Assembly: GCF_015714725.1 (NCBI RefSeq)
Contig: NZ_WBKM01000219.1
Span: 1 to 64,000 of the forward strand
Source of the DNA: Nostoc sp. WHI
GTDB taxonomy: Bacteria; Cyanobacteriota; Cyanobacteriia; Cyanobacteriales; Nostocaceae
Length of the DNA stretch: 64,000 nt
Direction: 5' to 3'
The position numbers and the translations under genes were made by a program. The notes under the pieces are model-generated. The model ran no database searches. It worked only from the letters and a program-made list of their open reading frames with translations, and was not told the origin of the DNA. This document shows positions 1 through 64,000 of the stretch, one piece after another. The first letter of the stretch is position 1. Each line of letters begins with the position of its first letter.

Positions 1-30
1 ATGCCCAATGCCCAATGCCCAATGCCCAAT
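1..30. repeat. Heptamer tandem repeat (ATGCCCA)n
   Basis: About four units of a 7-bp repeat lie directly behind the ruvB stop codon at the window edge. The same unit recurs at 21949-21980. It belongs to the short tandem repeat class typical of Nostoc-type genomes. The array is cut by the window edge, so its full length is unknown. Confidence 0.85.
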
Positions 31-39
31 TTACTTTCA

Positions 40-1140
40 TTACAATAATGACAACTGTTCATTAGGCGGCGTGAATCCCAAATGCTTATATGCTGCCTTA
101 GTTGCCATTCTGCCACGATGAGTTCTAGTTAAATAGCCAATCTGCATGAGGTAAGGTTCGTACACCTCTTCAATAGTTTGGGTATCTTCACCCGTGGCTG
201 CTGCCATTGTTTCCAACCCTACTGGCCCGCCATTAAATTGTTCAATTATCACACTTAGCATCTGGCGGTCTGTCCAATCTAAACCGCAGGGATCTACTTG
301 GAATAGTTGCAATGCTTCAGATGCAACGCTTTCATTAATCTCGCCAGTTATTTTTACTTCCGCATAATCACGGACTCGCCTAAGTAGCCTATTAGCAATA
401 CGTGGCGTTCCCCGTGAACGACGGGCAATTTCTGTGGCACCATCTTCTGTAACAGGGGTTTTGAGTAATTGCGCGGTTCGCAGTACAATTTTAGTCAGTT
501 CATCAACTTCGTAAAATCGTAATTTTTGAATTAAACCGAAGCGATCGCGCAGTGGTGAAGTTAAAGCACCCACACGGGTTGTAGCTCCCACTAGAGTAAA
601 CTTGGACAGAGGCAAACTTCTAATGCGAGCGCCAGAACCCTTACCAATAGTAATATCTAAGCGATAATCTTCCATTGCCGGATAGAGAATTTCCTCTGTC
701 ATCCGCGAGAGGCGATGAATTTCATCTACAAATAAAATATCCCCTGGCTTGAGGTTCACTAGTAGCCCGACAATATCTCGTGGACGTTCTAGGGCTGGCG
801 CACTGGTAATTTTGTAATTTACCCCCATTTCCGATGCTAAAATCATTGCCATTGTGGTTTTGCCCAATCCCGGCGGCCCATACAGCAGCAAGTGATCCAA
901 CACCTCACCACGAGACTTGGCTGCTTTGATGGCAATATCTAGCACATCCTTTAAATCTTTTTGCCCTATGTAATCGGCAAATCGCTGCGGTCGAATTCCC
1001 TCTTCCTGCTTATCTTGTTCATCAACAGCAGCTTCAGGTTGCAAAATATTGTCTGTGGATGGTGTCCTCGCCGACTCTCGAAGCTGCTTTGGTTCTCCGT
1101 TGGGTTCTGGAGGCTGTTTTTTCGAGGAGATTATCGCCAT
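40..1140 (-). CDS. ruvB: Holliday junction branch migration helicase RuvB
   Basis: RuvB is the AAA+ hexameric motor that drives branch migration at Holliday junctions with RuvA, before RuvC resolution, in the cytoplasm. The 366-residue protein has Walker A GPPGLGKT at 88-95, Walker B with Asp-Glu at 139-140, sensor 1 GATTR at 185-189 and the sensor-2 arginine region [10 protein letters not shown] near 246-255, followed by the winged-helix domain. The first ~48 residues are a polar, Gln/Glu-rich extension before the conserved [11 protein letters not shown]; such an extension is common in cyanobacterial RuvB. No ruvA or ruvC neighbour is visible, so it is probably transcribed alone. Confidence 0.97.
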
Positions 1141-1399
1141 AATTCAGCTATCTACTTTTAAGGGAACAGAATAATTCGTAATTTGTAATTAGGAGTGGGG
1201 AGGCAGAAGGAAAAAGAATAACCAATGCCCTTCAGGAGTGGTGAGTACCGAGTTGAGAATCTCACTTCTTCACTCAGTACTCGGAACTCGGAACTGTTTT
1301 TGCCCCATGAATAACGCCCGTGAAAATTTTCGTTTGAGAATACCCGCGCCAATTTAAAATTTAAATTCCGGTCAATTACCCAGGAGTACAAAAGTTATT

Positions 1400-2188
1400 A
1401 TGTTATCTAAAAGAATCTTACCGTGCTTAGATGTGAAGGCGGGACGGGTTGTAAAAGGAGTTAACTTTGTCAACCTCCAAGATGCAGGCGATCCGGTAGA
1501 ACTGGCCAAGGTTTACAATGAAGCCGGTGCTGATGAGTTAGTGTTTCTAGATATTACAGCTACTCATGAAGACCGAGCTACTATTTTAGATGTGGTCTAC
1601 CGAACTGCTGAACAGGTCTTTATTCCATTGACTGTGGGTGGTGGCATTCAATCCTTAGAAAATGTTAAAGCTTTGTTACGAGCCGGCGCAGATAAGGTTA
1701 GTATTAACTCTGCGGCAGTGCGGGAACCAGACTTGATTAATCGGGCTAGCGATCGCTTTGGTAATCAGTGCATAGTTGTTGCTATTGATACCAGACGCAG
1801 AATTAACCCGGAAAATCCAGGTTGGGATGTATATGTGCGGGGTGGCAGAGAAAATACAGGCTTAGATGCCCTACTGTGGGCACAAGAAGTTGAAAAACGG
1901 GGGGCCGGAGAACTGCTAGTTACAAGTATGGATGCTGATGGAACCCAAGCCGGGTATGACATCGAGATCACACGGGCAATTGCCGATGCTGTAGAAATTC
2001 CAGTCATTGCTTCTGGTGGTGCAGGTAATTGTGAACACATTTACACTGCCCTAACTGAAGGCAAAGCTGAAGCAGCATTACTGGCATCTCTGTTACATTA
2101 CGGACAATTAAGCGTAGCAGAAATCAAAAATTATTTGCGCGATCGCAATGTACCAGTCCGCTTGTCCTCCGAAACAGTTATTCATTAA
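1400..2188 (+). CDS. hisF: Imidazole glycerol phosphate synthase cyclase subunit HisF
   Basis: HisF is the cyclase half of IGP synthase. With HisH it converts PRFAR plus ammonia to imidazole glycerol phosphate and AICAR in histidine synthesis. The 262-residue sequence is a complete (beta/alpha)8 barrel: it opens with [19 protein letters not shown], carries the catalytic aspartates at 11 and 130 (AIDTRR), and has the phosphate-binding glycine loops VGGGI near 79-83 and ASGGAG near 204. Length is normal. No hisH lies beside it, which fits the scattered his genes of cyanobacteria. Confidence 0.97.
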
Positions 2189-2276
2189 TTAATTAATGGC
2201 ATCTATCTTAGGTAAGACACACTTCCTTAAAAGGGTGTTAATATTATTTTACAAGTATTAATAAATATTAAAAAAT

Positions 2277-2468
2277 ATGTTACTTCCTATTTTACTTTTT
2301 GATGTAGCTTTAGTGGCGTGGTCACTGCACCTGATGGAAAGAGCCTATGAGAGTAAGGAATTTTCTCTAATGTTGGCTGGTACGTTGGTTGCTTTAGCTG
2401 CTGCTGCCATGCTGGTAGTTTACTTTTTGATGGGGCACTGTATGACTTATTTGTTAAAGGTGTCGTAG
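2277..2468 (+). CDS. Small two-helix membrane protein, unknown function
   Basis: This 63-residue ORF encodes two hydrophobic segments, roughly residues 2-18 and 31-52, separated by a short charged stretch (ERAYESKE). I do not recognise a family. It sits 88 bp after hisF on the same strand and ahead of a tRNA gene. The membrane-like composition and uninterrupted frame favour a real gene, but no clear Shine-Dalgarno sequence is seen. Confidence 0.5.
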   Translation: MLLPILLFDVALVAWSLHLMERAYESKEFSLMLAGTLVALAAAAMLVVYFLMGHCMTYLLKVS

Positions 2469-2565
2469 AGAGTGCTAAGTACTAGAGGAGATATTTAAAA
2501 TTTAGTTTCGATAAAAAGCTTGACAAAGTACCAATAATTAAGCGAATATATATAATGGATTTTAA

Positions 2566-2638
2566 GGGGTTATAGCGCAGTTGGTAGCGCACCTCAATGG
2601 CATTGAGGGGGTCAGCGGTTCGAATCCGCTTAGCTCCA
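2566..2638 (+). tRNA. trnA-GGC: tRNA-Ala (anticodon GGC)
   Basis: A full cloverleaf of 73 nt can be folded. The acceptor stem is GGGGTTA/TAGCTCC and contains the G3:U70 pair that is the alanine identity element. The D stem is GCGC, and the anticodon stem CCTCA/TGAGG encloses a loop with GGC. The T arm reads AGCGG-TTCGAAT-CCGCT. The discriminator is A, and CCA is not encoded (TT follows). A TATAAT box at 2551-2556 is a plausible -10 element. Confidence 0.96.
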
Positions 2639-2675
2639 TTTTTTACAATCTAACCCTCTCCATTAACCGATAGGG

Positions 2676-3854
2676 TTAGGAAAGTTTTTCAAAAGGTTTT
2701 ATTTGCTGTCTAACTAGCCAGTCTCGAAAGTTGGAATGATAGAGACTGTAATGGGTTTCTGAAGAGGTTTGTTGTTGCTGTAAGAACTCTAGCCAATTTT
2801 CTAAGACTTCCTCAACTTCATACTCATCAGTATTAAGAATACAAGCGATCGCTTCCACTGATATTGCTTTTTGCTGCTGTATTAAGACATTTAACACATC
2901 TATGCTATGTTCCGTTCCTTGTTCGAGTGGAATCATTTTGTGTAAATGCTGCTGATAATATGCTTCTAAAGCTGGGGGGAGTTGATTGTATTGCAATGGT
3001 TCCGGGTAGAAATTTTCTACGATCGCACTTATTATTTGACTGAGATACATAAAATTATTTTCGCTCAAAGTGGTAAGGCGATCGCAGAATTCTTGCTCCT
3101 TAATCTGGTGATTACTCAACCAAGATTTAAGATCCTCCCTTAACAAGGGGGAAATATTGCCCCCCTTTTGAAGGGGGGTTGGGGGGATCTCTTGAAGGGT
3201 TAGGTAACTTTGAATATATGCTTGAATATCTTGGCGACTTTCTTCTGGATAATCTGCTAAATCAAGACTTTGCGACGGCGTTTCAATTAATAAACCCGAT
3301 TTCTCGCGCAAAAAAGGTCTACGAGTGAGGAGAAAATAGACCCCATCCGGGAGATAGCGGGGGAGATAAAACAGATTTGTACCAGGTGGTTGGCTGTTGC
3401 AGTCAATGCAATTTAACCCATCAATGGCAATTATCAGTTTTTGATGAGGTTCTAACTCATCACTGATTTGCTGGAGAAGACTAGAGAAAAACCAACTTCC
3501 CTCAGTGGCGTTATCAGGGAGGGAGGTGTAATTAAGCGAGTATTGATTAATGAGTTGCGTGCAGATATTTATGAGAAATTCGTCAGCATGATTTTTACCC
3601 TCAAGTTCGGCATTGTAATAAATAACTTGAGGATTGTTTGTCACATATTTGGCGAGGATGGCACTTTTCCCGCTACCGGGTGCGCCAATGATGGTGAAGT
3701 AACCCTGCTTATGGCGGTGGAGAAAGTTGTTAATAGCGGTGAAAACAAATTCACGACCGACAAAGTTTTGGCTTTTTTCTTGAATGATTTGCTCAAACTC
3801 CGTGGGATGTCCTCTGGAATTGATTGCAGTGGGTGGTCTGGGTGGTAAGTTCAT
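2676..3854 (-). CDS. STAND-type P-loop NTPase without sensor domain
   Basis: The 392-residue protein has FVGREFVF at 31-38, Walker A GAPGSGKS at 57-64, a Walker B-like strand IIAIDGLN at 141-148, and the LLTRRPF motif that in STAND NTPases follows sensor 1. It resembles residues ~165-520 of the NTPase at 6837-8402 almost throughout (QGYFT/SGYFT, DIQAYI/DIQEYI, ENNFMYL in both). It ends after the helical domain, with no WD40 or TPR repeats and no N-terminal effector region. About 20 residues (PTPLQKGG...SPLLRE) come from a dispersed DNA repeat (3130-3190) absent from the paralogue. It is divergent from the Uma2 gene, with 45 bp between the starts. Role in signalling or conflict is inference only. 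Confidence 0.85.
   Translation of the reverse strand: MNLPPRPPTAINSRGHPTEFEQIIQEKSQNFVGREFVFTAINNFLHRHKQGYFTIIGAPGSGKSAILAKYVTNNPQVIYYNAELEGKNHADEFLINICTQLINQYSLNYTSLPDNATEGSWFFSSLLQQISDELEPHQKLIIAIDGLNCIDCNSQPPGTNLFYLPRYLPDGVYFLLTRRPFLREKSGLLIETPSQSLDLADYPEESRQDIQAYIQSYLTLQEIPPTPLQKGGNISPLLREDLKSWLSNHQIKEQEFCDRLTTLSENNFMYLSQIISAIVENFYPEPLQYNQLPPALEAYYQQHLHKMIPLEQGTEHSIDVLNVLIQQQKAISVEAIACILNTDEYEVEEVLENWLEFLQQQQTSSETHYSLYHSNFRDWLVRQQIKPFEKLS
3130..3190. repeat. Dispersed palindromic repeat inside a coding region
   Basis: This 61-bp G/C-run element is bounded by AGATCC and GGATCT and holds CCCCCCTTTTGAAGGGGGG. It resembles the dispersed purine-rich palindromes common between genes in filamentous cyanobacteria. 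Here it lies in frame in the NTPase gene and adds about 20 residues that the paralogous NTPase lacks at the aligned position. Confidence 0.75.
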
Positions 3855-3899
3855 AATTGTGAGGAATAATTAAAAGATGAGGCAACAGTAGAGGTGATC

Positions 3900-4463
3900 A
3901 TGACTGTACAATTGCTAAGACGAAAATTCACAATTGAGCAATATCATAAGATGGTTGAGTCGGCGATTCTCACAGAGGATGACCGGGTGGAATTGATTCG
4001 GGGAGAGATTATTGATATGTCGCCTATTGGAACAAAACACGCTGCTTGTGTAAATCGACTTGTTAATCTGTTGATTCTGCTGTTGGGTAAACACGTTATA
4101 CTTGCTGCTCAAAATCCGGTCGCGTTGAACAATAACTCAGAACCTCAGCCAGATGTAGCATTACTTAAGCCCCGTGATGATTTCTACGCCACTGCACACC
4201 CCCAACCACAAGATATTTTTTTACTAATTGAAGTTTCTGATTCGACTATCGTGTATGACCGGGAAGTGAAAATTCCTTTATATGCAGAAGCAAACATAAT
4301 TGAAGTTTGGTTAGTAAATATTAACGAGCAAATTGTGGAAGTTTATCAACAACCAACAGCCGCAGGATATCAGTTGATGCAAAAGTTTACTAGCGGTCAA
4401 AGTTTATCAATTAAAGCTTTCCCTAATGTAAACATTACCGTCAATGAAATCTTTGGCAGATAA
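3900..4463 (+). CDS. Uma2 family putative restriction-endonuclease-fold protein
   Basis: The Uma2 (DUF820) family has a PD-(D/E)XK nuclease fold, is hugely expanded in cyanobacteria, and has no established substrate. Visible motifs, numbered from the ATG start, are the acidic VELIRGEI (Glu36), PQPDVALL (Asp85), LLIEVSDST (Glu111) and YDREVKIPLY (Asp120, Lys124), which match the usual active-site set. I start at ATG 3900, six bases inside a longer frame with GTG at 3894, because GAGGTG at 3891-3896 then serves as ribosome binding site. The gene lies convergent to the WD40 gene and divergent from an NTPase gene. The product is about 187 residues. Confidence 0.9.
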   Translation: MTVQLLRRKFTIEQYHKMVESAILTEDDRVELIRGEIIDMSPIGTKHAACVNRLVNLLILLLGKHVILAAQNPVALNNNSEPQPDVALLKPRDDFYATAHPQPQDIFLLIEVSDSTIVYDREVKIPLYAEANIIEVWLVNINEQIVEVYQQPTAAGYQLMQKFTSGQSLSIKAFPNVNITVNEIFGR

Positions 4464-4476
4464 AATTACTTCCTTT

Positions 4477-5157
4477 TCATTTTCCTTTCATTTCCTCAAG
4501 ACGCAAAAAATGCACTCTACCTGAAGCATCTCCTGCTACGATTGTCGTACCATCTGGAGCAACTGCACAGCAATAAATGAGACTATCCCCAGTGAAAGTT
4601 GTAATAACTTCTCCAGTTGCCAAATTCCAGACTTTGAGGGTGTTATCATCGGATGCAGAAATCACCTGTTGCCCATTGGGAGTGACGGCGACGGCATTTA
4701 CCGAGGAATTATGATCATTGAGGGTGAATAGTTCCTCCCCTATTGCTAGATTCCAGACTTTGAGGGTGTTGTCATCGGATGCAGAAATCACCTGTCGCCC
4801 ATTGGGGGTGACGGCGACGGCATTTACCGAGGAATTATGATCATTGAGGGTGAATAGTTCCTCCCCTATTGCTAGATTCCAGACTTTGAGGGTGTTGTCA
4901 TCGGATGCAGAAATCACCTGTCGCCCATTGGGGGTGACGGCGACGGCATTTACCGAGGAATTATGACCATTGAGGGTAAATAGTTCCTCCCCTGTTGCTA
5001 GATTCCAGACTTTGAGGGTGTTGTCATCGGATGCAGAAATTACCTGTTGTCCATTGGGGGTGACGGCGACGGCATTTACCGAGGAATTATGACCATTGAG
5101 GGTAAATAGTTCCTCCCCTGTTGCTAGATTCCAGACTTTGAGGGTGTTGTCTGTCAT
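4477..5157 (-). pseudogene. Detached C-terminal part of a WD40-repeat protein
   Basis: This 226-codon frame holds four near-identical 42-residue WD40 blades (GHNSSVNAVAVTP...ISASDDNTLKVWNLA) and one degenerate last blade ending in RVHFLRLEEMKGK. It is out of frame with the upstream WD40 ORF because of a tandem TGTC duplication at 5148-5155. Every other copy of the 126-bp unit has TGTC once. Removing one copy joins the two ORFs into one protein of about 784 residues. Its internal ATG (MTDNTLKVW) lies in the middle of a blade and looks fortuitous. It is either a broken tail or, less likely, a phase-variable one. A sequencing error cannot be excluded. Confidence 0.8.
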
Positions 5158-5253
5158 CGGATGCAGAAATTACCTGTTGTCCATTGAGAGTAACAGTAAC
5201 TGCTTTGACCCAGTTACTATGACCCTTGAGGGGGAGTTTTTCCTCCCTAGTCT
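4624..5253 (-). repeat. 126-bp tandem repeat encoding WD40 blades
   Basis: The same motif (ATTCCAGACTTTGAG on the plus strand) starts at 4624, 4750, 4876, 5002 and 5128, an exact 126-bp period (42 codons). The first four copies are nearly identical in DNA, unlike the more diverged blades in 5260-6380, so they look like a recent expansion. The fifth copy carries the 4-bp duplication. Confidence 0.93.
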
Positions 5254-6835
5254 CCAAACTCCAGACTTTCAAGGTTTCGTCAGAAGATGCAGAAATTACC
5301 TGTTTACCATTGGGAGTAACGGTAACTGCTTGGAGCGAATGATTATGACCCTTGAGGGTGAATAGTTCTTTCCCAGTCTCCAAACTCCAAACTTTTAAAG
5401 TGCGGTCGCGGGATGCGGAAATCACCTGTTTAGAATTTTGAGTAACAGCAACTGCATTTACCGAGTGACTATGACCCTTGAGGGTGAGTTGTTCTTCCCC
5501 AGTTTCCAAACTCCAAACTTTTAAAGTGCAGTCACGAGATGCAGAAATTATCTGTTTACCATTGGGAGTAACAGCAACTGCTTTTACCGAGTTACTATGA
5601 CCTTTGAAGGTGAATTTCTCATCTCTAGTTTCCAAACTCCAAACTTTTAGGGTACGCTCATCAGATGCAGAAATTAAATGTTTGCTATTAGGGGTAATAA
5701 CGATTGCATTTACGGAATCACTATGACCAGTGAGAGTAAATTGTTCCTCCCTAGTATCCAAACTCCAGACTTTTAAAGTTTCATCAGAAGATGCAGAAAT
5801 CAACTGTTGACCATTAGGTGTGATGGCAACTGCATTTACCGAGTGACTATGACCTTTGAGAGTAAACAATTCCTCTCCAATCTCCAAACTCCAGACTTTT
5901 AAAGTTTCATCAGATGAAGCAGAAATTAACTGTTGACCGTTAGGGGTAACTGCAACGGCATTTACCGGGTGACTATGACCCTTGAGAGTGAACAATTCCT
6001 CTCCAATCTCTAAACTCCAGACTTTCAAGGTGCAATCAGATGAAGCAGAAATTAACTGTTGACCATTAGGTGTGACGGCGACTGCGTTGATAGAATGACT
6101 ATGACCTGTGAGAGTGAACAATTCCTTCCCCGTCTCCAAACTCCAAACTTTCAAAGTGCAATCAGATGAAGCAGAAATCAACTGTTGACTATTAGGGGTA
6201 ACTGCAACGGCATTTACCGAGAAGTTATGACCCTTAAGAGTGAACAGTTCTTCTCCAGTTTCCAAATTCCAGATTTTGAGGGTTTTATCATCGGATACAG
6301 AAATCACTTGTTGCCCATTGGGGGTGACGGCGACGGCATTTACCCAGGAAGTATGACCATTGAGGGTGCGAAGTAAGCGCCCCCCTGGTGGCGTTAAGCT
6401 AAGAGTCAAAGGACACAGCCAAGGGGTAGTTTTCTTTTGCTTTATTTTTGCCAGTAATTCCTGAATTTCCTCTGGCATTTTCTGATTTAGTAACCGTCCG
6501 TGCAATTGACTCGCTAATTGCCGCTTATCCACGACTAAAATATGCGCTGACAGTCTCAATGCACCTTGAATCAATTCCAGACTTGTGCCTTTTTTAAAGT
6601 TGTATTCTGAGTTATTAGACATCTCCCTATGATCAATCAAATCATAATCTTCAATTAGCGGCTGTACCCCAAACTCAGGATGGTTAATCTTGGCAGTGAT
6701 GAAATCAAAATCAGTCAGGGTTTGGTAATACTCCTCTAAATTTCCCGACTTCACCAAGCTTGGCGCTAAACTACCCAAATAAGCACGTTGAAAAGCAGGA
6801 CTTTGTAACGCTAATTTGTCAGCAAATTCTCCCAT
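5087..6835 (-). CDS. WD40-repeat protein, frameshifted in blade 10
   Basis: Residues 1-~155 are a non-repeat region with motifs typical of cyanobacterial STAND/WD40 proteins (FGVQPLIEDYDL, RLSAHILVVDKRQLASQLHGRLL, TLSLTPPGG). About ten WD40 blades of 42 residues follow (GHxxxVNAVAVTPNGxxxISASxDxTLKVWSLETGEE). The frame leaves the repeat pattern after ISASDD and ends 21 residues later, because of the TGTC duplication at 5148-5155. The ATG lies one base after the TGA of the STAND NTPase gene upstream, so translation is probably coupled. In related genomes such a region is often fused to the NTPase (family knowledge), so the pair may be a split STAND-WD40 receptor. Confidence 0.85.
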   Translation of the reverse strand: MGEFADKLALQSPAFQRAYLGSLAPSLVKSGNLEEYYQTLTDFDFITAKINHPEFGVQPLIEDYDLIDHREMSNNSEYNFKKGTSLELIQGALRLSAHILVVDKRQLASQLHGRLLNQKMPEEIQELLAKIKQKKTTPWLCPLTLSLTPPGGRLLRTLNGHTSWVNAVAVTPNGQQVISVSDDKTLKIWNLETGEELFTLKGHNFSVNAVAVTPNSQQLISASSDCTLKVWSLETGKELFTLTGHSHSINAVAVTPNGQQLISASSDCTLKVWSLEIGEELFTLKGHSHPVNAVAVTPNGQQLISASSDETLKVWSLEIGEELFTLKGHSHSVNAVAITPNGQQLISASSDETLKVWSLDTREEQFTLTGHSDSVNAIVITPNSKHLISASDERTLKVWSLETRDEKFTFKGHSNSVKAVAVTPNGKQIISASRDCTLKVWSLETGEEQLTLKGHSHSVNAVAVTQNSKQVISASRDRTLKVWSLETGKELFTLKGHNHSLQAVTVTPNGKQVISASSDETLKVWSLETREEKLPLKGHSNWVKAVTVTLNGQQVISASDDRQHPQSLESSNRGGTIYPQWS

Positions 6836-6836
6836 T

Positions 6837-8402
6837 TCACGCCATCTTCTTTATAAGGTAGTCTGCAATGCGTTGATTAACCTCTTGAAATAGGTTCCGT
6901 TTGGAATCTAAAACCCGTTTTGCTTTCAAAAAGTCCAAAAAACTTGCATGATAGATGCTGTGGCAGATTTCTCCTTTTATATCCTGCTTCTTCAAATATT
7001 CAACCCACTCTTCTAAAACTAATTGCACATCATATTCCTCTTGTTTGGCAATATCCGCTATCATCTCACAAGTAATTGGTGTGCCAATCTCCACTAAAAT
7101 AAACAGGATAAATACTTTTTCTTCTTGGGGCTTTGCATCCATCCCCATACGTACCCAATGAACTTGATAATAATCCTTTAGACCATCGGGTAATTGCTTT
7201 AAACTCAGGTCATTATAGTCACCTTTAGCAATTCCTGGCAAAATATAACGCAGGTACATGAAATTATTTTCACTCTTAATTGCTACCTGCTCAACAAAAT
7301 CATTATCAGAAATATTGCGGTCTTGAATCCATTGTCTAAGTGCCTTCTTATAGTCTTCATCGGCATTCAAAAAGAACCGAATATACTCCTGAATGTCTTC
7401 ACGACTCAAATCAACATACTTAGTTGCGCTTAAATCTAGCTCATCGACAGGGACATCTGGTGCAGACAAGCGTTTTTTATCTATGGTATATGGTCGTCTA
7501 GTCAGCAGAAAATAAACACGTTCAGGAAGCGACGGCGGTAAATCTAAAAGATTCCCCCCTGTTTCTTGTTCGACTTCATCCAGCGCATCAACCACAATTA
7601 CCAGGCGATCGCCAGCAGTCAGTTTTCTGCTAACCTGTTCTAATAAATCTGCTAAATTAGCCTTCTGGGCATTCTGCAACTGGTAACGCTTAATTAATTG
7701 TTTGCGAATACTTTCAAGAAATAGCTCCGGTCGATTGCGACCATCGGAGCGAATATTAAAATAGCATGGTGATTTATTGTCCCAGACGTATTTAGCAGCA
7801 ATGGTACTCTTCCCCATCCCCGCATCACCCACTACTGTAAAATAACCACTGCGATTTTTATCGCAAAATTGCTTAAATGCGTCAAATACAAACTGACGAC
7901 CACAAAATGAGCGAATTTTCTCTTTAATTAATGACTTAAATTCTGCTGAGTACTCGTCTAAATTCCATTCTGGAAAAGGTTCAAACTCGATTGATTTACT
8001 TCTTTTAGCAACCTTAATAAATATTTCCCCAAAGTCTTCTAATTGCGATCGCAGATCAATTCTCATCAATCGGATATCATATTCTGAATCCTTCCCCTGC
8101 AAAAACTTTTCTACTTCCTTGTAGAAACCCAAGGGATTATTTGAAGTATAAGCACTCCAAAAAGCATTTTTAATTTCTCTTTCTCGAAAAAGATTCAGCA
8201 GTACTTCCTGCTTATCCACACCATACTCAATTAAAGAATAAACATAAACACCATCAACATCTTTAGGTGGTTGTACTGGGTCAAAATTGAATTGTTTTAA
8301 GGTTCTAACTACAGTTTCATTGCGTTGAACTTGATTAATAACTAGAGAAGCCGCAGGTTTAGCAATACTTTTAAGTGCATTAACTACAGGGTCAATATTC
8401 AT
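6837..8402 (-). CDS. STAND NTPase with N-terminal effector-like region
   Basis: The 521-residue protein has an uncharacterised ~150-residue N-terminal region (helical start to ~35, then a mixed region with YSLIEYGVDKQEVLLNLFRER and FLQGKDSEYDIRLMRIDLRSQL). Next come FCGRQFVFDAF at 167-177, Walker A GDAGMGKS at 192-199, Walker B LVIVVDALDE at 267-276 and TRRP at 301-304, then a helical region. This is a NACHT/STAND layout in which the WD40 sensor is encoded by the next gene (stop TGA, one base, ATG). Such NTPases act as ligand-triggered switches in signalling, programmed cell death or phage defence; which applies here is not visible. Confidence 0.88.
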   Translation of the reverse strand: MNIDPVVNALKSIAKPAASLVINQVQRNETVVRTLKQFNFDPVQPPKDVDGVYVYSLIEYGVDKQEVLLNLFREREIKNAFWSAYTSNNPLGFYKEVEKFLQGKDSEYDIRLMRIDLRSQLEDFGEIFIKVAKRSKSIEFEPFPEWNLDEYSAEFKSLIKEKIRSFCGRQFVFDAFKQFCDKNRSGYFTVVGDAGMGKSTIAAKYVWDNKSPCYFNIRSDGRNRPELFLESIRKQLIKRYQLQNAQKANLADLLEQVSRKLTAGDRLVIVVDALDEVEQETGGNLLDLPPSLPERVYFLLTRRPYTIDKKRLSAPDVPVDELDLSATKYVDLSREDIQEYIRFFLNADEDYKKALRQWIQDRNISDNDFVEQVAIKSENNFMYLRYILPGIAKGDYNDLSLKQLPDGLKDYYQVHWVRMGMDAKPQEEKVFILFILVEIGTPITCEMIADIAKQEEYDVQLVLEEWVEYLKKQDIKGEICHSIYHASFLDFLKAKRVLDSKRNLFQEVNQRIADYLIKKMA

Positions 8403-9261
8403 CTTTGCTAGCAGTAGAGATAATTTTTACACCTGTAACTTATCCTAACGACAGATGCCAAAATTAAGCAAATACATACATGTATAATAGCGATACCTTT
8501 CCTTCTCTACGAGAGGCTGCGCCAATGGAACGCTACGCATAGCTTGTTTGTCCGTAGGAGTACGGTAAGCTGCGCTAACGCTTCCTCATCTCTCTTCTTT
8601 TGTGTCCTCTGCGCCTCTGCGGTTCAATTCTCAGACTCATTTAGCGCAGTATGAGCGCTCACTTGTACCTAAAATAAAATGAAACATGGTGCGTAGGCGT
8701 AGCCCGCACTTCTCTACGAAAGGCTGCGCCAACGACAAGCTCAGTGACCATCGTAGACATCGCATATACGTTTCAGTACCAAACCCCAAACTTGAGCTTT
8801 TAAACCGCAACTTTCAGCATAAAAGGTGCAACTTTCAAGCTCAAAGGTGCAACTTTCAGCATAAAAGGCTCAACGTTCAAGCTCAAAGGCTCAACGTTCA
8901 CCCTCAAAGGCTCAACCTTCAAGCTCAAAGGCTCAACATTCACCCTCAAAAGCTCAACTGCGGCAATATTAACTTTGCAACCATATCAACAAGTAGAAAC
9001 CCCATAGATGCTTGGATACTAAAGATAACCATCTATGGTATAGAAATGTATAGAATCTTGTAAAGATATAAAATATAGTTGTTAAATGCACATATTTCTA
9101 GTTTCTTTCTCAATGCAGCTGTCTGTACCACCAAATCACTTTCAGCCAATGAAGATTGTCGCACGGGGGAAAGCTTAATTTATGGATAAATCTATTTATA
9201 AAAACTCTAATTTCTCTATTCTTCATTACTCCTAACTCCTAACTCAGCACTCAGCACTCCT
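8403..9261. other. Gene-poor repeat-rich gap
   Basis: No convincing gene lies between the divergent STAND NTPase and the membrane protein at 9262. Two copies of a dispersed element sharing CTTCTCTACGA-AGGCTGCGCCAA are visible near 8502 and 8710, followed by the 21-bp minisatellite at 8809-8955. An open frame at 8686-9063 begins inside the dispersed element and reads through the minisatellite, so I treat it as fortuitous. The start-proximal end of the NTPase gene must hold its promoter, but no strong -35/-10 pair stands out. Confidence 0.6.
8809..8955. repeat. 21-bp minisatellite, seven copies
   Basis: Seven consecutive 21-bp units start at 8809, 8830, 8851, 8872, 8893, 8914 and 8935, each reading AAC-TTCA---AAAGG-(T/C)GC or a close variant. 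Units alternate between two sub-types (AAGCTCAAA and ACCCTCAAA or AGCATAAAA). Because 21 is a multiple of three, the array is open in frame and would encode a heptapeptide of the type N-V/F-Q-A-Q-R-L. A degenerate unit may precede it at 8788-8808. Confidence 0.93.
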
Positions 9262-9696
9262 ATGACACCAACTTTATTTGGTCGTTGGCAAACTCGATTA
9301 TTATTACTTGCAACTGTCGGCGTACTCGTATCTTTGCCATTTGCAATTGGTTGGATTGGTTTTAGTGCTAACTCAGTTTATTTTTGGATACTTGGTTATG
9401 TCGCTATCTTTGGCTTAGGTTGGGATGTGCTTTATGACTATCTGCAAAAATCCCGATGGGATAGAGATTGGCCAGCAGTTTATCAACTCTTAGCTGGTAT
9501 ATGGGAATTAGTATTTGTGTTTTGTGGAATAAAGCTGTTTGGCTTCTTACCAATACCTTTACCAAAAGAGGAACTCTCGCCAGCAGGTTTTCTATTACAC
9601 TATAGCGTTGTGTGGCTAGCAGTTTTTATTAGTTCACAAAGCCTGATGCGAATTATTTTTCTTCGTTGGCGTTTTCGGGGTGGGGAGTGGTTGTGA
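9262..9696 (+). CDS. Four-helix integral membrane protein, unknown function
   Basis: The 144-residue product has four hydrophobic stretches at about 11-33, 39-58, 75-96 and 107-128, with charged turns (LQKSRWDRDWPAVYQ) between them and a basic C-terminus (RWRFRGG). I recognise no enzymatic motif. It resembles small conserved cyanobacterial membrane proteins without assigned function. The start follows a CTCAGCACT-type heptamer tail and lacks a good Shine-Dalgarno sequence. It is likely monocistronic. Confidence 0.75.
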   Translation: MTPTLFGRWQTRLLLLATVGVLVSLPFAIGWIGFSANSVYFWILGYVAIFGLGWDVLYDYLQKSRWDRDWPAVYQLLAGIWELVFVFCGIKLFGFLPIPLPKEELSPAGFLLHYSVVWLAVFISSQSLMRIIFLRWRFRGGEWL

Positions 9697-9744
9697 TACC
9701 TCAAATCATCAAAATTTTCAATTCGTTTTCACCTGTTTATTGAC

Positions 9745-9896
9745 ACAGATTTGACGATTACTTTGAGTCTTGGAAAATAATTACCCCAACTTTATTCACT
9801 ATAATGGTTATTATGGCAGTCATTACTACCCTGATGGCATCACCACTGATTGCCGTTTTTTTACACGGTACAAGCTATGATAAATCTTCCGCTTAA
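9745..9896 (+). pseudogene. Relic of a cation/proton antiporter C-terminal helix
   Basis: The frame ending at TAA 9894-9896 reads ...ITPTLFTIMVIMAVITTLMASPLIAV and then a short tail. This matches the last membrane helix of the intact antiporter 1.5 kb downstream (ISPLIFTMLVIMALVTTFMTSPLLEW). No other part of an antiporter gene is visible upstream, and the frame has no good start. It is probably the remains of a second antiporter copy without the USP tail. The rest of the 9697-10234 gap shows no gene. Confidence 0.7.
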
Positions 9897-10234
9897 GCAA
9901 ATTTAAATATAAAATTAATTACCTAGTAATTGGGCAAAATTCTCTGCTTTGATTCTCGCTATAACCGCTAATTTGTTTGTAGTGACGTTTAAGTACCATT
10001 ATAAACTGAATGCCCATTACCTATTTTTGGTTAAATCGGTAATTCGGAAGTTCTTCTATCTTTAGCTCCTAAAACTCATCAGAATTCATTTTTCACCTCT
10101 GTAACTGCGTCCTGACAGCAATTGACGTTATAACTAAGCCCAAATTAACCTTGGGGATATTTAATAAGCTTGACATTTTCCAGTCTTATAAAGAATCATC
10201 TTAGAAAAACCAGATAGTTACTTTTGAGGAAACC

Positions 10235-12427
10235 ATGCACATAGTTATTCTCGTTCTGGTTGAGGTGTTGATTGTTATTGGACTTTCACGGTTAGTAGGG
10301 CTAGGATTCCGTTCCATTAAGCAACCACTGGTAATTGGTGAGATTGTCGCCGGGATTATGCTCGGCCCATCTTTATTTGGTTTAGTTGCTCCCGATCTAG
10401 CAGTTACCTTGTTTCCACCAGAAACTTTTCCTTTTTTAAATGTTTTGTCTCAGGTGGGACTAATATTTTTCATGTTTCTGATTGGGCTAGAACTAAATCC
10501 AAAATACCTCAGCGGACAATTAGAAGTAGCTGTTTTAACTTCTCACGTAAGTATTTTAGTGCCCTTTTCCTTAGGAACATTGCTAGCGGTAATACTTTAT
10601 CCCCTAGTTTCCAACGCTAGTGTATCCTTTACCGCCTTCGCCTTGTTTTTGGGGGCAGCGATGTCGATTACTGCCTTTCCGGTATTGGCACGAATCATTA
10701 CCGAGAACAATTTACAAGGAACGCGCTTAGGAACGTTGGCGTTAACTTGTGCAGCAGTAGATGATGTGACAGCTTGGTGTCTGTTAGCAGTAGCGATCGC
10801 AGTAGCTCGGACTGGCGACTTTGCTGGTGCCATACCCACAATTATCGCCAGCATAGTCTACATCGCCTTGATGCTAACGGCGGGACGTTGGTTCCTCAAA
10901 CGCCTTACCAGCCATTACCTCCGGGCAGGACGCCTCAGCCAATTGCTGCTAGCTGGGATTTATATGGGAGTGGTTGCGTCGGCACTAATCACCGAACTAA
11001 TTGGCATTCACTTAATTTTTGGGGCATTTTTACTGGGAGCAGCCATGCCCAAAAATGAAGATTTAGTGCGGGAATTGGCAGTAAAAACCGAAGATTTTGT
11101 TCTGATATTCTTGCTGCCAATATTTTTTGCCTACAGTGGTTTGCGAACGCAGATTGGCTTGCTCAACCGTCCAGAATTGTGGCTGTTGTGTGCGTTGGTT
11201 TTAGGAGTAGCGATCGCAGGCAAATATGTTGGCACTTACGTAGCGGCTCGTGTGAGCGGCATTAGTAAACGAGAAGCTTCGGCACTCGGTTGGTTAATGA
11301 ATACTCGCGGCTTAACCGAACTGATAGTACTAAACATTGGTCTAGAGTTAGGGGTAATTTCCCCCTTAATATTTACCATGCTGGTAATTATGGCATTAGT
11401 AACTACATTCATGACCTCGCCATTGCTGGAATGGACATATCCGAAAAAGCTGATCAGGTTAGATGTCATGGAACCAGAGTCGGAAGTAGAGACAGGTATA
11501 AGCACTTCTGCTGGAAGTGAAACTTACATTCGTCCCTACCGAATTTTGGTGCCAGTGGCTAATCCGAGTACTCAAAAAGGTTTGCTACAGTTGGCAGTAG
11601 CATTGGCACGAAACTATCGACAACCCGCAGTTGTTCATCCCCTCAGCTTGATTGAATTTGAAGAAGATTATGGCTTTGAAAGTACCCCAATTGAGGCAGA
11701 TCGATTAATCGCCCAGCGTCGCCAGCAGCTAGAACAACTGATTAACACTCTCGAACCGCCAGAAACACGCTCTTATGTGCATCCCATCGTTCGCATATCC
11801 AGCAATGTCGCACGGGAAACAGCACAAATTGCCGTATTAGACCAAGTTGATTTAATTCTCGTGGGATGGCATCGTCCAGCTTTTAGTAGCAATCGCTTAG
11901 GTGGAAAAGTCGGTCAAATGCTCACCACTGCCCCAGTTGATGTCGCAGTATTTGTAGATCGGGGAAGCGATCGCTTAGAAAGCTTGTTGGTGCCTTATTC
12001 TGCAAATATTCACGATGATTTGGCATTTATATTGGCTTTGAGACTGCTAATCAATAATGAAACTTGTATGTTGCAAGTTTTACAGGTTTTACCGCCAAAT
12101 TGCCTCAAGGATGAATTGAGTCACGATCTGGACATGATGATCCAACAATTACCGAAGAGTGTCCGCGATCGCATAGAAATCAAAATTGTCCAAGCTCCAG
12201 ATCCAATCCAAGCTGTAGTCGAAGCTTCAAAAAATGTAGACCTGACAATTGCTGGCACCAGCCGCACTTGGGGCATTGAGCGTCAAACTTTGGGAAGATA
12301 TACAGATCAACTAGCCATCCAATGTTCTTCTTCCCTGCTGATTACCCGCCGCTACAGTCAAGTCACCGCTCATCTAGCTTCCGTGCTTCCTGAAATTATT
12401 AGTCAAGAACCAACATTAAGGAGTTGA
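10235..12427 (+). CDS. CPA2 cation:proton antiporter with C-terminal universal stress domains
   Basis: The 730-residue protein starts with about 12 membrane helices (residues ~1-405) of the KefB/NapA-like Na+/H+ exchanger fold. The aspartate-rich helix is seen in LALTCAAVDDVTAWCLLAVAIA near 165-186. From ~430 a soluble tail carries two USP-like segments (YRILVPVANPS and SLLVPYSANIH, each ending in LILVGWHRP or LTIAGTSRTWG-type nucleotide-loop sequences). It probably exchanges Na+ or K+ for H+ at the plasma or thylakoid membrane, with the tail sensing nucleotide or stress. The stop is 4 bp before an exported small protein, suggesting one operon. The exact ion is not readable from sequence. Confidence 0.92.
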   Translation: MHIVILVLVEVLIVIGLSRLVGLGFRSIKQPLVIGEIVAGIMLGPSLFGLVAPDLAVTLFPPETFPFLNVLSQVGLIFFMFLIGLELNPKYLSGQLEVAVLTSHVSILVPFSLGTLLAVILYPLVSNASVSFTAFALFLGAAMSITAFPVLARIITENNLQGTRLGTLALTCAAVDDVTAWCLLAVAIAVARTGDFAGAIPTIIASIVYIALMLTAGRWFLKRLTSHYLRAGRLSQLLLAGIYMGVVASALITELIGIHLIFGAFLLGAAMPKNEDLVRELAVKTEDFVLIFLLPIFFAYSGLRTQIGLLNRPELWLLCALVLGVAIAGKYVGTYVAARVSGISKREASALGWLMNTRGLTELIVLNIGLELGVISPLIFTMLVIMALVTTFMTSPLLEWTYPKKLIRLDVMEPESEVETGISTSAGSETYIRPYRILVPVANPSTQKGLLQLAVALARNYRQPAVVHPLSLIEFEEDYGFESTPIEADRLIAQRRQQLEQLINTLEPPETRSYVHPIVRISSNVARETAQIAVLDQVDLILVGWHRPAFSSNRLGGKVGQMLTTAPVDVAVFVDRGSDRLESLLVPYSANIHDDLAFILALRLLINNETCMLQVLQVLPPNCLKDELSHDLDMMIQQLPKSVRDRIEIKIVQAPDPIQAVVEASKNVDLTIAGTSRTWGIERQTLGRYTDQLAIQCSSSLLITRRYSQVTAHLASVLPEIISQEPTLRS

Positions 12428-12431
12428 GATT

Positions 12432-12941
12432 ATGAATCATTTCAACTTCAAATCTTTAATCTTTTACGGAGTAGCAATAAGTTCAGTGCTACTGTTGTTT
12501 AAAACTGTCAGCGCTTATGGGGAAAACAATCTCAAAGCTCCTCCTCCAGTTAACGGCCGCTATCGTCTAACCCTGGCTGAAAATTTGCCGAACTGTGAAA
12601 AATCGGATACCCTGACGTTAAATGTTGAGCAGTCAGGTATTTACTTAAATGCCTCTGTATTACCTGCAAACGCCAACCCTGATACCGACGAAAAGCACTC
12701 TCTGACAGGCATGTTGAAAAACCAGCAGTTAGATTTATCTGGAAAAGTTGGCAGATCAATTCTTTGTAATATTCCTCGCCCCCAAAATGATCCTCTGAAC
12801 TCAGTCACAATTCAAATGCAACTGGTAAATAAAGGTAGTATGACAGGTCAACTAACCGTAAATGACATCCCACAAACTCTGAAATTTACTGGGACACCCC
12901 AAAAAGCTCAAGAAGAATCTCAAAAGTTAAACAATCATTGA
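12432..12941 (+). CDS. Small exported protein of unknown function
   Basis: The 169-residue product begins with a probable signal peptide (hydrophobic core at ~8-25 ending near TVSAYG). The mature part is a predicted beta-rich domain with VNGRYRLTLAENLPNCEKSDTLTLNVEQSG and two cysteines (in NCEKS and ILCNI) that could form a disulfide. It starts 4 bp after the antiporter with AAGGAGTTGAG as ribosome binding site, so it is co-translated with the transporter and may act with it in the periplasm or lumen. The function is not recognised. Confidence 0.8.
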   Translation: MNHFNFKSLIFYGVAISSVLLLFKTVSAYGENNLKAPPPVNGRYRLTLAENLPNCEKSDTLTLNVEQSGIYLNASVLPANANPDTDEKHSLTGMLKNQQLDLSGKVGRSILCNIPRPQNDPLNSVTIQMQLVNKGSMTGQLTVNDIPQTLKFTGTPQKAQEESQKLNNH

Positions 12942-12963
12942 ATTGGAGAGTGGGGGTAATACA

Positions 12964-13083
12964 GTTCGGTTAAGGTTTTTTGATGAAAATTCTAAATCGG
13001 AAAGACGCAATAAATCGCCGTCACGACGAAAGATTGATTATTGCAGAGACGGCGATTTATCGCGTCTCTTGTCTTAACCGAAC
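12964..13083. mobile_element. MITE-like palindromic element
   Basis: Outer inverted repeats GTTCGGTTAAG (12964-12974) and CTTAACCGAAC (13073-13083) match perfectly. Inner inverted repeats AGACGCAATAAATCGCCGTC (13003-13022) and its complement at 13048-13067 match in 19 of 20 positions. The ~120-bp unit has no transposase. The inner palindrome resembles a repeat common in Nostoc genomes. A spurious 71-codon frame (12980-13195) runs through it. Confidence 0.75.
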
Positions 13084-13145
13084 CCTATTGGGAGTGAGGG
13101 TAGGAATGTTGAAGCGGCAAGTAAACAGCAATGTGAGCGCCTTAT

Positions 13146-14012
13146 ATGGGTTTTATGGAGCAGATAAAAAGAATGGATCAGGGACTAAAGACTAGGCAAT
13201 TTTGCCAATGGCGCAAGCAGCTATTTAGCATCAGTGTATTAGGATTTTATGCAGCGATCGCCCTCGATCCTTGCAGCACTGCCGCTACGCCATTGGCAAA
13301 GCTGAATAATTGGCGTTTTTCCCCCAAGACACAGCAACTCGAAATCACCCTCTCAGCAGGCACAACCCCCCGTTATTTCTACCTATCCCAACCCCCTCGT
13401 CTTGTTGTAGATTTACCGAATACTAAGTTGGGCAAAATTACCACACAACAAAATTATTCTGGAGCAATCCGCAGCATTCGCGTTTCTCAACTGAACGCAA
13501 ACGCCACACGCATTGTCCTAGATTTAGCACCAGGGACTGTTTTAAATCTCAAACAAGTACAACTACAACCCGTTTCCCGAAAAAACTCCACTCGCTGGGT
13601 ATTACGTCCGCTTATTTCTGGTAAAAGTACTACCGTAAAACCAGGAAATTCCTCACCTTCACCCAAGAAACAACCTCAAACACCGTATAAATCACAGCCG
13701 CCTGTTAACCTACCCGTAACTACTACTAACCCACAACCGCCCTTACTCATAGTTCCGCCTCCATCGAGCGCACTACCCCCAACCATTACTACTAACCCTG
13801 GGCAGCCTTTTGTAACTGTACCTCCCCTAACTCCTAATACATCCTTTGAACAACCTGGTTTTATTCTTCCCCCTCCTTCCTTCCCAAATCAACCCGGTAA
13901 TTTAAACAGCATTCCTCCTTTCGGAATGTCTGAATTCCCAATTCCAACAATCCCCAATATTCCCAATCCCCAAGTGATCGAGTTTGGACAACCCCTTCCT
14001 AAAAGTAGATAA
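13146..14012 (+). CDS. AMIN-domain exported protein with proline-rich tail
   Basis: The AMIN domain targets periplasmic proteins to septa or peptidoglycan in cyanobacteria and other bacteria. Residues ~20-47 form a membrane-spanning signal segment (LFSISVLGFYAAIALD). Residues ~52-155 show the AMIN pattern (LNNWRFSPKTQQLEITLS, PRYFYLSQPPRLVVDLPN, IRSIRVSQLN, TRIVLDL). The last ~130 residues are a Pro/Asn/Thr-rich low-complexity tail, and no amidase domain follows, unlike AmiC. Starts at 13146, 13155 and 13173 are possible. The gene begins just after the MITE-like element, which may hold part of its promoter. Confidence 0.85.
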   Translation: MGFMEQIKRMDQGLKTRQFCQWRKQLFSISVLGFYAAIALDPCSTAATPLAKLNNWRFSPKTQQLEITLSAGTTPRYFYLSQPPRLVVDLPNTKLGKITTQQNYSGAIRSIRVSQLNANATRIVLDLAPGTVLNLKQVQLQPVSRKNSTRWVLRPLISGKSTTVKPGNSSPSPKKQPQTPYKSQPPVNLPVTTTNPQPPLLIVPPPSSALPPTITTNPGQPFVTVPPLTPNTSFEQPGFILPPPSFPNQPGNLNSIPPFGMSEFPIPTIPNIPNPQVIEFGQPLPKSR

Positions 14013-14027
14013 GCGCTAAAGATTAAA

Positions 14028-14110
14028 CCTCTTGCAAAAGTCCTTCTTTTCGCTTTCTTCTTTGCGCCTTTGCGCCTTTGCGTGAGACAAAAAATTATTT
14101 ATGCAAGAGG
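14028..14110. repeat. Inverted repeat CCTCTTGCA/TGCAAGAGG
   Basis: Perfect 9-bp arms at 14028-14036 and 14102-14110 enclose a segment with TTTGCGCCTTTGCG direct repeats. The unit lies between convergent genes and may act as terminator or be a dispersed repeat. Confidence 0.6.
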
Positions 14111-14167
14111 TCTATTGAAGAGCAGGGGAGCAGAGTTTCCCCAATCCCCAATGCCCATTATTCAAAT

Positions 14168-14707
14168 CTAAAATCTGTCCGTTTCCTGAGGCGTTCCAAC
14201 TGCTCCTGGTTGAGCCGTAAAGAAGTTTTGAGCCGCTTCATTCTGATATATGCACCTAATATCAGGTTTGTCACTGTCCAGATTACCTGTAAAGCCAAAG
14301 GTGTTCAGGCGATTTTTGCAATCTCTTACCTGATCAGATGTTATCAGCTTCCGTTGCTCTAAAATTGCCCAGTTGTTTTGTCGGATCACGCATCCAGGAC
14401 GCATACTCGGTTGAGAAATGTAGACGTTGAAGGGGTTGAGAGTGACAAACAGTCTCGCGTCCATCACCATAGCGCTAGCCCCATTCTGCACGCAAATTTC
14501 CGGGTTTGGCGCTTTGGTGTCAATGAATTCACGGGAAGCCACATTTGATGGAGCCAACGTGGTTGTAGAACTAAAAGCAATGCCAATCCCAATTCCCAAA
14601 ATCAACACCCCTCCCATAATTGCCATAGTCAAGAGGTTAAACATGGGAGATTGGAAAGCAGAGGGTTTAGCAGTAGTAGCCGATCTACCAGTCGATTTAC
14701 GTTTCAT
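14168..14707 (-). CDS. DUF3172 family membrane-anchored protein
   Basis: This 179-residue protein belongs to a family nearly restricted to cyanobacteria, with unknown function. A basic N-terminus (MKRKSTGR) is followed by one membrane helix at ~24-45 and an extracytoplasmic domain with conserved cysteines (PEICVQNGASAMVMDARLFVTLNPFNVYISQP, PGCVIRQNNW, RDCKNRLN, IRCIYQN). The four cysteines probably make disulfides. It is convergent with the AMIN-domain gene, with no operon partner. Confidence 0.85.
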   Translation of the reverse strand: MKRKSTGRSATTAKPSAFQSPMFNLLTMAIMGGVLILGIGIGIAFSSTTTLAPSNVASREFIDTKAPNPEICVQNGASAMVMDARLFVTLNPFNVYISQPSMRPGCVIRQNNWAILEQRKLITSDQVRDCKNRLNTFGFTGNLDSDKPDIRCIYQNEAAQNFFTAQPGAVGTPQETDRF

Positions 14708-15201
14708 TGTTGTTTAATCACCTTCACGCCTATTTGGCAGGGAGTGGTCTAAAGTTTTCTCCCTCCTTCAGTATGCCTAGTCTTGACTGTAATTGCCTAC
14801 AACTTTTTGGATAGTATTCTTGTTAAAAGAGAAAAATAGAAACTTATCTAGATAATATTTCGACATAATTTCACCTTTCTCGGTTGTTGTTTCTATTTAG
14901 AAATAACTCGTGAAAATTGTTATTTATTTATGTCCTGTTTAACGAATTGTTATTAGTTATTACTTTTATGCTACTTGATCTGCAAATCACCTATGAACTG
15001 CATTCAAAGATTATACCATATTTTTGATTTGTATCAGATACTCTTGATTTGATTTGCATAACCGATACAGTCAGAATGCTTGGATCATCTAGCTTTTTAT
15101 TTTTATTTTTAGTATTAGAGATTTTCGTTACCCCTAGTAATTGATGTGCCAAACAATGTAAATTAACATTTAATGAAATTTTAATAAGTAATTGAAAGCA
15201 C
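14708..15201. other. AT-rich intergenic region, no gene seen
   Basis: This ~490-bp spacer lies between two divergent genes and must hold the promoters of both. It is AT-rich with several TATAAT-like strings and no open frame, tRNA or repeat that I recognise. Confidence 0.6.
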
Positions 15202-16029
15202 GTGATATCTCAAAAAACGCCACTTTCGGGCAAGAGGTTCAAAACTTCGCAACTTCAAATTTTCCTAGCTGATAGTCTGACCATTTTTTGGGGAGATTGG
15301 TTAGATTTACGTGTAAGAATTGTACAAATTGCTGCATCAGGCTTAATATCTCCACTGATATATATTTTAGCTTTTGGCTTGGGTTTAGGTAATTACATCA
15401 AACCCGGCTCAGGAATTAGTGGTAACTATAACAACTATTTAGAATTTATCTTACCGGGGATGGTGGCACTATCGTCGATGACGATTAGCTTTGGAGGGAC
15501 GACATTTTCGATTTGCGGAGACAGATTATTTACCAAAACCTTTGAGGAATTATTGTTAACTCCCATACACCCTCTAGCGTTGCATATCGGAAAAATGCTA
15601 GCGGGAGTAGTGCGGGGGTTGATGACATCCGGTTCCGTAATTTTAGTGGCAATACTGTTGACTGGGAACTGGAATTTTCTCAACCCACTATTTCTATTGT
15701 TGGTGGTGCTGAATTGTTCAGTATTTGCTGGGTTAGGGGTGATTGTCGGGTTGAGTGTGCGATCGCTCGAATCAGTCGGACTCTACAACAACTTTATAAT
15801 TATTCCCATGTCCTTCTTAGGTGCAACCTTCTTTGACCCTGGTACATTACCAGCCGCCCTCAAAGTCATAGTTTACCTGTTGCCACTGACCTACGCTAGC
15901 ATTGGACTGCGTGCAGTGGCTCATTTACCCTTGTCCCAGTTTCCTTGGTACAGCATACCAATTTTGCTGGTGATAGCGATCGCTCTTTCTCTGTGGGGTG
16001 GTTATAAATTTGCTCATCAACAAGATTAA
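15202..16029 (+). CDS. ABC-2 type transporter permease
   Basis: The 275-residue protein has six hydrophobic segments and the ABC-2 signature region (YLEFILPGMVALSSMTISFGGTTFSICGDRLFTKTFEELLLTPI; GATFFDPGTLP; LPLTYASIGLRA). This family exports drugs, polysaccharides or lipids and needs a separate ATPase subunit. No ATPase gene is adjacent, so the partner must be encoded elsewhere. GTG 15202 is the start; no strong ribosome binding site is visible (AAAGCAC precedes it). The stop codon is followed directly by a heptamer array. Confidence 0.88.
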   Translation: MISQKTPLSGKRFKTSQLQIFLADSLTIFWGDWLDLRVRIVQIAASGLISPLIYILAFGLGLGNYIKPGSGISGNYNNYLEFILPGMVALSSMTISFGGTTFSICGDRLFTKTFEELLLTPIHPLALHIGKMLAGVVRGLMTSGSVILVAILLTGNWNFLNPLFLLLVVLNCSVFAGLGVIVGLSVRSLESVGLYNNFIIIPMSFLGATFFDPGTLPAALKVIVYLLPLTYASIGLRAVAHLPLSQFPWYSIPILLVIAIALSLWGGYKFAHQQD

Positions 16030-16030
16030 A

Positions 16031-16157
16031 GTAATTCGTAATTCGTAATTCGTAATTCGTAATTAGTTAAAGGCTTCATTACAACCTCTGCTTTAATTGA
16101 ATTGAGTCATTAGTCATTAGTTATGAGCAAATGACTAATGACTAATGACAAAGGACT
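16031..16157. repeat. Heptamer arrays (GTAATTC)n and (GTCATTA)n/(ATGACTA)n
   Basis: Five GTAATTC-type units (16031-16064) begin 2 bp after the permease stop. A second array at 16105-16157 has left-arm GTCATTA units, a TTATGAGCAA loop and complementary ATGACTA units. Its last bases reach the stop codon of ndhN on the other strand, so both convergent genes end in repeat DNA. Confidence 0.9.
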
Positions 16158-16632
16158 AACTAGCTAAGAGAGTTTTTTCTAGAGAAGTCCAACGGAAGGC
16201 GCGATCGCCACCCCTTTCAATGACTACTTTCACTCGTGGTTCTAGCTGAGGCAAATTCGCTAAATACTCAAGTTCCTCATTAGAGAGAATATGCCCTTCA
16301 ATAATCCACAAAACCAGCCCCTTTGACTTGGGTGGTAGCTGTTCTAAATGAGAACCGATAATTGGTGGCACATAGTATACATAACCTACTGCCGCACCAC
16401 TACCAGTAGTTTTTTTACCAAGATGAGGAGGTCTGACTCCATGAACTCTTGTGAGATACGCAGCCACATCGCCCAGTCCTCTCGCAGTAATGTGAAGGGT
16501 GGTATAGCCGGATGCACGCAGTCGGCGCTGATACCGACCTTCATAACCCCCTTCCAGAGGTACATACACTCCAAGAGCGCCAAATTTTTCCAGATCGCGG
16601 ATTAAACCGTTGCCAGTGGTAATTAGTGCCAT
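16156..16632 (-). CDS. ndhN: NAD(P)H-quinone oxidoreductase subunit N
   Basis: NdhN is a peripheral subunit of the cyanobacterial/chloroplast NDH-1 complex, which passes electrons from reduced ferredoxin to plastoquinone at the thylakoid membrane for cyclic flow and respiration. The 158-residue sequence is full length and typical: it starts MALITTGNGLIRDLEKFGAL, then VPLEGGYEGRYQRRLRASGY, HLGKKTTGSGAAVGYVYYVPP and IEGHILSNEELEYL. The gene stands alone, divergent from the ribosomal operon. It supports a cyanobacterial origin for the window. Confidence 0.97.
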   Translation of the reverse strand: MALITTGNGLIRDLEKFGALGVYVPLEGGYEGRYQRRLRASGYTTLHITARGLGDVAAYLTRVHGVRPPHLGKKTTGSGAAVGYVYYVPPIIGSHLEQLPPKSKGLVLWIIEGHILSNEELEYLANLPQLEPRVKVVIERGGDRAFRWTSLEKTLLAS

Positions 16633-17530
16633 AGATTTTTGTCTTATCCCACTCAGATATCTCTATTATTTACCCTGAACCGATAGATTAAGTTAAAATA
16701 TTTGGGACATAATGCCCATTTCTTCAGTCCCCAGTCTCTACTCCCTAAAAATAATTCTACAAATTACTGGACAAACATAAACAAATAATTTATATTATTA
16801 GATTGTGACCGAAGACGCAAAATAGTTGAATTTTTTACTCTCATTCTGAGGTAGTGTTAGCATCAAAAGCTGACTACTCAATGCAAATTGGATAACCTAA
16901 CTCAGATTGATCATAAGACTGGTAAACTAAGAAAGCTTTCAGGTCAACATTGGAGCTTATGGACGAACAACCAAAGCCAATTCTAAGCTCCAAAGTACAT
17001 TTGCTTCTGTGCCTCTGAAAAAGTAGGCAAAATCTTAAACAATAATTTAAGGTATTTAAAGAAGTAAAAACTGAGCAGAAATGTTGGTTTCATGGCATTA
17101 CGTTAGTCTCAGTTAACGGATACTGGGCGGTAAAAACCGCTTAAGTCCAACTGCAACAGGGCAGTAGCCAAGCTCCGGGAATCCGTCTTATGGGCGTATC
17201 CGAAGCGCTGCCTCCAAAACGTGCCAGAGCAATTGCTTGGACAAAAGCATTGCTGCACACAGCAAAAAGCTGTAGCGCCTTGCATTGATGCCAGAAGTTA
17301 CTCTTTCCTAATAGGAAGGGACTTGTAGCTGTTCTGGTGATCTAGTGAGTGAAACTAAACAGATTCACCAAGCAGTACGGACACGGTTTGTTGTGTCCCA
17401 AAGCATTTGGAGCGGTTTATTTAAGCCATTCCAAATTTCGCAGGCTAACCCAGCCTAAACTGATGCGTACAAAGCGTGTCCTCTAGAGTCCAATTCCAAG
17501 GTCAGTAAGTAGAAAGGAGAACCAGTTACT
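16633..17530 (+). promoter_or_regulatory. Long structured leader upstream of rplC
   Basis: No gene is visible in ~900 bp before rplC. The downstream half is hairpin-rich: GCGGT-AAAA-ACCGC at 17127-17140, the palindrome AGCAATTGCT near 17228-17237, ACAGC-AAAAA-GCTGT at 17259-17273 and CTTTCCTAATAGGAAGG near 17301. A strong ribosome binding site (GAAAGGAGAACC) precedes rplC. The region is a good place for the operon promoter and for autogenous control by a ribosomal protein (L4 does this in E. coli), but no known regulatory RNA family was recognised. Confidence 0.5.
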
Positions 17531-18169
17531 GTGTCTGTAGGTATTCTCGGCACCAAGCTGGGCATGACCCAAATATTTGACGAAGCAGGAGTAGCCATTC
17601 CTGTGACTGTCGTTCAAGCAGGGCCATGCACCGTTACACAAGTTAAAACGAAACAAACCGACGGTTACTTTGCCATTCAAGTTGGGTATGGCGAAGTCAA
17701 ACCAAAGGCACTGAACAGACCACTACTGGGTCATTTGGCTAAATCATCTGCCCCAGCATTGCGTCATCTAAATGAATATCACACTGATAATTCTGGCGAT
17801 TATGCTTTAGGTCAACAGATTAAAGCAGATATTTTTAGTGCAGGTCAAATTGTAGATGTAATCGGCACAAGCATCGGGCGCGGCTTTGCGGGTAACCAGA
17901 AGCGCAACAACTTTGCTCGGGGGCCCATGTCACACGGTTCCAAAAACCACAAAGCACCCGGTTCTATTGGTGCTGGTACAACACCAGGTCGTGTTTATCC
18001 AGGTAAGCGGATGGCAGGGCGTTTAGGTGGGAAACGCATTACAATCCGCAAGCTGACCATAGTGCGAGTTGACCTAGAACGGAACTTATTACTAATTAAG
18101 GGAGCCATTCCTGGTAAACCGGGTGCATTAGTAAGTGTTGTGCCTGCAACGATAGTGGGTAGTCATTAG
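17531..18169 (+). CDS. rplC: 50S ribosomal protein L3
   Basis: L3 is an early-assembly 23S rRNA binder whose long loop reaches the peptidyl transferase centre. The 212-residue sequence begins [14 protein letters not shown] and has the L3 signature region ([20 protein letters not shown], then [20 protein letters not shown]) at ~117-165. GTG start with GGAGAACC spacing. It heads the operon; rpsJ, first in E. coli S10 operons, is absent, as is usual in cyanobacteria. The stop codon TAG at 18167-18169 is itself part of a GTCATTAGTC heptamer array. Confidence 0.98.
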
Positions 18170-18275
18170 TCAGTAGTCATCAGTCAGTAGTCATTGGTCA
18201 TTAGTGAATAACAAAGGACAACTGACAAAGGACAAATAACAAATGACAAAGGACAAATGACAAAGGACAGATAAC
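18161..18275. repeat. Inverted-arm heptamer array between rplC and rplD
   Basis: The left arm holds about seven GTCATTA-like units (with GTCAGTA and GTCATCA variants), then a GTGAATAAC loop, then about nine complementary units (AAAGGAC, AACTGAC, AAATGAC). The left arm contains the rplC stop codon, and the right arm ends about 5 bp before the rplD ATG. Confidence 0.93.
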
Positions 18276-18279
18276 AAAA

Positions 18280-18918
18280 ATGGTTGAAAGCGTAGTTAAA
18301 AATTGGCAAGGAGAGCAGGTTGGCGAGACGACCTTCGAGTTGCGCGTTGCCAAGGAAGAAACAGCGTCTCATATTGTGCACCGCGCTTTAGTACGGCAAT
18401 TGACCAATGCTCGTCAAGGAAATGCCAGTACCAAAACTCGGGCCGAAGTCAGAGGTGGCGGTCGTAAACCTTGGCGACAAAAAGGTACTGGTCGCGCTCG
18501 TGCGGGGTCTATTCGTTCACCACTGTGGCGTGGTGGTGGTGTGATCTTTGGGCCAAAGCCTAGAGAATTCAACCTCAAGTTGAACCGCAAAGAGCGACGT
18601 TTAGCACTGCGAACAGCGTTTGTCAGCCGCATTGACGACTTGATTGTAGTACAAGAATTTAGCACCGAGCTATCTCGCCCCAAGACTAAAGAATTAGTGG
18701 CAGCCCTTGCCCGTTGGGGAGTAGTACCAGAAAGCAAGTCACTGTTAATTTTGTCTGAGATTGCGGATACAGATAACGTTTATTTGTCAGCCCGCAATAT
18801 TGAAAATTTAAAACTAATTGCAGCCGACCAGCTAAATGTTTTTGATTTACTGCACGCTGACAAAATTGTAGTTACGGCATCAGCCTTAGAAAAAATTCAG
18901 GAGGTCTACAGTGCCTAG
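18280..18918 (+). CDS. rplD: 50S ribosomal protein L4
   Basis: L4 binds 23S rRNA domain I and lines the exit tunnel through an extended loop. In other bacteria it also represses its own operon. The 212 residues include the loop [18 protein letters not shown] and [16 protein letters not shown] at ~62-97. Length is normal. The start is preceded by a heptamer array rather than a clear Shine-Dalgarno sequence (nearest AAAGGA is ~14 bp away). It overlaps rplW by 8 bp. Confidence 0.98.
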
Positions 18919-19225
18919 CTTTGACCCCCGTGATCTTGCCGACTTAGTGCGTCGCCCAATTGTCACCGAGAAAGCGACCATTTTAATGGAGCAGAATAAG
19001 TACACCTTTGAAGTAATTCCAAAGGCATCTAAGCCTGAAATCAAGGCTGCGATCGAAGACTTGTTTCAGGTCAAGGTTGTAAAGGTGAACACCATCCTAC
19101 CACCGCGTAAAAAGCGGCGCGTTGGTAAATTTATTGGTTATAAGCCCCAATACAAGCGAGCCATTGTTACCGTCGCACCTGGTGATGAAGACAAGATTAG
19201 ACAAGTTCTATTCCCAGATGTCTAG
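18911..19225 (+). CDS. rplW: 50S ribosomal protein L23
   Basis: L23 sits at the tunnel exit and docks trigger factor and SRP. The 104-residue product has the expected [12 protein letters not shown] start region and the [26 protein letters not shown] core. GTG 18911 is chosen because of the strong AGGAGGT at 18899-18905. The gene overlaps the end of rplD, implying coupled translation. Confidence 0.97.
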
Positions 19226-19227
19226 AA

Positions 19228-19325
19228 AAGTTATGAGTTAGGAGTTAAGAGTTATGAGTTAGTACGCTCAAAACTCAGCACTCAAAATTTCAAACTCAGC
19301 ACTCAGCACTCAGCACTCAGCACTT
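19228..19325. repeat. Inverted-arm heptamer array between rplW and rplB
   Basis: The left arm has GAGTTAT, GAGTTAG and GAGTTAA units starting 3 bp after the rplW stop. The right arm has CTCAAAA units followed by four CAGCACT units, ending a few bases before the rplB ATG. The AACTC and GAGTT cores are complementary. Confidence 0.88.
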
Positions 19326-19331
19326 AAAAAT

Positions 19332-20195
19332 ATGGGTACTCGTTCTTATCGCCCTTATACCCCCAGCACTCGCCAAGTTACAATCTCTGACTTTGCGGAA
19401 ATTACAAAAACCGAGCCAGAGAAATCTTTAACAACCTCAAAGCATCGCGCCAAAGGTCGGAATAATCGCGGGCGGATTACTAGTCGTCGCCGGGGTGGCG
19501 GACACAAACAACTTTATCGGATCATCGATTTTAAAAGGGATAAACATAATATTCCTGCCAAAGTCGCAGCGATTGAATACGATCCTAATCGCAATGCTCG
19601 AATTGCTCTTTTGTATTACCAAGACGGCGAAAAACGTTATATCCTCCATCCCAATGGGTTGAAAGTTGGAACAATAGTTATTTCTGGGACTGATTCTCCC
19701 TTTGAAGATGGTAATGCCTTACCGCTTTGGAAGATTCCCTTGGGTACTAGTGTTCACAACGTAGAATTCACTCCTGGTAAAGGTGGTCAAATTGTCCGTG
19801 CTGCTGGTGCTAGCGCCCAAGTTGTTGCAAAAGAAGGTAATTATGTAACTCTCAAGTTGCCTTCTGGAGAAGTCCGCTTGATTCGGCGCGAGTGCTACGC
19901 CACTATTGGGCAAGTAGGCAACACCGATGCGAGAAACCTAAGTGCAGGTAAAGCCGGGCGCAATCGCTGGAAAGGTCGCCGTCCTAAGGTTAGAGGTAGC
20001 GTCATGAACCCAGTTGATCACCCACATGGTGGTGGTGAAGGTAGGGCACCTATCGGTAGGTCTGGGCCTGTAACACCTTGGGGTAAACCCACATTGGGTG
20101 CGAAGACACGTAATCGCAAGAAACTCAGCAGCAAATTGATTGTACGTCGTCGCCGTAAGTCTTCTAAACGCGGTCGCGGTGGTCGTGAATCATAG
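19332..20195 (+). CDS. rplB: 50S ribosomal protein L2
   Basis: L2 is a core 23S rRNA-binding protein needed for subunit joining and peptidyl transferase activity. The 287-residue protein shows [21 protein letters not shown] near 43-63 and the highly conserved [18 protein letters not shown] near 226-243, then a very basic tail ([13 protein letters not shown]). Start ATG follows a CAGCACT heptamer array with no strong ribosome binding site. Confidence 0.98.
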
Positions 20196-20349
20196 AATTT
20201 TAGATTTTAGATTTTGGATTTTAGATTGGGGTCTACTTGTGAACATTGAAAATTTGTGAAACTTGATTAAGACACCTAATTATCCAAAATCGGAAATTTT
20301 AAATCCTAATTCCAAAATCCAAAATCCAAAATCCAAAATCCAAAATTGA
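20192..20349. repeat. Inverted-arm heptamer array between rplB and rpsS
   Basis: Left arm (20196-20229): GATTTTA and GATTTTG units directly after the rplB stop. Right arm (20302-20349): five CCAAAAT units ending about 6 bp before the rpsS ATG. The arms are complementary (ATTTTGG with CCAAAAT). About 70 bp of AT-rich loop separates them. Confidence 0.92.
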
Positions 20350-20352
20350 ACT

Positions 20353-20631
20353 ATGGGTCGTTCTCTAAAAAAAGGTCCTTTCGTTGCGGATCATCTCCTT
20401 AAGAAAATTGAAAAGCTCAACGACAGCAACAGAAAAGAAGTTATAAAAACTTGGTCACGAGCTTCGACGATTTTGCCCTTAATGGTAGGTCATACGATCG
20501 CTGTTCACAACGGACGGCAACACGTTCCAGTTTTTGTAAATGAACAGATGGTAGGACACAAGTTGGGGGAATTTTCGCCAACACGTACCTACAGGGGTCA
20601 TGGAAAAAGCGATAAAAAAGCAGGTAGGTAG
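20353..20631 (+). CDS. rpsS: 30S ribosomal protein S19
   Basis: S19 binds 16S rRNA in the head with S13, near the A and P sites. The 92-residue product begins [23 protein letters not shown] and holds [23 protein letters not shown] and [16 protein letters not shown], all standard. The stop codon TAG lies in GGTAGTCGTTAG, the first unit of the next heptamer array. No clear Shine-Dalgarno sequence lies before the ATG. Confidence 0.98.
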
Positions 20632-20700
20632 TCGTTAGTCATGAAGTCATTAGTCATTAGCTAAAGACAAGTGACAAATGATCAATGACAAATGACAAAA
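20628..20700. repeat. Inverted-arm heptamer array between rpsS and rplV
   Basis: The left arm of GTCGTTA, GTCATGAA and GTCATTA units includes the rpsS stop. The GCTAAAGAC loop is followed by AAGTGAC, AAATGAT, CAATGAC and AAATGAC units. The array ends just before TTGGAGAAAATT, which is the rplV ribosome binding site. Confidence 0.9.
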
Positions 20701-20712
20701 TTGGAGAAAATT

Positions 20713-21069
20713 ATGGCTAATGATACTACTGAAGTAAAGGCGATCGCTCGTTTTATCCGCATCTCGGCCTACAAAGTGCGTCGCGTACTCGATCAAATCC
20801 GGGGGCGATCGTACCGAGAAGCGCTAATCATCCTGGAATTCATGCCTTATCGCGCCACTGAACCCATATTGAAGGTTCTCAGAAGCGCTGCTGCTAATGC
20901 CGAACACAACGCTGGGTTAGATCGGACTCAATTAGTAATTACTCAAGCTTATGCCGATCAAGGCCCGCCGTTGAAGCGGTTCCAGCCACGGGCGCAAGGT
21001 CGAGCTTACCAAATTCGCAAGCCAACGTGTCATATTACTGTGGCTGTTGCAGCCGCCCCAGAAAAATAA
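20713..21069 (+). CDS. rplV: 50S ribosomal protein L22
   Basis: L22 spans the large subunit and its long hairpin lines the exit tunnel; changes there can affect macrolide sensitivity. The 118-residue product begins [32 protein letters not shown] start at 20713 rather than at an upstream ATG (20692) because GGAGAAAATT precedes it and the extra seven codons come from heptamer repeat DNA. It shows the AEHNAGLD and [18 protein letters not shown] motifs. It lies 54 bp before rpsC. Confidence 0.97.
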
Positions 21070-21122
21070 GCTTTTTTACACGAATAAATTGCGTAAAGTA
21101 AGAAATTTTAGAGGAAGTATTC

Positions 21123-21905
21123 GTGGGACAGAAGATTCATCCAGTTGGTTTTCGCCTGGGTATTACACATGAACATCAATCCCGTTGGTTTGCTGTTGCT
21201 CATCGCTATCCAGAACTTTTACAAGAAGACTACAAACTCCGGCAATATATAGAACAAAAGCTGGGTAGACTTGCTCAAAACAACGCCGGAATTTCCGAGG
21301 TGCGGATTGAGCGCAAAGCCGACCAAATCGACTTAGAAGTACGCACAGCGAGACCAGGCGTAGTCGTGGGACGTGGTGGGCAAGGCATCGAATCCTTACG
21401 TACCGGACTCCAAGGACTCTTGGGTAGTAATCGCCAAATTCGCATTAACGTGGTTGAAATCCAACGAGTTGATGCTGATGCCTACCTGATTGCCGAATAC
21501 ATTGCTCAACAATTGGAACGCCGGGTTTCCTTTCGGCGGGTAGTGCGACAATCGATTCAGCGTGCCCAACGCGCTGGTGTCCAAGGAATTAAAATCCAAG
21601 TCAGCGGCCGGCTCAACGGTGCGGAAATTGCCCGGACAGAGTGGACTCGTGAAGGTAGAGTTCCTTTACATACTTTGCGGGCTGACATTGACTACTCTTA
21701 TTGCACGGCAAAAACTGTTTACGGCATTCTGGGCATCAAGGTATGGGTGTTTAAGGGAGAAATTATCCCTGGACAGGAAGCAATTGCGCCACCACCCGCA
21801 AGTCGTGATCGCGATCGCGATCCCCGCGATCGGGAACGTGAACCCCGTCGTCGTCAACAACAGCGTCGTCGCCAGCAATTTGAAGACCGATCAAATGAAG
21901 GATAA
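21123..21905 (+). CDS. rpsC: 30S ribosomal protein S3 with extended basic/acidic tail
   Basis: S3 lies at the mRNA entry of the 30S subunit. GTG start, preceded by GAGGAAGT. The 260-residue protein has a type II KH domain with [11 protein letters not shown] near 83-93 and the C-terminal domain [14 protein letters not shown] near 160-173. After ~residue 222 an extra tail of alternating Arg/Asp/Glu then Arg/Gln appears ([14 protein letters not shown]), encoded by overlapping HIP1-like GCGATCGC sites at 21806-21832. S3 from many bacteria ends before this point, so the tail looks like a lineage-specific addition. Confidence 0.97.
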
Positions 21906-21907
21906 AA

Positions 21908-21980
21908 AGGGAATGGGGCATGGCGCATGGGGCATAGAGAATTGACAATGCCCAATGCCCAATGCCCAATGCCCAATGCC
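21908..21980. repeat. Inverted-arm heptamer array between rpsC and rplP
   Basis: The left arm (GGGAATGGGGCATGGCGCATGGGGCAT) starts within 5 bp of the rpsC stop. A GAGAATTGAC loop follows, then about five ATGCCCA units. GGGGCAT and ATGCCCA are complementary over most positions. The right arm ends about 20 bp before the rplP ATG. Confidence 0.85.
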
Positions 21981-21999
21981 CAGTACCTAGTACCCAATC

Positions 22000-22425
22000 A
22001 TGTTAAGCCCTAGAAGAACTAAATTCCGCAAACAACAGCGCGGACGGATGGAGGGACTAGCCACCCGTGGCAGCACCCTAAACTTCGGTGATTTTGCACT
22101 CCAAGCGCAAGAACCTGCTTGGATTACCGCCCGGCAAATCGAGGCTTCTCGTCGGGCAATGACTCGTTATATTCGTCGGGGTGGACAAATCTGGATTCGG
22201 ATTTTTCCTGATAAACCTGTAACCATGCGTCCTGCTGAAACCCGGATGGGTTCCGGTAAAGGTAATCCAGAGTTTTGGGTAGCTGTAGTCAAGCCAGGGC
22301 GAATTTTGTTTGAAATCGGTGGAGTTACTGAAGAAATCGCGCGTGAAGCAATGCGCTTGGCTTCATTTAAGCTGCCCATAAAAACCAAGTTTATTATCCG
22401 CCCTCAACCACAGGAGCAGGAGTAG
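22000..22425 (+). CDS. rplP: 50S ribosomal protein L16
   Basis: L16 binds 5S/23S rRNA near the A-site tRNA. The 141-residue product begins [24 protein letters not shown] and shows [30 protein letters not shown] and [20 protein letters not shown], all conserved. No Shine-Dalgarno sequence is evident: the preceding DNA is heptamer array plus CCTAGTACCCAATC. It is followed by rpmC after 3 bp. Confidence 0.98.
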
Positions 22426-22428
22426 CTT

Positions 22429-22656
22429 ATGCCTCTTCCCAAAATGTCAGAAGCTAGAGAATTAAGTGACGATAAACTCTCTGAGGAAATTGTCGCTATC
22501 AAAAGACAACTATTTCAGTTGCGCTTACAAAAAGCCACTAGACAACTAGAAAAGCCCCATCAGTTCAGGCAGATGCGCCACCGCCTAGCCCAATTGCTGA
22601 CGCTAGAAACAGAACGTAAACGGGCAGCAAGTCAATTGGCTAAAGAAGAAAAGTAG
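22429..22656 (+). CDS. rpmC: 50S ribosomal protein L29
   Basis: L29 is a small two-helix protein at the tunnel exit next to L23. The 75-residue product has the expected ELSDDKLSEEIVAIKRQLFQLRLQKATRQLEKPHQFRQ helical hairpin. It begins 3 bp after rplP with CAGGAGCAGGAG as ribosome binding site, so translation is coupled. The C-terminus (TERKRAASQLAKEEK) is slightly longer than in E. coli. Confidence 0.96.
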   Translation: MPLPKMSEARELSDDKLSEEIVAIKRQLFQLRLQKATRQLEKPHQFRQMRHRLAQLLTLETERKRAASQLAKEEK

Positions 22657-22662
22657 GAGATT

Positions 22663-22911
22663 ATGGCAGTAAAAGAACGAGTTGGCTTGGTAGTGAGCGA
22701 TAAAATGCAAAAAACTGTGGTAGTTGCCATAGAAAACCGCGCTCCTCACCCCAAGTACGGCAAGATTGTAGTCAACACCCAACGATATAAAGTTCACGAC
22801 GAAGAAAATCAGTGTAAAGTAGGCGATCGCGTTCGCATTCAGGAAACTAGACCCCTGAGTAAAACCAAGCGCTGGAAAGTCACAGAAGTCCTCAACGTCA
22901 AACCTGCTTAA
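22663..22911 (+). CDS. rpsQ: 30S ribosomal protein S17
   Basis: S17 is an OB-fold primary binder of 16S rRNA. The 82-residue protein begins [24 protein letters not shown], with [38 protein letters not shown] as expected. It starts 6 bp after rpmC with GTAGGAGATT as ribosome binding site. Normal length. Confidence 0.98.
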
Positions 22912-22957
22912 ACCTCATCGTTGTTAGTTTCTAACAACATTACAAGGGAGAATAATT

Positions 22958-23326
22958 GTGATTCAACCCCAGACTTACCTGAATGTCGCAGATAATAGCG
23001 GCGCCCGTAAACTAATGTGCATCCGCATCTTAGGTGGAGGCAACCGCCGTTATGGTTTTATCGGTGATAAAATTATCGCCGTTGTCAAAGATGCTACACC
23101 CAACATGGCTGTAAAAAAGTCTGATGTCGTGGAAGCAGTAATTGTCCGAACTCGCAAAGCTGTATCTCGTGACAGTGGCATGAGTATTCGCTTTGATGAT
23201 AATGCTGCTGTGATCATCAACAAAGACGGTAATCCTAGAGGCACACGGGTTTTTGGCCCAGTTGCACGGGAACTGCGCGATAAAAACTTTACCAAAATTG
23301 TTTCTCTGGCTCCGGAGGTGCTTTAA
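22958..23326 (+). CDS. rplN: 50S ribosomal protein L14
   Basis: L14 is an interface protein of the 50S subunit and the docking point of RsfS, whose gene is also in this window (52167). The 122-residue product begins with GTG at 22958 (AAGGGAGAAT before it) and has [23 protein letters not shown] and the VRTRK and [16 protein letters not shown] motifs. The stop TAA shares one base with the rplX ATG. Confidence 0.98.
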
Positions 23327-23679
23327 TGGCAACCAAACAGGGTACGCCCAAAGTATTCCATAAAATGCACGTCAAAACTGGCGACACTGTGCAAGTGATT
23401 GCTGGCAAAGACAAAGGAAAAGTTGGCGAAATTACTCAGGCACTTCCCCAACTGAGTAAAGTGATCGTCAAAGGTGTCAACATTAAAACCAAGCACGTCA
23501 AACCCCAGCAAGAAGGGGAATCAGGGCGAATTATTACCCAAGAATTCCCGATTCATAGCTCCAACGTCATGCTTTATTCCACCAAGCAAAACGTTGCCAG
23601 TCGTGTTTGTTATACCTTTACTTCAGAAGGCAAAAAAGTCAGAAAACTCAAGAAAACTGGCGAGATTCTGGATAAATAA
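23326..23679 (+). CDS. rplX: 50S ribosomal protein L24
   Basis: L24 starts 50S assembly by binding the 5' end of 23S rRNA. The 117-residue product contains the KOW motif [22 protein letters not shown] near 15-36 and [20 protein letters not shown]. It overlaps rplN by one base (TAATG), and CGGAGGTG provides the ribosome binding site. An array of CCAAAAT-type repeats follows the stop. Confidence 0.97.
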
Positions 23680-23689
23680 GAATTAGCCA

Positions 23690-23748
23690 ATTTGAAATTT
23701 TAGATTTTAAATTTAATCCAAAATCCAAAATCTAAAATCCAAAATTAA
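23690..23748. repeat. Inverted-arm heptamer array between rplX and rplE
   Basis: AAATTTTAGATTTTAAATTT forms the left arm, about 12 bp after the rplX stop. AATCCAAAATCCAAAATC and two more units form the right arm. The arms are complementary in the ATTTTAGATTTT core. A separate GTTCCCTGACCAAGCCCAGGG segment lies before rplE. Confidence 0.87.
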
Positions 23749-23789
23749 AGGTTCCCTGACCAAGCCCAGGGATATCAGGACAAAAAACT

Positions 23790-24338
23790 ATGGCGACAAC
23801 AAGACTCAAAAGCTTATATCAAGAGACAATCGTCCCCAAACTGATCAATCAGTTTCAATATACCAACGTTCATCAAGTACCGAAGTTGATCAAGGTTACG
23901 ATTAACCGAGGTTTAGGGGAAGCAGCTCAAAATGCGAAGTCACTAGAGGCATCCATCAATGAAATTGCCTTGGTAACAGGTCAAAAACCAGTGGTGACAC
24001 GGGCGAAAAAGGCGATCGCTGGCTTTAAGATTCGTCAAGGAATGCCAGTTGGGATCATGGTTACCCTGAGAGCCGAACGGATGTATGCCTTTTTTGACCG
24101 ACTTGTTAGCCTTTCATTACCCAGAATTCGAGACTTTCGCGGCGTTAGCCCTAAAAGCTTTGACGGACGCGGGAATTATACTCTGGGTGTGAGAGAACAG
24201 CTAATTTTTCCAGAAGTCGAGTACGACAGCATCGATCAAGTGCGTGGGATGGATATTTCCATCATCACCACAGCAAAAAACGACGAAGAGGGACGCGCCT
24301 TACTCAAAGAATTAGGAATGCCCTTTCGCGATCAATAA
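23790..24338 (+). CDS. rplE: 50S ribosomal protein L5
   Basis: L5 binds 5S rRNA in the central protuberance. The 182-residue protein has [51 protein letters not shown] and the [18 protein letters not shown] signature. Complete and of normal length. It starts 111 bp after rplX, beyond a heptamer array and a TATCAGGACAAAAAACT leader that supplies AGGA. Confidence 0.98.
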
Positions 24339-24358
24339 GTTCATCTATAGAGGGAACG

Positions 24359-24760
24359 ATGGCGGCTAACGACACAATTGCAGATATGCTGACGCGCATC
24401 CGCAATGCCAACCTGGCGCGGCATCAAACTACACAAGTGCCAGCTACAAAAATGACCCGGAGTATTGCCAAAGTACTACGGGAGGAAGGCTTTATTGCTG
24501 AAATCGAAGAAGCAGAAGAAGGGGTAAAACACAATCTAGTGATTTCCCTGAAATACAAGGGTAAAAACCGTCAGCCTCTGATCACCGCCTTAAAGCGGGT
24601 GAGTAAGCCTGGCTTGCGTGTTTACTCCAATCGAAAAGAATTACCAAGGGTACTAGGCGGCATTGGCATTGCCATTATTTCTACATCCAGTGGCATTATG
24701 ACTGACCGCGAAGCGCGGCGTCAGAACTTGGGTGGCGAAGTGCTTTGTTACGTTTGGTAG
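24359..24760 (+). CDS. rpsH: 30S ribosomal protein S8
   Basis: S8 is a primary 16S rRNA binder of the central domain; in E. coli it represses the spc operon. The 133 residues begin [23 protein letters not shown] and end with the typical [26 protein letters not shown]. Ribosome binding site AGAGGGAACG. The stop TAG is directly followed by TCATTGG, the first unit of a heptamer array. Confidence 0.98.
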
Positions 24761-24830
24761 TCATTGGTCATTAGTCATTTGTCATTAGTGAAAGACAAAG
24801 GACAAAGGACAAATAACAAAGGACAAAAAG
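24758..24830. repeat. Inverted-arm heptamer array between rpsH and rplF
   Basis: Four GTCATT(A/G/T)G units begin at the rpsH stop, then a TGAAAGAC loop, then AAAGGAC and AAATAAC units reaching to 3 bp before the rplF ATG. An open frame starting at 24764 reads through the array into rplF, but its first 23 codons are repeat-derived. Confidence 0.92.
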
Positions 24831-24832
24831 TC

Positions 24833-25381
24833 ATGTCTCGTATTGGTAAACGTCCAATTACTATTCCCGCCAAAGTCCAAGTGGCGATCGATGGTGCAAA
24901 TGTTGTGGTGAAAGGGCCCAAAGGAGAACTTTCTCGCACTCTCACACCTAATGTCTCACTCTCTCAAGAGGGAGAAATATTACACGTAACCCGTCGGGAT
25001 GAAACTCGTACCTCAAAGCAACTGCACGGCTTGAGCCGCACTTTAGTTGCCAACATGGTCGAGGGAGTTTCCCAAGGTTTTCAGCGCCGTTTAGAAATTC
25101 AAGGTGTTGGTTACAGGGCACAAGTTCAAGGTCGTAACCTAGTTTTGAATATGGGTTATAGCCATCAGGTGCAAATTGAACCACCAGAAGGAATTCAGTT
25201 TGCCGTAGAAGGTACCACTAACGTCATTGTCAGTGGCTATGACAAAGAAATTGTCGGCAATACAGCCGCCAAAATTCGTGCCGTTCGTCCACCAGAACCT
25301 TACAAAGGTAAAGGCATTCGCTATGCCGGTGAAGTGGTCAGACGGAAAGCTGGTAAGACTGGTAAGGGTGGTAAGAAGTAG
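24833..25381 (+). CDS. rplF: 50S ribosomal protein L6
   Basis: L6 lies at the base of the L7/L12 stalk near the factor-binding site. I start at ATG 24833 ([21 protein letters not shown]), giving 182 residues, the usual length. The frame is open further upstream only through heptamer repeats. Motifs include the repeated beta domains and the C-terminal [24 protein letters not shown]. The only ribosome-binding candidate is GGAC of the last AAAGGAC unit. It is followed 2 bp later by rplR. Confidence 0.97.
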
Positions 25382-25383
25382 AA

Positions 25384-25746
25384 ATGAAACTTACTCGTAG
25401 AGAATCAAAAAACCGTCGTCATCGACGCGTTCGTGGCAAAGTTATTGGCTCCCCAGAACGTCCGCGTTTAGCGGTATTTCGTTCTAATGAGCATATTTAT
25501 GCCCAGGTGATTGATGATACTCAGCATCAAACCATAGTGGCAGCATCGACTGTAGAACCAGAGTTGAAATCTAGTTTAGCGTCATGTGCAAACCGCGACG
25601 CATCGGTGCAAGTTGGTAAGTTGATCGCAGTGCGATCGCTAGAAAAAGGCATCACCAAAGTAGTTTTTGATCGCGGTGGTAACTTGTATCACGGTCGTGT
25701 CAAAGCCCTAGCTGATGCAGCACGCGAGGCTGGTTTAGATTTCTAA
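25384..25746 (+). CDS. rplR: 50S ribosomal protein L18
   Basis: L18 binds 5S rRNA with L5. The 120-residue product starts [45 protein letters not shown] and ends [26 protein letters not shown], both conserved. It starts 2 bp after rplF, so translation is coupled. The stop is 3 bp before a heptamer array. Confidence 0.98.
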
Positions 25747-25875
25747 AGTCATTAGTCATTAGTCATTAGTCATTGGAAAGATGACAAAAGACAAATGACA
25801 AATGACAACTGACCCTTCGGGTTCGCCAGTTACTCATGGGGGAGACCCCCAAGACCGCACTGGCTCACAAATGAC
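25746..25875. repeat. Heptamer array plus nested hairpin element between rplR and rpsE
   Basis: Four GTCATTA units, a short loop and AAATGAC units (25750-25810) are followed by a nested hairpin. This has ACCC-TTC-GGGT at 25812-25822, outer arms GCCAGT (25825-25830) and ACTGGC (25859-25864), and an inner TGGGGG-AGA-CCCCCA at 25837-25851. The last AAATGAC unit reappears after it (25869), which suggests that the hairpin element inserted into the array. Confidence 0.85.
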
Positions 25876-25895
25876 GTTCACCAGAGCAATAAATT

Positions 25896-26423
25896 ATGGC
25901 AACAGAGCGTAAAAGTAGAACAAAGCGCGCCAAAAAAGAAGAAACCACTTGGCAAGAACGGGTGATCCAAATCCGACGCGTAAGTAAAGTGGTCAAAGGA
26001 GGTAAAAAACTCAGCTTCCGAGCGATCGTTGTCGTTGGTAACGAACGCGGTCAAGTTGGTGTCGGAGTAGGCAAAGCCTCAGATGTAATTGGCGCCGTCA
26101 AAAAAGGCGTAGCTGACGGTAAAAAACACCTCATTGATATCCCAATCACCAAATCCAACTCCATCCCCCATCCCATTGATGGCGTCGGTGGCGGTGCAAA
26201 GGTGATTATGCGTCCGGCCGCACCTGGTACTGGGGTAATCGCTGGTGGTGCTGTGCGAACTGTGTTGGAATTGGCAGGAGTTCGTAACGTATTAGCCAAA
26301 CAACTTGGCTCCAATAATCCGCTCAATAATGCTAGAGCCGCAGTCAATGCCTTATCTACACTGCGTACCCTTTCTGAAGTTGCCGAAGATCGCGGTATTC
26401 CTATTGAAAAACTCTACATCTAA
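25896..26423 (+). CDS. rpsE: 30S ribosomal protein S5
   Basis: S5 lies at the mRNA channel and contributes to decoding accuracy and helicase activity. The 175-residue protein has [31 protein letters not shown] near 20-50 (the S5 dsRBD-like domain) and the C-terminal [32 protein letters not shown]. The start lies behind a 130-bp repeat region. A heptamer array begins 4 bp after the stop. Confidence 0.98.
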
Positions 26424-26427
26424 TTTA

Positions 26428-26516
26428 GTCATTAGTCATTGGTCATTAGTCATTAGTGAATAACAAAGGACAAATGACAAATGACAAAGGACAAACGACA
26501 AAGGACAAATGACAAC
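26428..26516. repeat. Inverted-arm heptamer array between rpsE and rplO
   Basis: Left arm: four or five GTCATTA or GTCATTG units. Loop: GTGAATAAC. Right arm: about eight AAAGGAC, AAATGAC and AAACGAC units ending 11 bp before the rplO ATG. This is the clearest example of the layout in the window. Confidence 0.94.
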
Positions 26517-26526
26517 TTGATAACTT

Positions 26527-26970
26527 ATGAGAATCAACGATGTTAAGCCGCAAAAAGGCTCAAAGAAACGTAAGAAGCGTGTAGCTAGAGGTATTTCTGC
26601 CGGTCAAGGTGCCAGTGCTGGTCTAGGTATGCGAGGTCAAAAATCTCGTTCTGGTAGTGGGACTCGACCAGGTTTTGAAGGTGGTCAACAGCCATTGTAC
26701 CGCCGCTTACCCAAGCTAAAGGGCTTTCCGATTGTGAATCAGAAGATTTACACTACGATTAATGTAGAGAAGCTAGCCTCCCTTCCCCCTAATACGGAAG
26801 TAACTTTGACCTCCTTGAAAGCAGCAGGTATCCTGACTGCTGCCAAGGGATCATTGAAAATTTTGGGTAATGGGGAATTGAGCATTCCGCTCAACGTTAA
26901 AGCGGCAGCTTTCACAGGTACAGCTCGAAGCAAAATTGAGGCTGCTGGGGGGAGTTGTGAAGTCTTATGA
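26527..26970 (+). CDS. rplO: 50S ribosomal protein L15
   Basis: L15 is a late-assembly 23S rRNA binder. The 147-residue product starts [22 protein letters not shown] and shows the glycine-rich [18 protein letters not shown] and the [19 protein letters not shown] motif. It ends 70 bp before secY in the usual spc-operon order. The upstream DNA is heptamer array, so the ribosome binding site is weak. Confidence 0.98.
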
Positions 26971-27040
26971 GTGAGCCGGAACAGCGCACTTGCAAGCCAA
27001 CTCGCTGTCAGCGCCTGGTTCACTATAAAGGTAGCACTCT

Positions 27041-28351
27041 ATGATCAGTCGAGATAAAGCCCCAACGGCTCAAGAAACTTTTATGCAGATGGCACAGGCA
27101 GCCGGGCTGAGAGGTAGGCTGCTTGTCACCGTCGGGATTTTAATTTTGGTTCGCCTGGGCATCTTCTTGCCCGTGCCAGGGATTGATAGACCGAGATTTT
27201 CCGAAGCTATATCGGGCAGTAATTCTATATTCGGCTTATTGGATATATTTTCCGGGCGAGGACTTTCGACTTTGGGAGTCTTTGCTTTAGGGATTTTGCC
27301 CTTCATTAATGCGTCTATTATCATCCAATTGCTCACCGCTGCGATTCCAGCTTTAGAAAATTTACAGAAAAATGAAGGCGAAGCAGGTCGGCGGAAAATA
27401 TCGCAAATTACTCGCTATGTCACTGTATGTTGGGCGATTCTTCAAAGTACAGCTTTTTCGGCATTATTCTTGCAGCAATTCGCCTTAAAGCCAGGCCCAT
27501 TCTTCGTAGCTGAAACTGCGATCGCTCTGACTGCTGGTTCTATGTTCGTAATGTGGGCATCAGAATTAATTACAGAACGCGGCATTGGTAATGGAGCATC
27601 ATTGTTGATTTTTGTCAACATTGTCGCGTCATTACCAAAAGCCTTAGGCGATACCATCGACTTGGTGCAAGTCGGCGGTCGTGAAACAGTGGGTCGGGTA
27701 ATCGTGCTAATCTTAGTTTTCCTAGCGACAATTGTTGGTATTGTGGTTGTGCAGGAAGGAATGCGCCGCATCCCAATTATTTCGGCGCGTCGCCAAGTCG
27801 GTCGGCGAGTTTTAGCAGAGCAACGCAGCTATCTGCCCCTGCGGCTAAATCAAGGCGGCGTGATGCCAATTATTTTTGCTGCTGCTATTCTCAGTTTGCC
27901 ACTGCTGATCGCCAATTTTACTAAAAATGCCGAATTGGCGAATATAGTTAACAATTATCTGAGTCCAGGCGGTTCTAGCTCCTGGGTCTATGCCTTGGTT
28001 TACATGATTTCGATCATTTTCTTCAGCTACTTCTATTCTTCGTTGATTCTCAACCCAGTAGATGTGGCGCAGAACTTGAAGAAAATGGGTTCTAGTATTC
28101 CTGGCATTCGTCCCGGCAAAGCAACTAGTGAGTATATCGAACGCGTATCTAACCGACTCACTTTTTTGGGTGCGATGTTTTTAGGCTTGGTTGCGATTAT
28201 CCCCACTGCCGTGGAAAGTGCTTTGAATGTGAAAACTTTCCAGGGAATAGGTGCTACCTCTTTGTTAATTTTAGTTGGTGTGGCAATTGAGACAGCCAAA
28301 CAAGTCCAAACTTACGTCATCTCTCAGCGCTATGAAGGAATGGTGAAATAA
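27041..28351 (+). CDS. secY: Preprotein translocase channel subunit SecY
   Basis: SecY forms the protein-conducting channel with SecE and SecG in plasma and thylakoid membranes. The 436-residue protein has ten hydrophobic segments, beginning with [24 protein letters not shown]. It carries the plug/helix-2 region ([29 protein letters not shown]) and the cytoplasmic loop [19 protein letters not shown] typical of SecY. It lies in the conserved rplO-secY-adk order. secG is also in this window, at 42404. Confidence 0.98.
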
Positions 28352-28353
28352 TA

Positions 28354-28908
28354 GTGACGCGACTAATCTTCTTGGGGCCACCTGGAGCTGGTAAAGGAAC
28401 ACAAGCTCAAGCTTTGGCTGAATACTTGAATATTCCCCATATTTCTACTGGTGAAATATTAAGACAAGCCATGAAAGAGCAAAGTCATTTGGGAATTAAG
28501 GCTCAAAACTATGTAAATAGCGGCGAGTTAGTACCCGACCAGCTAGTGCAGGACTTGGTACAGGAGCGCCTCAGTCAACCAGATGCCAAAAATGGTTGGA
28601 TTCTTGATGGTTTTCCCCGGAAAGTGACGCAAGCGGCTTTTTTAGAGGAATTACTGGAAACAATCCATCAGAGTGGCGAAAGGGTGGTCAATTTAGATGC
28701 ACCAGATGAAATTGTGGTAGCACGTTTGCTAGCTAGAGGACGAAAAGATGATACCGAAGAGGTGATTCGTCGTCGTTTAGAAGTATACCGCGCTGAAACT
28801 GCACCTTTAATTGATTATTATGGCGATCGCCATAAACTCCTAACAGTCAATGGCAATCAGTCCCAAGAAGATGTCACTGGTGAACTACAAAAAGTGATTG
28901 TTTCCTGA
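28354..28908 (+). CDS. adk: Adenylate kinase
   Basis: Adk catalyses ATP + AMP to 2 ADP. The 184-residue short-type enzyme starts with GTG 28354, 2 bp after the secY stop. It has the P-loop [10 protein letters not shown] at 7-16, the AMP-binding HISTGEILR and the [11 protein letters not shown] motif. The LID is short ([21 protein letters not shown]), so no zinc-binding insertion is present. Coupling to secY is standard in bacteria. Confidence 0.97.
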
Positions 28909-28914
28909 AAAGCA

Positions 28915-28970
28915 GGGGAGTAGAGAGGACATAATTCAGCACTCACTACTCTATACTCCCCTCTAGCAAG
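28915..28970 (+). terminator. Imperfect hairpin after adk
   Basis: GGGGAGTAGAGAG near 28916 can pair with CTCTATACTCCCC near 28955. The inverted GAGT/ACTC arms also resemble the heptamer arrays. No T-run follows, so termination is uncertain; it separates adk from infA. Confidence 0.4.
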
Positions 28971-29091
28971 AAGCAGAGCGATTTTAGCTAAGATATATTA
29001 ATAAACTGTTGATATATTTCTTAAAGTGTGTTTTCTTGCAGATTAAGTGCTGCGACTGAACAGGGGATTGTTGAGTTGAGGAAAAAACAAA

Positions 29092-29316
29092 TTGTCTAAA
29101 CAAGATTTAATTGAAATGGAAGGCACGGTTACAGAGTCCTTGCCCAATGCGATGTTTCGCGTTGACTTGGACAATGGCTTTAACGTGCTGGCACACATTT
29201 CTGGCAAGATTCGCCGCAATTATATCAAGATTTTGCCTGGCGATCGCGTCAAGGTGGAGCTGACTCCCTACGACTTAAGCAAAGGCAGAATTACCTATCG
29301 ACTACGAAAAAAGTAA
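29092..29316 (+). CDS. infA: Translation initiation factor IF-1
   Basis: IF-1 blocks the A site during initiation. The 74-residue OB-fold protein reads [28 protein letters not shown] and ends [10 protein letters not shown], as expected. The only start that fits is TTG 29092, with GAGGAAAAAACAAA upstream (GAGG at 29079). Rare TTG initiation may help keep IF-1 low. It is separated from adk by 183 bp and probably has its own promoter. Confidence 0.96.
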
Positions 29317-29432
29317 GTGTATGTAGAGAATCTTACCATAAAATCATCTTTTTGACTGTTTCTTAGTCACTTAGCTGAATATTTTACCTAGAAATGCTAT
29401 AATTTACTATTTGGAGTCAAAGAATAAAAGGC

Positions 29433-29546
29433 ATGAAAGTCAGAGCCTCAGTCAAGAAAATCTGTGAAAAATGTAACGTGATCAAACGTCGTGGTCGCGT
29501 CATGGTGATTTGCGTGAACCCCAAGCACAAGCAACGTCAAGGATAG
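29433..29546 (+). CDS. rpmJ: 50S ribosomal protein L36
   Basis: This short gene encodes 37 residues: [20 protein letters not shown] and the rest. Three cysteines (11, 14, 27) and His32 form the zinc site, so this is the zinc-binding C+ form. It lies between infA and rpsM, the usual position, with AATAAAAGGC upstream. Confidence 0.97.
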
Positions 29547-29661
29547 CGCTCTTACCAACAGAGTGAGTTTTGACACGCATCTCATTATTAAAACGAAAAG
29601 ACGCGATTAATCACGTTTTTCCAACCAACAGTAATTGCGAAAACAATAGGGAGAGTTCATT

Positions 29662-30042
29662 GTGGCACGGATTGCCGGAGTAGACCTTCCACGCGACAAA
29701 CGCGTCGAGATTGGTCTGACTTACATTTACGGAATTGGGTTATCACGCTCTCAAGAAATTATAGCGGCTACTGGTGTGAACCCAGACACCCGCGTTAAGG
29801 ACTTAAGTGATGCCGATGTGACAGCCCTGCGAGGGGAAATAGAAACCAACTATCAAGTTGAAGGCGACTTGCGGCGCTTGGAGTCTTTGAACATCAAACG
29901 CTTAGTTGACATTGGTACTTACAGAGGGCGTCGTCATCGCATGGGCTTACCAGTCAGAGGCCAAAGAACTCGCACGAATGCCAGAACCCGTAGAGGCAGA
30001 AGGCAGACAGTGGCTGGGAAGAAGAAGGCTCCAGGGAAATAA
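29662..30042 (+). CDS. rpsM: 30S ribosomal protein S13
   Basis: S13 in the 30S head contacts P-site tRNA and the 50S subunit. The 126-residue protein begins [25 protein letters not shown] from GTG 29662 (AGGGAGAG upstream) and has [18 protein letters not shown] near its end, with the basic tail that reaches the P site. Followed by rpsK after 54 bp. Confidence 0.98.
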
Positions 30043-30096
30043 TTTTGCAACGCTTGCTAATGCGAGCAAGTTTTACCTTAAATCAACTAAACAAGT

Positions 30097-30492
30097 ATGG
30101 CGAGACAACCAACTAAAAAAACCGGGAGCAAGAAGCAGAAACGGAATGTACCCAATGGCATGGCCTACATCCAGTCTACTTTCAACAATAGCATTGTCAC
30201 CATTACCGATCAAAATGGAGATGTCATCTCCTGGGCTAGTGCTGGTTCTAGCGGTTTTAAGGGAGCAAAAAAGGGAACTCCCTTTGCAGCACAAACCGCA
30301 GCTGAAAGTGCAGCCCGTCGAGCTATTGATCAAGGAATGCGCCAAATTGAGGTAATGGTCAGTGGGCCAGGAGCAGGTAGAGAAACCGCTATCCGGGCGC
30401 TTCAAGGAGCAGGACTGGAAATTACACTGATTCGGGATATTACCCCGATTCCTCACAATGGTTGTCGTCCACCCAAGCGCCGTCGAGTTTAA
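30097..30492 (+). CDS. rpsK: 30S ribosomal protein S11
   Basis: S11 lines the platform near the E site and mRNA. The 131-residue product starts [21 protein letters not shown] and has [26 protein letters not shown] and the terminal [18 protein letters not shown], all conserved. In E. coli rpsD (S4) follows; here it does not, and a structured 311-bp spacer leads to rpoA. Confidence 0.98.
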
Positions 30493-30803
30493 ACACCAAA
30501 ACTTGGGCAGTGAGGACGAAAAGTTACAGCCAGCAATGACCGCTTGAGCGTCTAACGTTCAAACTGTCATTGAGTTAAAGCTTGGGCGACCAGAAGCGTG
30601 TCAGATTTTCCCGCCGGGAAAGCTGTTAAACTTCGGGCTACCCAAAATATTATTAGCGCCTGCAAGCTGAATGGGAGTGTCAAACTATACCGTAATTTTA
30701 TACTAATAGTTTGATAGACCTAATAATCTACAGGACATAAATTCAATTCTGGAGGCAATTGATTTGTCTGCTAGCAGCACCTTAGAAAAAGGGAGGCTCA
30801 TCC
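30493..30803 (+). promoter_or_regulatory. Structured spacer and possible promoter before rpoA
   Basis: No gene is visible. Hairpins: CAATGAC (30534-30540) with GTCATTG (30566-30572), enclosing the inner pair TTGA/TCAA; and TTTCCCG/CGGGAAA at 30607-30621. A perfect 9-bp inverted repeat TCAAACTAT (30680-30688) / ATAGTTTGA (30706-30714) flanks a TATACT box at 30699-30704. This could be a promoter with operator or an RNA hairpin. E. coli places rpsD here. Confidence 0.55.
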
Positions 30804-31751
30804 GTGGCGCAGTTTCAAATTGAATGTGTAGAGTCGAATACCGAAGAAAGTCGGAACCATTACAGTAAATTTGTATTGGAACCTCTAGAACGCGGTCAAG
30901 GAACAACTGTTGGCAACGCACTGCGGCGAGTTTTACTATCTAATCTAGAAGGTACAGCAGTTACAGCAGTGCGGATTGCAGGCGTTTCACATGAGTTCGC
31001 CACAGTTCCGGGTGTGAGGGAAGATGTATTGGAAATCCTCATGAGAATGAAGGAAGTTATCCTAAAAAACTATTCTTCGCAGCCCCAGATTGGTAGATTA
31101 CTCGTTAGTGGACCAGCAACAATAACTGCGGCACATTTTGATTTGCCCAGTGAAGTAGAAGTCATCGATCCGACCCAGTATGTCGCCACCATCGCTGAGA
31201 GTGGAAAGCTGGAAATGGAATTTCGGATCGAGAAAGGCAAAGGCTATCGCACCGTAGAGCGAGGGCGTGAGGAAGCCACATCGTTGGACTTTCTCCAAAT
31301 CGACTCCATATTTATGCCAGTGCGAAAAGTCAACTACAGTGTTGAAGAATCTCGTGGGGAAGGCTTGATTCCAAAAGACCGACTACTGTTGGAAGTTTGG
31401 ACAAATGGCAGTATTTCCCCCCAGGAAGCACTATCTTCGGCTGCTGCGATCTTGGTAGATTTATTCAATCCGTTGAAAGACATCTCCCTAGAACCAACAG
31501 ACACGGGTTCGGACATTCCAGACGACCCAACTGCCCAGATACCTATCGAAGAGTTGCAACTTTCTGTACGGGCATATAACTGTCTCAAACGGGCACAAGT
31601 TAATTCTGTGGCAGATTTGTTGGATTATACCCAAGAAGACCTCTTAGAAATTAAGAACTTTGGGCAGAAGTCAGCAGAAGAGGTTGTGGAAGCTTTGCAG
31701 CGACGCTTGGGCATCACCCTGCCAATGGAAAGAGGCTCTAAACACCCTTAA
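30804..31751 (+). CDS. rpoA: RNA polymerase alpha subunit
   Basis: The alpha dimer nucleates RNA polymerase assembly, and its CTD contacts UP elements and activators. The 315-residue protein has the NTD (FVLEPLERGQGTTVGNALRRVLLSNLEG near 26-53) and the CTD (LSVRAYNCLKRAQVNSVADLLDYTQEDLLEIKNFG). GTG start after GGGAGGCTCATCC. Followed by rplQ after 32 bp, the usual pair. Confidence 0.98.
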   Translation: MAQFQIECVESNTEESRNHYSKFVLEPLERGQGTTVGNALRRVLLSNLEGTAVTAVRIAGVSHEFATVPGVREDVLEILMRMKEVILKNYSSQPQIGRLLVSGPATITAAHFDLPSEVEVIDPTQYVATIAESGKLEMEFRIEKGKGYRTVERGREEATSLDFLQIDSIFMPVRKVNYSVEESRGEGLIPKDRLLLEVWTNGSISPQEALSSAAAILVDLFNPLKDISLEPTDTGSDIPDDPTAQIPIEELQLSVRAYNCLKRAQVNSVADLLDYTQEDLLEIKNFGQKSAEEVVEALQRRLGITLPMERGSKHP

Positions 31752-31783
31752 GAAAAACCATTCATAATTCATAGTGCAAAATT

Positions 31784-32134
31784 ATGCGTCACCGTTGTCG
31801 CGTCAAAAAACTCAGTAAACCCGCCGATCAGCGCCGTGCCTTACTGCGATCGCTCTCCACCGAGTTGATCCGTCATGGTCGGATTACCACCACTTTAATT
31901 CGAGCCAAAGTTCTGCGAAGTAAAGTGGAAAAAATGATTACCCTAGCCAAAAATGGCTCCTTGGCAGCACGCCGTGAAGCCCTTGGCTACATCTTCGACA
32001 AACAACTGGTTCACGCTCTATTTGAGCAAGCTCCGATTCGATATGGCGATCGCGAGGGCGGTTATACCCGCATCCTGCGTACCGTACCGCGTCGTGGTGA
32101 CAATGCCCAAATGGCAATAATTGAATTGGTTTAA
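31784..32134 (+). CDS. rplQ: 50S ribosomal protein L17
   Basis: L17 sits near the tunnel exit. The 116 residues start [37 protein letters not shown], typical, and end with [12 protein letters not shown]. The start is preceded by ATAGTGCAAAATT without a strong Shine-Dalgarno sequence. A heptamer array begins 2 bp after the stop. Confidence 0.98.
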
Positions 32135-32200
32135 GTCATTAGTCATTGGTCATTAGTCATTAGTGAATAACAAAGGACAACTGACAAATGACAAAGGACA
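32135..32200. repeat. Inverted-arm heptamer array between rplQ and truA
   Basis: Four GTCATTA/GTCATTG units, a GTGAATAAC loop and AAAGGAC, AACTGAC, AAATGAC, AAAGGAC units. An ATG inside the right arm (32188) opens a frame into truA, but the conserved start is 21 bp further on. Confidence 0.93.
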
Positions 32201-32208
32201 AAATCTGT

Positions 32209-33057
32209 ATGTTAGAAAGCCACCAGCCTAAACCAACTTATCGAGTAGCCCTGGTTATCCAATACCTGGGCACTCATTTTCATGGCTGGCAACGGCAAAA
32301 AAAGCAGCGTACAGTTCAAGAAGAAATAGAAACAGCGATCGCTACTATTCTTGGGCATCATGTAACCTTACACGGCGCTGGGCGAACTGATTCTGGAGTT
32401 CACGCTGCTGCTCAAGTAGCCCATTTTGAAGCGACAAGTCTGATTCCGGCTCACAAGTGGGCAACAATCCTCAATAGCTATCTGCCGCCAGATATATTAA
32501 TTAGAGCTTCAGCTAGTGTAGATAACCGTTGGCACGCTCGCTTTAGTGCAGCCTATCGACGGTATCGCTACACAATATACACTGAAGACCTACCGAACTT
32601 GTTTGTGAGATCCTTCAGTTGGCATTATTATTATGCACCCCTGGATGAATCTTTAATTCAAGCTGCCTTAAAACCTCTGTTGGGAAAGCATCACTTAGCT
32701 GCTTTTCATCGTGCAGGCTCTAAGCGATCGCATTCCTGGGTAGAGGTGCAAGCAGCAGAGTGTCGTCGCAGTGGGCCATTTCTCCATATTGAAATACAGG
32801 CAGATGGGTTTTTGTATGGCATGGTACGGCTGTTGGTAGGGATGGTGGTACAAGTAGGTTCTGAACAACGGACACTTTCTAACTTCACTGAACTCTGGAA
32901 AGAAGAACGTCGAGAAGAAGTGAAACACGCCGCACCACCTCAAGGTTTGTGCTTGTTGCGAGTCGGCTATCCAGATTTTCCTTTTCCTAAAGAGATTTGG
33001 TACGACACCTGGCCAAAGTTCGTCATTAGTCAAGAGTCGTTAGTCATTGGTTCTTAG
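32209..33057 (+). CDS. truA: tRNA pseudouridine(38-40) synthase TruA
   Basis: TruA converts U38-U40 of the tRNA anticodon arm to pseudouridine. From ATG 32209 the product is 282 residues: YRVALVIQYLGTHFHGWQRQ near the start, and the catalytic motif GAGRTDSGVHAAAQVAHF with the nucleophilic Asp. It also has FLYGMVRLLVGMVVQVG. I reject the ATG at 32188 because it lies in a repeat unit. The last ~12 residues (VISQESLVIGS) are also repeat-derived (GTCATTAGTC... GTTAGTCATTGG). truA within the ribosomal cluster between rplQ and rplM is typical for cyanobacteria. Confidence 0.96.
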   Translation: MLESHQPKPTYRVALVIQYLGTHFHGWQRQKKQRTVQEEIETAIATILGHHVTLHGAGRTDSGVHAAAQVAHFEATSLIPAHKWATILNSYLPPDILIRASASVDNRWHARFSAAYRRYRYTIYTEDLPNLFVRSFSWHYYYAPLDESLIQAALKPLLGKHHLAAFHRAGSKRSHSWVEVQAAECRRSGPFLHIEIQADGFLYGMVRLLVGMVVQVGSEQRTLSNFTELWKEERREEVKHAAPPQGLCLLRVGYPDFPFPKEIWYDTWPKFVISQESLVIGS

Positions 33058-33249
33058 TACAGCTTTGTGTAAAATCGTGGCGAATTGGGTTGAAATTTAA
33101 ACGCAAAGGGGCGCAGAGGGAAGCGCAGAGGCACGCAGAGAATTCGCTAGGAATTAATGAAATATTGTACTTAGTAAATACACCATGACAAAGGGCAAAT
33201 GACAAATGACAAATTAAAAATGATAAAGGACAAATGACAAATGACAACG
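33020..33249. repeat. Split heptamer array spanning the end of truA and the start of rplM
   Basis: GTCATTA-type units lie within the last truA codons (33022-33054). After ~130 bp with a GCGCAGAGG-AAGCGCAGAGGCACGCAGAG run, the complementary AAATGAC/AAAGGGC units occupy 33184-33247. The rplM start codon is part of the final AAATGAC unit. Confidence 0.88.
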
Positions 33250-33702
33250 AGTAAAACATACCTTCCTTCTCAAGCATCCCTTGAGCATGAGTGGTACATA
33301 GTAGATGCCACCGATAAACGCCTTGGTCGTCTCGCTAGCGAAATCGCTCAAATACTCAGAGGCAAAAACAAACCTGAATATACACCCCACCTAGATACAG
33401 GTGATTTCGTAATCGTCGTCAATGCCGAAAAAGTAGCAGTTACAGGCAAAAAGCGCACTCAAAAGCTTTACCGTCGCCATTCTGGTCGTCCCGGTGGGAT
33501 GAAAACAGAAACTTTCGCTAAACTGCAACAGCGGATACCAGAACGAATTTTAGAACAAGCTGTCAAAGGTATGCTACCCAAAAATAGTCTGGGGAAGCAG
33601 TTGTTCACCAAGCTAAAAGTTTACGCTGGCCCCACGCATCCCCATGATGCTCAAAAACCCAAAGAACTAAAAATTAGTACAATTCCTGGAGAAGAAAATT
33701 AA
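33241..33702 (+). CDS. rplM: 50S ribosomal protein L13
   Basis: L13 is an early 50S assembly protein. The 153-residue product begins [36 protein letters not shown] and has [24 protein letters not shown] and the [18 protein letters not shown] motif. The start codon ATG 33241 lies in the last unit of an AAATGAC heptamer array, and no better start exists downstream without removing conserved residues. Its stop TAA shares one base with the rpsI ATG. Confidence 0.97.
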
Positions 33703-34118
33703 TGGTAGTAGCAGACGCCAATAGCGGTCGCGCCGTATACTGGGGTACTGGTCGTCGTAAGACCGCAGTAGCACGGGTACGCTTGGTTCCAGGTACAGGT
33801 CAACTGACTGTAAACGGTAAAGATGGAAACTTGTATTTCCAATTCAATGCCAACTACCTGGGAGTTATTAAAGCACCTTTGGAAACTCTGGGACTAGAAA
33901 ACGAGTATGACATTTTGGTGAAAGCAGAAGGCGGCGGCTTGACTGGACAGGCTGATTCTGTCCGCTTGGGAGTTGCCCGTGCTTTGTGCCAACTAGACCC
34001 AGACAACCGCCCACCTTTAAAAACCGAAGGTTATTTGACTCGCGATCCCAGGGCAAAAGAGCGGAAAAAATATGGTTTACATAAAGCCCGGAAAGCACCT
34101 CAGTATTCTAAGAGATAG
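33702..34118 (+). CDS. rpsI: 30S ribosomal protein S9
   Basis: S9 reaches the P-site tRNA with its C-terminal tail. The 138-residue product has [39 protein letters not shown] and the terminal [17 protein letters not shown] with the conserved SKR end. It overlaps rplM by one base. The stop TAG is directly followed by GGCATGGGGCATGGGGCATT repeats. Confidence 0.98.
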
Positions 34119-34147
34119 GGCATGGGGCATGGGGCATTGGGCATTGG
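34116..34147. repeat. Heptamer array (GGGGCAT)n after rpsI
   Basis: Four GGGGCAT/GGGCATT units start at the rpsI stop codon. Only a weak complement (TAGCCCCAATTG, 34188-34199) appears downstream, so this is a mostly one-armed array. Confidence 0.85.
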
Positions 34148-34244
34148 AAAAAGTCGGTTTTTTATCTCTTTGGCAGCCCTCAATCCCTAGCCCCAATTGA
34201 AACCTGAAAGTTATAATTTATATAGATTCATCCCACAAAGAACA

Positions 34245-34487
34245 ATGGCTAAATCTGATATTCATCCCAAGTGGTATCCAGATGCTAAAGTTTACTGCAA
34301 CGGTCAAGTTGTTATGACCATTGGCTCCACCAAGCCAGAATTGCACGTAGATGTTTGGTCTGGAAATCACCCATTTTACACCGGCACTCAGAAGATTATT
34401 GACACTGAGGGTCGAGTAGAGCGCTTCCTCCGCAAATATGGCATGAGCAGCACTCAAACATCTGGCGACGAAGAAAAGAAAAAGTAG
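34245..34487 (+). CDS. rpmE: 50S ribosomal protein L31, zinc-free type
   Basis: L31 bridges the subunits. From ATG 34245 it is 80 residues: MAKSDIHPKWYPDAKVYCNG. The bacterial zinc form has two CxxC-like pairs, but here only one cysteine remains, and DVWSGNHPF replaces the DVCxxCHPF pattern. It is therefore the C- form, needing no zinc. An upstream in-frame ATG (34197) gives 16 unconserved residues and is rejected. No strong ribosome binding site is visible (ACAAAGAACA precedes the ATG). Confidence 0.95.
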   Translation: MAKSDIHPKWYPDAKVYCNGQVVMTIGSTKPELHVDVWSGNHPFYTGTQKIIDTEGRVERFLRKYGMSSTQTSGDEEKKK

Positions 34488-34592
34488 CGGGTTGGCTCTG
34501 CTGTTAACGACGACCCTGCATTCTTCGGGGTCGATTGTCATTTATATGCTCGAGCCAATTTGTTATTTTTTTAAGGAGCGATCGCACTCGTC

Positions 34593-35693
34593 ATGGCTGA
34601 ATCATACTTACTGGACAAACTAAAATCCGTTGAACAAACTTTTAATGAATTAACACGTCGTCTTGGCGACCCCGATACGGCTAGTAACCCTGATGAGTAC
34701 CAAGAAATTGCGAAGTCTCGTTCTTCTTTGGAAGAGGTAGTTGATACCTACGAAATTTGGAAAGCAGCCCAAGAAGACTTGATCGGAGCGCGTCAGGTTT
34801 ATAAAGAATCTGCGAGTGACCCAGAGTTGCAAGAAATGGCAGCACTGGAAGTAAAGGAACTTGAGGCAAAAATAGAACACTTAGAGGCTCGCTTGAAAGT
34901 CTTACTGCTACCACGCGACCCCAATGATGAAAAGAATATCATGTTGGAAATTCGCGCTGGCACTGGTGGCGATGAAGCAAGTATTTGGGCTGGCGATTTG
35001 ATGCAGATGTATACCCGCTATGCCCAGACTCAAGGTTGGAAAGTTTCTCTAGTGAGCGAATCTCGAGGAGAAATGGGTGGCTGGAAAGAGGTCATTCTAG
35101 AAATTAAAGGTAATGACGTTTACAGCCAGTTAAAGTTTGAAGCTGGAGTGCATCGTGTGCAGCGCGTGCCGGCAACTGAATCTGGGGGACGGGTTCATAC
35201 TTCCACAGCTACCGTGGCGATTATGCCAGAGGTGGATGATGTGGAAATTCACATTGACCCCAAAGATATTGAAATGACTACAGCTCGTTCTGGCGGTGCT
35301 GGTGGGCAAAACGTCAACAAGGTGGAAACAGCCGCCGACTTGATGCACAAACCGACAGGGATTCGGATTTTCTGTACAGAAGAACGTAGCCAGTTACAGA
35401 ACAAAGAACGGGCGATGCAAATTCTGCGGGCGAAGTTGTATGAGATCAAGTTACGCGAACAACAGGAAGTTGTAACTTCAATGCGGCGATCGCAAGTTGG
35501 TACAGGATCGCGATCGGAAAAAATTCGCACCTATAATTATAAAGATAACCGCGCTACTGATCATCGGTTAGGTCAGAATTATTCTCTTAACCCTGTTTTG
35601 GAAGGTGATTTAGAGACGCTGATCCAATCTTGTATATCTCTAGACCAGCAAGAACGTCTTGCGGAGTTAGCAACTTCTGCTGCTAGCAACTAA
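34593..35693 (+). CDS. prfA: Peptide chain release factor 1
   Basis: RF1 recognises UAA and UAG stop codons and triggers peptide release. The 366-residue protein has the PAT anticodon tripeptide at 193-195 (the PxT motif that marks RF1, not RF2) and the catalytic GGQ at 237-239 in [12 protein letters not shown]. The ribosome binding site AAGGAGCG overlaps a HIP1 site (GCGATCGC at 34578-34585). It is the last gene of the cluster, followed by a strong hairpin. An unusual number of ribosomal genes here end in UAG, an RF1 codon. Confidence 0.98.
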
Positions 35694-35713
35694 TCCTCAT
35701 TGTTATATTTCCA

Positions 35714-35766
35714 AGAAAACCGCTTGTTAGTCTGTTACTTTTAACACAGACAAGCGGTTTTCTAAT
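35714..35766 (+). terminator. Strong hairpin at the end of the ribosomal cluster
   Basis: AGAAAACCGCTTGT (35714-35727) pairs perfectly with ACAAGCGGTTTTCT (35750-35763). The closing T-rich bases TTTTCTAA resemble an intrinsic terminator. It lies 20 bp after the prfA stop. Confidence 0.9.
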
Positions 35767-35843
35767 GCGGCATTGAAAGTAGAGAAAAACTGATTTAAAT
35801 CATCAAATTAGCTCGTGATCTTTTGCTATCAAGATTCAACTCT

Positions 35844-36308
35844 ATGGATATAGACAAACCTTTTTTGTATGACGAAGATTTCTATGGCTGGACACAACAC
35901 CAGGCTAAAGCATTAGAGCAGAGGCAAGTTATGCAACTAGATTGGCAACACCTGCAAGAGGAAATTCAAGCTTTGGGCAGACAGGAGTATCGGGAACTCG
36001 TGAGTCATTTGAGTGTATTACTCGGTCATCTCTTGAAGTGGGAGTATCAACCCGAACAACGCTCTCGCAGTTGGTTTTTAACAATTCGAGAACAGCGTCG
36101 CGCCATCGGTAGGGATTTGCGACAGAACCCCAGCTTAAAGTCTCGAATCGAAGAAGCCTTGTTAGATGGCTTTGAAGCGGGAGTAGATTTGGCGCTACGA
36201 GAAACTAACTTACCATTACGAACTTTTCCAGAGCATTGCCCTTATTTGTTTGATGATGCGATCGCAGCCAATTTTCTGTGCGATACTCGTCAAGACTGGG
36301 AAGGATAA
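35844..36308 (+). CDS. DUF29 domain protein
   Basis: DUF29 is a family of short alpha-helical proteins highly expanded in cyanobacteria, of unknown role. The 154 residues begin MDIDKPFLYDEDFYGWTQHQAKALEQRQ and show LDWQHLQEEIQALGRQEYRELVSHLSVLLGHLLKWEYQPEQRSRSW, the family core. I start at ATG 35844 because the upstream extension needs TTG and is not conserved. Monocistronic by spacing. Confidence 0.93.
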   Translation: MDIDKPFLYDEDFYGWTQHQAKALEQRQVMQLDWQHLQEEIQALGRQEYRELVSHLSVLLGHLLKWEYQPEQRSRSWFLTIREQRRAIGRDLRQNPSLKSRIEEALLDGFEAGVDLALRETNLPLRTFPEHCPYLFDDAIAANFLCDTRQDWEG

Positions 36309-36416
36309 TTACTACAATTTTTCTGGATTATAAGTTTTTAGTTTAATACAGAATCGACTATTGAGCCTTGTCAGTTCGCCACACATAACCACTCAAAGCC
36401 ACTGCTGTAATTAGTT

Positions 36417-37127
36417 ATGCTCAGAAAAATTGATCAGAATATTTGGATTGCCGAGCAACCGTTAAAGTATTTTGGATTGAGTGTCGGTACAAGAATGACG
36501 GTAATTCGTTTCAATAATGGTGAATTAGCTGTTATCTCTCCGATCCAAGTTGATGACGAAACTACTGAGCAACTCAATGAGCTTGGAAATGTTAAGCATA
36601 TTATTGCCCCAAATCTTTTTCACTATCTGTTCTTATCTAACTTTAAGGCTCTCTATCCTCAAGCAAAGGTCTATGCTGTATCGGGATTGAAGGCTAAAAT
36701 ACCTGAGATATCTATTGATCAAGCTTTAGAGGATAATGGCGAAAATCTTTTAGGCGAACTTGAATGTTTATTATTTGAAGGGTTCAAAACCTTTCTTCCA
36801 AGTGGAGCATTACTTTTAAATGAGTATATTTTTTTTCATGCTAAAAGTCAAACTTTGGTTTTGACAGACACAGCTTTTTATTTTGATGAAAGTTTCCCAA
36901 TGACAACAAAATTAGTATCCAAAATAATGGGAGGGTACAAGAAACTTAGACCATCATTGTTAGAACAGTTGGCTACTCAAGAAAAGGAAAAGGTTAAACA
37001 ATCAGTTCAAAAGGTACTGCGATGGGACTTTAGAAGAGTTATTGTAGCTCATGGCAGCATTGTAGAGCATGATGCGAAGAAGCAGTTTAAAGAAGGGTAC
37101 GAGTGGTTTTTAGGGGAATCTCTTTAA
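36417..37127 (+). CDS. DUF4336 metallo-hydrolase-like protein
   Basis: The 236-residue protein starts LRKIDQNIWIAEQPLKYFGLSVGTRMTVIRF and follows the metallo-beta-lactamase-like DUF4336 pattern: KHIIAPNLFHYLFLSNFKALYPQAKVY, then TLVLTDTAFYFD and VIVAHGSIVEHDAKKQF. The classic HxHxDH is not present; HYLF and AHG take its place, so metal binding may be altered. Substrate unknown. No operon partner is obvious. Confidence 0.85.
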   Translation: MLRKIDQNIWIAEQPLKYFGLSVGTRMTVIRFNNGELAVISPIQVDDETTEQLNELGNVKHIIAPNLFHYLFLSNFKALYPQAKVYAVSGLKAKIPEISIDQALEDNGENLLGELECLLFEGFKTFLPSGALLLNEYIFFHAKSQTLVLTDTAFYFDESFPMTTKLVSKIMGGYKKLRPSLLEQLATQEKEKVKQSVQKVLRWDFRRVIVAHGSIVEHDAKKQFKEGYEWFLGESL

Positions 37128-37407
37128 AACCATGTACCACCGAAGCTTTGAGGGAGATAGTTTCAGCACAAGGTAGCCTCACATAGATTTGGTATTAGAC
37201 CAAATAGAACTACTGGCAGTTAAGGAATAAATGGTTTTAAAATGGTGCAATCTATTTATGGTGGAGAAACATTTGATGATAGTTTGTTAGCGTTTTTATC
37301 ACGAATATTAGGGATAGCAAAAGAGCGATCGCTGAAAGCGCGAGATGGTTCTGAAGAGTCAAGTAACACATGAACAGCAAATCAAAATCTTCAAGTGATA
37401 TAAAATT

Positions 37408-38265
37408 TTGAAAACAGACATCATCTTTTATCGGCTGTTTCAAGAATTTCCTGATATATTCTTTGAACTTATTGGTAATCCTCCAGAACAAGCTAGCCTT
37501 TATCAATTTTCATCAGTTGAAATCAAACAAACAGCCTTCAGAATTGATGGGGTATTTCTGCCTATACAAGGAAGTGAGAACCAGATTTACTTTGTTGAAG
37601 TGCAATTCCAAACAGATAGCGGAATTTATTCACGATTAATTTCAGAAATATGTTTATATCTCCGTCAAAATCAACCTTCAAATGACTGGGGTGCTGTGGT
37701 TTTATACCCAAACAGGAATATAGATACAGGAGATATCAAACATTACCGTGAGTTTTTCACAAGTGGGCGCATCAGGCGCATTTATTTGGATGAATTGGGT
37801 GAGGCTGCATCGCTTCCAATTGGCATTGCAACTGCTAAATTAGTAATTGCAACCGAAGATATAGCGATCGCACAAGCAAGGGAGTTGATACACAGAACTA
37901 ATTCCGAGATAAGCTCATTACAAAAACAGCAGCAATTATTACAATTTATAGAGACTATTTTGGCTTACAAGTTTCCCACAATGAGTAGGGAGGAGATGGA
38001 GCAAATGTTTGGCTTAAGCGAGTTAAAGCAAACCAGATTTTATCAGGAAGCCTTTCAGGAAGGTGTTGAACAAGGTAAGGTTCAAGGCATTGAACAAGGC
38101 ATTAAACAAGGCATTGTTCAAGGTGAGATTAGAGGTCAGGTTAGAGGTGAGCTTAAGGGTAAACTAAAAGCAGTATCAGCAATGTTAGCAGCAGGGTTGA
38201 CTGTAGAACAAGTAGCAGAAGCGTTAGATTTGAGTGTCGAAGAAGTCAGACAAGCCGCGCAGTAA
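37408..38265 (+). CDS. Rpn-family (DUF2887) putative nuclease
   Basis: The 285-residue protein has an N-terminal PD-(D/E)XK domain (DIIFYRLFQEFPDIFFELIG; FRIDGVFLP; IYFVEVQFQTDSGIYSRLISEICLYL), whose Asp, Glu and Gln pattern fits the nuclease site. A Gln/Gly-rich spacer with repeated EQGKVQGIEQGIKQG follows. The tail is helix-turn-helix-like (GLTVEQVAEALDLSVEEVRQAAQ). The family includes recombination-promoting nucleases and is often called transposase. The only start that keeps the family N-terminus is TTG 37408. A second ORF copying the tail follows. Confidence 0.88.
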   Translation: MKTDIIFYRLFQEFPDIFFELIGNPPEQASLYQFSSVEIKQTAFRIDGVFLPIQGSENQIYFVEVQFQTDSGIYSRLISEICLYLRQNQPSNDWGAVVLYPNRNIDTGDIKHYREFFTSGRIRRIYLDELGEAASLPIGIATAKLVIATEDIAIAQARELIHRTNSEISSLQKQQQLLQFIETILAYKFPTMSREEMEQMFGLSELKQTRFYQEAFQEGVEQGKVQGIEQGIKQGIVQGEIRGQVRGELKGKLKAVSAMLAAGLTVEQVAEALDLSVEEVRQAAQ

Positions 38266-38316
38266 GATTCTTCTGATCAAGGAGTAGAGGAATTGGTGGA
38301 CTACAACATAGGAACT

Positions 38317-38631
38317 ATGAGTTTCAAAGATACAAAAGTTTATCAAGAAGCATTTGAAGAAGGGCGTTTGGAAGGTTTATTACAATCAGTACCTCGTCTA
38401 TTAGATTTAGGGTTAACTATTGAGCAAGTTGCTGAGGGATTAGGTTTAACCATAAACCAAGTTCAAAACGCAAAACTTTATCATGATGGTATGCAAAGAG
38501 GGGAGCGTATGGCTAAATTAAAATTAATACCCACCTTATTGAAATTAGGGGTGACAGTGGAAAAAGTGGCTGAGGCGTTTGATTTTAGTGTCGAAGAAGT
38601 CAGACAAGCAACACAACAAAGTCAGCCTTGA
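38317..38631 (+). CDS. Duplicated tail of the Rpn-type protein
   Basis: This 104-residue frame contains two copies of the L(L)-x-L-G-x-T-x-E-(Q/K)-V-A-E-x tail pattern of the preceding gene (LGLTIEQVAEGLGLT; LGVTVEKVAEAFDFSVEEVRQATQ) and no nuclease domain. The DNA string GTGTCGAAGAAGTCAGACAAGC occurs in both genes (near 38236 and 38590). I prefer ATG 38317 (TAGGAAC before it); TTG 38293 and GTG 38296 are alternatives. It may be a free-standing regulatory partner or the remnant of a partial duplication. Confidence 0.65.
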   Translation: MSFKDTKVYQEAFEEGRLEGLLQSVPRLLDLGLTIEQVAEGLGLTINQVQNAKLYHDGMQRGERMAKLKLIPTLLKLGVTVEKVAEAFDFSVEEVRQATQQSQP

Positions 38632-38785
38632 GAGGGATGCGGTAATTTTAATGCGTTACTTAAGCCAAATTTTATTTGCACTTCCGAACTTTCTCACGAC
38701 GAATTTATAGTTAATTTTTGTTAATATTGGAAGCGGTGTTAGTACTTCGTCCTCAACCACCCAGTCACTACGTGAGAAAAACTTA

Positions 38786-40471
38786 ATGCTACGACTAGAA
38801 CATATAAGTAAAATTTATCCCACAGGCGAAGTTCTTAAAGATATCAACTGGGAAGTTAAACCAGGCGATCGCATCGGCTTAGTCGGTGTCAACGGTGCTG
38901 GAAAATCCACCCAACTCAAAATCATCTCTGGGGAAATTGAACCCACCGCCGGCGAAATCATTCGTCCCAATAGCTTACATATAGCCTACCTCAACCAAGA
39001 GTTTGAAGTAGACCCCACCCGCACCGTTAGAGAAGAATTTTGGACTGTCTTCAAAGAAGCCAACGAAGTACAGCTATCTCTGGCGCATGTGCCACAAGAA
39101 ATGGAAACGGCTAACCCAGATGAACTGGATCGACTGATCGACAAATTGGATCGCTTACAGCGCAAATTTGAAGCCTTGGATGGCTACAACTTAGATGCAC
39201 GCATCGGGAAAATCTTACCAGAGATGGGGTTTGGGCTAGAAGATGGCGATCGCCTCGTTAGCGCCTTCAGTGGTGGTTGGCAGATGCGGATGAGTTTAGG
39301 TAAAATTCTTCTGCAAAAACCCGACTTGTTGCTGCTGGATGAACCGACTAACCACCTGGATTTAGAAACCATTGAGTGGTTGGAAAATTACCTCAAAGGG
39401 CTAATCACTCCGATGGTAATAGTCTCCCATGACCGGGAGTTTCTTGACCGCCTCTGCACCCAAATTGTAGAAACTGAACGTGGCGTTTCCGCTAGCTACC
39501 TTGGCAATTACTCGGCATATTTGGAACAAAAAGCCGAAAGTCAATTAGCACAACTTAGCGCCTACGAACGCCAGCAGAAAGAATTAGAAAAACAGCAAAC
39601 CTTTGTTGATAGATTTCGCGCCAGTGCTACCCGCAGTACCCAGGCAAAAAGCCGGGAAAAGCAACTCGACAAAATCGAGCGCATTGAAGCACCAATTGCA
39701 GGGGTAAGAACTCTACACTTCCGTTTTCCCCCTGCACCCCGCAGTGGACGCGAGGTAGTGAACATTAAAAATTTAACTCATCTTTATGGTGAGAAAATCC
39801 TGTTTTTGGCAGCAAATCTCTTAATTGAAAAGGGCGATCGCATTGCATTTCTTGGCCCCAATGGTGCTGGGAAATCTACCCTTCTACGCGTGATTATGGG
39901 TATGGAACAACCCACAGAAGGTAGTGTTCAATTAGGCGATCACAATGTTATTCCCGGTTACTTTGAGCAAAATCAAGCTGAAGCTTTGGACTTAAAGAAA
40001 ACTGTCATGGAAACTATCCATGATGAAGTTCCCGACTGGGATAATCAAGAAGTCCGCACACTTTTAGGACGCTTCTTATTTACTGGTGACACTGTATTTA
40101 AGGCAGTTGGGGCATTAAGTGGAGGAGAAAAAGCTCGTCTGGCATTGGCAAAAATGCTCTTACGTCCCGCGAACTTACTAATTTTAGATGAGCCGACAAA
40201 CCACCTAGATATTCCAGCTAAAGAAATGCTGGAAGAAGCCCTGAAAAATTATGATGGCACAGCGATCGTAGTTTCCCACGATCGCTATTTTATTTCTGAG
40301 GTAGCGAACAAAATCGTAGAAATTCGTGATGGTGAATTCCGCGTCTATTTAGGAGATTATCATTACTATCTCCAGAAAATTGCCGAAGAAAAAGAACAAG
40401 CAAAATTAGCTGCAATAGCTGCCGAAAAAGCTGCTAAGAAAGCTGCTAAAGCTTCCACAAAAAGTAAATGA
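38786..40471 (+). CDS. ABC-F family ATP-binding protein
   Basis: ABC-F proteins bind the ribosomal E site and relieve stalls or protect from antibiotics; they have no membrane domain. This 561-residue protein has two ABC domains: Walker A GVNGAGKS at 34-41 and GPNGAGKS at 358-365, signatures FSGGWQMRMSLGK at 162 and LSGGEKARLALAK, and DEPTNHLD in both. The linker at ~245-310 is charged and helical (ESQLAQLSAYERQQKELEK) as in Uup-like members. The C-terminus is Lys/Ala-rich (KAAKKAAKAST), possibly RNA-binding. Confidence 0.95.
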   Translation: MLRLEHISKIYPTGEVLKDINWEVKPGDRIGLVGVNGAGKSTQLKIISGEIEPTAGEIIRPNSLHIAYLNQEFEVDPTRTVREEFWTVFKEANEVQLSLAHVPQEMETANPDELDRLIDKLDRLQRKFEALDGYNLDARIGKILPEMGFGLEDGDRLVSAFSGGWQMRMSLGKILLQKPDLLLLDEPTNHLDLETIEWLENYLKGLITPMVIVSHDREFLDRLCTQIVETERGVSASYLGNYSAYLEQKAESQLAQLSAYERQQKELEKQQTFVDRFRASATRSTQAKSREKQLDKIERIEAPIAGVRTLHFRFPPAPRSGREVVNIKNLTHLYGEKILFLAANLLIEKGDRIAFLGPNGAGKSTLLRVIMGMEQPTEGSVQLGDHNVIPGYFEQNQAEALDLKKTVMETIHDEVPDWDNQEVRTLLGRFLFTGDTVFKAVGALSGGEKARLALAKMLLRPANLLILDEPTNHLDIPAKEMLEEALKNYDGTAIVVSHDRYFISEVANKIVEIRDGEFRVYLGDYHYYLQKIAEEKEQAKLAAIAAEKAAKKAAKASTKSK

Positions 40472-40486
40472 GGGACTGGATAATGC

Positions 40487-40518
40487 CTTAGTAGTAGTCC
40501 TAAAACGCTACTACTAAG
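40487..40518. terminator. Hairpin after the ABC-F gene
   Basis: CTTAGTAGTAG (40487-40497) pairs perfectly with CTACTACTAAG (40508-40518), with a 10-nt loop. No T-run follows, so it may terminate weakly or protect the mRNA 3' end. Confidence 0.6.
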
Positions 40519-40691
40519 TAATCACTCGTTATTAGCGAGCAAAAACATCACGGAAAATTACTAAAAATTTAAAAACCTTTCAAAAAACTGCAAGTCCTTC
40601 ATAAAAGAAGTTAATAAGCAAAAATTCACTTGCGGCGTGGATTAGCAGTGGTATCATTCGGGTATTACAAAAAGTAAAGGGCAATTTTACT

Positions 40692-42290
40692 ATGACCAAA
40701 GCACCTGTTGCTCCTGCGGTGCTAGTCATTTTAGACGGATGGGGCTACTGCGACCAGACGCGAGGAAACGCTATTGTTGCTGCTAAAACTCCAATCGTGG
40801 ACAGTTTATGGGCAGCTTACCCGCATACCCTCATCCGCACCTCAGGAAAAGCCGTAGGGTTGCCAGAGGGTCAAATGGGCAACTCAGAAGTTGGTCATTT
40901 GAACATTGGTGCTGGACGAGTTGTACCGCAAGAACTGGTACGCATCTCTGATGCGGTCGAAGACGGTTCTATTGCCTCAAACCCAGCACTCGTCAAAATT
41001 TGCCAAGAAGTTCGTTCTCGGAATAGCAAGCTGCATCTAGTAGGGCTTTGTTCTGAGGGAGGGGTGCATTCACATATCACCCATCTATTCGGACTACTTG
41101 ACTTAGCCAAAGACCAGCAAATTCCAGAAGTTTGTATTCACGCCATCACCGATGGCCGTGACACCGCCCCAACTGACGGTGTAAAAGCAATCACACTGCT
41201 GCAAGATTACATAGACCGCACAGGAATTGGACGCATAGTCACCCTCAGCGGTCGCTACTATGCGATGGATCGCGATCACCGCTGGGATCGAGTCAAACGC
41301 GCCTACAATGTCATGACCCAAGATGGTGCGGGTGACGATCGCAAAGCTTTGGAAATCTTACAAGCATCTTACGCCGAAGGGGTAAAAGATGAATTTGTCA
41401 ACCCAATCAGAATTGCCCCCGGCGCAATAGAACCAGGGGATGGAGTGATATTTTTTAACTTCCGCCCCGATCGCGCCAGACAACTAACTCAAGCTTTGGT
41501 CAGTCCTAAATTTGACGGTTTTGAAAGACAGCAAATTACACCCCTGTCCTTTGTCACGTTTACGCAGTATGATTCAGACTTACCCGTGTCTGTAGCCTTT
41601 GAGCCTCATAATCTCAGTAACATTCTGGGAGAAGTGATAGCTAATCATAGTCTGAAGCAGTTCCGCACTGCTGAAACAGAAAAATACGCCCACGTCACCT
41701 ATTTCTTTAATGGGGGTCTGGAGGAACCTTTTGCCGGAGAAGATCGAGAACTGGTAAGTAGCCCGATGGTGGCAACTTACGATCACGCCCCGGCAATGTC
41801 AGCAGCAGCAGTTACAGATGTAGCGATCGCTGCGATTCAAAAGGGTATATATTCTTTAGTTGTGATTAACTATGCCAACCCAGACATGGTAGGGCATACT
41901 GGTCAAATCGAGGCTACCATTACAGCAGTTGAAACAGTTGATCGCTGTTTGGGACGTTTATTAGAGAGCGTTATCAAGGCCGGTGGTACAACAATTATCA
42001 CTGCCGATCACGGCAACGCTGAGTATATGCTAGATGAGGGGGGTAATCCCTGGACAGCTCACACCACTAACCCCGTCCCCTTCATCTTGGTGGAAGGAGA
42101 GAAAATCAAAATCCCTGGATATGGTACAAATGTCGAACTGCGAAGCGATGGCAAGCTATCCGACATCGCACCCACTATTTTAGAGATTTTACAGCTGCCT
42201 CAGCCACCAGAAATGACCGGGCGATCGCTGCTAAAAACAGCAGAATATGACCTGCAACTCACTCGTACTCCCGTGCAAGTAGGGTTGTAA
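40692..42290 (+). CDS. gpmI: 2,3-bisphosphoglycerate-independent phosphoglycerate mutase
   Basis: GpmI interconverts 3- and 2-phosphoglycerate in glycolysis using two Mn2+ ions. The 532-residue protein has the metal aspartate in VLVILDGWG (Asp15) and the nucleophilic Ser65 in MGNSEVGH. The middle of the sequence has the phosphoglycerate-binding ITDGRDTAP and NFRPDRARQL. Late metal ligands are in HAPAM, NYANPDMVGHTG and TADHGNAEYM. Full length. Followed after 113 bp (repeat array) by secG. Confidence 0.97.
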   Translation: MTKAPVAPAVLVILDGWGYCDQTRGNAIVAAKTPIVDSLWAAYPHTLIRTSGKAVGLPEGQMGNSEVGHLNIGAGRVVPQELVRISDAVEDGSIASNPALVKICQEVRSRNSKLHLVGLCSEGGVHSHITHLFGLLDLAKDQQIPEVCIHAITDGRDTAPTDGVKAITLLQDYIDRTGIGRIVTLSGRYYAMDRDHRWDRVKRAYNVMTQDGAGDDRKALEILQASYAEGVKDEFVNPIRIAPGAIEPGDGVIFFNFRPDRARQLTQALVSPKFDGFERQQITPLSFVTFTQYDSDLPVSVAFEPHNLSNILGEVIANHSLKQFRTAETEKYAHVTYFFNGGLEEPFAGEDRELVSSPMVATYDHAPAMSAAAVTDVAIAAIQKGIYSLVVINYANPDMVGHTGQIEATITAVETVDRCLGRLLESVIKAGGTTIITADHGNAEYMLDEGGNPWTAHTTNPVPFILVEGEKIKIPGYGTNVELRSDGKLSDIAPTILEILQLPQPPEMTGRSLLKTAEYDLQLTRTPVQVGL

Positions 42291-42372
42291 AAGAGTGAGG
42301 AGTTAAGAGTTAATAGTGATAAATTAAAACTTTCCTAACCTTTAATTCCTAACTCGCAACCCTGACTCCTGT
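42288..42372. repeat. Inverted-arm repeat between gpmI and secG
   Basis: GAGTGAGGAGTTAAGAGTTA starts within 4 bp of the gpmI stop. The complementary CCTAACCTTTAATTCCTAACTC appears after an AT-rich loop. This is the same family as the rplW-rplB array, with weaker unit identity. Confidence 0.7.
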
Positions 42373-42403
42373 TTTAAAAATTGTTATAAATGAGATTCCT
42401 ACC

Positions 42404-42637
42404 ATGACAGTTACTAATATCGTGCAAGGCATTTGGGCGTTTTCCGCCACTGGTTTGATTATTTTGGTTTTACTGCATAGCCCCAAAGGTGATGGCATTG
42501 GAGCCATTGGCGGCCAAGCCCAGCTATTTAGCAGTACAAAAAGTGCCGAAAACACCTTAAACCGAATTACTTGGGCATTAACAGTAATTTTTCTCGGTTT
42601 AACAGTAGTTTTAAGTGCTGGTTGGCTACCTAAATAA
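42404..42637 (+). CDS. secG: Preprotein translocase subunit SecG
   Basis: SecG is the small third subunit of the SecYEG channel. The 77-residue protein has two membrane helices (~5-25 and ~53-73) and the conserved cytoplasmic loop LLHSPKGDGIGAIGGQAQLFSSTKSAENTLNRITW. Normal length. It is followed 2 bp later by a zinc protease gene, so the two are probably cotranscribed. Confidence 0.96.
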   Translation: MTVTNIVQGIWAFSATGLIILVLLHSPKGDGIGAIGGQAQLFSSTKSAENTLNRITWALTVIFLGLTVVLSAGWLPK

Positions 42638-42639
42638 GT

Positions 42640-43464
42640 ATGGGGACACAGGAAGATGGGCAACACAACCCAATACCTAAAACCCTGAAAAATTTAATTA
42701 GATGGCGATTATTTGCAGCTCTTGCCTTAGCTATTGGCATAGGGCTGCTAGTAATTTTCACTAACTTTCAGTTGACTATTGCTTTGACAAAGTTACCTGT
42801 ATATAAAACAAAATTTATAATTTCTCTCTCATCACTCTCATCTCGCCCAAAACCTCATCCCTTACCGCCTACACTGGCACAGTGGCAAGATAGGAATAAC
42901 AGTGGTGATTACTTTTCTCAAGTTGAAACAACCCAAGTTGGTTATTTAGTCTGGTCACAATTTCCTGTTCGAGTTTACGTAGAACTACCAAAAGCCGTCA
43001 GCGACAAACAAGCTCAAGCATGGGTTAACGGTGTCTTGCGAGGTGTGCAAGAATGGAGTATTTATTTACCTTTAACAATAGTCCAACAGCCAGAAATTGC
43101 TGATATTACGATTGTACGAAAAGCGCCACCTCTACAAATTTCCCCTGGTAGTAATATACCCCGTGCGCGATCGGCCCAAACTACTTACGAGTTATACACC
43201 AACAACAAAGTTTTATCCCACCGCTTCACCATCTTGTTAAGTCCTAGTCAAACAGGCAAGTATATCCAAGCAGCAGCCCGCCACGAATTCGGTCATGCGC
43301 TGGGAATTTGGGGTCATAGTCCGCTACAAACTGATGCTTTGTATTTTTCTCAAGTTCGTAACCCATCGCCTATTTCTGTTAGGGATGTGAATACATTAAA
43401 GCGGGTTTATGAACAGCCAACTACTTTGGGATGGTTTTTAGTAGATAATTCAAAGATAAATTGA
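42640..43464 (+). CDS. Matrixin-like membrane-anchored zinc protease
   Basis: The 274-residue protein has one membrane segment at ~22-42 and an outside domain with the metzincin zinc motif HEFGHALGIWGH at 215-226 (HExxHxxGxxH). The catalytic Glu216 and all three His are present. Before it lies PVRVYVELP...AQAWVNGVLRGVQEW, the usual start of cyanobacterial peptidase M10-like proteins. The substrate is unknown; likely periplasmic. It starts 2 bp after secG, so it may be coupled to secretion. Confidence 0.9.
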   Translation: MGTQEDGQHNPIPKTLKNLIRWRLFAALALAIGIGLLVIFTNFQLTIALTKLPVYKTKFIISLSSLSSRPKPHPLPPTLAQWQDRNNSGDYFSQVETTQVGYLVWSQFPVRVYVELPKAVSDKQAQAWVNGVLRGVQEWSIYLPLTIVQQPEIADITIVRKAPPLQISPGSNIPRARSAQTTYELYTNNKVLSHRFTILLSPSQTGKYIQAAARHEFGHALGIWGHSPLQTDALYFSQVRNPSPISVRDVNTLKRVYEQPTTLGWFLVDNSKIN

Positions 43465-43517
43465 TCAATAGGTAGAGTATATGCTGGTCGCTAGAGCAAA
43501 AATGCTACTGCGAAATC

Positions 43518-43592
43518 ATGATAAATCCGTACCACATTGTACTTGGTCATAGTCAGTTACAAACTGATGCTTTATATTTCAATAAGGTTTAG
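43518..43592 (+). pseudogene. Relic of the zinc protease 3' region
   Basis: The 24-codon frame MINPYHIVLGHSQLQTDALY(FNKV) repeats the protease segment LGIWGHSPLQTDALYFSQVR right after the zinc motif. The DNA is also similar (CAAACTGATGCTTT identical). No start-side half of a second protease is seen, so this is a partial tandem copy. Confidence 0.7.
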
Positions 43593-43734
43593 TTAAAGCT
43601 AAAATCCTTTGTCAAAGTCAATTTTTTTACGAACCGAACCACACAGAGAAGTTCAGAGCGGCGGAAGTGGTCGCTCTAAACTTCTCTTAAGGGAGACGCT
43701 GCGCGTAGCTTGCTTCCGCACTTCTTCCCTTTCC

Positions 43735-44883
43735 CTACGCTCTGCGACTTAGCGGTAGAGGTCGCTGTGCTAAAACTCCTTTATAAAGTTCTTCCAGCAG
43801 AGTAATATTTTTATTCAGGGTATAGCGATCTAATACACGCTGTCTAGCTTTTTGCCCCAGCAGGGTTGTTAACTCTGGATGGTCTTGGAAAACTGGCAAG
43901 AGCGTTTTCAATTGCGATCGCACTGTTTTAGTATTAATAACTACACCTGCGCCCTTTTCCAATACTTCTCCATCTGCACCCACATCTGTTGCTAAACAAG
44001 CTACGCCACATGACATTCCCTCTAACAAAGATAAGGATAAACCCTCTACCAATGAAGGCAAAACAAATACATCTGCGCCCCGTAAAATTTCGATGCGTCG
44101 CTCTTCATCAGCAACAAACCCCAACCAGATAATGCCATATTCCCAACCATAAAATTGCTCTAAAGAAGGCTTCAAAGGGCCATCGCCAACAATTAGCAAC
44201 TTACTACCAGGCTCCATTCCAGCCTGCTTCCAAGCCCGGAGGAGGGCTTCGACATTTTTCTCTGGGGCTATTCGACCTTGATAGACAAACAAGCGTTCGG
44301 CTTTATACTCTGCTTTAATTTTAGAAGCTCCTGGAGAGTACTTGATAGTATCAACACCGTTGGGAATTACAGCGATATTTTCTTCCCGCACGCCCATGCG
44401 TGCCAATAATTCTCGCTGAATTTGGGAAAAGACAATCACGCGATCGTAGTTAACCAAAAAAGGTGCGTAAAGTTGATAAGCCAAAAGTTGTGTTCCCGAT
44501 ATCAGCTTTGCCCCCTTGCCAGCAAACGGTGTGTGAAAAGTGGCAATTAGAGGCAACCTCAAATCTTCACAGATTTCCGGTAAAATAAAGTCCAGAGGAG
44601 AGAGGGTCAAAGAAGCATGGACTATATCTGGTTTGATTTCCCGCAGCGACTCGGTTAAAAGTTTGGTCGCTTTAAAAGTGGGAATTGTGTAAACCTGGGA
44701 CTTATAAATGAAAGGAAGGGAAACCTCTCGAAGATTTGGCCAGTTATCAGGTTCCGATTCTTCTTGGGCAAAGTGAAGAAAGCTAACTTGATGTCCCCTG
44801 TCTAGCAAGGCATTTGTAATTTCTCGACCGTAAGTGACATTGCCGCAAAAGGGTGATTTTTTTCCAATCCAGGCTATACGCAT
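43735..44883 (-). CDS. GT4 family glycosyltransferase
   Basis: This 382-residue retaining glycosyltransferase has the GT-B fold. The N-terminal domain has KKSPFCGNVTYGREITNALLDRGHQVSFLHF and the acceptor-side TFHTPFAGKG. The C-terminal domain has VIPNGVDTIKYSP, YQGRIAPEKNVEALLRAW and the GT4 donor site VFVLPSLVEGLSLSLLEGMSCG with the E-x7-E pair. It probably adds a sugar to a glycolipid or polysaccharide; the donor cannot be read. No pathway partner is adjacent. Confidence 0.92.
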   Translation of the reverse strand: MRIAWIGKKSPFCGNVTYGREITNALLDRGHQVSFLHFAQEESEPDNWPNLREVSLPFIYKSQVYTIPTFKATKLLTESLREIKPDIVHASLTLSPLDFILPEICEDLRLPLIATFHTPFAGKGAKLISGTQLLAYQLYAPFLVNYDRVIVFSQIQRELLARMGVREENIAVIPNGVDTIKYSPGASKIKAEYKAERLFVYQGRIAPEKNVEALLRAWKQAGMEPGSKLLIVGDGPLKPSLEQFYGWEYGIIWLGFVADEERRIEILRGADVFVLPSLVEGLSLSLLEGMSCGVACLATDVGADGEVLEKGAGVVINTKTVRSQLKTLLPVFQDHPELTTLLGQKARQRVLDRYTLNKNITLLEELYKGVLAQRPLPLSRRA

Positions 44884-45225
44884 TCTTTATTTAGCTGTAA
44901 GAAAATCGAGTTTGATCTATTACTTGTGTGTCCTTTGTGATTTTTATTTTATCTAGCTATACTTGCTGGGTTTTTTAGTTATTACAGATTCCCGCCATAA
45001 TCTAGTTTAAAAAGCCTATTTTGAGCTAATTAAATCAGTGGATTTATTCTATTTATTAAGTTGTTAATTTCTGATATCTAAACAACTTATTCTGACTAAT
45101 GTCAGATCATATCCCGCAAGTATGTGATAAATTTTCACTGACGACAGTTTACCATGAACACAAAAGCTTTAAGGAAATTACTAATTACTTCAAGGTAATA
45201 AATAATAACTCTTGTTAACTGATAA
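44884..45225. other. AT-rich intergenic region, no gene seen
   Basis: A spacer of ~340 bp between genes on the minus strand. It is AT-rich and shows no open frame or repeat that I recognise. It should contain the promoter of the glycosyltransferase gene. Confidence 0.5.
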
Positions 45226-46893
45226 CTACTTATGAGAGTTATACCAGGTTAATATACCTCCTGAAAAGACGATCGCTGCTAATCCCAAAAAAACTACCTG
45301 TAATCCCAGAAAGGTTTCTGCTACACCTGCTAAGGCTAAAGGTAAGGAGAGGGCAATATTAATTACATTGTTCTGCAAGCCAAAGACTTTACCCCGCATT
45401 TCTGGAGGTGTTTCTGTTTGGATTGCAGTTTGCATGGGAATCCCTACTAGCGCTCCAAAGACACCCAACAGTGCTAGAAGTAACACGACTAGCCACAGCT
45501 GGGTTGTAAATACTGACAGACCAATTAAGGATGCTGCCATACCTATACAACCGTACAGACTTAGTTGTATATAAGAGAAGCGTTGACCAAATTGACCGAG
45601 AATTGTTGCTCCAGCAGCGATGCCAACACCACCTGCTGCTAGTAAAAAGCCGAACTGGGAGGCTTTTAAATTGGGAATTATTTCTGCCATCCGAACGGCT
45701 AAAACAGTTAGTGCTGCAAAGACAGAAAATAAGATAATTAGCTGAAGCAAGGCATTACGAATGCGATGATTTGCTTTGAGGTAGCTGAAACCGTCCCGCA
45801 AGTCAGAGAATACATGGGGAAATTCTGTTTTGGGGTCGTGGGTTTTTTCGTTAGTCGCCAGCAGAAACAAAATTAGTCCAGCGATCGCATAACTACCACC
45901 AACTAAAAGTTCCTTACCTAAACCACCACTACCACCAATCTGCAACCAAAGTCTATCAGCGATCGCTAACAACGGTTCCCCGACGGCAAACCCAACAATC
46001 ACCGATGCCATCATTGTTGTCGTGTAAAGCGAATTTGCCGAGAGCAAATGCTGTTCTTCTACGACCAAAGGAATTGCCGTCTGTTCTGCTGGTGCAAAAA
46101 ACTGCGTCAGTGTGGAAACTAAAAAAGTTACACCCAGGATGATTATAAAACCTACTGGCAGCACTCCTATGGGTTGCCAATCATGAGTCAACCACAGCAA
46201 AAAGGGAATTGACAAAACTAGGATACCGCGCCAAACATTCGTTGCCACCAGCACAGCCTTTTTCGACCAGCGATCGACAAATACACCAGCAACGGAACCA
46301 AACAATACGGCTGGAATAGTAAAAGCCATCATCAAGGTTGATACCCAGCCACTAATACTCTGATCACTTGCTTTAAACTGAGTATTAATCAAGGCAATCA
46401 TCAGTACCAAATAAACTTTATCTGCTAGTTGACAGAAAACTTGGCCGCCCCAAAGAGCCAGGAAATTAGGATTTTTTAATACAGGCAAAAACCCCTGCTG
46501 TTTTACATTTCCTAAAACAGCATCTCCACCTAAACCAGACCCATTTAATTTCGGTGGTTCTTTTTCTGGAATAGTGGCTACTGGCAAACTCTGCCCATTA
46601 CGAACGCCGTTGCTATCTACCTCAGAAGTAGTTAATTGGTCTTCAGATTGTGTTTCTGATGGACTTGAAACATCAGTTTTTGGGATCTCCCCTGTCCAAC
46701 TTTGGTCGTTTTTAGAAACGTCTTTTGGGGACATTTCTTGACCATTGGTTTGACTAGGTGTAGACTTGGAAACCGCACTTAGGTGATTCCTGACTGTATG
46801 ATCTGATGCACTATTCTCTTTTTTGATGAGGCTTGGTGACAAAGGCAGGATTTTTCGATCCAAATCAGACGATTGCATCATGGTTGGCAGCAA
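45226..46893 (-). CDS. MFS transporter with long disordered N-terminus
   Basis: The 555-residue protein has a ~140-residue polar N-terminal part rich in Ser, Thr, Asn and Asp ([20 protein letters not shown]). Then come about 12 membrane helices with the MFS loop [19 protein letters not shown] near 205-223. The sequence resembles the enterobactin-exporter/macrolide-efflux group of MFS carriers; the substrate is not known. It overlaps the recO end by up to 29 bp; starts at 46881 or 46878 would shorten the overlap. Both genes are probably cotranscribed. Confidence 0.88.
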
Positions 46894-47794
46894 AGTAAGA
46901 GTCGAGCAAGGTAGCAGAGCGAATAGGGCGACCTAATTGATACTGAGCATACTGGCGCAAAATCTGCTCAACAGATAACCAGTCATAATCTCTAGTACCA
47001 TCAATTTGCATTATCTCTGGTTGTGACAGATGTTGGAGCAAAACTAATTCCATAGCACCTAGACGACTAGAAATCACAGGTATTTCTTGCCGATGCACAA
47101 CAACTGTTTGGGAGCCAGGTTTTAGAGGTGATGGGATAATGGGGTGGTTGGGTGATGGAGAAAAAGATGAATTTCTTTGTATGCCTCTCTCCCTTTCCAC
47201 CTCTCTGTGTAAACTTTTCCAAGCTTCTAAGGAAACCGTTCCACCCGCAGGGATGCTAAATCCTACCTGCCAGTTGGGGTCTGTAAAGTCTGGCTTCAGG
47301 GGGCGTCCAGATAGGCAGCAGACTTGGACTTGCGGCGTTAGTCCTGCCAAGGCTAAAAGGTGAAATACCCCATGAGCTAGATGAGCCAAAACACCAGATG
47401 CATTTGCACTAGACAACGCCTCCAACCGATGGAGATGTTCATTGAACAACTCATAAAGTTCTTCTTGGGGTTGTTCGCTCAAAGCTTGACACAGTACTAT
47501 TTCTGCTAAATACTGACCAGCAGCCAGTTTTCCCAAATCTTTCGCTAAACCAGGATAAGTTTTTAACGTTTGTGCTTGAGTAATTTTATCAAGCGATCGC
47601 CCTTTCGCAATCAATAGTTCATTCACAACAAACATACCACTCCTACCACCCAGGCTGGAGTTGTGCTTGCGTGCCCCTGGAGCCACTGCTCGAATCAGCC
47701 CAAATTCCCGTGTCAAAATCGTGACTATTTTATCCGATTCTCCCAGCACCTGAGTTTTAAGATTAATTCCGGTTGCTTTGTAGGTTCTACTCAT
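46865..47794 (-). CDS. recO: DNA repair protein RecO
   Basis: RecO loads RecA onto SSB-coated gaps in the RecFOR pathway. The 309-residue protein starts [43 protein letters not shown], the OB-fold hallmark, and continues with the helical domain ([32 protein letters not shown]). A ~25-residue Ser/Pro-rich insert ([20 protein letters not shown]) at ~204-230 appears lineage-specific. Upstream lies a heptamer array, and deoC lies 114 bp further upstream on the same strand. Confidence 0.95.
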
Positions 47795-47862
47795 TAGTCA
47801 TTGGTCATTAGGTTAGGACAAAGAGAAAAGCCAAAGGCCAGAACTTCAAGGACAAATGACAT
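47795..47862. repeat. Heptamer units between recO and deoC
   Basis: ATTAGTCATTGGTCATTAGG begins at the recO start codon, and AAGGACAAATGACAT follows ~40 bp later, giving a short inverted pair of GTCAT/ATGAC arms. Here the array lies at a gene start, not at a stop. Confidence 0.75.
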
Positions 47863-47908
47863 AAAGACGCGCCCGTGCCTTCCCGCAGGTAAGAGGAGAG
47901 ACAAATAA

Positions 47909-48604
47909 CTATTCACCCTTTCCCAGGTTATCGCGCTGGCGGAGCAAATCAATACCGCGAGATGTGCCTAATCTAGTAGCACCCGCTACAATTAAATCTA
48001 GGGCTTGATCGATAGTACGGATACCGCCCGATGCTTTAATTCCCACTCTTTCTTTTGCTAATTCCTGCAAAAGTCGCACATCTGCGACTGTAGCCCCACC
48101 ATTCAAACCTGTACTAGTTTTTAAGAAAGCTGCTCCCGCCTCCATAGCTATTTCAGCAGCTATTTTTTTCTCCGCATCTGTCAACAGATTGGTTTCCAAA
48201 ATTACCTTGACAGTTTGCCCAGTTTCTTCACAAATTTCGGCAATCTCTCGGTGGACTTCTTCAATTTTACCAGCTTTCAACCAGCCCAAGTTCATTACCA
48301 CATCCAACTCAGTGGCCCCACTATCCGCCGCTTCTTGAGCCTCATATAGTTTCACGGCTGAAGTCGTCGCACCCGCAGGAAAGCCAATCACCGCACAGAC
48401 TTTCGGGTTCTTGCCGTGGAGGAGTTCGACTGCTTGTTTGATATAGGCAGGGTACAAGCAAACTGCCGCAAAATTAAATCTATATGCTTCTTCACACCAC
48501 TGCTCAACCTGCTCTGGAGTAGCCGTTGACGTTAACAGGGCGTGATCGATAAATGGCGCAATATCAATGTCTGGATAGTCTGCTGCCATCGTGTCTTCTG
48601 CCAC
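47909..48604 (-). CDS. deoC: Deoxyribose-phosphate aldolase
   Basis: DeoC splits 2-deoxyribose 5-phosphate into acetaldehyde and glyceraldehyde 3-phosphate. The 231-residue barrel shows [44 protein letters not shown] and the Schiff-base lysine in FLKTSTGL near residue 155, then [11 protein letters not shown]. An ATG five codons downstream is a possible alternative start. The gene ends 114 bp before recO. Confidence 0.95.
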
Positions 48605-48760
48605 TAATTGATTATTAAAGTTTATAAAAAATTAAAACATTTCTTATATACGTATTAAACCACATTTATTACGAGTTTATCCTGAAAACAAACTGCTGAC
48701 TTGTCTTGAGATGTCGGCTTTGTAGATGTACCGTAATTATTATAAGTATTTAAGTTGACA

Positions 48761-49939
48761 TTAGACAGTAGTAAGGTTAAAAATATCAACAGTATTTTTA
48801 ACAGCAGTTCCTAAGAAGTCAAAAATACTTGTAGCTAACGCCTTCGATGCCAAATATGGTACGCCATTCCCAATAGTTTTAAACATATTTGTAAGCGACA
48901 TATCCTCTGGAAGCACAAAATTTGCAGGCAAAGATTGAATAGCTAAAGCTTCTGCCACAGATATTCGACGGATTTTATAGGGATGCAAATGTACTTCATT
49001 ATTTCCATAGCAAGCTGTCGGAGAGTAACGCCATCTGTGCAGACGTTTGAAAGACTTTTTAGAATCATCTCCTTCATCAATAGCAGCAAATCTTGTGATC
49101 CCTGCCCTTGGTTGAAAACAGTTTTCAGCATTGGGATGCTTCAGCACATTATTTTTTCTAAACCAGTATTCTACTGTGAGTTCTTGAGGTATGCCATCAG
49201 GACAAGGCATTATAGAATTTTCTTGAAATGGTTCACACTTACGCCAAGGGTAAGCAAAAACCTTTTTTTGAGGATATAAAATATGATTTCCCCAAGGAAA
49301 ATATCTCTCAGGTAGTAACTTTTCACTACCGAGTTTTATTCCTATATTTTTGATAAAATTATTTCGGAAACCAATGAGAATAATTCTTTCTCTATCCTGG
49401 GGTACACCGTATTCGATAGCATTAATTAACCGCTCTGTTAATATATAGCCTGCTTCCAATAATTGTTGCTTGAGCGATTCAAAAAATAAGCGGTGCTTTG
49501 TGGTTCTCCACAAACCCTTAACATTCTCAAATAAAAAGAAATCTGGAGTATTTAGGCAAATTAATTCAACATAAGAAGCCGAAAGCTTGCCATTATCTCC
49601 CAAATGTCCTCTATTTTTCCCCCCAATAGAAAAATCAGGACAAGGAGGCCCACCGATGAAACCAATTATATTATGAGATTTGCGGCAGTCTTTGACTAAT
49701 TCTTGAAGGCGTTGTGCTTGTAATCCTTGGGTAAATTTAGTTATGTCTCCTGCTTCCCCATGATAATATCCGTATTCTGGCAACGGTAGATTGAGAACTT
49801 GCCGTGAATAGCGGTATGCTGCCATGAATGGAGAAAAAATTTCATTGACATAAATAATATTAAAACCACTGGTTTCAAAACCTAAATCTAGGAAACCTGA
49901 GCCAGCAAAAAAGGAGAAGATACAAGGGCGATCGCTCAT
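48761..49939 (-). CDS. Orphan DNA cytosine-5 methyltransferase
   Basis: A type II m5C methyltransferase of 392 residues with motifs in order: I SFFAGSGFLDLGFE (9-22), IV GGPPC with nucleophilic Cys100, VI ENV (138-140), VIII QDRERIILIG (181-190), a target-recognition region ~200-320, IX RISVAEALAIQSLP and X GNGVPYLASKAL. No restriction endonuclease or very-short-patch gene is adjacent, so it looks solitary. The recognition site cannot be read from sequence. A methylase for CGATCG, the HIP1 core, exists in related cyanobacteria, but I do not claim this is it. Confidence 0.93.
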   Translation of the reverse strand: MSDRPCIFSFFAGSGFLDLGFETSGFNIIYVNEIFSPFMAAYRYSRQVLNLPLPEYGYYHGEAGDITKFTQGLQAQRLQELVKDCRKSHNIIGFIGGPPCPDFSIGGKNRGHLGDNGKLSASYVELICLNTPDFFLFENVKGLWRTTKHRLFFESLKQQLLEAGYILTERLINAIEYGVPQDRERIILIGFRNNFIKNIGIKLGSEKLLPERYFPWGNHILYPQKKVFAYPWRKCEPFQENSIMPCPDGIPQELTVEYWFRKNNVLKHPNAENCFQPRAGITRFAAIDEGDDSKKSFKRLHRWRYSPTACYGNNEVHLHPYKIRRISVAEALAIQSLPANFVLPEDMSLTNMFKTIGNGVPYLASKALATSIFDFLGTAVKNTVDIFNLTTV

Positions 49940-50214
49940 TCAATAACTAGTATTGTGAAATAGTTTTATCAGTATCATAATGCTTAAGAGTTTATACTTA
50001 CACGTACATCATCAATGAATACTTGAAAAATAATAAAAATAATCAAAACCTTCTTAAGTACTTAATATTAAATTTTACTTAATCTTTAACAAAAATGCCT
50101 GACAGAAAAAAAGTATAAAGCCACAATTAAATACAGGAGTTTTCAAGCTCCAATCATGTGTAAGACAACTATTGTCATTAAATAAAAAGTCGGGATACTT
50201 CGGACTAATTTTTT

Positions 50215-51486
50215 ATGCGAATTTTAATTTACTCCTACAATTACTATCCAGAGCCAATTGGTATTGCCCCACTGATGACTGAATTAGCAGAGGGACTAGT
50301 GAAACGTGGGCATCAAGTGCGCGTAGTCACTGCTATGCCCAACTACCCTGAGCGTCAAATTTACCAGGAATATCGGGGCAAGTGGTATCTCAACGAATAC
50401 AAAAATGGCGTTCAAATTCAACGCAGTTACGTTTGGATTCGTCCACAACCAAATCTATTAGATCGGGTATTACTAGATGCTAGTTTCGTTGTCACTAGTT
50501 TTGTGCCTGCCCTCATCGGTTGGCGTCCAGATGTTATTCTCTCAACCTCACCATCCTTGCCAAGCTGTGTACCAGTTGCTCTTTTAGGATGGTTACGTGG
50601 TTGCCCTGTGATTTTAAATCTACAAGATATTTTACCAGACGCAGCCGTCCATGTCGGTCTACTGAAAAATAAATTACTTATCCAATTGTTTACACTATTG
50701 GAAAAATTTGCTTACCATACTGCCAATAAAATTAGCGTCATCGCCGATGGGTTTGTGGACAATTTGCGATCTAAGGGCGTAGAAGCCGACAAAATTGTGC
50801 AAATTCCCAACTGGGTTGATGTAAATTTTATCCGCCCTTTGCCTAAAGAAAATAACCCTTTCCGCATAGCACATAATCTAAATGGCAAATTTGTAGTCCT
50901 GTATTCTGGTAATATTGCCCTAACCCAAGGCTTAGAAAGCGTCGTCAAAGCTGCTTCTGTATTACGCCATATCCCAGATATTGTTTTTGTGATCGTTGGA
51001 GAGGCACAAGGTTTACAGCGATTGCAACAAGAATGTCTAGACTGCGGTGCAGATAATGTTTTGCTACTGCCGTTTCAACCCCGCAAATATTTGCCACAAA
51101 TGTTGGCGGCTGCGGATGTTGGTTTGGTGGTGCAAAAGAAAAATATTGTATCCTTCAATATGCCATCAAAAATTCAAGTGCTACTTGCCAGTGGAAGAGC
51201 CTTAGTTGCTTCTGTCCCTGATAATGGTACGGCAGCAAGAGCCATCAGGCAAAGTGGCGGCGGAGTTATAGTTCCTCCAGAAGATCCCCAAGCTTTAGCA
51301 ATGGCAATTTTAGATTTGTACCAAAATCCCGAAAAAGTCAAAACTCTCGGTTATAAAAGTCGCCAATATGCAGTTGAACACTATGCTTTTGAGCAAGCTT
51401 TAAATCAGTATGAGTCCTTGTGTTACTCATTGAAGGCAAATCGTGGGGCAATTCAGTCCACAATAGTTACGAAACAAGAAGTTTAA
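50215..51486 (+). CDS. WcaI-like GT4 glycosyltransferase
   Basis: The 423-residue enzyme starts MRILIYSYNYYPEPIGIAPLMTELAEGLVKRGHQVRVVTAMPNYP, the signature of WcaI/WbuB-type transferases that build exopolysaccharide repeat units. The C-terminal donor domain has VLYSGNIALTQGLESVVKAA, PFQPRKYLPQMLAAADVGLVVQKKNIVSFNMPSKIQVLLASGRAL. A role in capsule or heterocyst-type polysaccharide is plausible but unproven. Start codon ATG 50215; no strong ribosome binding site. Confidence 0.9.
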   Translation: MRILIYSYNYYPEPIGIAPLMTELAEGLVKRGHQVRVVTAMPNYPERQIYQEYRGKWYLNEYKNGVQIQRSYVWIRPQPNLLDRVLLDASFVVTSFVPALIGWRPDVILSTSPSLPSCVPVALLGWLRGCPVILNLQDILPDAAVHVGLLKNKLLIQLFTLLEKFAYHTANKISVIADGFVDNLRSKGVEADKIVQIPNWVDVNFIRPLPKENNPFRIAHNLNGKFVVLYSGNIALTQGLESVVKAASVLRHIPDIVFVIVGEAQGLQRLQQECLDCGADNVLLLPFQPRKYLPQMLAAADVGLVVQKKNIVSFNMPSKIQVLLASGRALVASVPDNGTAARAIRQSGGGVIVPPEDPQALAMAILDLYQNPEKVKTLGYKSRQYAVEHYAFEQALNQYESLCYSLKANRGAIQSTIVTKQEV

Positions 51487-51661
51487 TCTCCGGTACTGAT
51501 GTTACATTACATACCTGTACTTTCAGGAAATTCGCTGATATGTTAGTCACAATCATCTTCTCAAAATCTAGGTAGCAGGAGATTTGAAGGGTGGCTAATT
51601 CTATAAAAAACATATAGCAACTAGACGAGCAAGTTTTCAAGTGCTTTGTTGAGCAAAAAAT

Positions 51662-51706
51662 CCCACGGCTTCACTTCATTCAAGCCGTGGGAAGGCCAAT
51701 TTTTTA
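51662..51706 (+). terminator. 10-bp GC-rich hairpin with T-run
   Basis: Perfect arms CCCACGGCTT and AAGCCGTGGG with a 10-nt loop; AAGGCCAATTTTTT follows. This fits an intrinsic terminator, about 180 bp downstream of the glycosyltransferase stop. Confidence 0.7.
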
Positions 51707-52082
51707 CATATTATACAATAGGAATGCTTTATTACGCCCAAATAACGACTAGTACGCTTATGCCAATCACACTTTCGGTAAATCATGTATTAGTGTGCTG
51801 TGTTGTATCGTAATTTTTAGTAGACAAGCCAAGACATAGATGTGGCCTTACTTACGAATTACTAGTACACTATGGCGGAAATGTACTAACTTTACATATT
51901 AGGCTGTTTCATAAATCTGCGTTTATTTTCGCCGGAAGTTCTCGCTGGAAAGCTATTGATTAATTTCTCGCTCCCCAATAGCCATCCGCAACTGCTTCTT
52001 GCTGATGCCGAAATTTGAACAGCCAATTGTCAAACTAGTCCCCATAAACACCTGTTTTTTTGTTAGTATTCAAAAAAACCTA

Positions 52083-52136
52083 TTGACACATTTTCAGATC
52101 AATTGTTTGTTGTTTGTAAGGAAATGTAAACAATTG
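52083..52136 (+). promoter_or_regulatory. Possible promoter/operator of rsfS
   Basis: TTGACA (52083-52088) is a good -35 element. A perfect inverted repeat CAATTGTTT (52100-52108) and AAACAATTG (52128-52136) with a 19-bp spacer lies where a -10 and a regulator site are expected. No clear -10 box is seen. Confidence 0.35.
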
Positions 52137-52166
52137 TTTCAAAAGAAAGAAAGCACCTGAGGTTTA

Positions 52167-52625
52167 ATGACTGATTATTTCCAAGGAAATTCCCCATTAC
52201 AGTCTATCTCACTGACGAAGAGTGCGGTGAGAAGCTTTGCCCAAACTGAAGAGGCGAGCGGAAAATTAGCCACAACCATTGCCGAAGCGGCATCAGAGCG
52301 GAAAGCGGGTGAGATTTTATTGCTCAGAGTAGCAGAGGTATCTTACTTAGCTGATTACTTTGTGATGATGACTGGCTATTCTAGGGTACAGGTAAGGGCG
52401 ATCGCTCAAGCAATTGAAGGAAAAGTTGAAAGTGAGTTGCAACGGCGTCCCCTAAGGATAGAAGGAAAAGCCGAGGGGAGTTGGGTATTACAAGACTACG
52501 GTGATGTGATCGTTCACATCATGATGCCCAAAGAACGAGAGTTTTATAATTTAGAAGCGTTCTGGATTCATGCAGAGCGTATTTCCCTTCCAGAATCTGA
52601 TGAGGGTGAGGGTAAGCCAACATGA
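52167..52625 (+). CDS. rsfS: Ribosomal silencing factor RsfS
   Basis: RsfS binds L14 and blocks subunit joining when nutrients fall. The 152-residue protein has a ~35-residue N-terminal extension and then the RsfS core: [55 protein letters not shown] and [25 protein letters not shown] later start at an internal codon is possible. The stop overlaps the next ATG (ATGA), so it is coupled with the ycf36-like gene. Confidence 0.95.
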
Positions 52626-53122
52626 TTAGGTCTTCGGTTTCAAATTGTCCAGTTCCTACAGACCAACAACCGCTCAATGAGTACGAAGAGTTAAAAACTT
52701 CCTGGCTGTTTCGTGATAGCACTTTAGATTGGCGCAAATATATCACGAAAATGGTTTGGATTTGGGGTTTATCTTGGCTAATAGCAGGCCCTGTGGCCGC
52801 AGCAAGTTTTTCTCCACAAAAGTACGTTGCACATTTTATCCTCTGTGGTGCAGCAGGAGCAAGCGTTGGGGTAGTGCTGGCACTTGTGAGATTGTACTTA
52901 GGCTGGTTCTACGTGCGTGATCGCCTTTGCAATTCTACAGTATTTTATGAAGAGTCAGGCTGGTACGATGGCCAAACTTGGACGAAACCACAGGAAGTTC
53001 TCAACCGCGATCGCTTAATTGTCGCATACGAAATCAAACCTATTTTGCAGCGATTACAATTTACCTTTGCTGGCTTGGCGGGAATGTTAGTTACTGGTAC
53101 TATAGTTTGGCATTTGTTATAA
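52622..53122 (+). CDS. CGLD27/Ycf36 (DUF1230) membrane protein
   Basis: A 166-residue family conserved in cyanobacteria, algae and plants (CGLD27, plastid ycf36); the function is not settled. It has [24 protein letters not shown] at 7-30 and two membrane helices (~44-63 and ~70-93), then [38 protein letters not shown] and a final hydrophobic helix. It overlaps rsfS by four bases, as in other cyanobacteria. A heptamer array starts 7 bp after the stop. Confidence 0.93.
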
Positions 53123-53125
53123 AAA

Positions 53126-53192
53126 CGGTCATTAGTCATTAGTCATTAGCTAAGGACTAATGACTAATGACTAATGACTAATAACTAATAAA
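53126..53192. repeat. Inverted-arm heptamer array after the ycf36-like gene
   Basis: Three GTCATTA units, a GCTAAGGAC loop and four CTAATGA units; here both arms are exact complements (TCATTAG and CTAATGA). It lies ~20 bp before the asparaginase start. Confidence 0.93.
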
Positions 53193-53211
53193 AGGTAATA
53201 AATATTAACCC

Positions 53212-54165
53212 ATGACAATGGGAAAACGAACTCAAGCCACAGCACTAGAAGTACGGTTGCTGCGGGAAGGCATTATTGAATCCAGGCATATAGTACAAGC
53301 TGTTGTATGCGACGAACGGGGACGGGTTCTAACCGTTGCCGGAAACTCTGAAACTGCTGCATTTATTCGTTCAGCGCTCAAACCATTTCAGGCACTCGCA
53401 GTCACCACCACAGGCACACTGGAACGCTATAACCTCAGCGATCGCGACTTAGCAATAATCACAAGTTCCCACAAAGGAACAATAGAGCAAGTCCGACAGG
53501 TATTTAACATCCTTTGGCGGGCAGATATTGACCCGACTACACTCCAATGTCCGATTTCTGAAGGTAAGCGGAGTAGTCTGGAATACAATTGCTCTGGTAA
53601 ACATGCAGGGATGTTAGCCGTTTGTCAGCAACGCCATTGGCCCTTGAATAACTACTTAGAACGCAAGCACCCAATACAGCAGTTGATTTTGGGCAAAGTA
53701 GCAGAGTTGTTGCGAATGCCAGCTGAGGAATTTATCAGCGCTCATGATGACTGTGGCGCTCCAACTTATCTAATGCAAATTGGTCATATGGCGTCTTTGT
53801 ATGCCCTACTAGCCTCTAGTACCAACTTGGATATGGAGCGCATTGTCCGTGCTATGACGCATCACCCCGCTATGGTAGCAGGAGATGGAGAATTTGACAC
53901 GGAACTGATGCGCTTAACTCCAGGGGAACTGGTCAGCAAAACTGGTGCCGAAGGAGTGCAGTGCATTGGTAGACTCGGTGAAGGCTTGGGATTGGCAATC
54001 AAAGTCATGGATGGGGCAAAACGAGCAAAACATGCTGTTGCTATTCACTTGCTTCAGCAAATGGGTTGGATTAGTCCCAGCGCCGCAGAAAGTCTCTCAG
54101 AAAAGTTTGTCACCTTGGGTAAATACAAGCGTTTAGAAGTAATTGGAGAATTATCATTTTTGTAG
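53212..54165 (+). CDS. L-asparaginase II-type protein
   Basis: The 317-residue protein belongs to the asparaginase family found in Rhizobium AnsA-like enzymes (Pfam Asparaginase_II), unrelated in sequence to the E. coli type. Conserved pieces are LREGIIESRHIVQAVVCDERG, AAFIRSALKPFQALA, SSHKGTIEQV, LEYNCSGKHAGMLA and HDDCGAPTYL, with Cys in YNCSGKH and the Ser/Lys pair in SGK. It probably hydrolyses asparagine to aspartate and ammonia. It follows rsfS and the ycf36-like gene on one strand. Confidence 0.92.
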   Translation: MTMGKRTQATALEVRLLREGIIESRHIVQAVVCDERGRVLTVAGNSETAAFIRSALKPFQALAVTTTGTLERYNLSDRDLAIITSSHKGTIEQVRQVFNILWRADIDPTTLQCPISEGKRSSLEYNCSGKHAGMLAVCQQRHWPLNNYLERKHPIQQLILGKVAELLRMPAEEFISAHDDCGAPTYLMQIGHMASLYALLASSTNLDMERIVRAMTHHPAMVAGDGEFDTELMRLTPGELVSKTGAEGVQCIGRLGEGLGLAIKVMDGAKRAKHAVAIHLLQQMGWISPSAAESLSEKFVTLGKYKRLEVIGELSFL

Positions 54166-54211
54166 TTGCCAAACTCTTGACTATAGGTTATGCTAGAAAA
54201 GTCAAGAGCGA

Positions 54212-54288
<77 letters not shown>

Positions 54289-54302
54289 AATACAAAAATA
54301 AT

Positions 54303-54344
54303 GAAACCCTGTAATCAGAGAAGATTAGGGGGTTTTGTTTTATG
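54303..54344 (+). terminator. Terminator after tRNA-fMet
   Basis: AAACCCTGTAATC can pair with GATTAGGGGGTTT, with AGAGAA as the loop, and GTTTT follows. It lies 15 bp after the tRNA. Confidence 0.8.
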
Positions 54345-54422
54345 CTGATTGTCAACTTGATCTCACGGATGGACACAAAGCTTAGAGGAGACATAGCTAA
54401 ACAAGCATCTGTTCTTCATGCC

Positions 54423-54866
54423 TTAAAACGTGGTTGGCTCAGTTTGATTTGGTGGCTTTAACCCATAGGTTCTGTTTAGAAAAACAGTAACACTAGTAAG
54501 AATGAGATCTGACGAGAAGAAGCATACAGAGATCCAGGAATTTTCATCAATTTGATTATTTGTAAATAGTACGCGCTCAAGAAATCTGTCTAGTTTGGAT
54601 ACTAAATAGCCAGAAAAGAATGTCGCTACTACTTTTGCTAATTCACTAAAAGTTTTCTCTTCCTCCTCGCTAACAGGTGATCCAGCGTTCCCAAATACCC
54701 AGCCGATTAGAGCACCTAATAAGCTGATTAGCAAATTAAGCCAAACTCGCTCCGGAGCAATTTTAAACAAACAGGTAAAAAGAATACTACTAAAGAATAT
54801 TGCAGTGAAATTTATTGATAGAATGTTCTGCTTGTTTCCCGATAAAGATTCAAGAAATTTCATCAT
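54423..54866 (-). CDS. Membrane protein of unknown function
   Basis: The 147-residue protein has about three hydrophobic segments (near 17-37, 42-60 and 118-130). The loop between them is acidic (SPVSEEEEKTFSELAKVVATFFSGYLVSKLDRFLERVLF). No known domain was recognised. Convergent with the tRNA gene; the start MMKFLESLS has no strong ribosome binding site. Confidence 0.6.
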   Translation of the reverse strand: MMKFLESLSGNKQNILSINFTAIFFSSILFTCLFKIAPERVWLNLLISLLGALIGWVFGNAGSPVSEEEEKTFSELAKVVATFFSGYLVSKLDRFLERVLFTNNQIDENSWISVCFFSSDLILTSVTVFLNRTYGLKPPNQTEPTTF

Positions 54867-55298
54867 TACACGTTTCCATATATGAAATTGCCAAGTGTTC
54901 GAGTAACTGAATTCTAAGTCAGTTATATACAGAAAATAACCGCATATTTACTTAAGAGTTACAAATATATAGAAAGTTTCCGCATAACATCCCTTTTCAG
55001 ATAATATCCATACTTTTTCCGTATACTAAACTGTTTGAAAGAGAAAATCATAGAAAATCTTGACCTGTTTTATATCTTTTCAATAGATATATTTATTGGC
55101 TACTGTAGCAAAATACACCTTTTTAAGGCTGATAAAAGACAGCGCAAACCGCGTTCGAGACAATATAGGAATGCTTGGAAGTTAATCTTACAAGCATCTG
55201 TAGGTAAAGAAAGTTGTGTTCGATCGCCTGTTAAATTCAGAGAAGCAGGTTTTTGATCTATTCTGGAAGAAATAGCCATCTAAAAGGCGCGGAGAATC
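54867..55298. other. Intergenic region with one doubtful short frame
   Basis: The only open frame is 55035-55256 (73 codons from TTG). Its N-terminal part is hydrophobic and its end basic (KADKRQRKPRSRQYRNAWKL). I see no family match and a rare start, so it may be a relic or noise. Confidence 0.4.
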
Positions 55299-56753
55299 AT
55301 GGTTGTGAAGTTGCAGCGACCAATTTTAGTGGGAGGATTGGGACTGTCCTTTTCTCTGTGGATGCTACAAAGTTGGCATCATTCAATAATGCAGGTGGGT
55401 GAGTTTGGTTTATTGAGTGTTTTTGCAGTTGGGGGTGGTTTGTGGTTATTCCAGCAAAATCGCCCGAAAGATAGTTTAGAGCAGCTAAATGGTAGGCTAG
55501 TGGATCGGGCGACTGTGGAAAGTGCGATCGCTAAAACTGAAGCCGTAATAAACCAACTTGCACAAGAAGCAGAAAACCATCGGGCGTTAGAAACACTTAG
55601 AGAACAAGCTTCACAATTGTTGTTGGAATTAGACAGACAAGAAATTAAAGTGGCTGTGACTGGTGGGAAATCCGTGGGCAAAAGCACTTTAATTCAAGTG
55701 CTAGAGCAAAATTTCGTGTCTTCAAATTTTGTTTCTCTACAAGAAACAGCACCTTTATTTAGAGAAGCAGGTGACAATTCAGATGCAGATATTTTGGCAG
55801 AAGTCGCAAAATTTGATTTTGTTCTGTTCCTGACAAATGGTGATTTGACAGACTCAGAATTTCAAATTTTACAGCAGTTAAAAGCAGCAAATCAGCCTCA
55901 AATACTGGTTTTCAACAAACAAGACCAATATTTAGCCGATGAAAGCGCCAGCGTCTTGCTGTCATTGAAACAGCGAATGCAGGGAAATGTAGTTGCAACT
56001 GTGGCCTCTCCCATTGCCATCAAAGTCCGAAAGCATGAGGCTGATGGTTCTGTGGAAGAATGGATGGAACAACCAGCACCAGATATCCAACAATTATCAC
56101 AGCAGTTGAGTGAAGTTTTGGCACAGCAAGGACAACGGCTGGTTTGGGCAACTACCATGAGGAAAGCTGGTTTGTTGAAAGCTGAGGCGAAAAACTGGCT
56201 CAATGGAACCAGACGCGATCGCGCCACCCCAATTATTGAACAATATCAGTGGATAGCTGCTGCTGCTGCCTTTGCCAACCCAGTACCAGCCCTTGATATT
56301 CTGGCAACTGCGGCAATTAATGCTCAGATGGTAATGGATTTGGGTAATATCTATCAGCAAAAATTTTCTTTGGAACAGGCACAAACCGTAGCTGGTACAC
56401 TGGGAAGTCTGATGCTGAAACTGGGTTTAGTTGAGCTTTCTACAAAGGCTATTAGTATTGTTCTTAAAAGTAATGCCGTTACCTTTGTTGCTGGTGGCGC
56501 AGTGCAGGGAGTAAGTGCAGCTTATCTGACTAGGGTAGCAGGGTTAAGTTTAGTTGAATATTTCCAACAGCAGGAAATAGCGATTGATTCTGGAAATGGT
56601 TTGAATTTGGACAAGTTGCGGCAAACGTTGCAAAAGGTATTTCAGCATCAGCAAATTGGTTTTTTGCAGGGGTTTGTTAAGCAAGGCGTGAAGCTTTTAA
56701 TGCCAGAGGTGCAGCAGGTTGAATTAGTAGGTATCCCGAAGGCTGTGAGTTAA
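55299..56753 (+). CDS. P-loop GTPase-like membrane protein with DUF697-type C-terminus
   Basis: The 484-residue protein has two hydrophobic stretches at ~8-22 and ~37-52, then a GTPase domain with Walker A GGKSVGKS at 122-129 and G4-motif NKQD at 206-209. A canonical G3 DxxG is not evident (KFDFVLFLTNGDLTD takes its place), so hydrolysis may be altered. The C-terminal region (FANPVPALDILATAAINAQMVMDLGNIY and GAVQGVSAAYLTRVAGLSLVEYF) matches DUF697 membrane segments. Possible role in envelope dynamics; function unknown. Confidence 0.85.
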   Translation: MVVKLQRPILVGGLGLSFSLWMLQSWHHSIMQVGEFGLLSVFAVGGGLWLFQQNRPKDSLEQLNGRLVDRATVESAIAKTEAVINQLAQEAENHRALETLREQASQLLLELDRQEIKVAVTGGKSVGKSTLIQVLEQNFVSSNFVSLQETAPLFREAGDNSDADILAEVAKFDFVLFLTNGDLTDSEFQILQQLKAANQPQILVFNKQDQYLADESASVLLSLKQRMQGNVVATVASPIAIKVRKHEADGSVEEWMEQPAPDIQQLSQQLSEVLAQQGQRLVWATTMRKAGLLKAEAKNWLNGTRRDRATPIIEQYQWIAAAAAFANPVPALDILATAAINAQMVMDLGNIYQQKFSLEQAQTVAGTLGSLMLKLGLVELSTKAISIVLKSNAVTFVAGGAVQGVSAAYLTRVAGLSLVEYFQQQEIAIDSGNGLNLDKLRQTLQKVFQHQQIGFLQGFVKQGVKLLMPEVQQVELVGIPKAVS

Positions 56754-56785
56754 ATAAAGCAAGAAGAACCAGCTCCTAATTTAAA

Positions 56786-56818
56786 ATACACCCAAGCCTA
56801 TTTTAGGCTTGGGTGTAT
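56786..56818. terminator. Perfect 15-bp hairpin between convergent genes
   Basis: ATACACCCAAGCCTA (56786-56800), loop TTT, and its exact complement at 56804-56818. It lies 32 bp after one stop and 57 bp from the other, so it can terminate both transcripts. T-runs on either side are weak. Confidence 0.8.
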
Positions 56819-56875
56819 CCGACAATGAACGTGAGAGTTACGAGTTACCAAAAAATTGTGAATAAAGGTAGTTAG

Positions 56876-57925
56876 CTAAACAGCACCACTGTTTCTGTTA
56901 AACAAGATAGCTATAGTTTTGAAAATTAGCTTTAAATCGTACACCAAACTCCAATTTTTTTGATACTCTAAATCCATACGAATCACATCTTCAAAACTAC
57001 GGACTTTAGAACGTCCATTTACTTGCCATTCGCCAGTCATGCCGGGTTTAACATCTAAACGTTGCCACTCTGGTACTTCATAGCGTTCCACTTCATCAGG
57101 TGTGGGTGGTCGAGTGCCTACTAAACTCATTTCTCCTTTGAGGACGTTCCAAAATTGGGGTAGTTCATCAAGACTCGTTCGCCGTAAAAAGCGCCCTATC
57201 TTGGTAACTCTGGGGTCATTCTCATTCTTGAAAAAGGCACCTTGCACTTGGTTTTTGACTTGGGATTTCTTGGCTTCCGCATCCACACACATAGAACGGA
57301 ATTTCCAAATCTCAAACCGTTTCCCCATCCAGCCACAGCGGATTTGACTAAAGAAAATGGGGCCAGGATCATTAATTTGAATAGCGATCGCAATCGGAAT
57401 AAACAAAACTCCTGTAATTAATAAACCGATCACTGACCCTACAATGTCTAATAACCGTTTCATCCAAGATGCCACGGAAGGGTGAGTAGTAGGTAGCTGC
57501 TCTACTTTACGGGAAGTTGTCTTCCGATTATCTGCTAAGTATTCTTGTTGTACTAGCAACTTATCGTCCACAAGCTCTAAGGGAAAAACCTGATCTAGTC
57601 CTGTGAGTTTTAAGACTGCCATTACCTGAGGTGTTACATTCCGCAGTGTTAGTGTAATCCCTTGGGACTGGGCGTGTTTAAAATTACTTACTAGAGCACC
57701 TAAACCACTACTATCCATAAAAGTAGTTTGGTGAAAGTCAATAATGATTTGCTTGGGATGTAAATTGGGTTGGATTAAGCCTTGGCAGGTTTGCTTAAAG
57801 CCTAAAGCTTCCAGCACGCTCAATCGCGTGGGAACCAGCACTATAGCCGTGTCGTTTAGGGAATTAACTGGAAAATCGACTTCTGTCGGTTGGCTAGTCA
57901 TGAAGCTCTGCACTTTCGTTGCCAT
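56876..57925 (-). CDS. STAS domain fused to a polyprenyl-phosphate sugar transferase
   Basis: Residues ~18-130 form a STAS (anti-sigma-factor antagonist-like) domain with the FMDSSGLGALVSNFKHA motif at 69-85. Residues ~155-349 form a WcaJ/PglC-type bacterial sugar transferase: one membrane segment (LLDIVGSVIGLLITGVLFIPIAIAI), then GKRFEIWKFRSM, RRTSLDELPQFWNVLKGEMSLVGTRPP and KPGMTGEWQVNGRS. It transfers the first sugar-phosphate to undecaprenyl phosphate in exopolysaccharide synthesis. Fusion to STAS suggests protein-level control by a kinase/phosphatase switch (inference). Confidence 0.93.
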   Translation of the reverse strand: MATKVQSFMTSQPTEVDFPVNSLNDTAIVLVPTRLSVLEALGFKQTCQGLIQPNLHPKQIIIDFHQTTFMDSSGLGALVSNFKHAQSQGITLTLRNVTPQVMAVLKLTGLDQVFPLELVDDKLLVQQEYLADNRKTTSRKVEQLPTTHPSVASWMKRLLDIVGSVIGLLITGVLFIPIAIAIQINDPGPIFFSQIRCGWMGKRFEIWKFRSMCVDAEAKKSQVKNQVQGAFFKNENDPRVTKIGRFLRRTSLDELPQFWNVLKGEMSLVGTRPPTPDEVERYEVPEWQRLDVKPGMTGEWQVNGRSKVRSFEDVIRMDLEYQKNWSLVYDLKLIFKTIAILFNRNSGAV

Positions 57926-58123
57926 GTATAATGTAATCTGCCAAGCATTATTTTGTCCTCCAAAATTACCTAACCTAATATTGGAATCAGTAATAATAAG
58001 GACTAATCGCTATTTACCGGGGCTGAGATTGGAGATCGCCAGCGACGATTCACAATAGAACAAGAAGCCAAAAAATATCCTTGCTGTTGTGCCGACGCAG
58101 CGCGATCGCGTTGCTCTCATCAA

Positions 58124-58921
58124 ATGATTGCTAAAAATACGGTTACACCTACCGCACGCCTGATTGAGGTCTTTTCTGCCATTCAAGGGGAAGGACTGAA
58201 TGTAGGGACACGTCAGATTTTTATTCGTTTTGCTTTGTGTGATTTGCGCTGTCACTTTTGTGATAGCGCCCATACTTGGAATGCACCTGCTACTTGTCGG
58301 ATAGAGCGATCGCCTGGATTGCGTGACTTTGAAATTCACTCTAACCCTGTTCCATTACCCATCTTAATTGAATGGGTAGAACGGCAAAATCTACCTTGTC
58401 TACACGATAGCATTAGCTTAACTGGAGGCGAACCACTTCTTCATGCCCCATTTCTAACGCAGTTTTTACCCCAAGTGCGAGCCATAACTGGTCTACCTAC
58501 ATACCTAGAAACTGGCGGACATCGCCCAGAACAACTGGCGATGATTCTCCCCTATTTAGACTCTGTAGGTATGGATTTTAAATTGCCCAGTGTTAGCGGC
58601 GAAAGTCATTGGCAAGAACATAGTAAATTTCTCCAATTATGTCACAATTCATATTTAAATGTTTTTGTCAAGATAATTGTGTCTCAAAACACAGATCCTG
58701 CCGAGTTGGAACGTTCAGCTTTGCTGGTGGCAGAGGTTAGTCCAGATATCTCAGTATTTTTACAACCTGTTACGCCTTTAGCAGTATCTGAACAATTTTC
58801 CCCAATACCTGTGCTTGCGCCTTCGAGCGATCAAGTTTTGACGTGGCAAGCTTTAATGAAGCGGTTTCTTAAGCATGTGCGTGTCATACCCCAGACGCAT
58901 AAAATGCTGAACCAGCTGTAA
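58124..58921 (+). CDS. queE: 7-carboxy-7-deazaguanine synthase QueE
   Basis: QueE is a radical SAM enzyme in queuosine (preQ0) synthesis that contracts the ring of CPH4. The 265-residue protein has EVFSAIQGEGLNVGTRQIFIRF then the cluster-binding C39-x3-C43-x2-C46, and LTGGEPLL for SAM binding. The C-terminal region is less conserved. No queC or queD is adjacent. Start ATG 58124; an HIP1-containing leader lies upstream. Confidence 0.95.
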   Translation: MIAKNTVTPTARLIEVFSAIQGEGLNVGTRQIFIRFALCDLRCHFCDSAHTWNAPATCRIERSPGLRDFEIHSNPVPLPILIEWVERQNLPCLHDSISLTGGEPLLHAPFLTQFLPQVRAITGLPTYLETGGHRPEQLAMILPYLDSVGMDFKLPSVSGESHWQEHSKFLQLCHNSYLNVFVKIIVSQNTDPAELERSALLVAEVSPDISVFLQPVTPLAVSEQFSPIPVLAPSSDQVLTWQALMKRFLKHVRVIPQTHKMLNQL

Positions 58922-59138
58922 AATTTGAGTTTGATAAAGATATAGTCAAGAAAAAAGTAAGATTTTATGAAAGGTGTCAAGAGCGAAACACTCTTCGAGC
59001 CATATTTCCCTAACAGGAAATTAAGGAGAAGGGTAGTTGAGTTGTTGACAATTTTCTGTTAGGTGAATCCGATTTGATTTTTGAAAAAGATTGCGAGAAA
59101 ATTCGGAGGAATACATTTGTCTCACAGCCAACAATGAT
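58922..59138. other. Intergenic region with a long inverted repeat
   Basis: CCTAACAGGAAATT (59009-59022) and AATTTTCTGTTAGG (59050-59063) pair in 13 of 14 positions with a 27-bp loop. No gene is seen. It lies next to an IS630-like relic and may be linked to it. Confidence 0.5.
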
Positions 59139-59383
59139 AAATCAGTATTAAAAGCCACAACGCTCTCAAAGAAATTACCCAACAGGCGATCGCGGAATTA
59201 TAAGATTTTATAGCGCTTCGCCCAGATGCCCACCAGACAAGGAAAGCGTTGGCAGTCAAACTGATTTATCAAAGTTATTTCTATGAGGAAATTCAAACAA
59301 TTTTAGATGTGTTACTTAGTTCGATAACAAGCTGGAAATACAAGGCAAAGCATGTGTTGTATGATTCGTTCCTAAGCCAATAA
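59139..59383 (+). pseudogene. Relic of an IS630-like transposase N-terminus
   Basis: The frame reads SHNALKEITQQAIAEL, an in-frame TAA at 59201, then DFIALRPDAHQTRKALAVKL followed by IYQSYFYEEIQTILDV, and ends at TAA 59381-59383. The KALAVKLIYQ-EEIQTILDV pattern is the helix-turn-helix start of IS630/Tc1-type transposases. The catalytic part is absent. No terminal inverted repeats were identified, so this is an old fragment 1 bp from the downstream gene end. Confidence 0.75.
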
Positions 59384-59384
59384 T

Positions 59385-61349
59385 TTACAATTTCAGTTCA
59401 TAGATTAGTGAGCGAGCAACCGGATTCTCTGATCGCTTTTCGGGATCACTCCATCTTGTAATGTTATAAAATTGAACTGATTTTGTTTGCTGGAGAGTAG
59501 GGTGATTACGGCTGATTGCTTGCCACAGGGAACTAACGTGTTGCTCTTTATCAATTGCATTTTTCGTCTTTTTAGTTGGGTAAAAAACATGTTTAGCTAA
59601 GGAATTAAACTTTACAGGCCCCATTTTTTTCTTAAAGTCTTTTAAATCAAAGGTGAGAAGCGCACCCGTTGCACTTAGAGGAACAACTTCGAGATTTTCT
59701 ACTTGGGGACCTAAAATTTCCGAAAACGTTGGATAGCAGGCAAGTGGCCAACCTGCTGTTCTTTCAGTTAAACCTAATAGGCTATTGCCAATAATTAATA
59801 AAACAGCGAGAACTGTGAGTGCTTGCGAATAAATCGGTGGTTGGAAATTTCGTTTTTTAGTCTCAGGAATCTCAGCTTTAATTAAACTACAAGTACGAGA
59901 ATCAGCAACACGCCGATAAATACGTTTACCAATCTCAGGTATGGGCCACACATACAGCAAAGGTAAAATCGGCCAGAAAATTGGTATGCGCGCTCCTATG
60001 ACACGATAGGCGTTGTAACCCTTCCATGAGCGTCTTTGGAGAACTGCGTGCATATCAGCTAATAGCGCCTGGGAGTCTAACCAGAGAAGATTGTGGGTGG
60101 TTAGAGTTTCATCATTCAGCGCGTTGACAAATGTTAATCGGCCAAAAATATCAAATACTTTTAAAGTTGTGATTGTACGACGACAGAGTTTACAATTTCC
60201 GTCGTACACAACATACATATCTATGGGAAAAAGTCGATGCCCAATCCAATGAAAAATAGTATGCCAATCAAAGAAGGCGACGTAGCAAGTTTGGAGAAGT
60301 AAGAATTTAATATGCATTACCAGACCGATCATATTATGCAAAAGCAGCCCTCCAAAAGCTGCTATATATCGAGTTATCGGTAAGAATACTAGAAAAATAA
60401 AAGCTAACTCAAAACAGATTGAGCCAATAGCTGCCAGGCTAGATAAGGCCGGATACCCATCTAATCTTAACACCGGGTTCCAGCCATCTACTTGATACCA
60501 CTCAAGCCATTTGGAAAATATTTGATATTTGAGATTGTCAGTAAATGCCCAATCAAAACCAGATTTCCATAATTTATGAAATCCTGGAAAGAAATAAATG
60601 ATGCCAAATAAAAGCCAGACGAAACGTAACGGTAATGCATAAACTCTAGAAATACCGGGAGGTTCTATTTGACCACGATCGGCTCGTTTCCAGGCCATGA
60701 AAACAGCATCTAATGATAAGACATCGGCACATCGGCTAAGGGCTAAAATCGCACCAAACCATAATAAGTGATGGTAGTGGTCGACTTTACCAAAAAACTG
60801 GGGAATACCCAGAACGTAGAAACTGAGGATTACGGTCAGCCATGCTGAGGTACGAGTAAAAAGCCCAATCATGGCTGTAAATGAACAGATAATTAATAGC
60901 CAACAATTTGTCTGAGCTAGTGCTGCATTTATGGGAATATGGGAAAAGAGCCACCTTGAACCTAAAGGTAGAACCAGAAGCTCTTTAGGGAATTCACTTA
61001 ACCAGACAATTTTAGAGAAATTGTGATTGACTTCCCCGAATATAGTTCCAAACAGAAATATCCGAAATATAGCCAGGTTAATGGGATATGTTGTTCCTGT
61101 AAAATATCCCCGAATTGTTTTTAGGACATGAGTGCGTTTCTGGACTCCCAAAACAAGGATTTGAATGCAAATGCCAATGAAGATGATTCTTGAAAGTTGG
61201 ATTCGAGTTGCTACCTGATTGGGAAATAGGAGATACATCAACCAAATAGCTATAGGCCATATTAGAGCAAAATATGCATGAAAAAATACAGGTTTATGAT
61301 GTTTATAAAGGCTCTGTATTTGTTCTTTTAAAGATGAGTTGAATTCCAT
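59385..61349 (-). CDS. HTTM membrane protein fused to a DCC (DUF393) domain
   Basis: The 654-residue protein has about eight to ten membrane helices in residues ~20-365, with the HTTM-type region RIFLFGTIFGEVNH and HYHHLLWFGAILALSRCADVLSLDA. This family includes the vitamin K-dependent gamma-carboxylase-like proteins. A thiol-disulfide DCC domain follows, with DGNCKLC at 383-389 (DxxCxxC). A further ~200 residues end in a periplasmic or cytoplasmic tail with one more helix. It may couple a redox reaction to a membrane substrate; function unknown. Confidence 0.87.
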   Translation of the reverse strand: MEFNSSLKEQIQSLYKHHKPVFFHAYFALIWPIAIWLMYLLFPNQVATRIQLSRIIFIGICIQILVLGVQKRTHVLKTIRGYFTGTTYPINLAIFRIFLFGTIFGEVNHNFSKIVWLSEFPKELLVLPLGSRWLFSHIPINAALAQTNCWLLIICSFTAMIGLFTRTSAWLTVILSFYVLGIPQFFGKVDHYHHLLWFGAILALSRCADVLSLDAVFMAWKRADRGQIEPPGISRVYALPLRFVWLLFGIIYFFPGFHKLWKSGFDWAFTDNLKYQIFSKWLEWYQVDGWNPVLRLDGYPALSSLAAIGSICFELAFIFLVFLPITRYIAAFGGLLLHNMIGLVMHIKFLLLQTCYVAFFDWHTIFHWIGHRLFPIDMYVVYDGNCKLCRRTITTLKVFDIFGRLTFVNALNDETLTTHNLLWLDSQALLADMHAVLQRRSWKGYNAYRVIGARIPIFWPILPLLYVWPIPEIGKRIYRRVADSRTCSLIKAEIPETKKRNFQPPIYSQALTVLAVLLIIGNSLLGLTERTAGWPLACYPTFSEILGPQVENLEVVPLSATGALLTFDLKDFKKKMGPVKFNSLAKHVFYPTKKTKNAIDKEQHVSSLWQAISRNHPTLQQTKSVQFYNITRWSDPEKRSENPVARSLIYELKL

Positions 61350-62175
61350 AAGATTGCTACTTCCACTGCTGAAGATTTGGGTTTTTACTTATGTTGTTTA
61401 ACTATACTATTATTAAGTTTTAAATCATTGTTGTGCAAATCTTGGTTAACCTAGCTAGCTGAAGGTAATTTTTGGTTGTTCCCAGCCTGCTAGTAGACAA
61501 TATCATGAGAAATAATCTTACTAGCCAATACTTACCGACTTGAATGCGGTGCTTGAGGGTTGACATTCGCAGGAGCATATAAACTAATTGATGCCTGATG
61601 TGGGACAAACGCCTCTTCAAATTGATGAAGCCGAGGCTAGAGACGATCGCTATATTTGTGCCGAAGGTGAGCATTTCTCTCAGATGGAGGTAGTGAAAGT
61701 AGCGCAGAGATCGCCTTGTTAGAGACATTGATTCTGCAAGCGGTCAGCCAGTTTGCCGGCTAAACTTTTCATTACCTGGTTTGATGAATTTACCTGAAAA
61801 GTGATCTTTACTTTTTACAAAATTATTCTGTCGTTACAATACACTATTTTTGGCCACTTGGGATTAAATACACTTTTAGCTGAAACGGTTGTTTAGCTAA
61901 AATGCAGATGTGGTAAGGGTTATAAAAACTTTTCGATTTACTAATTGTGGAACTATTCAGACATTGAGCCAGAGACTCAATGAATGCATTCCCAGGCGGC
62001 AGCCCAGGAACGAGGAAAGCCTTATCAAGCTAGGTTTTTAGGAATTGTGTGTACACCGTAGCCGAGTCGGAGAGGGCAGACTTGAACTTTACAAGGCAGG
62101 GAGAGGTTCATCAAGCTCACGTTGATTTAGGTATTTTATGGGGTGGGCAATCACCACCCAACCTAATTTCGGTTT
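61350..62175. other. 820-bp region, no confident gene
   Basis: Open frames here are short: 61591-61722 (43 codons, MPDVGQTPLQIDEAEARDDR and a short tail) on the plus strand is the most coding-like, but has no ribosome binding site within range. A 102-codon frame on the minus strand overlaps it. No repeat array or known RNA was recognised. Confidence 0.4.
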
Positions 62176-62820
62176 CTACAGCCCGCCCTCATCTGTAGTT
62201 TTAGATTTAGCTTTTGCTTTATTAGCACTGCGTTTGAGGGCAGAGAGTCTTGCTTCGTATCTCGACCGTTGGCGCTTACTAGGAGTATTGTCAATCAGGG
62301 TTTTTAAGGCGCTACCGAGACTCTTGTAGGCATTGGGGAGGCTATAACCAAAACGAGTTGCCAAAGCGATCGCTTTTTCATCAGCATTAAGCAATTCTTT
62401 TACTTGCTTTTCCCCATTATTCTTTTGGTACAGTCGCCAGCCTGACACACCACATAGCGACAAAGCTAATACCAGCAGCAATCCATCTTGTACCCACAAT
62501 TCACCCACAGCACCACCTAAACCAATGGCTAGTGCTGCCATTTCCCAACCATCTTTAGGAATTGTGTCATTTTGAACACGAGCAACTTCATGCCAAAACA
62601 GCAAATTACGCTGATCCATTGCGAGGGCATCCCATTTCACCAAGTCAATTTGAATTTCTACCTGGTCTTTACCAATTTCTTCGCAACGAACCAGGGGTGG
62701 ATTGACCTCAGTTGTGCCTTCAACTGTGACCCAGCTTTGCAATTCTGGCGGTAGTAAGCCTTTCAACCGCCGAAGTTCACTCATTTCCGCTTTGGCAGAG
62801 GAGGTTGCATAGGATGTCAT
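62176..62820 (-). CDS. DUF3318 family membrane protein
   Basis: The 214-residue protein belongs to a cyanobacterial family of unknown function: MSELRRLKGLLPPELQSWVTVEG, then DQRNLLFWHEVARVQNDTIPKDGWEMAALAIGLGGAVGELWVQDGLLLVLALSLCGVSGWRLY. Two membrane helices lie at ~93-108 and ~112-130. The C-terminal tail is basic (SKRQRSRYEARLSALKRSANKAKAKSK), suited to bind nucleic acid or acidic lipids. Start ATG 62820 is nearly preceded by a YbjN gene on the same strand (80 bp apart). Confidence 0.9.
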   Translation of the reverse strand: MTSYATSSAKAEMSELRRLKGLLPPELQSWVTVEGTTEVNPPLVRCEEIGKDQVEIQIDLVKWDALAMDQRNLLFWHEVARVQNDTIPKDGWEMAALAIGLGGAVGELWVQDGLLLVLALSLCGVSGWRLYQKNNGEKQVKELLNADEKAIALATRFGYSLPNAYKSLGSALKTLIDNTPSKRQRSRYEARLSALKRSANKAKAKSKTTDEGGL

Positions 62821-62899
62821 AATATCCAGCCCCAGAAAATTTCAGTGTATATAGTGAGGGTATCACTTTGGAGTATAGCTATTTAAGTGATGATCCGTC

Positions 62900-63457
62900 T
62901 CACTCGCCCTTAAAACTTCCTCGGTTTTTTCGCGCTTCCATTGCTTTTTCCAGCAAATCTAGCAATCCTGGCGCTTCTTCTTGGATACTGAGTAGCAGTC
63001 TTTCCCCAAGTTCTATATTCCCCGGATCAATACCTGTTGCCATTACTTGTTTCAAGCGAGGTATCGCTATGCCATCCACAATCTGAATTAACCCACTCAG
63101 ACAACGATGAAATTGCCTTTCTGTGAGAATGGAGTCTTCTAGAGGAAACTCAATAATGGCACGGATTTCGCCATCGGATGGGTCATATTCCCATTGCAAC
63201 ATTTTAGTTTCCCAGGAAATGGCAAGCATTGTCTGTAGGATAGCTCCCTTGTGAGGATGGTCTTGAATTCCTGCCAGAATTTGAGGGGCAAATACCCGAA
63301 AAAATTTTCCCTCTTCATCCAGCTGGACAACTATCAGGAAATCTTCTAGGTTATCAGCCTCCACACCTGTTATAATCCGGTCTTCTTCTTCATCCAAACG
63401 GTAATCCCAACCAAGGTTGTCTAAATAGTTGGCAATCTGTTTGAGGTTAGCTCCCAT
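62900..63457 (-). CDS. YbjN domain protein
   Basis: The 185-residue protein has a YbjN (type III secretion chaperone-like) fold: ANLKQIANYLDNLGWDYRLDEEEDRIITGV, NLEDFLIVVQLDEEGKFFRVFAPQIL and LQWEYDPSDGEIRAIIEFPLEDS. The fold typically serves protein-protein interaction. Cyanobacterial members have no assigned role. It probably shares a transcript with the DUF3318 gene downstream. Confidence 0.88.
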   Translation of the reverse strand: MGANLKQIANYLDNLGWDYRLDEEEDRIITGVEADNLEDFLIVVQLDEEGKFFRVFAPQILAGIQDHPHKGAILQTMLAISWETKMLQWEYDPSDGEIRAIIEFPLEDSILTERQFHRCLSGLIQIVDGIAIPRLKQVMATGIDPGNIELGERLLLSIQEEAPGLLDLLEKAMEARKNRGSFKGE

Positions 63458-64000
63458 AAAAGCCTCATAAGGAACGTGGAGCAGCTGTTAACAGACCTAG
63501 TTTAACCTGCTAGGGGTAGTTGTTTGGGTTGGTGTGGCTACTTCTGATCACATAGAAGTATGCAATTGGGGCATTGGGCATTGAGGATAGGAAAAACAGA
63601 TGATCATTCTGCGCTGTGAATGATATTTTTTGAAGGACTCTTACTCATTATTGAAGAAGTAATAATCACTTTTTTCCCAATCTTACCCAGTTAAGGATAT
63701 AGCACTAACTCACTTAAATTTTAATATTCTCTTCTAGGTTTAATGAATGTATTGCTAGAGCAAGCATGGTGGCAGTACTTTAAATCAAACTCGAAAGTTA
63801 AAGCCAAGTTAAGATAATTTCTACATAGCATCTGAGGCTTTTGAAAATATAAGTAAAAACTTTAACTACCGTTTTTAAGGTTAATAAATATAGCACAGAG
63901 GCTGGTAAAGTTTAATATTACAACCAACAATCTGTTTTGACTGAATGATTGTAGTAAGCAATACATCTTTATTTTTTAGTAACTATGAAGTTTATGCGTA
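63458..64000. other. AT-rich window end, no gene seen
   Basis: No convincing coding frame of usable length is present in the last ~540 bp. A short GGGCATTGGGCATT repeat remnant lies at 63569-63583. The window ends here. Confidence 0.5.

Follow-up and report, generated by a model that had tools for sequence, protein, structure and literature searches.

The locus described here raises the question of whether a WD40 gene of Nostoc that carries four extra bases is a genuine, recently broken allele or a product of assembly, and of what the intact gene would do. The gene lies on the minus strand of a stretch of 64 000 nucleotides from Nostoc sp. WHI (hereafter the window), and was analysed together with its neighbours, its counterparts in other genomes of the genus and the pattern of change along its blades.

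Structure of the split WD40 gene

The plus-strand sequence TGTCTGTC at 5148–5155 is a 4-bp tandem duplication within the minus-strand WD40 gene and shifts its reading frame; the duplication was characterized from the sequence, an alignment of the repeat units and a genus-wide pattern search. In the window the 8-mer is present once on the plus strand, and its reverse complement is present twice, so that by itself it is unremarkable and its effect on the frame is what counts. The frame is lost in the tenth of 14 blade-coding units, leaving ORFs of 582 residues (6835–5087) and 226 residues (5157–4477). The 5′ part (5087–6835, minus strand) encodes a helical N-terminus of about 150 residues, nine complete blades and the broken tenth, followed by an out-of-frame tail. 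The 3′ part (4477–5157, minus strand), in a different frame, encodes the remainder of blade 10, four further blades and a divergent terminal blade. With 4 bp removed, the gene has (2359 − 4)/3 = 785 codons and encodes 784 residues, and the 14 units and the divergent terminal blade make 15 blades. The initial annotation had reported the duplication, the shift of frame inside blade 10 and a restored protein of about 784 residues with 15 blades, and was right in each of these. It had also stated that every other copy of the unit carries a single TGTC at this place, which is incorrect: TGTC is found there in three of the 13 other units, the other ten carrying a different tetranucleotide.

The array of 14 units (4620–6387, minus strand) was delimited by unit spacing. 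Unit starts are 126 bp apart throughout, except in the broken unit (5124–5253, minus strand), which is 130 bp long. The four units that follow the break (4620–5123, minus strand) are nearly identical, with 5, 3 and 3 differences in 126 bases between neighbours as against 12–42 in the ten other neighbouring pairs. Recent blade amplification at the DNA level is true of these four units, and the remaining units are older; the broken gene does therefore belong to a recent repeat expansion, as originally described.

If both ORFs were translated, from an internal start at ATG 5157 or by programmed frameshifting, a split protein might still work. The first codon of the second ORF is indeed ATG, but the stop codon of the first ORF lies 68 bases downstream of it, which is far for a simple coupled restart, and the sequence before this ATG offers no more than an AGG, whose first base lies 18 bases upstream. 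No slippery heptamer of the form X XXY YYZ occurs where both frames are open (5172–5087). A functional split protein is regarded as very improbable.

The longer half was modelled using AlphaFold2 (mean pLDDT 72.1, pTM 0.56). The top PDB matches of the model are WD40 propellers, with model-normalised TM-scores of no more than 0.47 among the 50 matches listed, and at scores of this size the model does not decide whether the truncated sensor closes. Entry 2YMU ranks first in the PDB for the 226-residue half by sequence and, among the matches listed, for the 582-residue model by Foldseek E-value.

Gene neighbourhood and counterparts of the locus

The first gene of the locus is a STAND ATPase gene of the NNH5-NACHT type (NACHT_A; 6837–8402, minus strand; 521 residues; Pfam NNH5 E = 1.4e-45, NPHP3_N 1.1e-8, NACHT 3e-6). 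Its stop codon and the WD40 start codon form the junction TGA-A-ATG, with one base between the genes. A Uma2 gene (3894–4463, plus strand; Pfam Uma2 E = 3.1e-33; PADLOC PDC-S03 3e-20) is convergent to the WD40 gene, and the last gene of the locus encodes a second NACHT/STAND-type ATPase (NACHT_B; 2676–3854, minus strand; 392 residues; AAA_16 E = 8.5e-8) with 36% identity to NACHT_A. Because an NNH5-NACHT gene lies one base upstream and a second NACHT gene lies downstream, the WD40 gene is taken to encode the sensor in an NLR-like (STAND) locus. The initial annotation had recognized the WD40 gene and missed this role. By PADLOC and NCBIfam NACHT_A resembles defence ATPases only weakly, with Avs1b as the top match, and its ATPase region stays below the cut-off of the Avs1b family (31.8 bits against 1500). 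In Pfam the locus shows neither a TIR nor a caspase domain, and no HET effector domain, the N-terminal domain of the ATPase being NNH5. The plasmid records searched gave no match.

Two further features of this genome were recorded. Upstream of NACHT_A lies a tandem array with a 21-bp unit (8806–8958, −557 to −406 from NACHT_A), and repeats of 21-bp period were found upstream of NACHT_A in 13 of the 14 loci examined, two of them with just 1.9 copies. The family is dispersed in the genome, with 160 pattern matches against four for a reversed control and with adjoining genes of many kinds. Since STAND-type domains (NNH3, NB-ARC) occur in only two of the ten neighbouring genes examined and the family is so dispersed, the array was rejected as a control element of STAND genes. 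The genome also has a paralogous NNH5-NACHT locus (contig C290, L086), in which two tandem WD40 arrays stand before the second NACHT gene, with a separate copy of the N-terminal domain ahead of each array.

Counterparts were searched for in 53 genomes of the genus, that of the window included, and in GTDB contigs (14 loci), and 20 stretches were fetched. From the search results 26 loci were chosen and examined, the window and some paralogous loci among them. The putative NLR-like (STAND) locus is found across Nostoc. The WD40 gene starts one base after the NACHT_A stop codon in 19 of the 26 loci, the paralogous C290 locus included; this junction is missing in FACHB152, G001, G015, G014, G003, G043 and Fischerella. 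A junction so often kept suggests that the ATPase and the sensor are made as a fixed pair, and the NNH5-NACHT and WD40 proteins would form one receptor with its sensor encoded apart. Behind the WD40 gene, Uma2 is present in 17 of the 26 loci, five of which (G027, G031, G016, G046 and TH1S01) have only a fragment of it; NACHT_B is present there, in the stretch read, in 19 of the 26, including the window.

The WD40 frame is open in 19 of the 23 loci that could be assessed and broken in four, so that breakage of this gene recurs. Besides the window, these are G051, which comes from a metagenome bin and has one in-frame stop, G014, in which the gene is degenerate, and G003, which has a frameshift in the N-terminal part. 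Three of the 26 loci were left out of the count: Nostoc mirabile CHAB5784 (G013; run of N), G018b (contig end) and 106C (a stop 46 bases before the contig end). A second frameshift had been considered in CHAB5784 and was rejected, as the apparent break is the run of N in the array. The ATPase gene is affected in two loci: in G046 NACHT_A is broken and the WD40 gene is open, and in G043 there is a stop within NACHT_A.

Open WD40 frames contain from four (G049 and G031) to 15 (G001) profile-counted blades. Kinship between blades was assessed in a set of 191, all complete and drawn from 20 loci or contig pieces; the broken blade of the window and incomplete blades were left out. The closest blade lies in the same gene for 117 of the 191 and in another gene for 74. 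The counts are uneven between genes, with the closest blade in the same gene for 13 of 13 blades in the window, three of 13 in G018a, one of six in G016 and five of 15 in G001, and the units are therefore often, though not always, homogenized within genes.

Authenticity and age of the duplication

Two direct repeats in the array, one of 159 bp (4682–4840 with 4808–4966, within the four near-identical units) and one of 101 bp (4925–5025 with 5051–5151), are the sole exact direct repeats of at least 60 bp in the window. The 101-bp repeat ends at 5151, exactly at the duplication, and with one TGTC would be 132 bp long. The duplication thus sits where the array is at its most uniform, and errors of replication and of assembly are both likely there.

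The sensor may accordingly be intact in the organism, the four extra bases having arisen as the assembler joined or resolved near-identical units. This is compatible with the state of both gene halves, which are otherwise open, and with the placing of the site, which without the extra bases would fall inside the 132-bp exact repeat. The assembly comprises 8.56 Mb in 390 contigs (completeness 99.49%, contamination 6.64%). Two of its contigs, C7 and C77, begin within WD40-like arrays and three others, C145, C365 and C10, break off within 21-bp arrays, a pattern suggestive of short reads. An exact match of 127 bp shared by C7 and C77 was considered as a trace of the k value of the assembler, and was discarded because it is internal to both contigs. 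Some contigs are redundant (L112–L115): C125 and C314 are 100% identical, at the same coordinates, over the 5001 bp compared, and C311 and C312 have two pieces in common, of 2.6 and 2.3 kb, at 99.7 and 99.96% identity. Partial redundancy of this kind may account for the contamination value. In the nearest relative, CHAB5784, the run of N lies in the same array. For the 126-bp WD40 arrays of Podospora, the accessible text of PMC12222747 describes short-read assemblies as unreliable, with Ns, omitted units and chimeras of units, and treats a single 1-bp deletion found in a long-read assembly as a misassembly.

Against an assembly error, the longer exact repeat of the same array, of 159 bp, carries no frame error, and errors in such an array would be expected to alter whole 126-bp units and so to keep the frame. 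A 4-bp tandem duplication, on the other hand, is an ordinary type of mutation, and relatives with a broken gene are not uncommon, one of them (G003) belonging to a genome of about five contigs. The initial annotation had also named an assembly error, for which the grounds are better than the sequence of the window alone could show. On balance we consider an assembly error possible but rather unlikely.

The duplicated pattern was sought in its sequence context with one mismatch allowed, and was found in one of the 53 genomes, that of the window, and in none of the 52 others. NACHT_A, the N-terminal part of the WD40 gene and NACHT_B have dN/dS values of 0.23–0.46 against CHAB5784 and G049, from which it is inferred that the locus was functional until recently; with the adjoining ATPase genes open and under purifying selection, any loss would appear to be recent. 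The new null allele proposed in the initial annotation is plausible on these grounds, though not proven. Its further proposal of slippage-driven on/off switching did not find support, since the 4-mer is present in two copies only and alleles with a different number of copies were not seen. A reversible switch could also act through recombination between units: the broken unit and the unit after the break share 35 exact bases 130 bp apart, so that loss of a unit could in principle restore the frame, and unit number does differ across species. Such a reversion would, however, be incidental to ordinary turnover of the array, and no second allele was seen, the duplication being absent from the 52 other genomes of the genus. 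Phase variation by either route is considered highly unlikely.

Probable selection on the blades and proposed role of the sensor

For fungal WD40 blades, Paoletti et al. (2007; PMC1805685, accessible part) reported strong diversifying selection at codons 7, 9, 25 and 27, which lie in pairs on either side of the conserved codons 8 and 26. Aligned by the conserved V and D that lie between the paired positions, these codons become 9, 11, 27 and 29 in the Nostoc blade. Seven fungal positions given in the available text of PMC12222747 (10, 11, 12, 14, 30, 32 and 39) match the Nostoc numbering with a constant shift of three. Values of dN/dS were obtained from disjoint closest blade pairs within genes, using 36 pairs with at most 15 differences and 64 pairs with at most 25; they are counting estimates that ignore recombination. 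An earlier six-position set had been picked after the entropies were viewed and with the fungal positions in mind, and the four-position set was then taken from PMC1805685, so that the choice of positions was not blind.

At positions 9, 11, 27 and 29 dN/dS is 4.35 (36 pairs) and 2.09 (64 pairs), compared with 0.34 and 0.32 at the other 38 positions and 0.28 and 0.20 at the conserved positions between the pairs. A nonsynonymous rate as high was reached by 111 (first pair set) or 116 (second) of 111 930 four-position sets, and the published offset ranks highest among 22 offsets. A bootstrap over 20 genes gave dN/dS values of 1.27–3.40, with 0.3% of resamples at or below 1. Genomes of no more than about 20 contigs yield 7.4 from 14 pairs and 4.5 from 20. 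The ratios rest on small numbers of synonymous changes at the four codons, namely 4.2 and 17.6 in the two full pair sets and 1 and 2 when few-contig genomes are used; if the synonymous rate is taken instead from the other 38 positions, dN/dS becomes 1.85 and 1.27 for the full sets, and for the few-contig genomes 1.40 and 0.85. The window alone gives 1.9, from five pairs and hence few data. Positions 8, 1 and 4 also change fast, and the four positions are among the fastest rather than the only fast ones. Position 7 (dN/dS 0.29) and position 36 (low entropy), the equivalents of which appear among the fungal seven, are not raised. The concentration of amino-acid change at positions 9, 11, 27 and 29 is firm, and positive selection proper at these positions is likely rather than proven. 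In the literature covered, by titles and abstract openings and with subscription papers mostly outside coverage, diversifying selection at these blade positions was not found for cyanobacteria.

Disrupted and recently amplified WD40 propellers of Nostoc have already been published, and the excess of dN/dS at the four positions equivalent to those of HET-D/E is the newer element. Recently amplified propellers in Nostoc STAND proteins are described in the accessible part of Pereira and Lupas (2022; PMC9218822), together with relatives disrupted by frameshifts or stops, among them BBD61132.1 of Nostoc sp. HK-1, in which blades continue out of frame; fast turnover tied to innate immunity is proposed there, citing Dunin-Horkawicz et al. 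(2014). With the cyanobacterial STAND propellers (WRAP, Npun_R6612, PDB entry 2YMU) the present gene shares its occurrence in Nostoc, near-identical blades and STAND ATPase partners, and as in the disrupted members further blades are found in another frame. The locus also has a second STAND ATPase, NACHT_B, as would be expected of that group. In those proteins, however, the WD40 region belongs to the same protein as the ATPase, whereas here it is encoded by a separate gene one base after that of the ATPase; in addition, the ATPase here carries NNH5, and only four of the 14 units are near-identical, the others having diverged.

The HNWD proteins of Podospora anserina (het-d, het-e and het-r) share with the Nostoc locus the combination of NACHT and WD40, 126-bp units, variation in unit number and homogenization of units, and an allele with read-supported stop codons is known among them (PMC1805685, PMC2873952 and PMC12222747, as far as accessible). 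In the same sources and here, blades of het-d/e and of Nostoc both show a nonsynonymous excess at the four equivalent positions. The Nostoc locus differs in being bacterial, in having no HET domain and in distributing NACHT and WD40 over two genes. The bacterial NACHT/Avs antiphage proteins also link a STAND ATPase to a sensor; compared with these, the ATPase region of the Nostoc locus is only weakly similar to Avs1b.

In STAND proteins, NACHT ATPases oligomerize when their sensor binds a ligand. The locus would accordingly encode, besides a second STAND ATPase, an NLR-like (STAND) receptor in two genes, with the NNH5-NACHT protein as its switch and the separately encoded WD40 protein as its sensor. 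Recombination between the 126-bp units would make the array grow, shrink and become homogeneous, and a few surface positions in each blade would change fast, probably under diversifying selection. Such a sensor should recognize changing foreign or non-self proteins. The latest amplification, of the last four or five blades, was probably accompanied or followed by the 4-bp tandem duplication, which would have divided the sensor into pieces of about 9.6 and 5.4 blades and most likely created a recent loss-of-function allele. The split sensor is probably, but not certainly, inactive: intact relatives with only four to six counted blades exist, and a truncated sensor need not therefore be null. 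We favour, with some reserve, the reading as a real and recent allele of such a two-gene receptor.

A wider interpretation is put forward tentatively. The WD40 sensors of NLR-like receptors in Nostoc may carry a recognition code that is shuffled by recombination and positively selected at the same four blade positions as in the self/non-self receptors of fungi; such sensor logic, in a bacterium that is multicellular, would be either convergent or very old, and broken alleles like the present one would stand at the end of the turnover where sensors are discarded or switched off. The break itself is one more case in a published pattern, the fast birth and death of WD40 sensors. The locus shared across Nostoc is more useful than the break, as it offers orthologous NLR-like sensors with very different blade numbers and fast change at defined positions, in hosts that are bacteria open to tests of phage defence or kin recognition.
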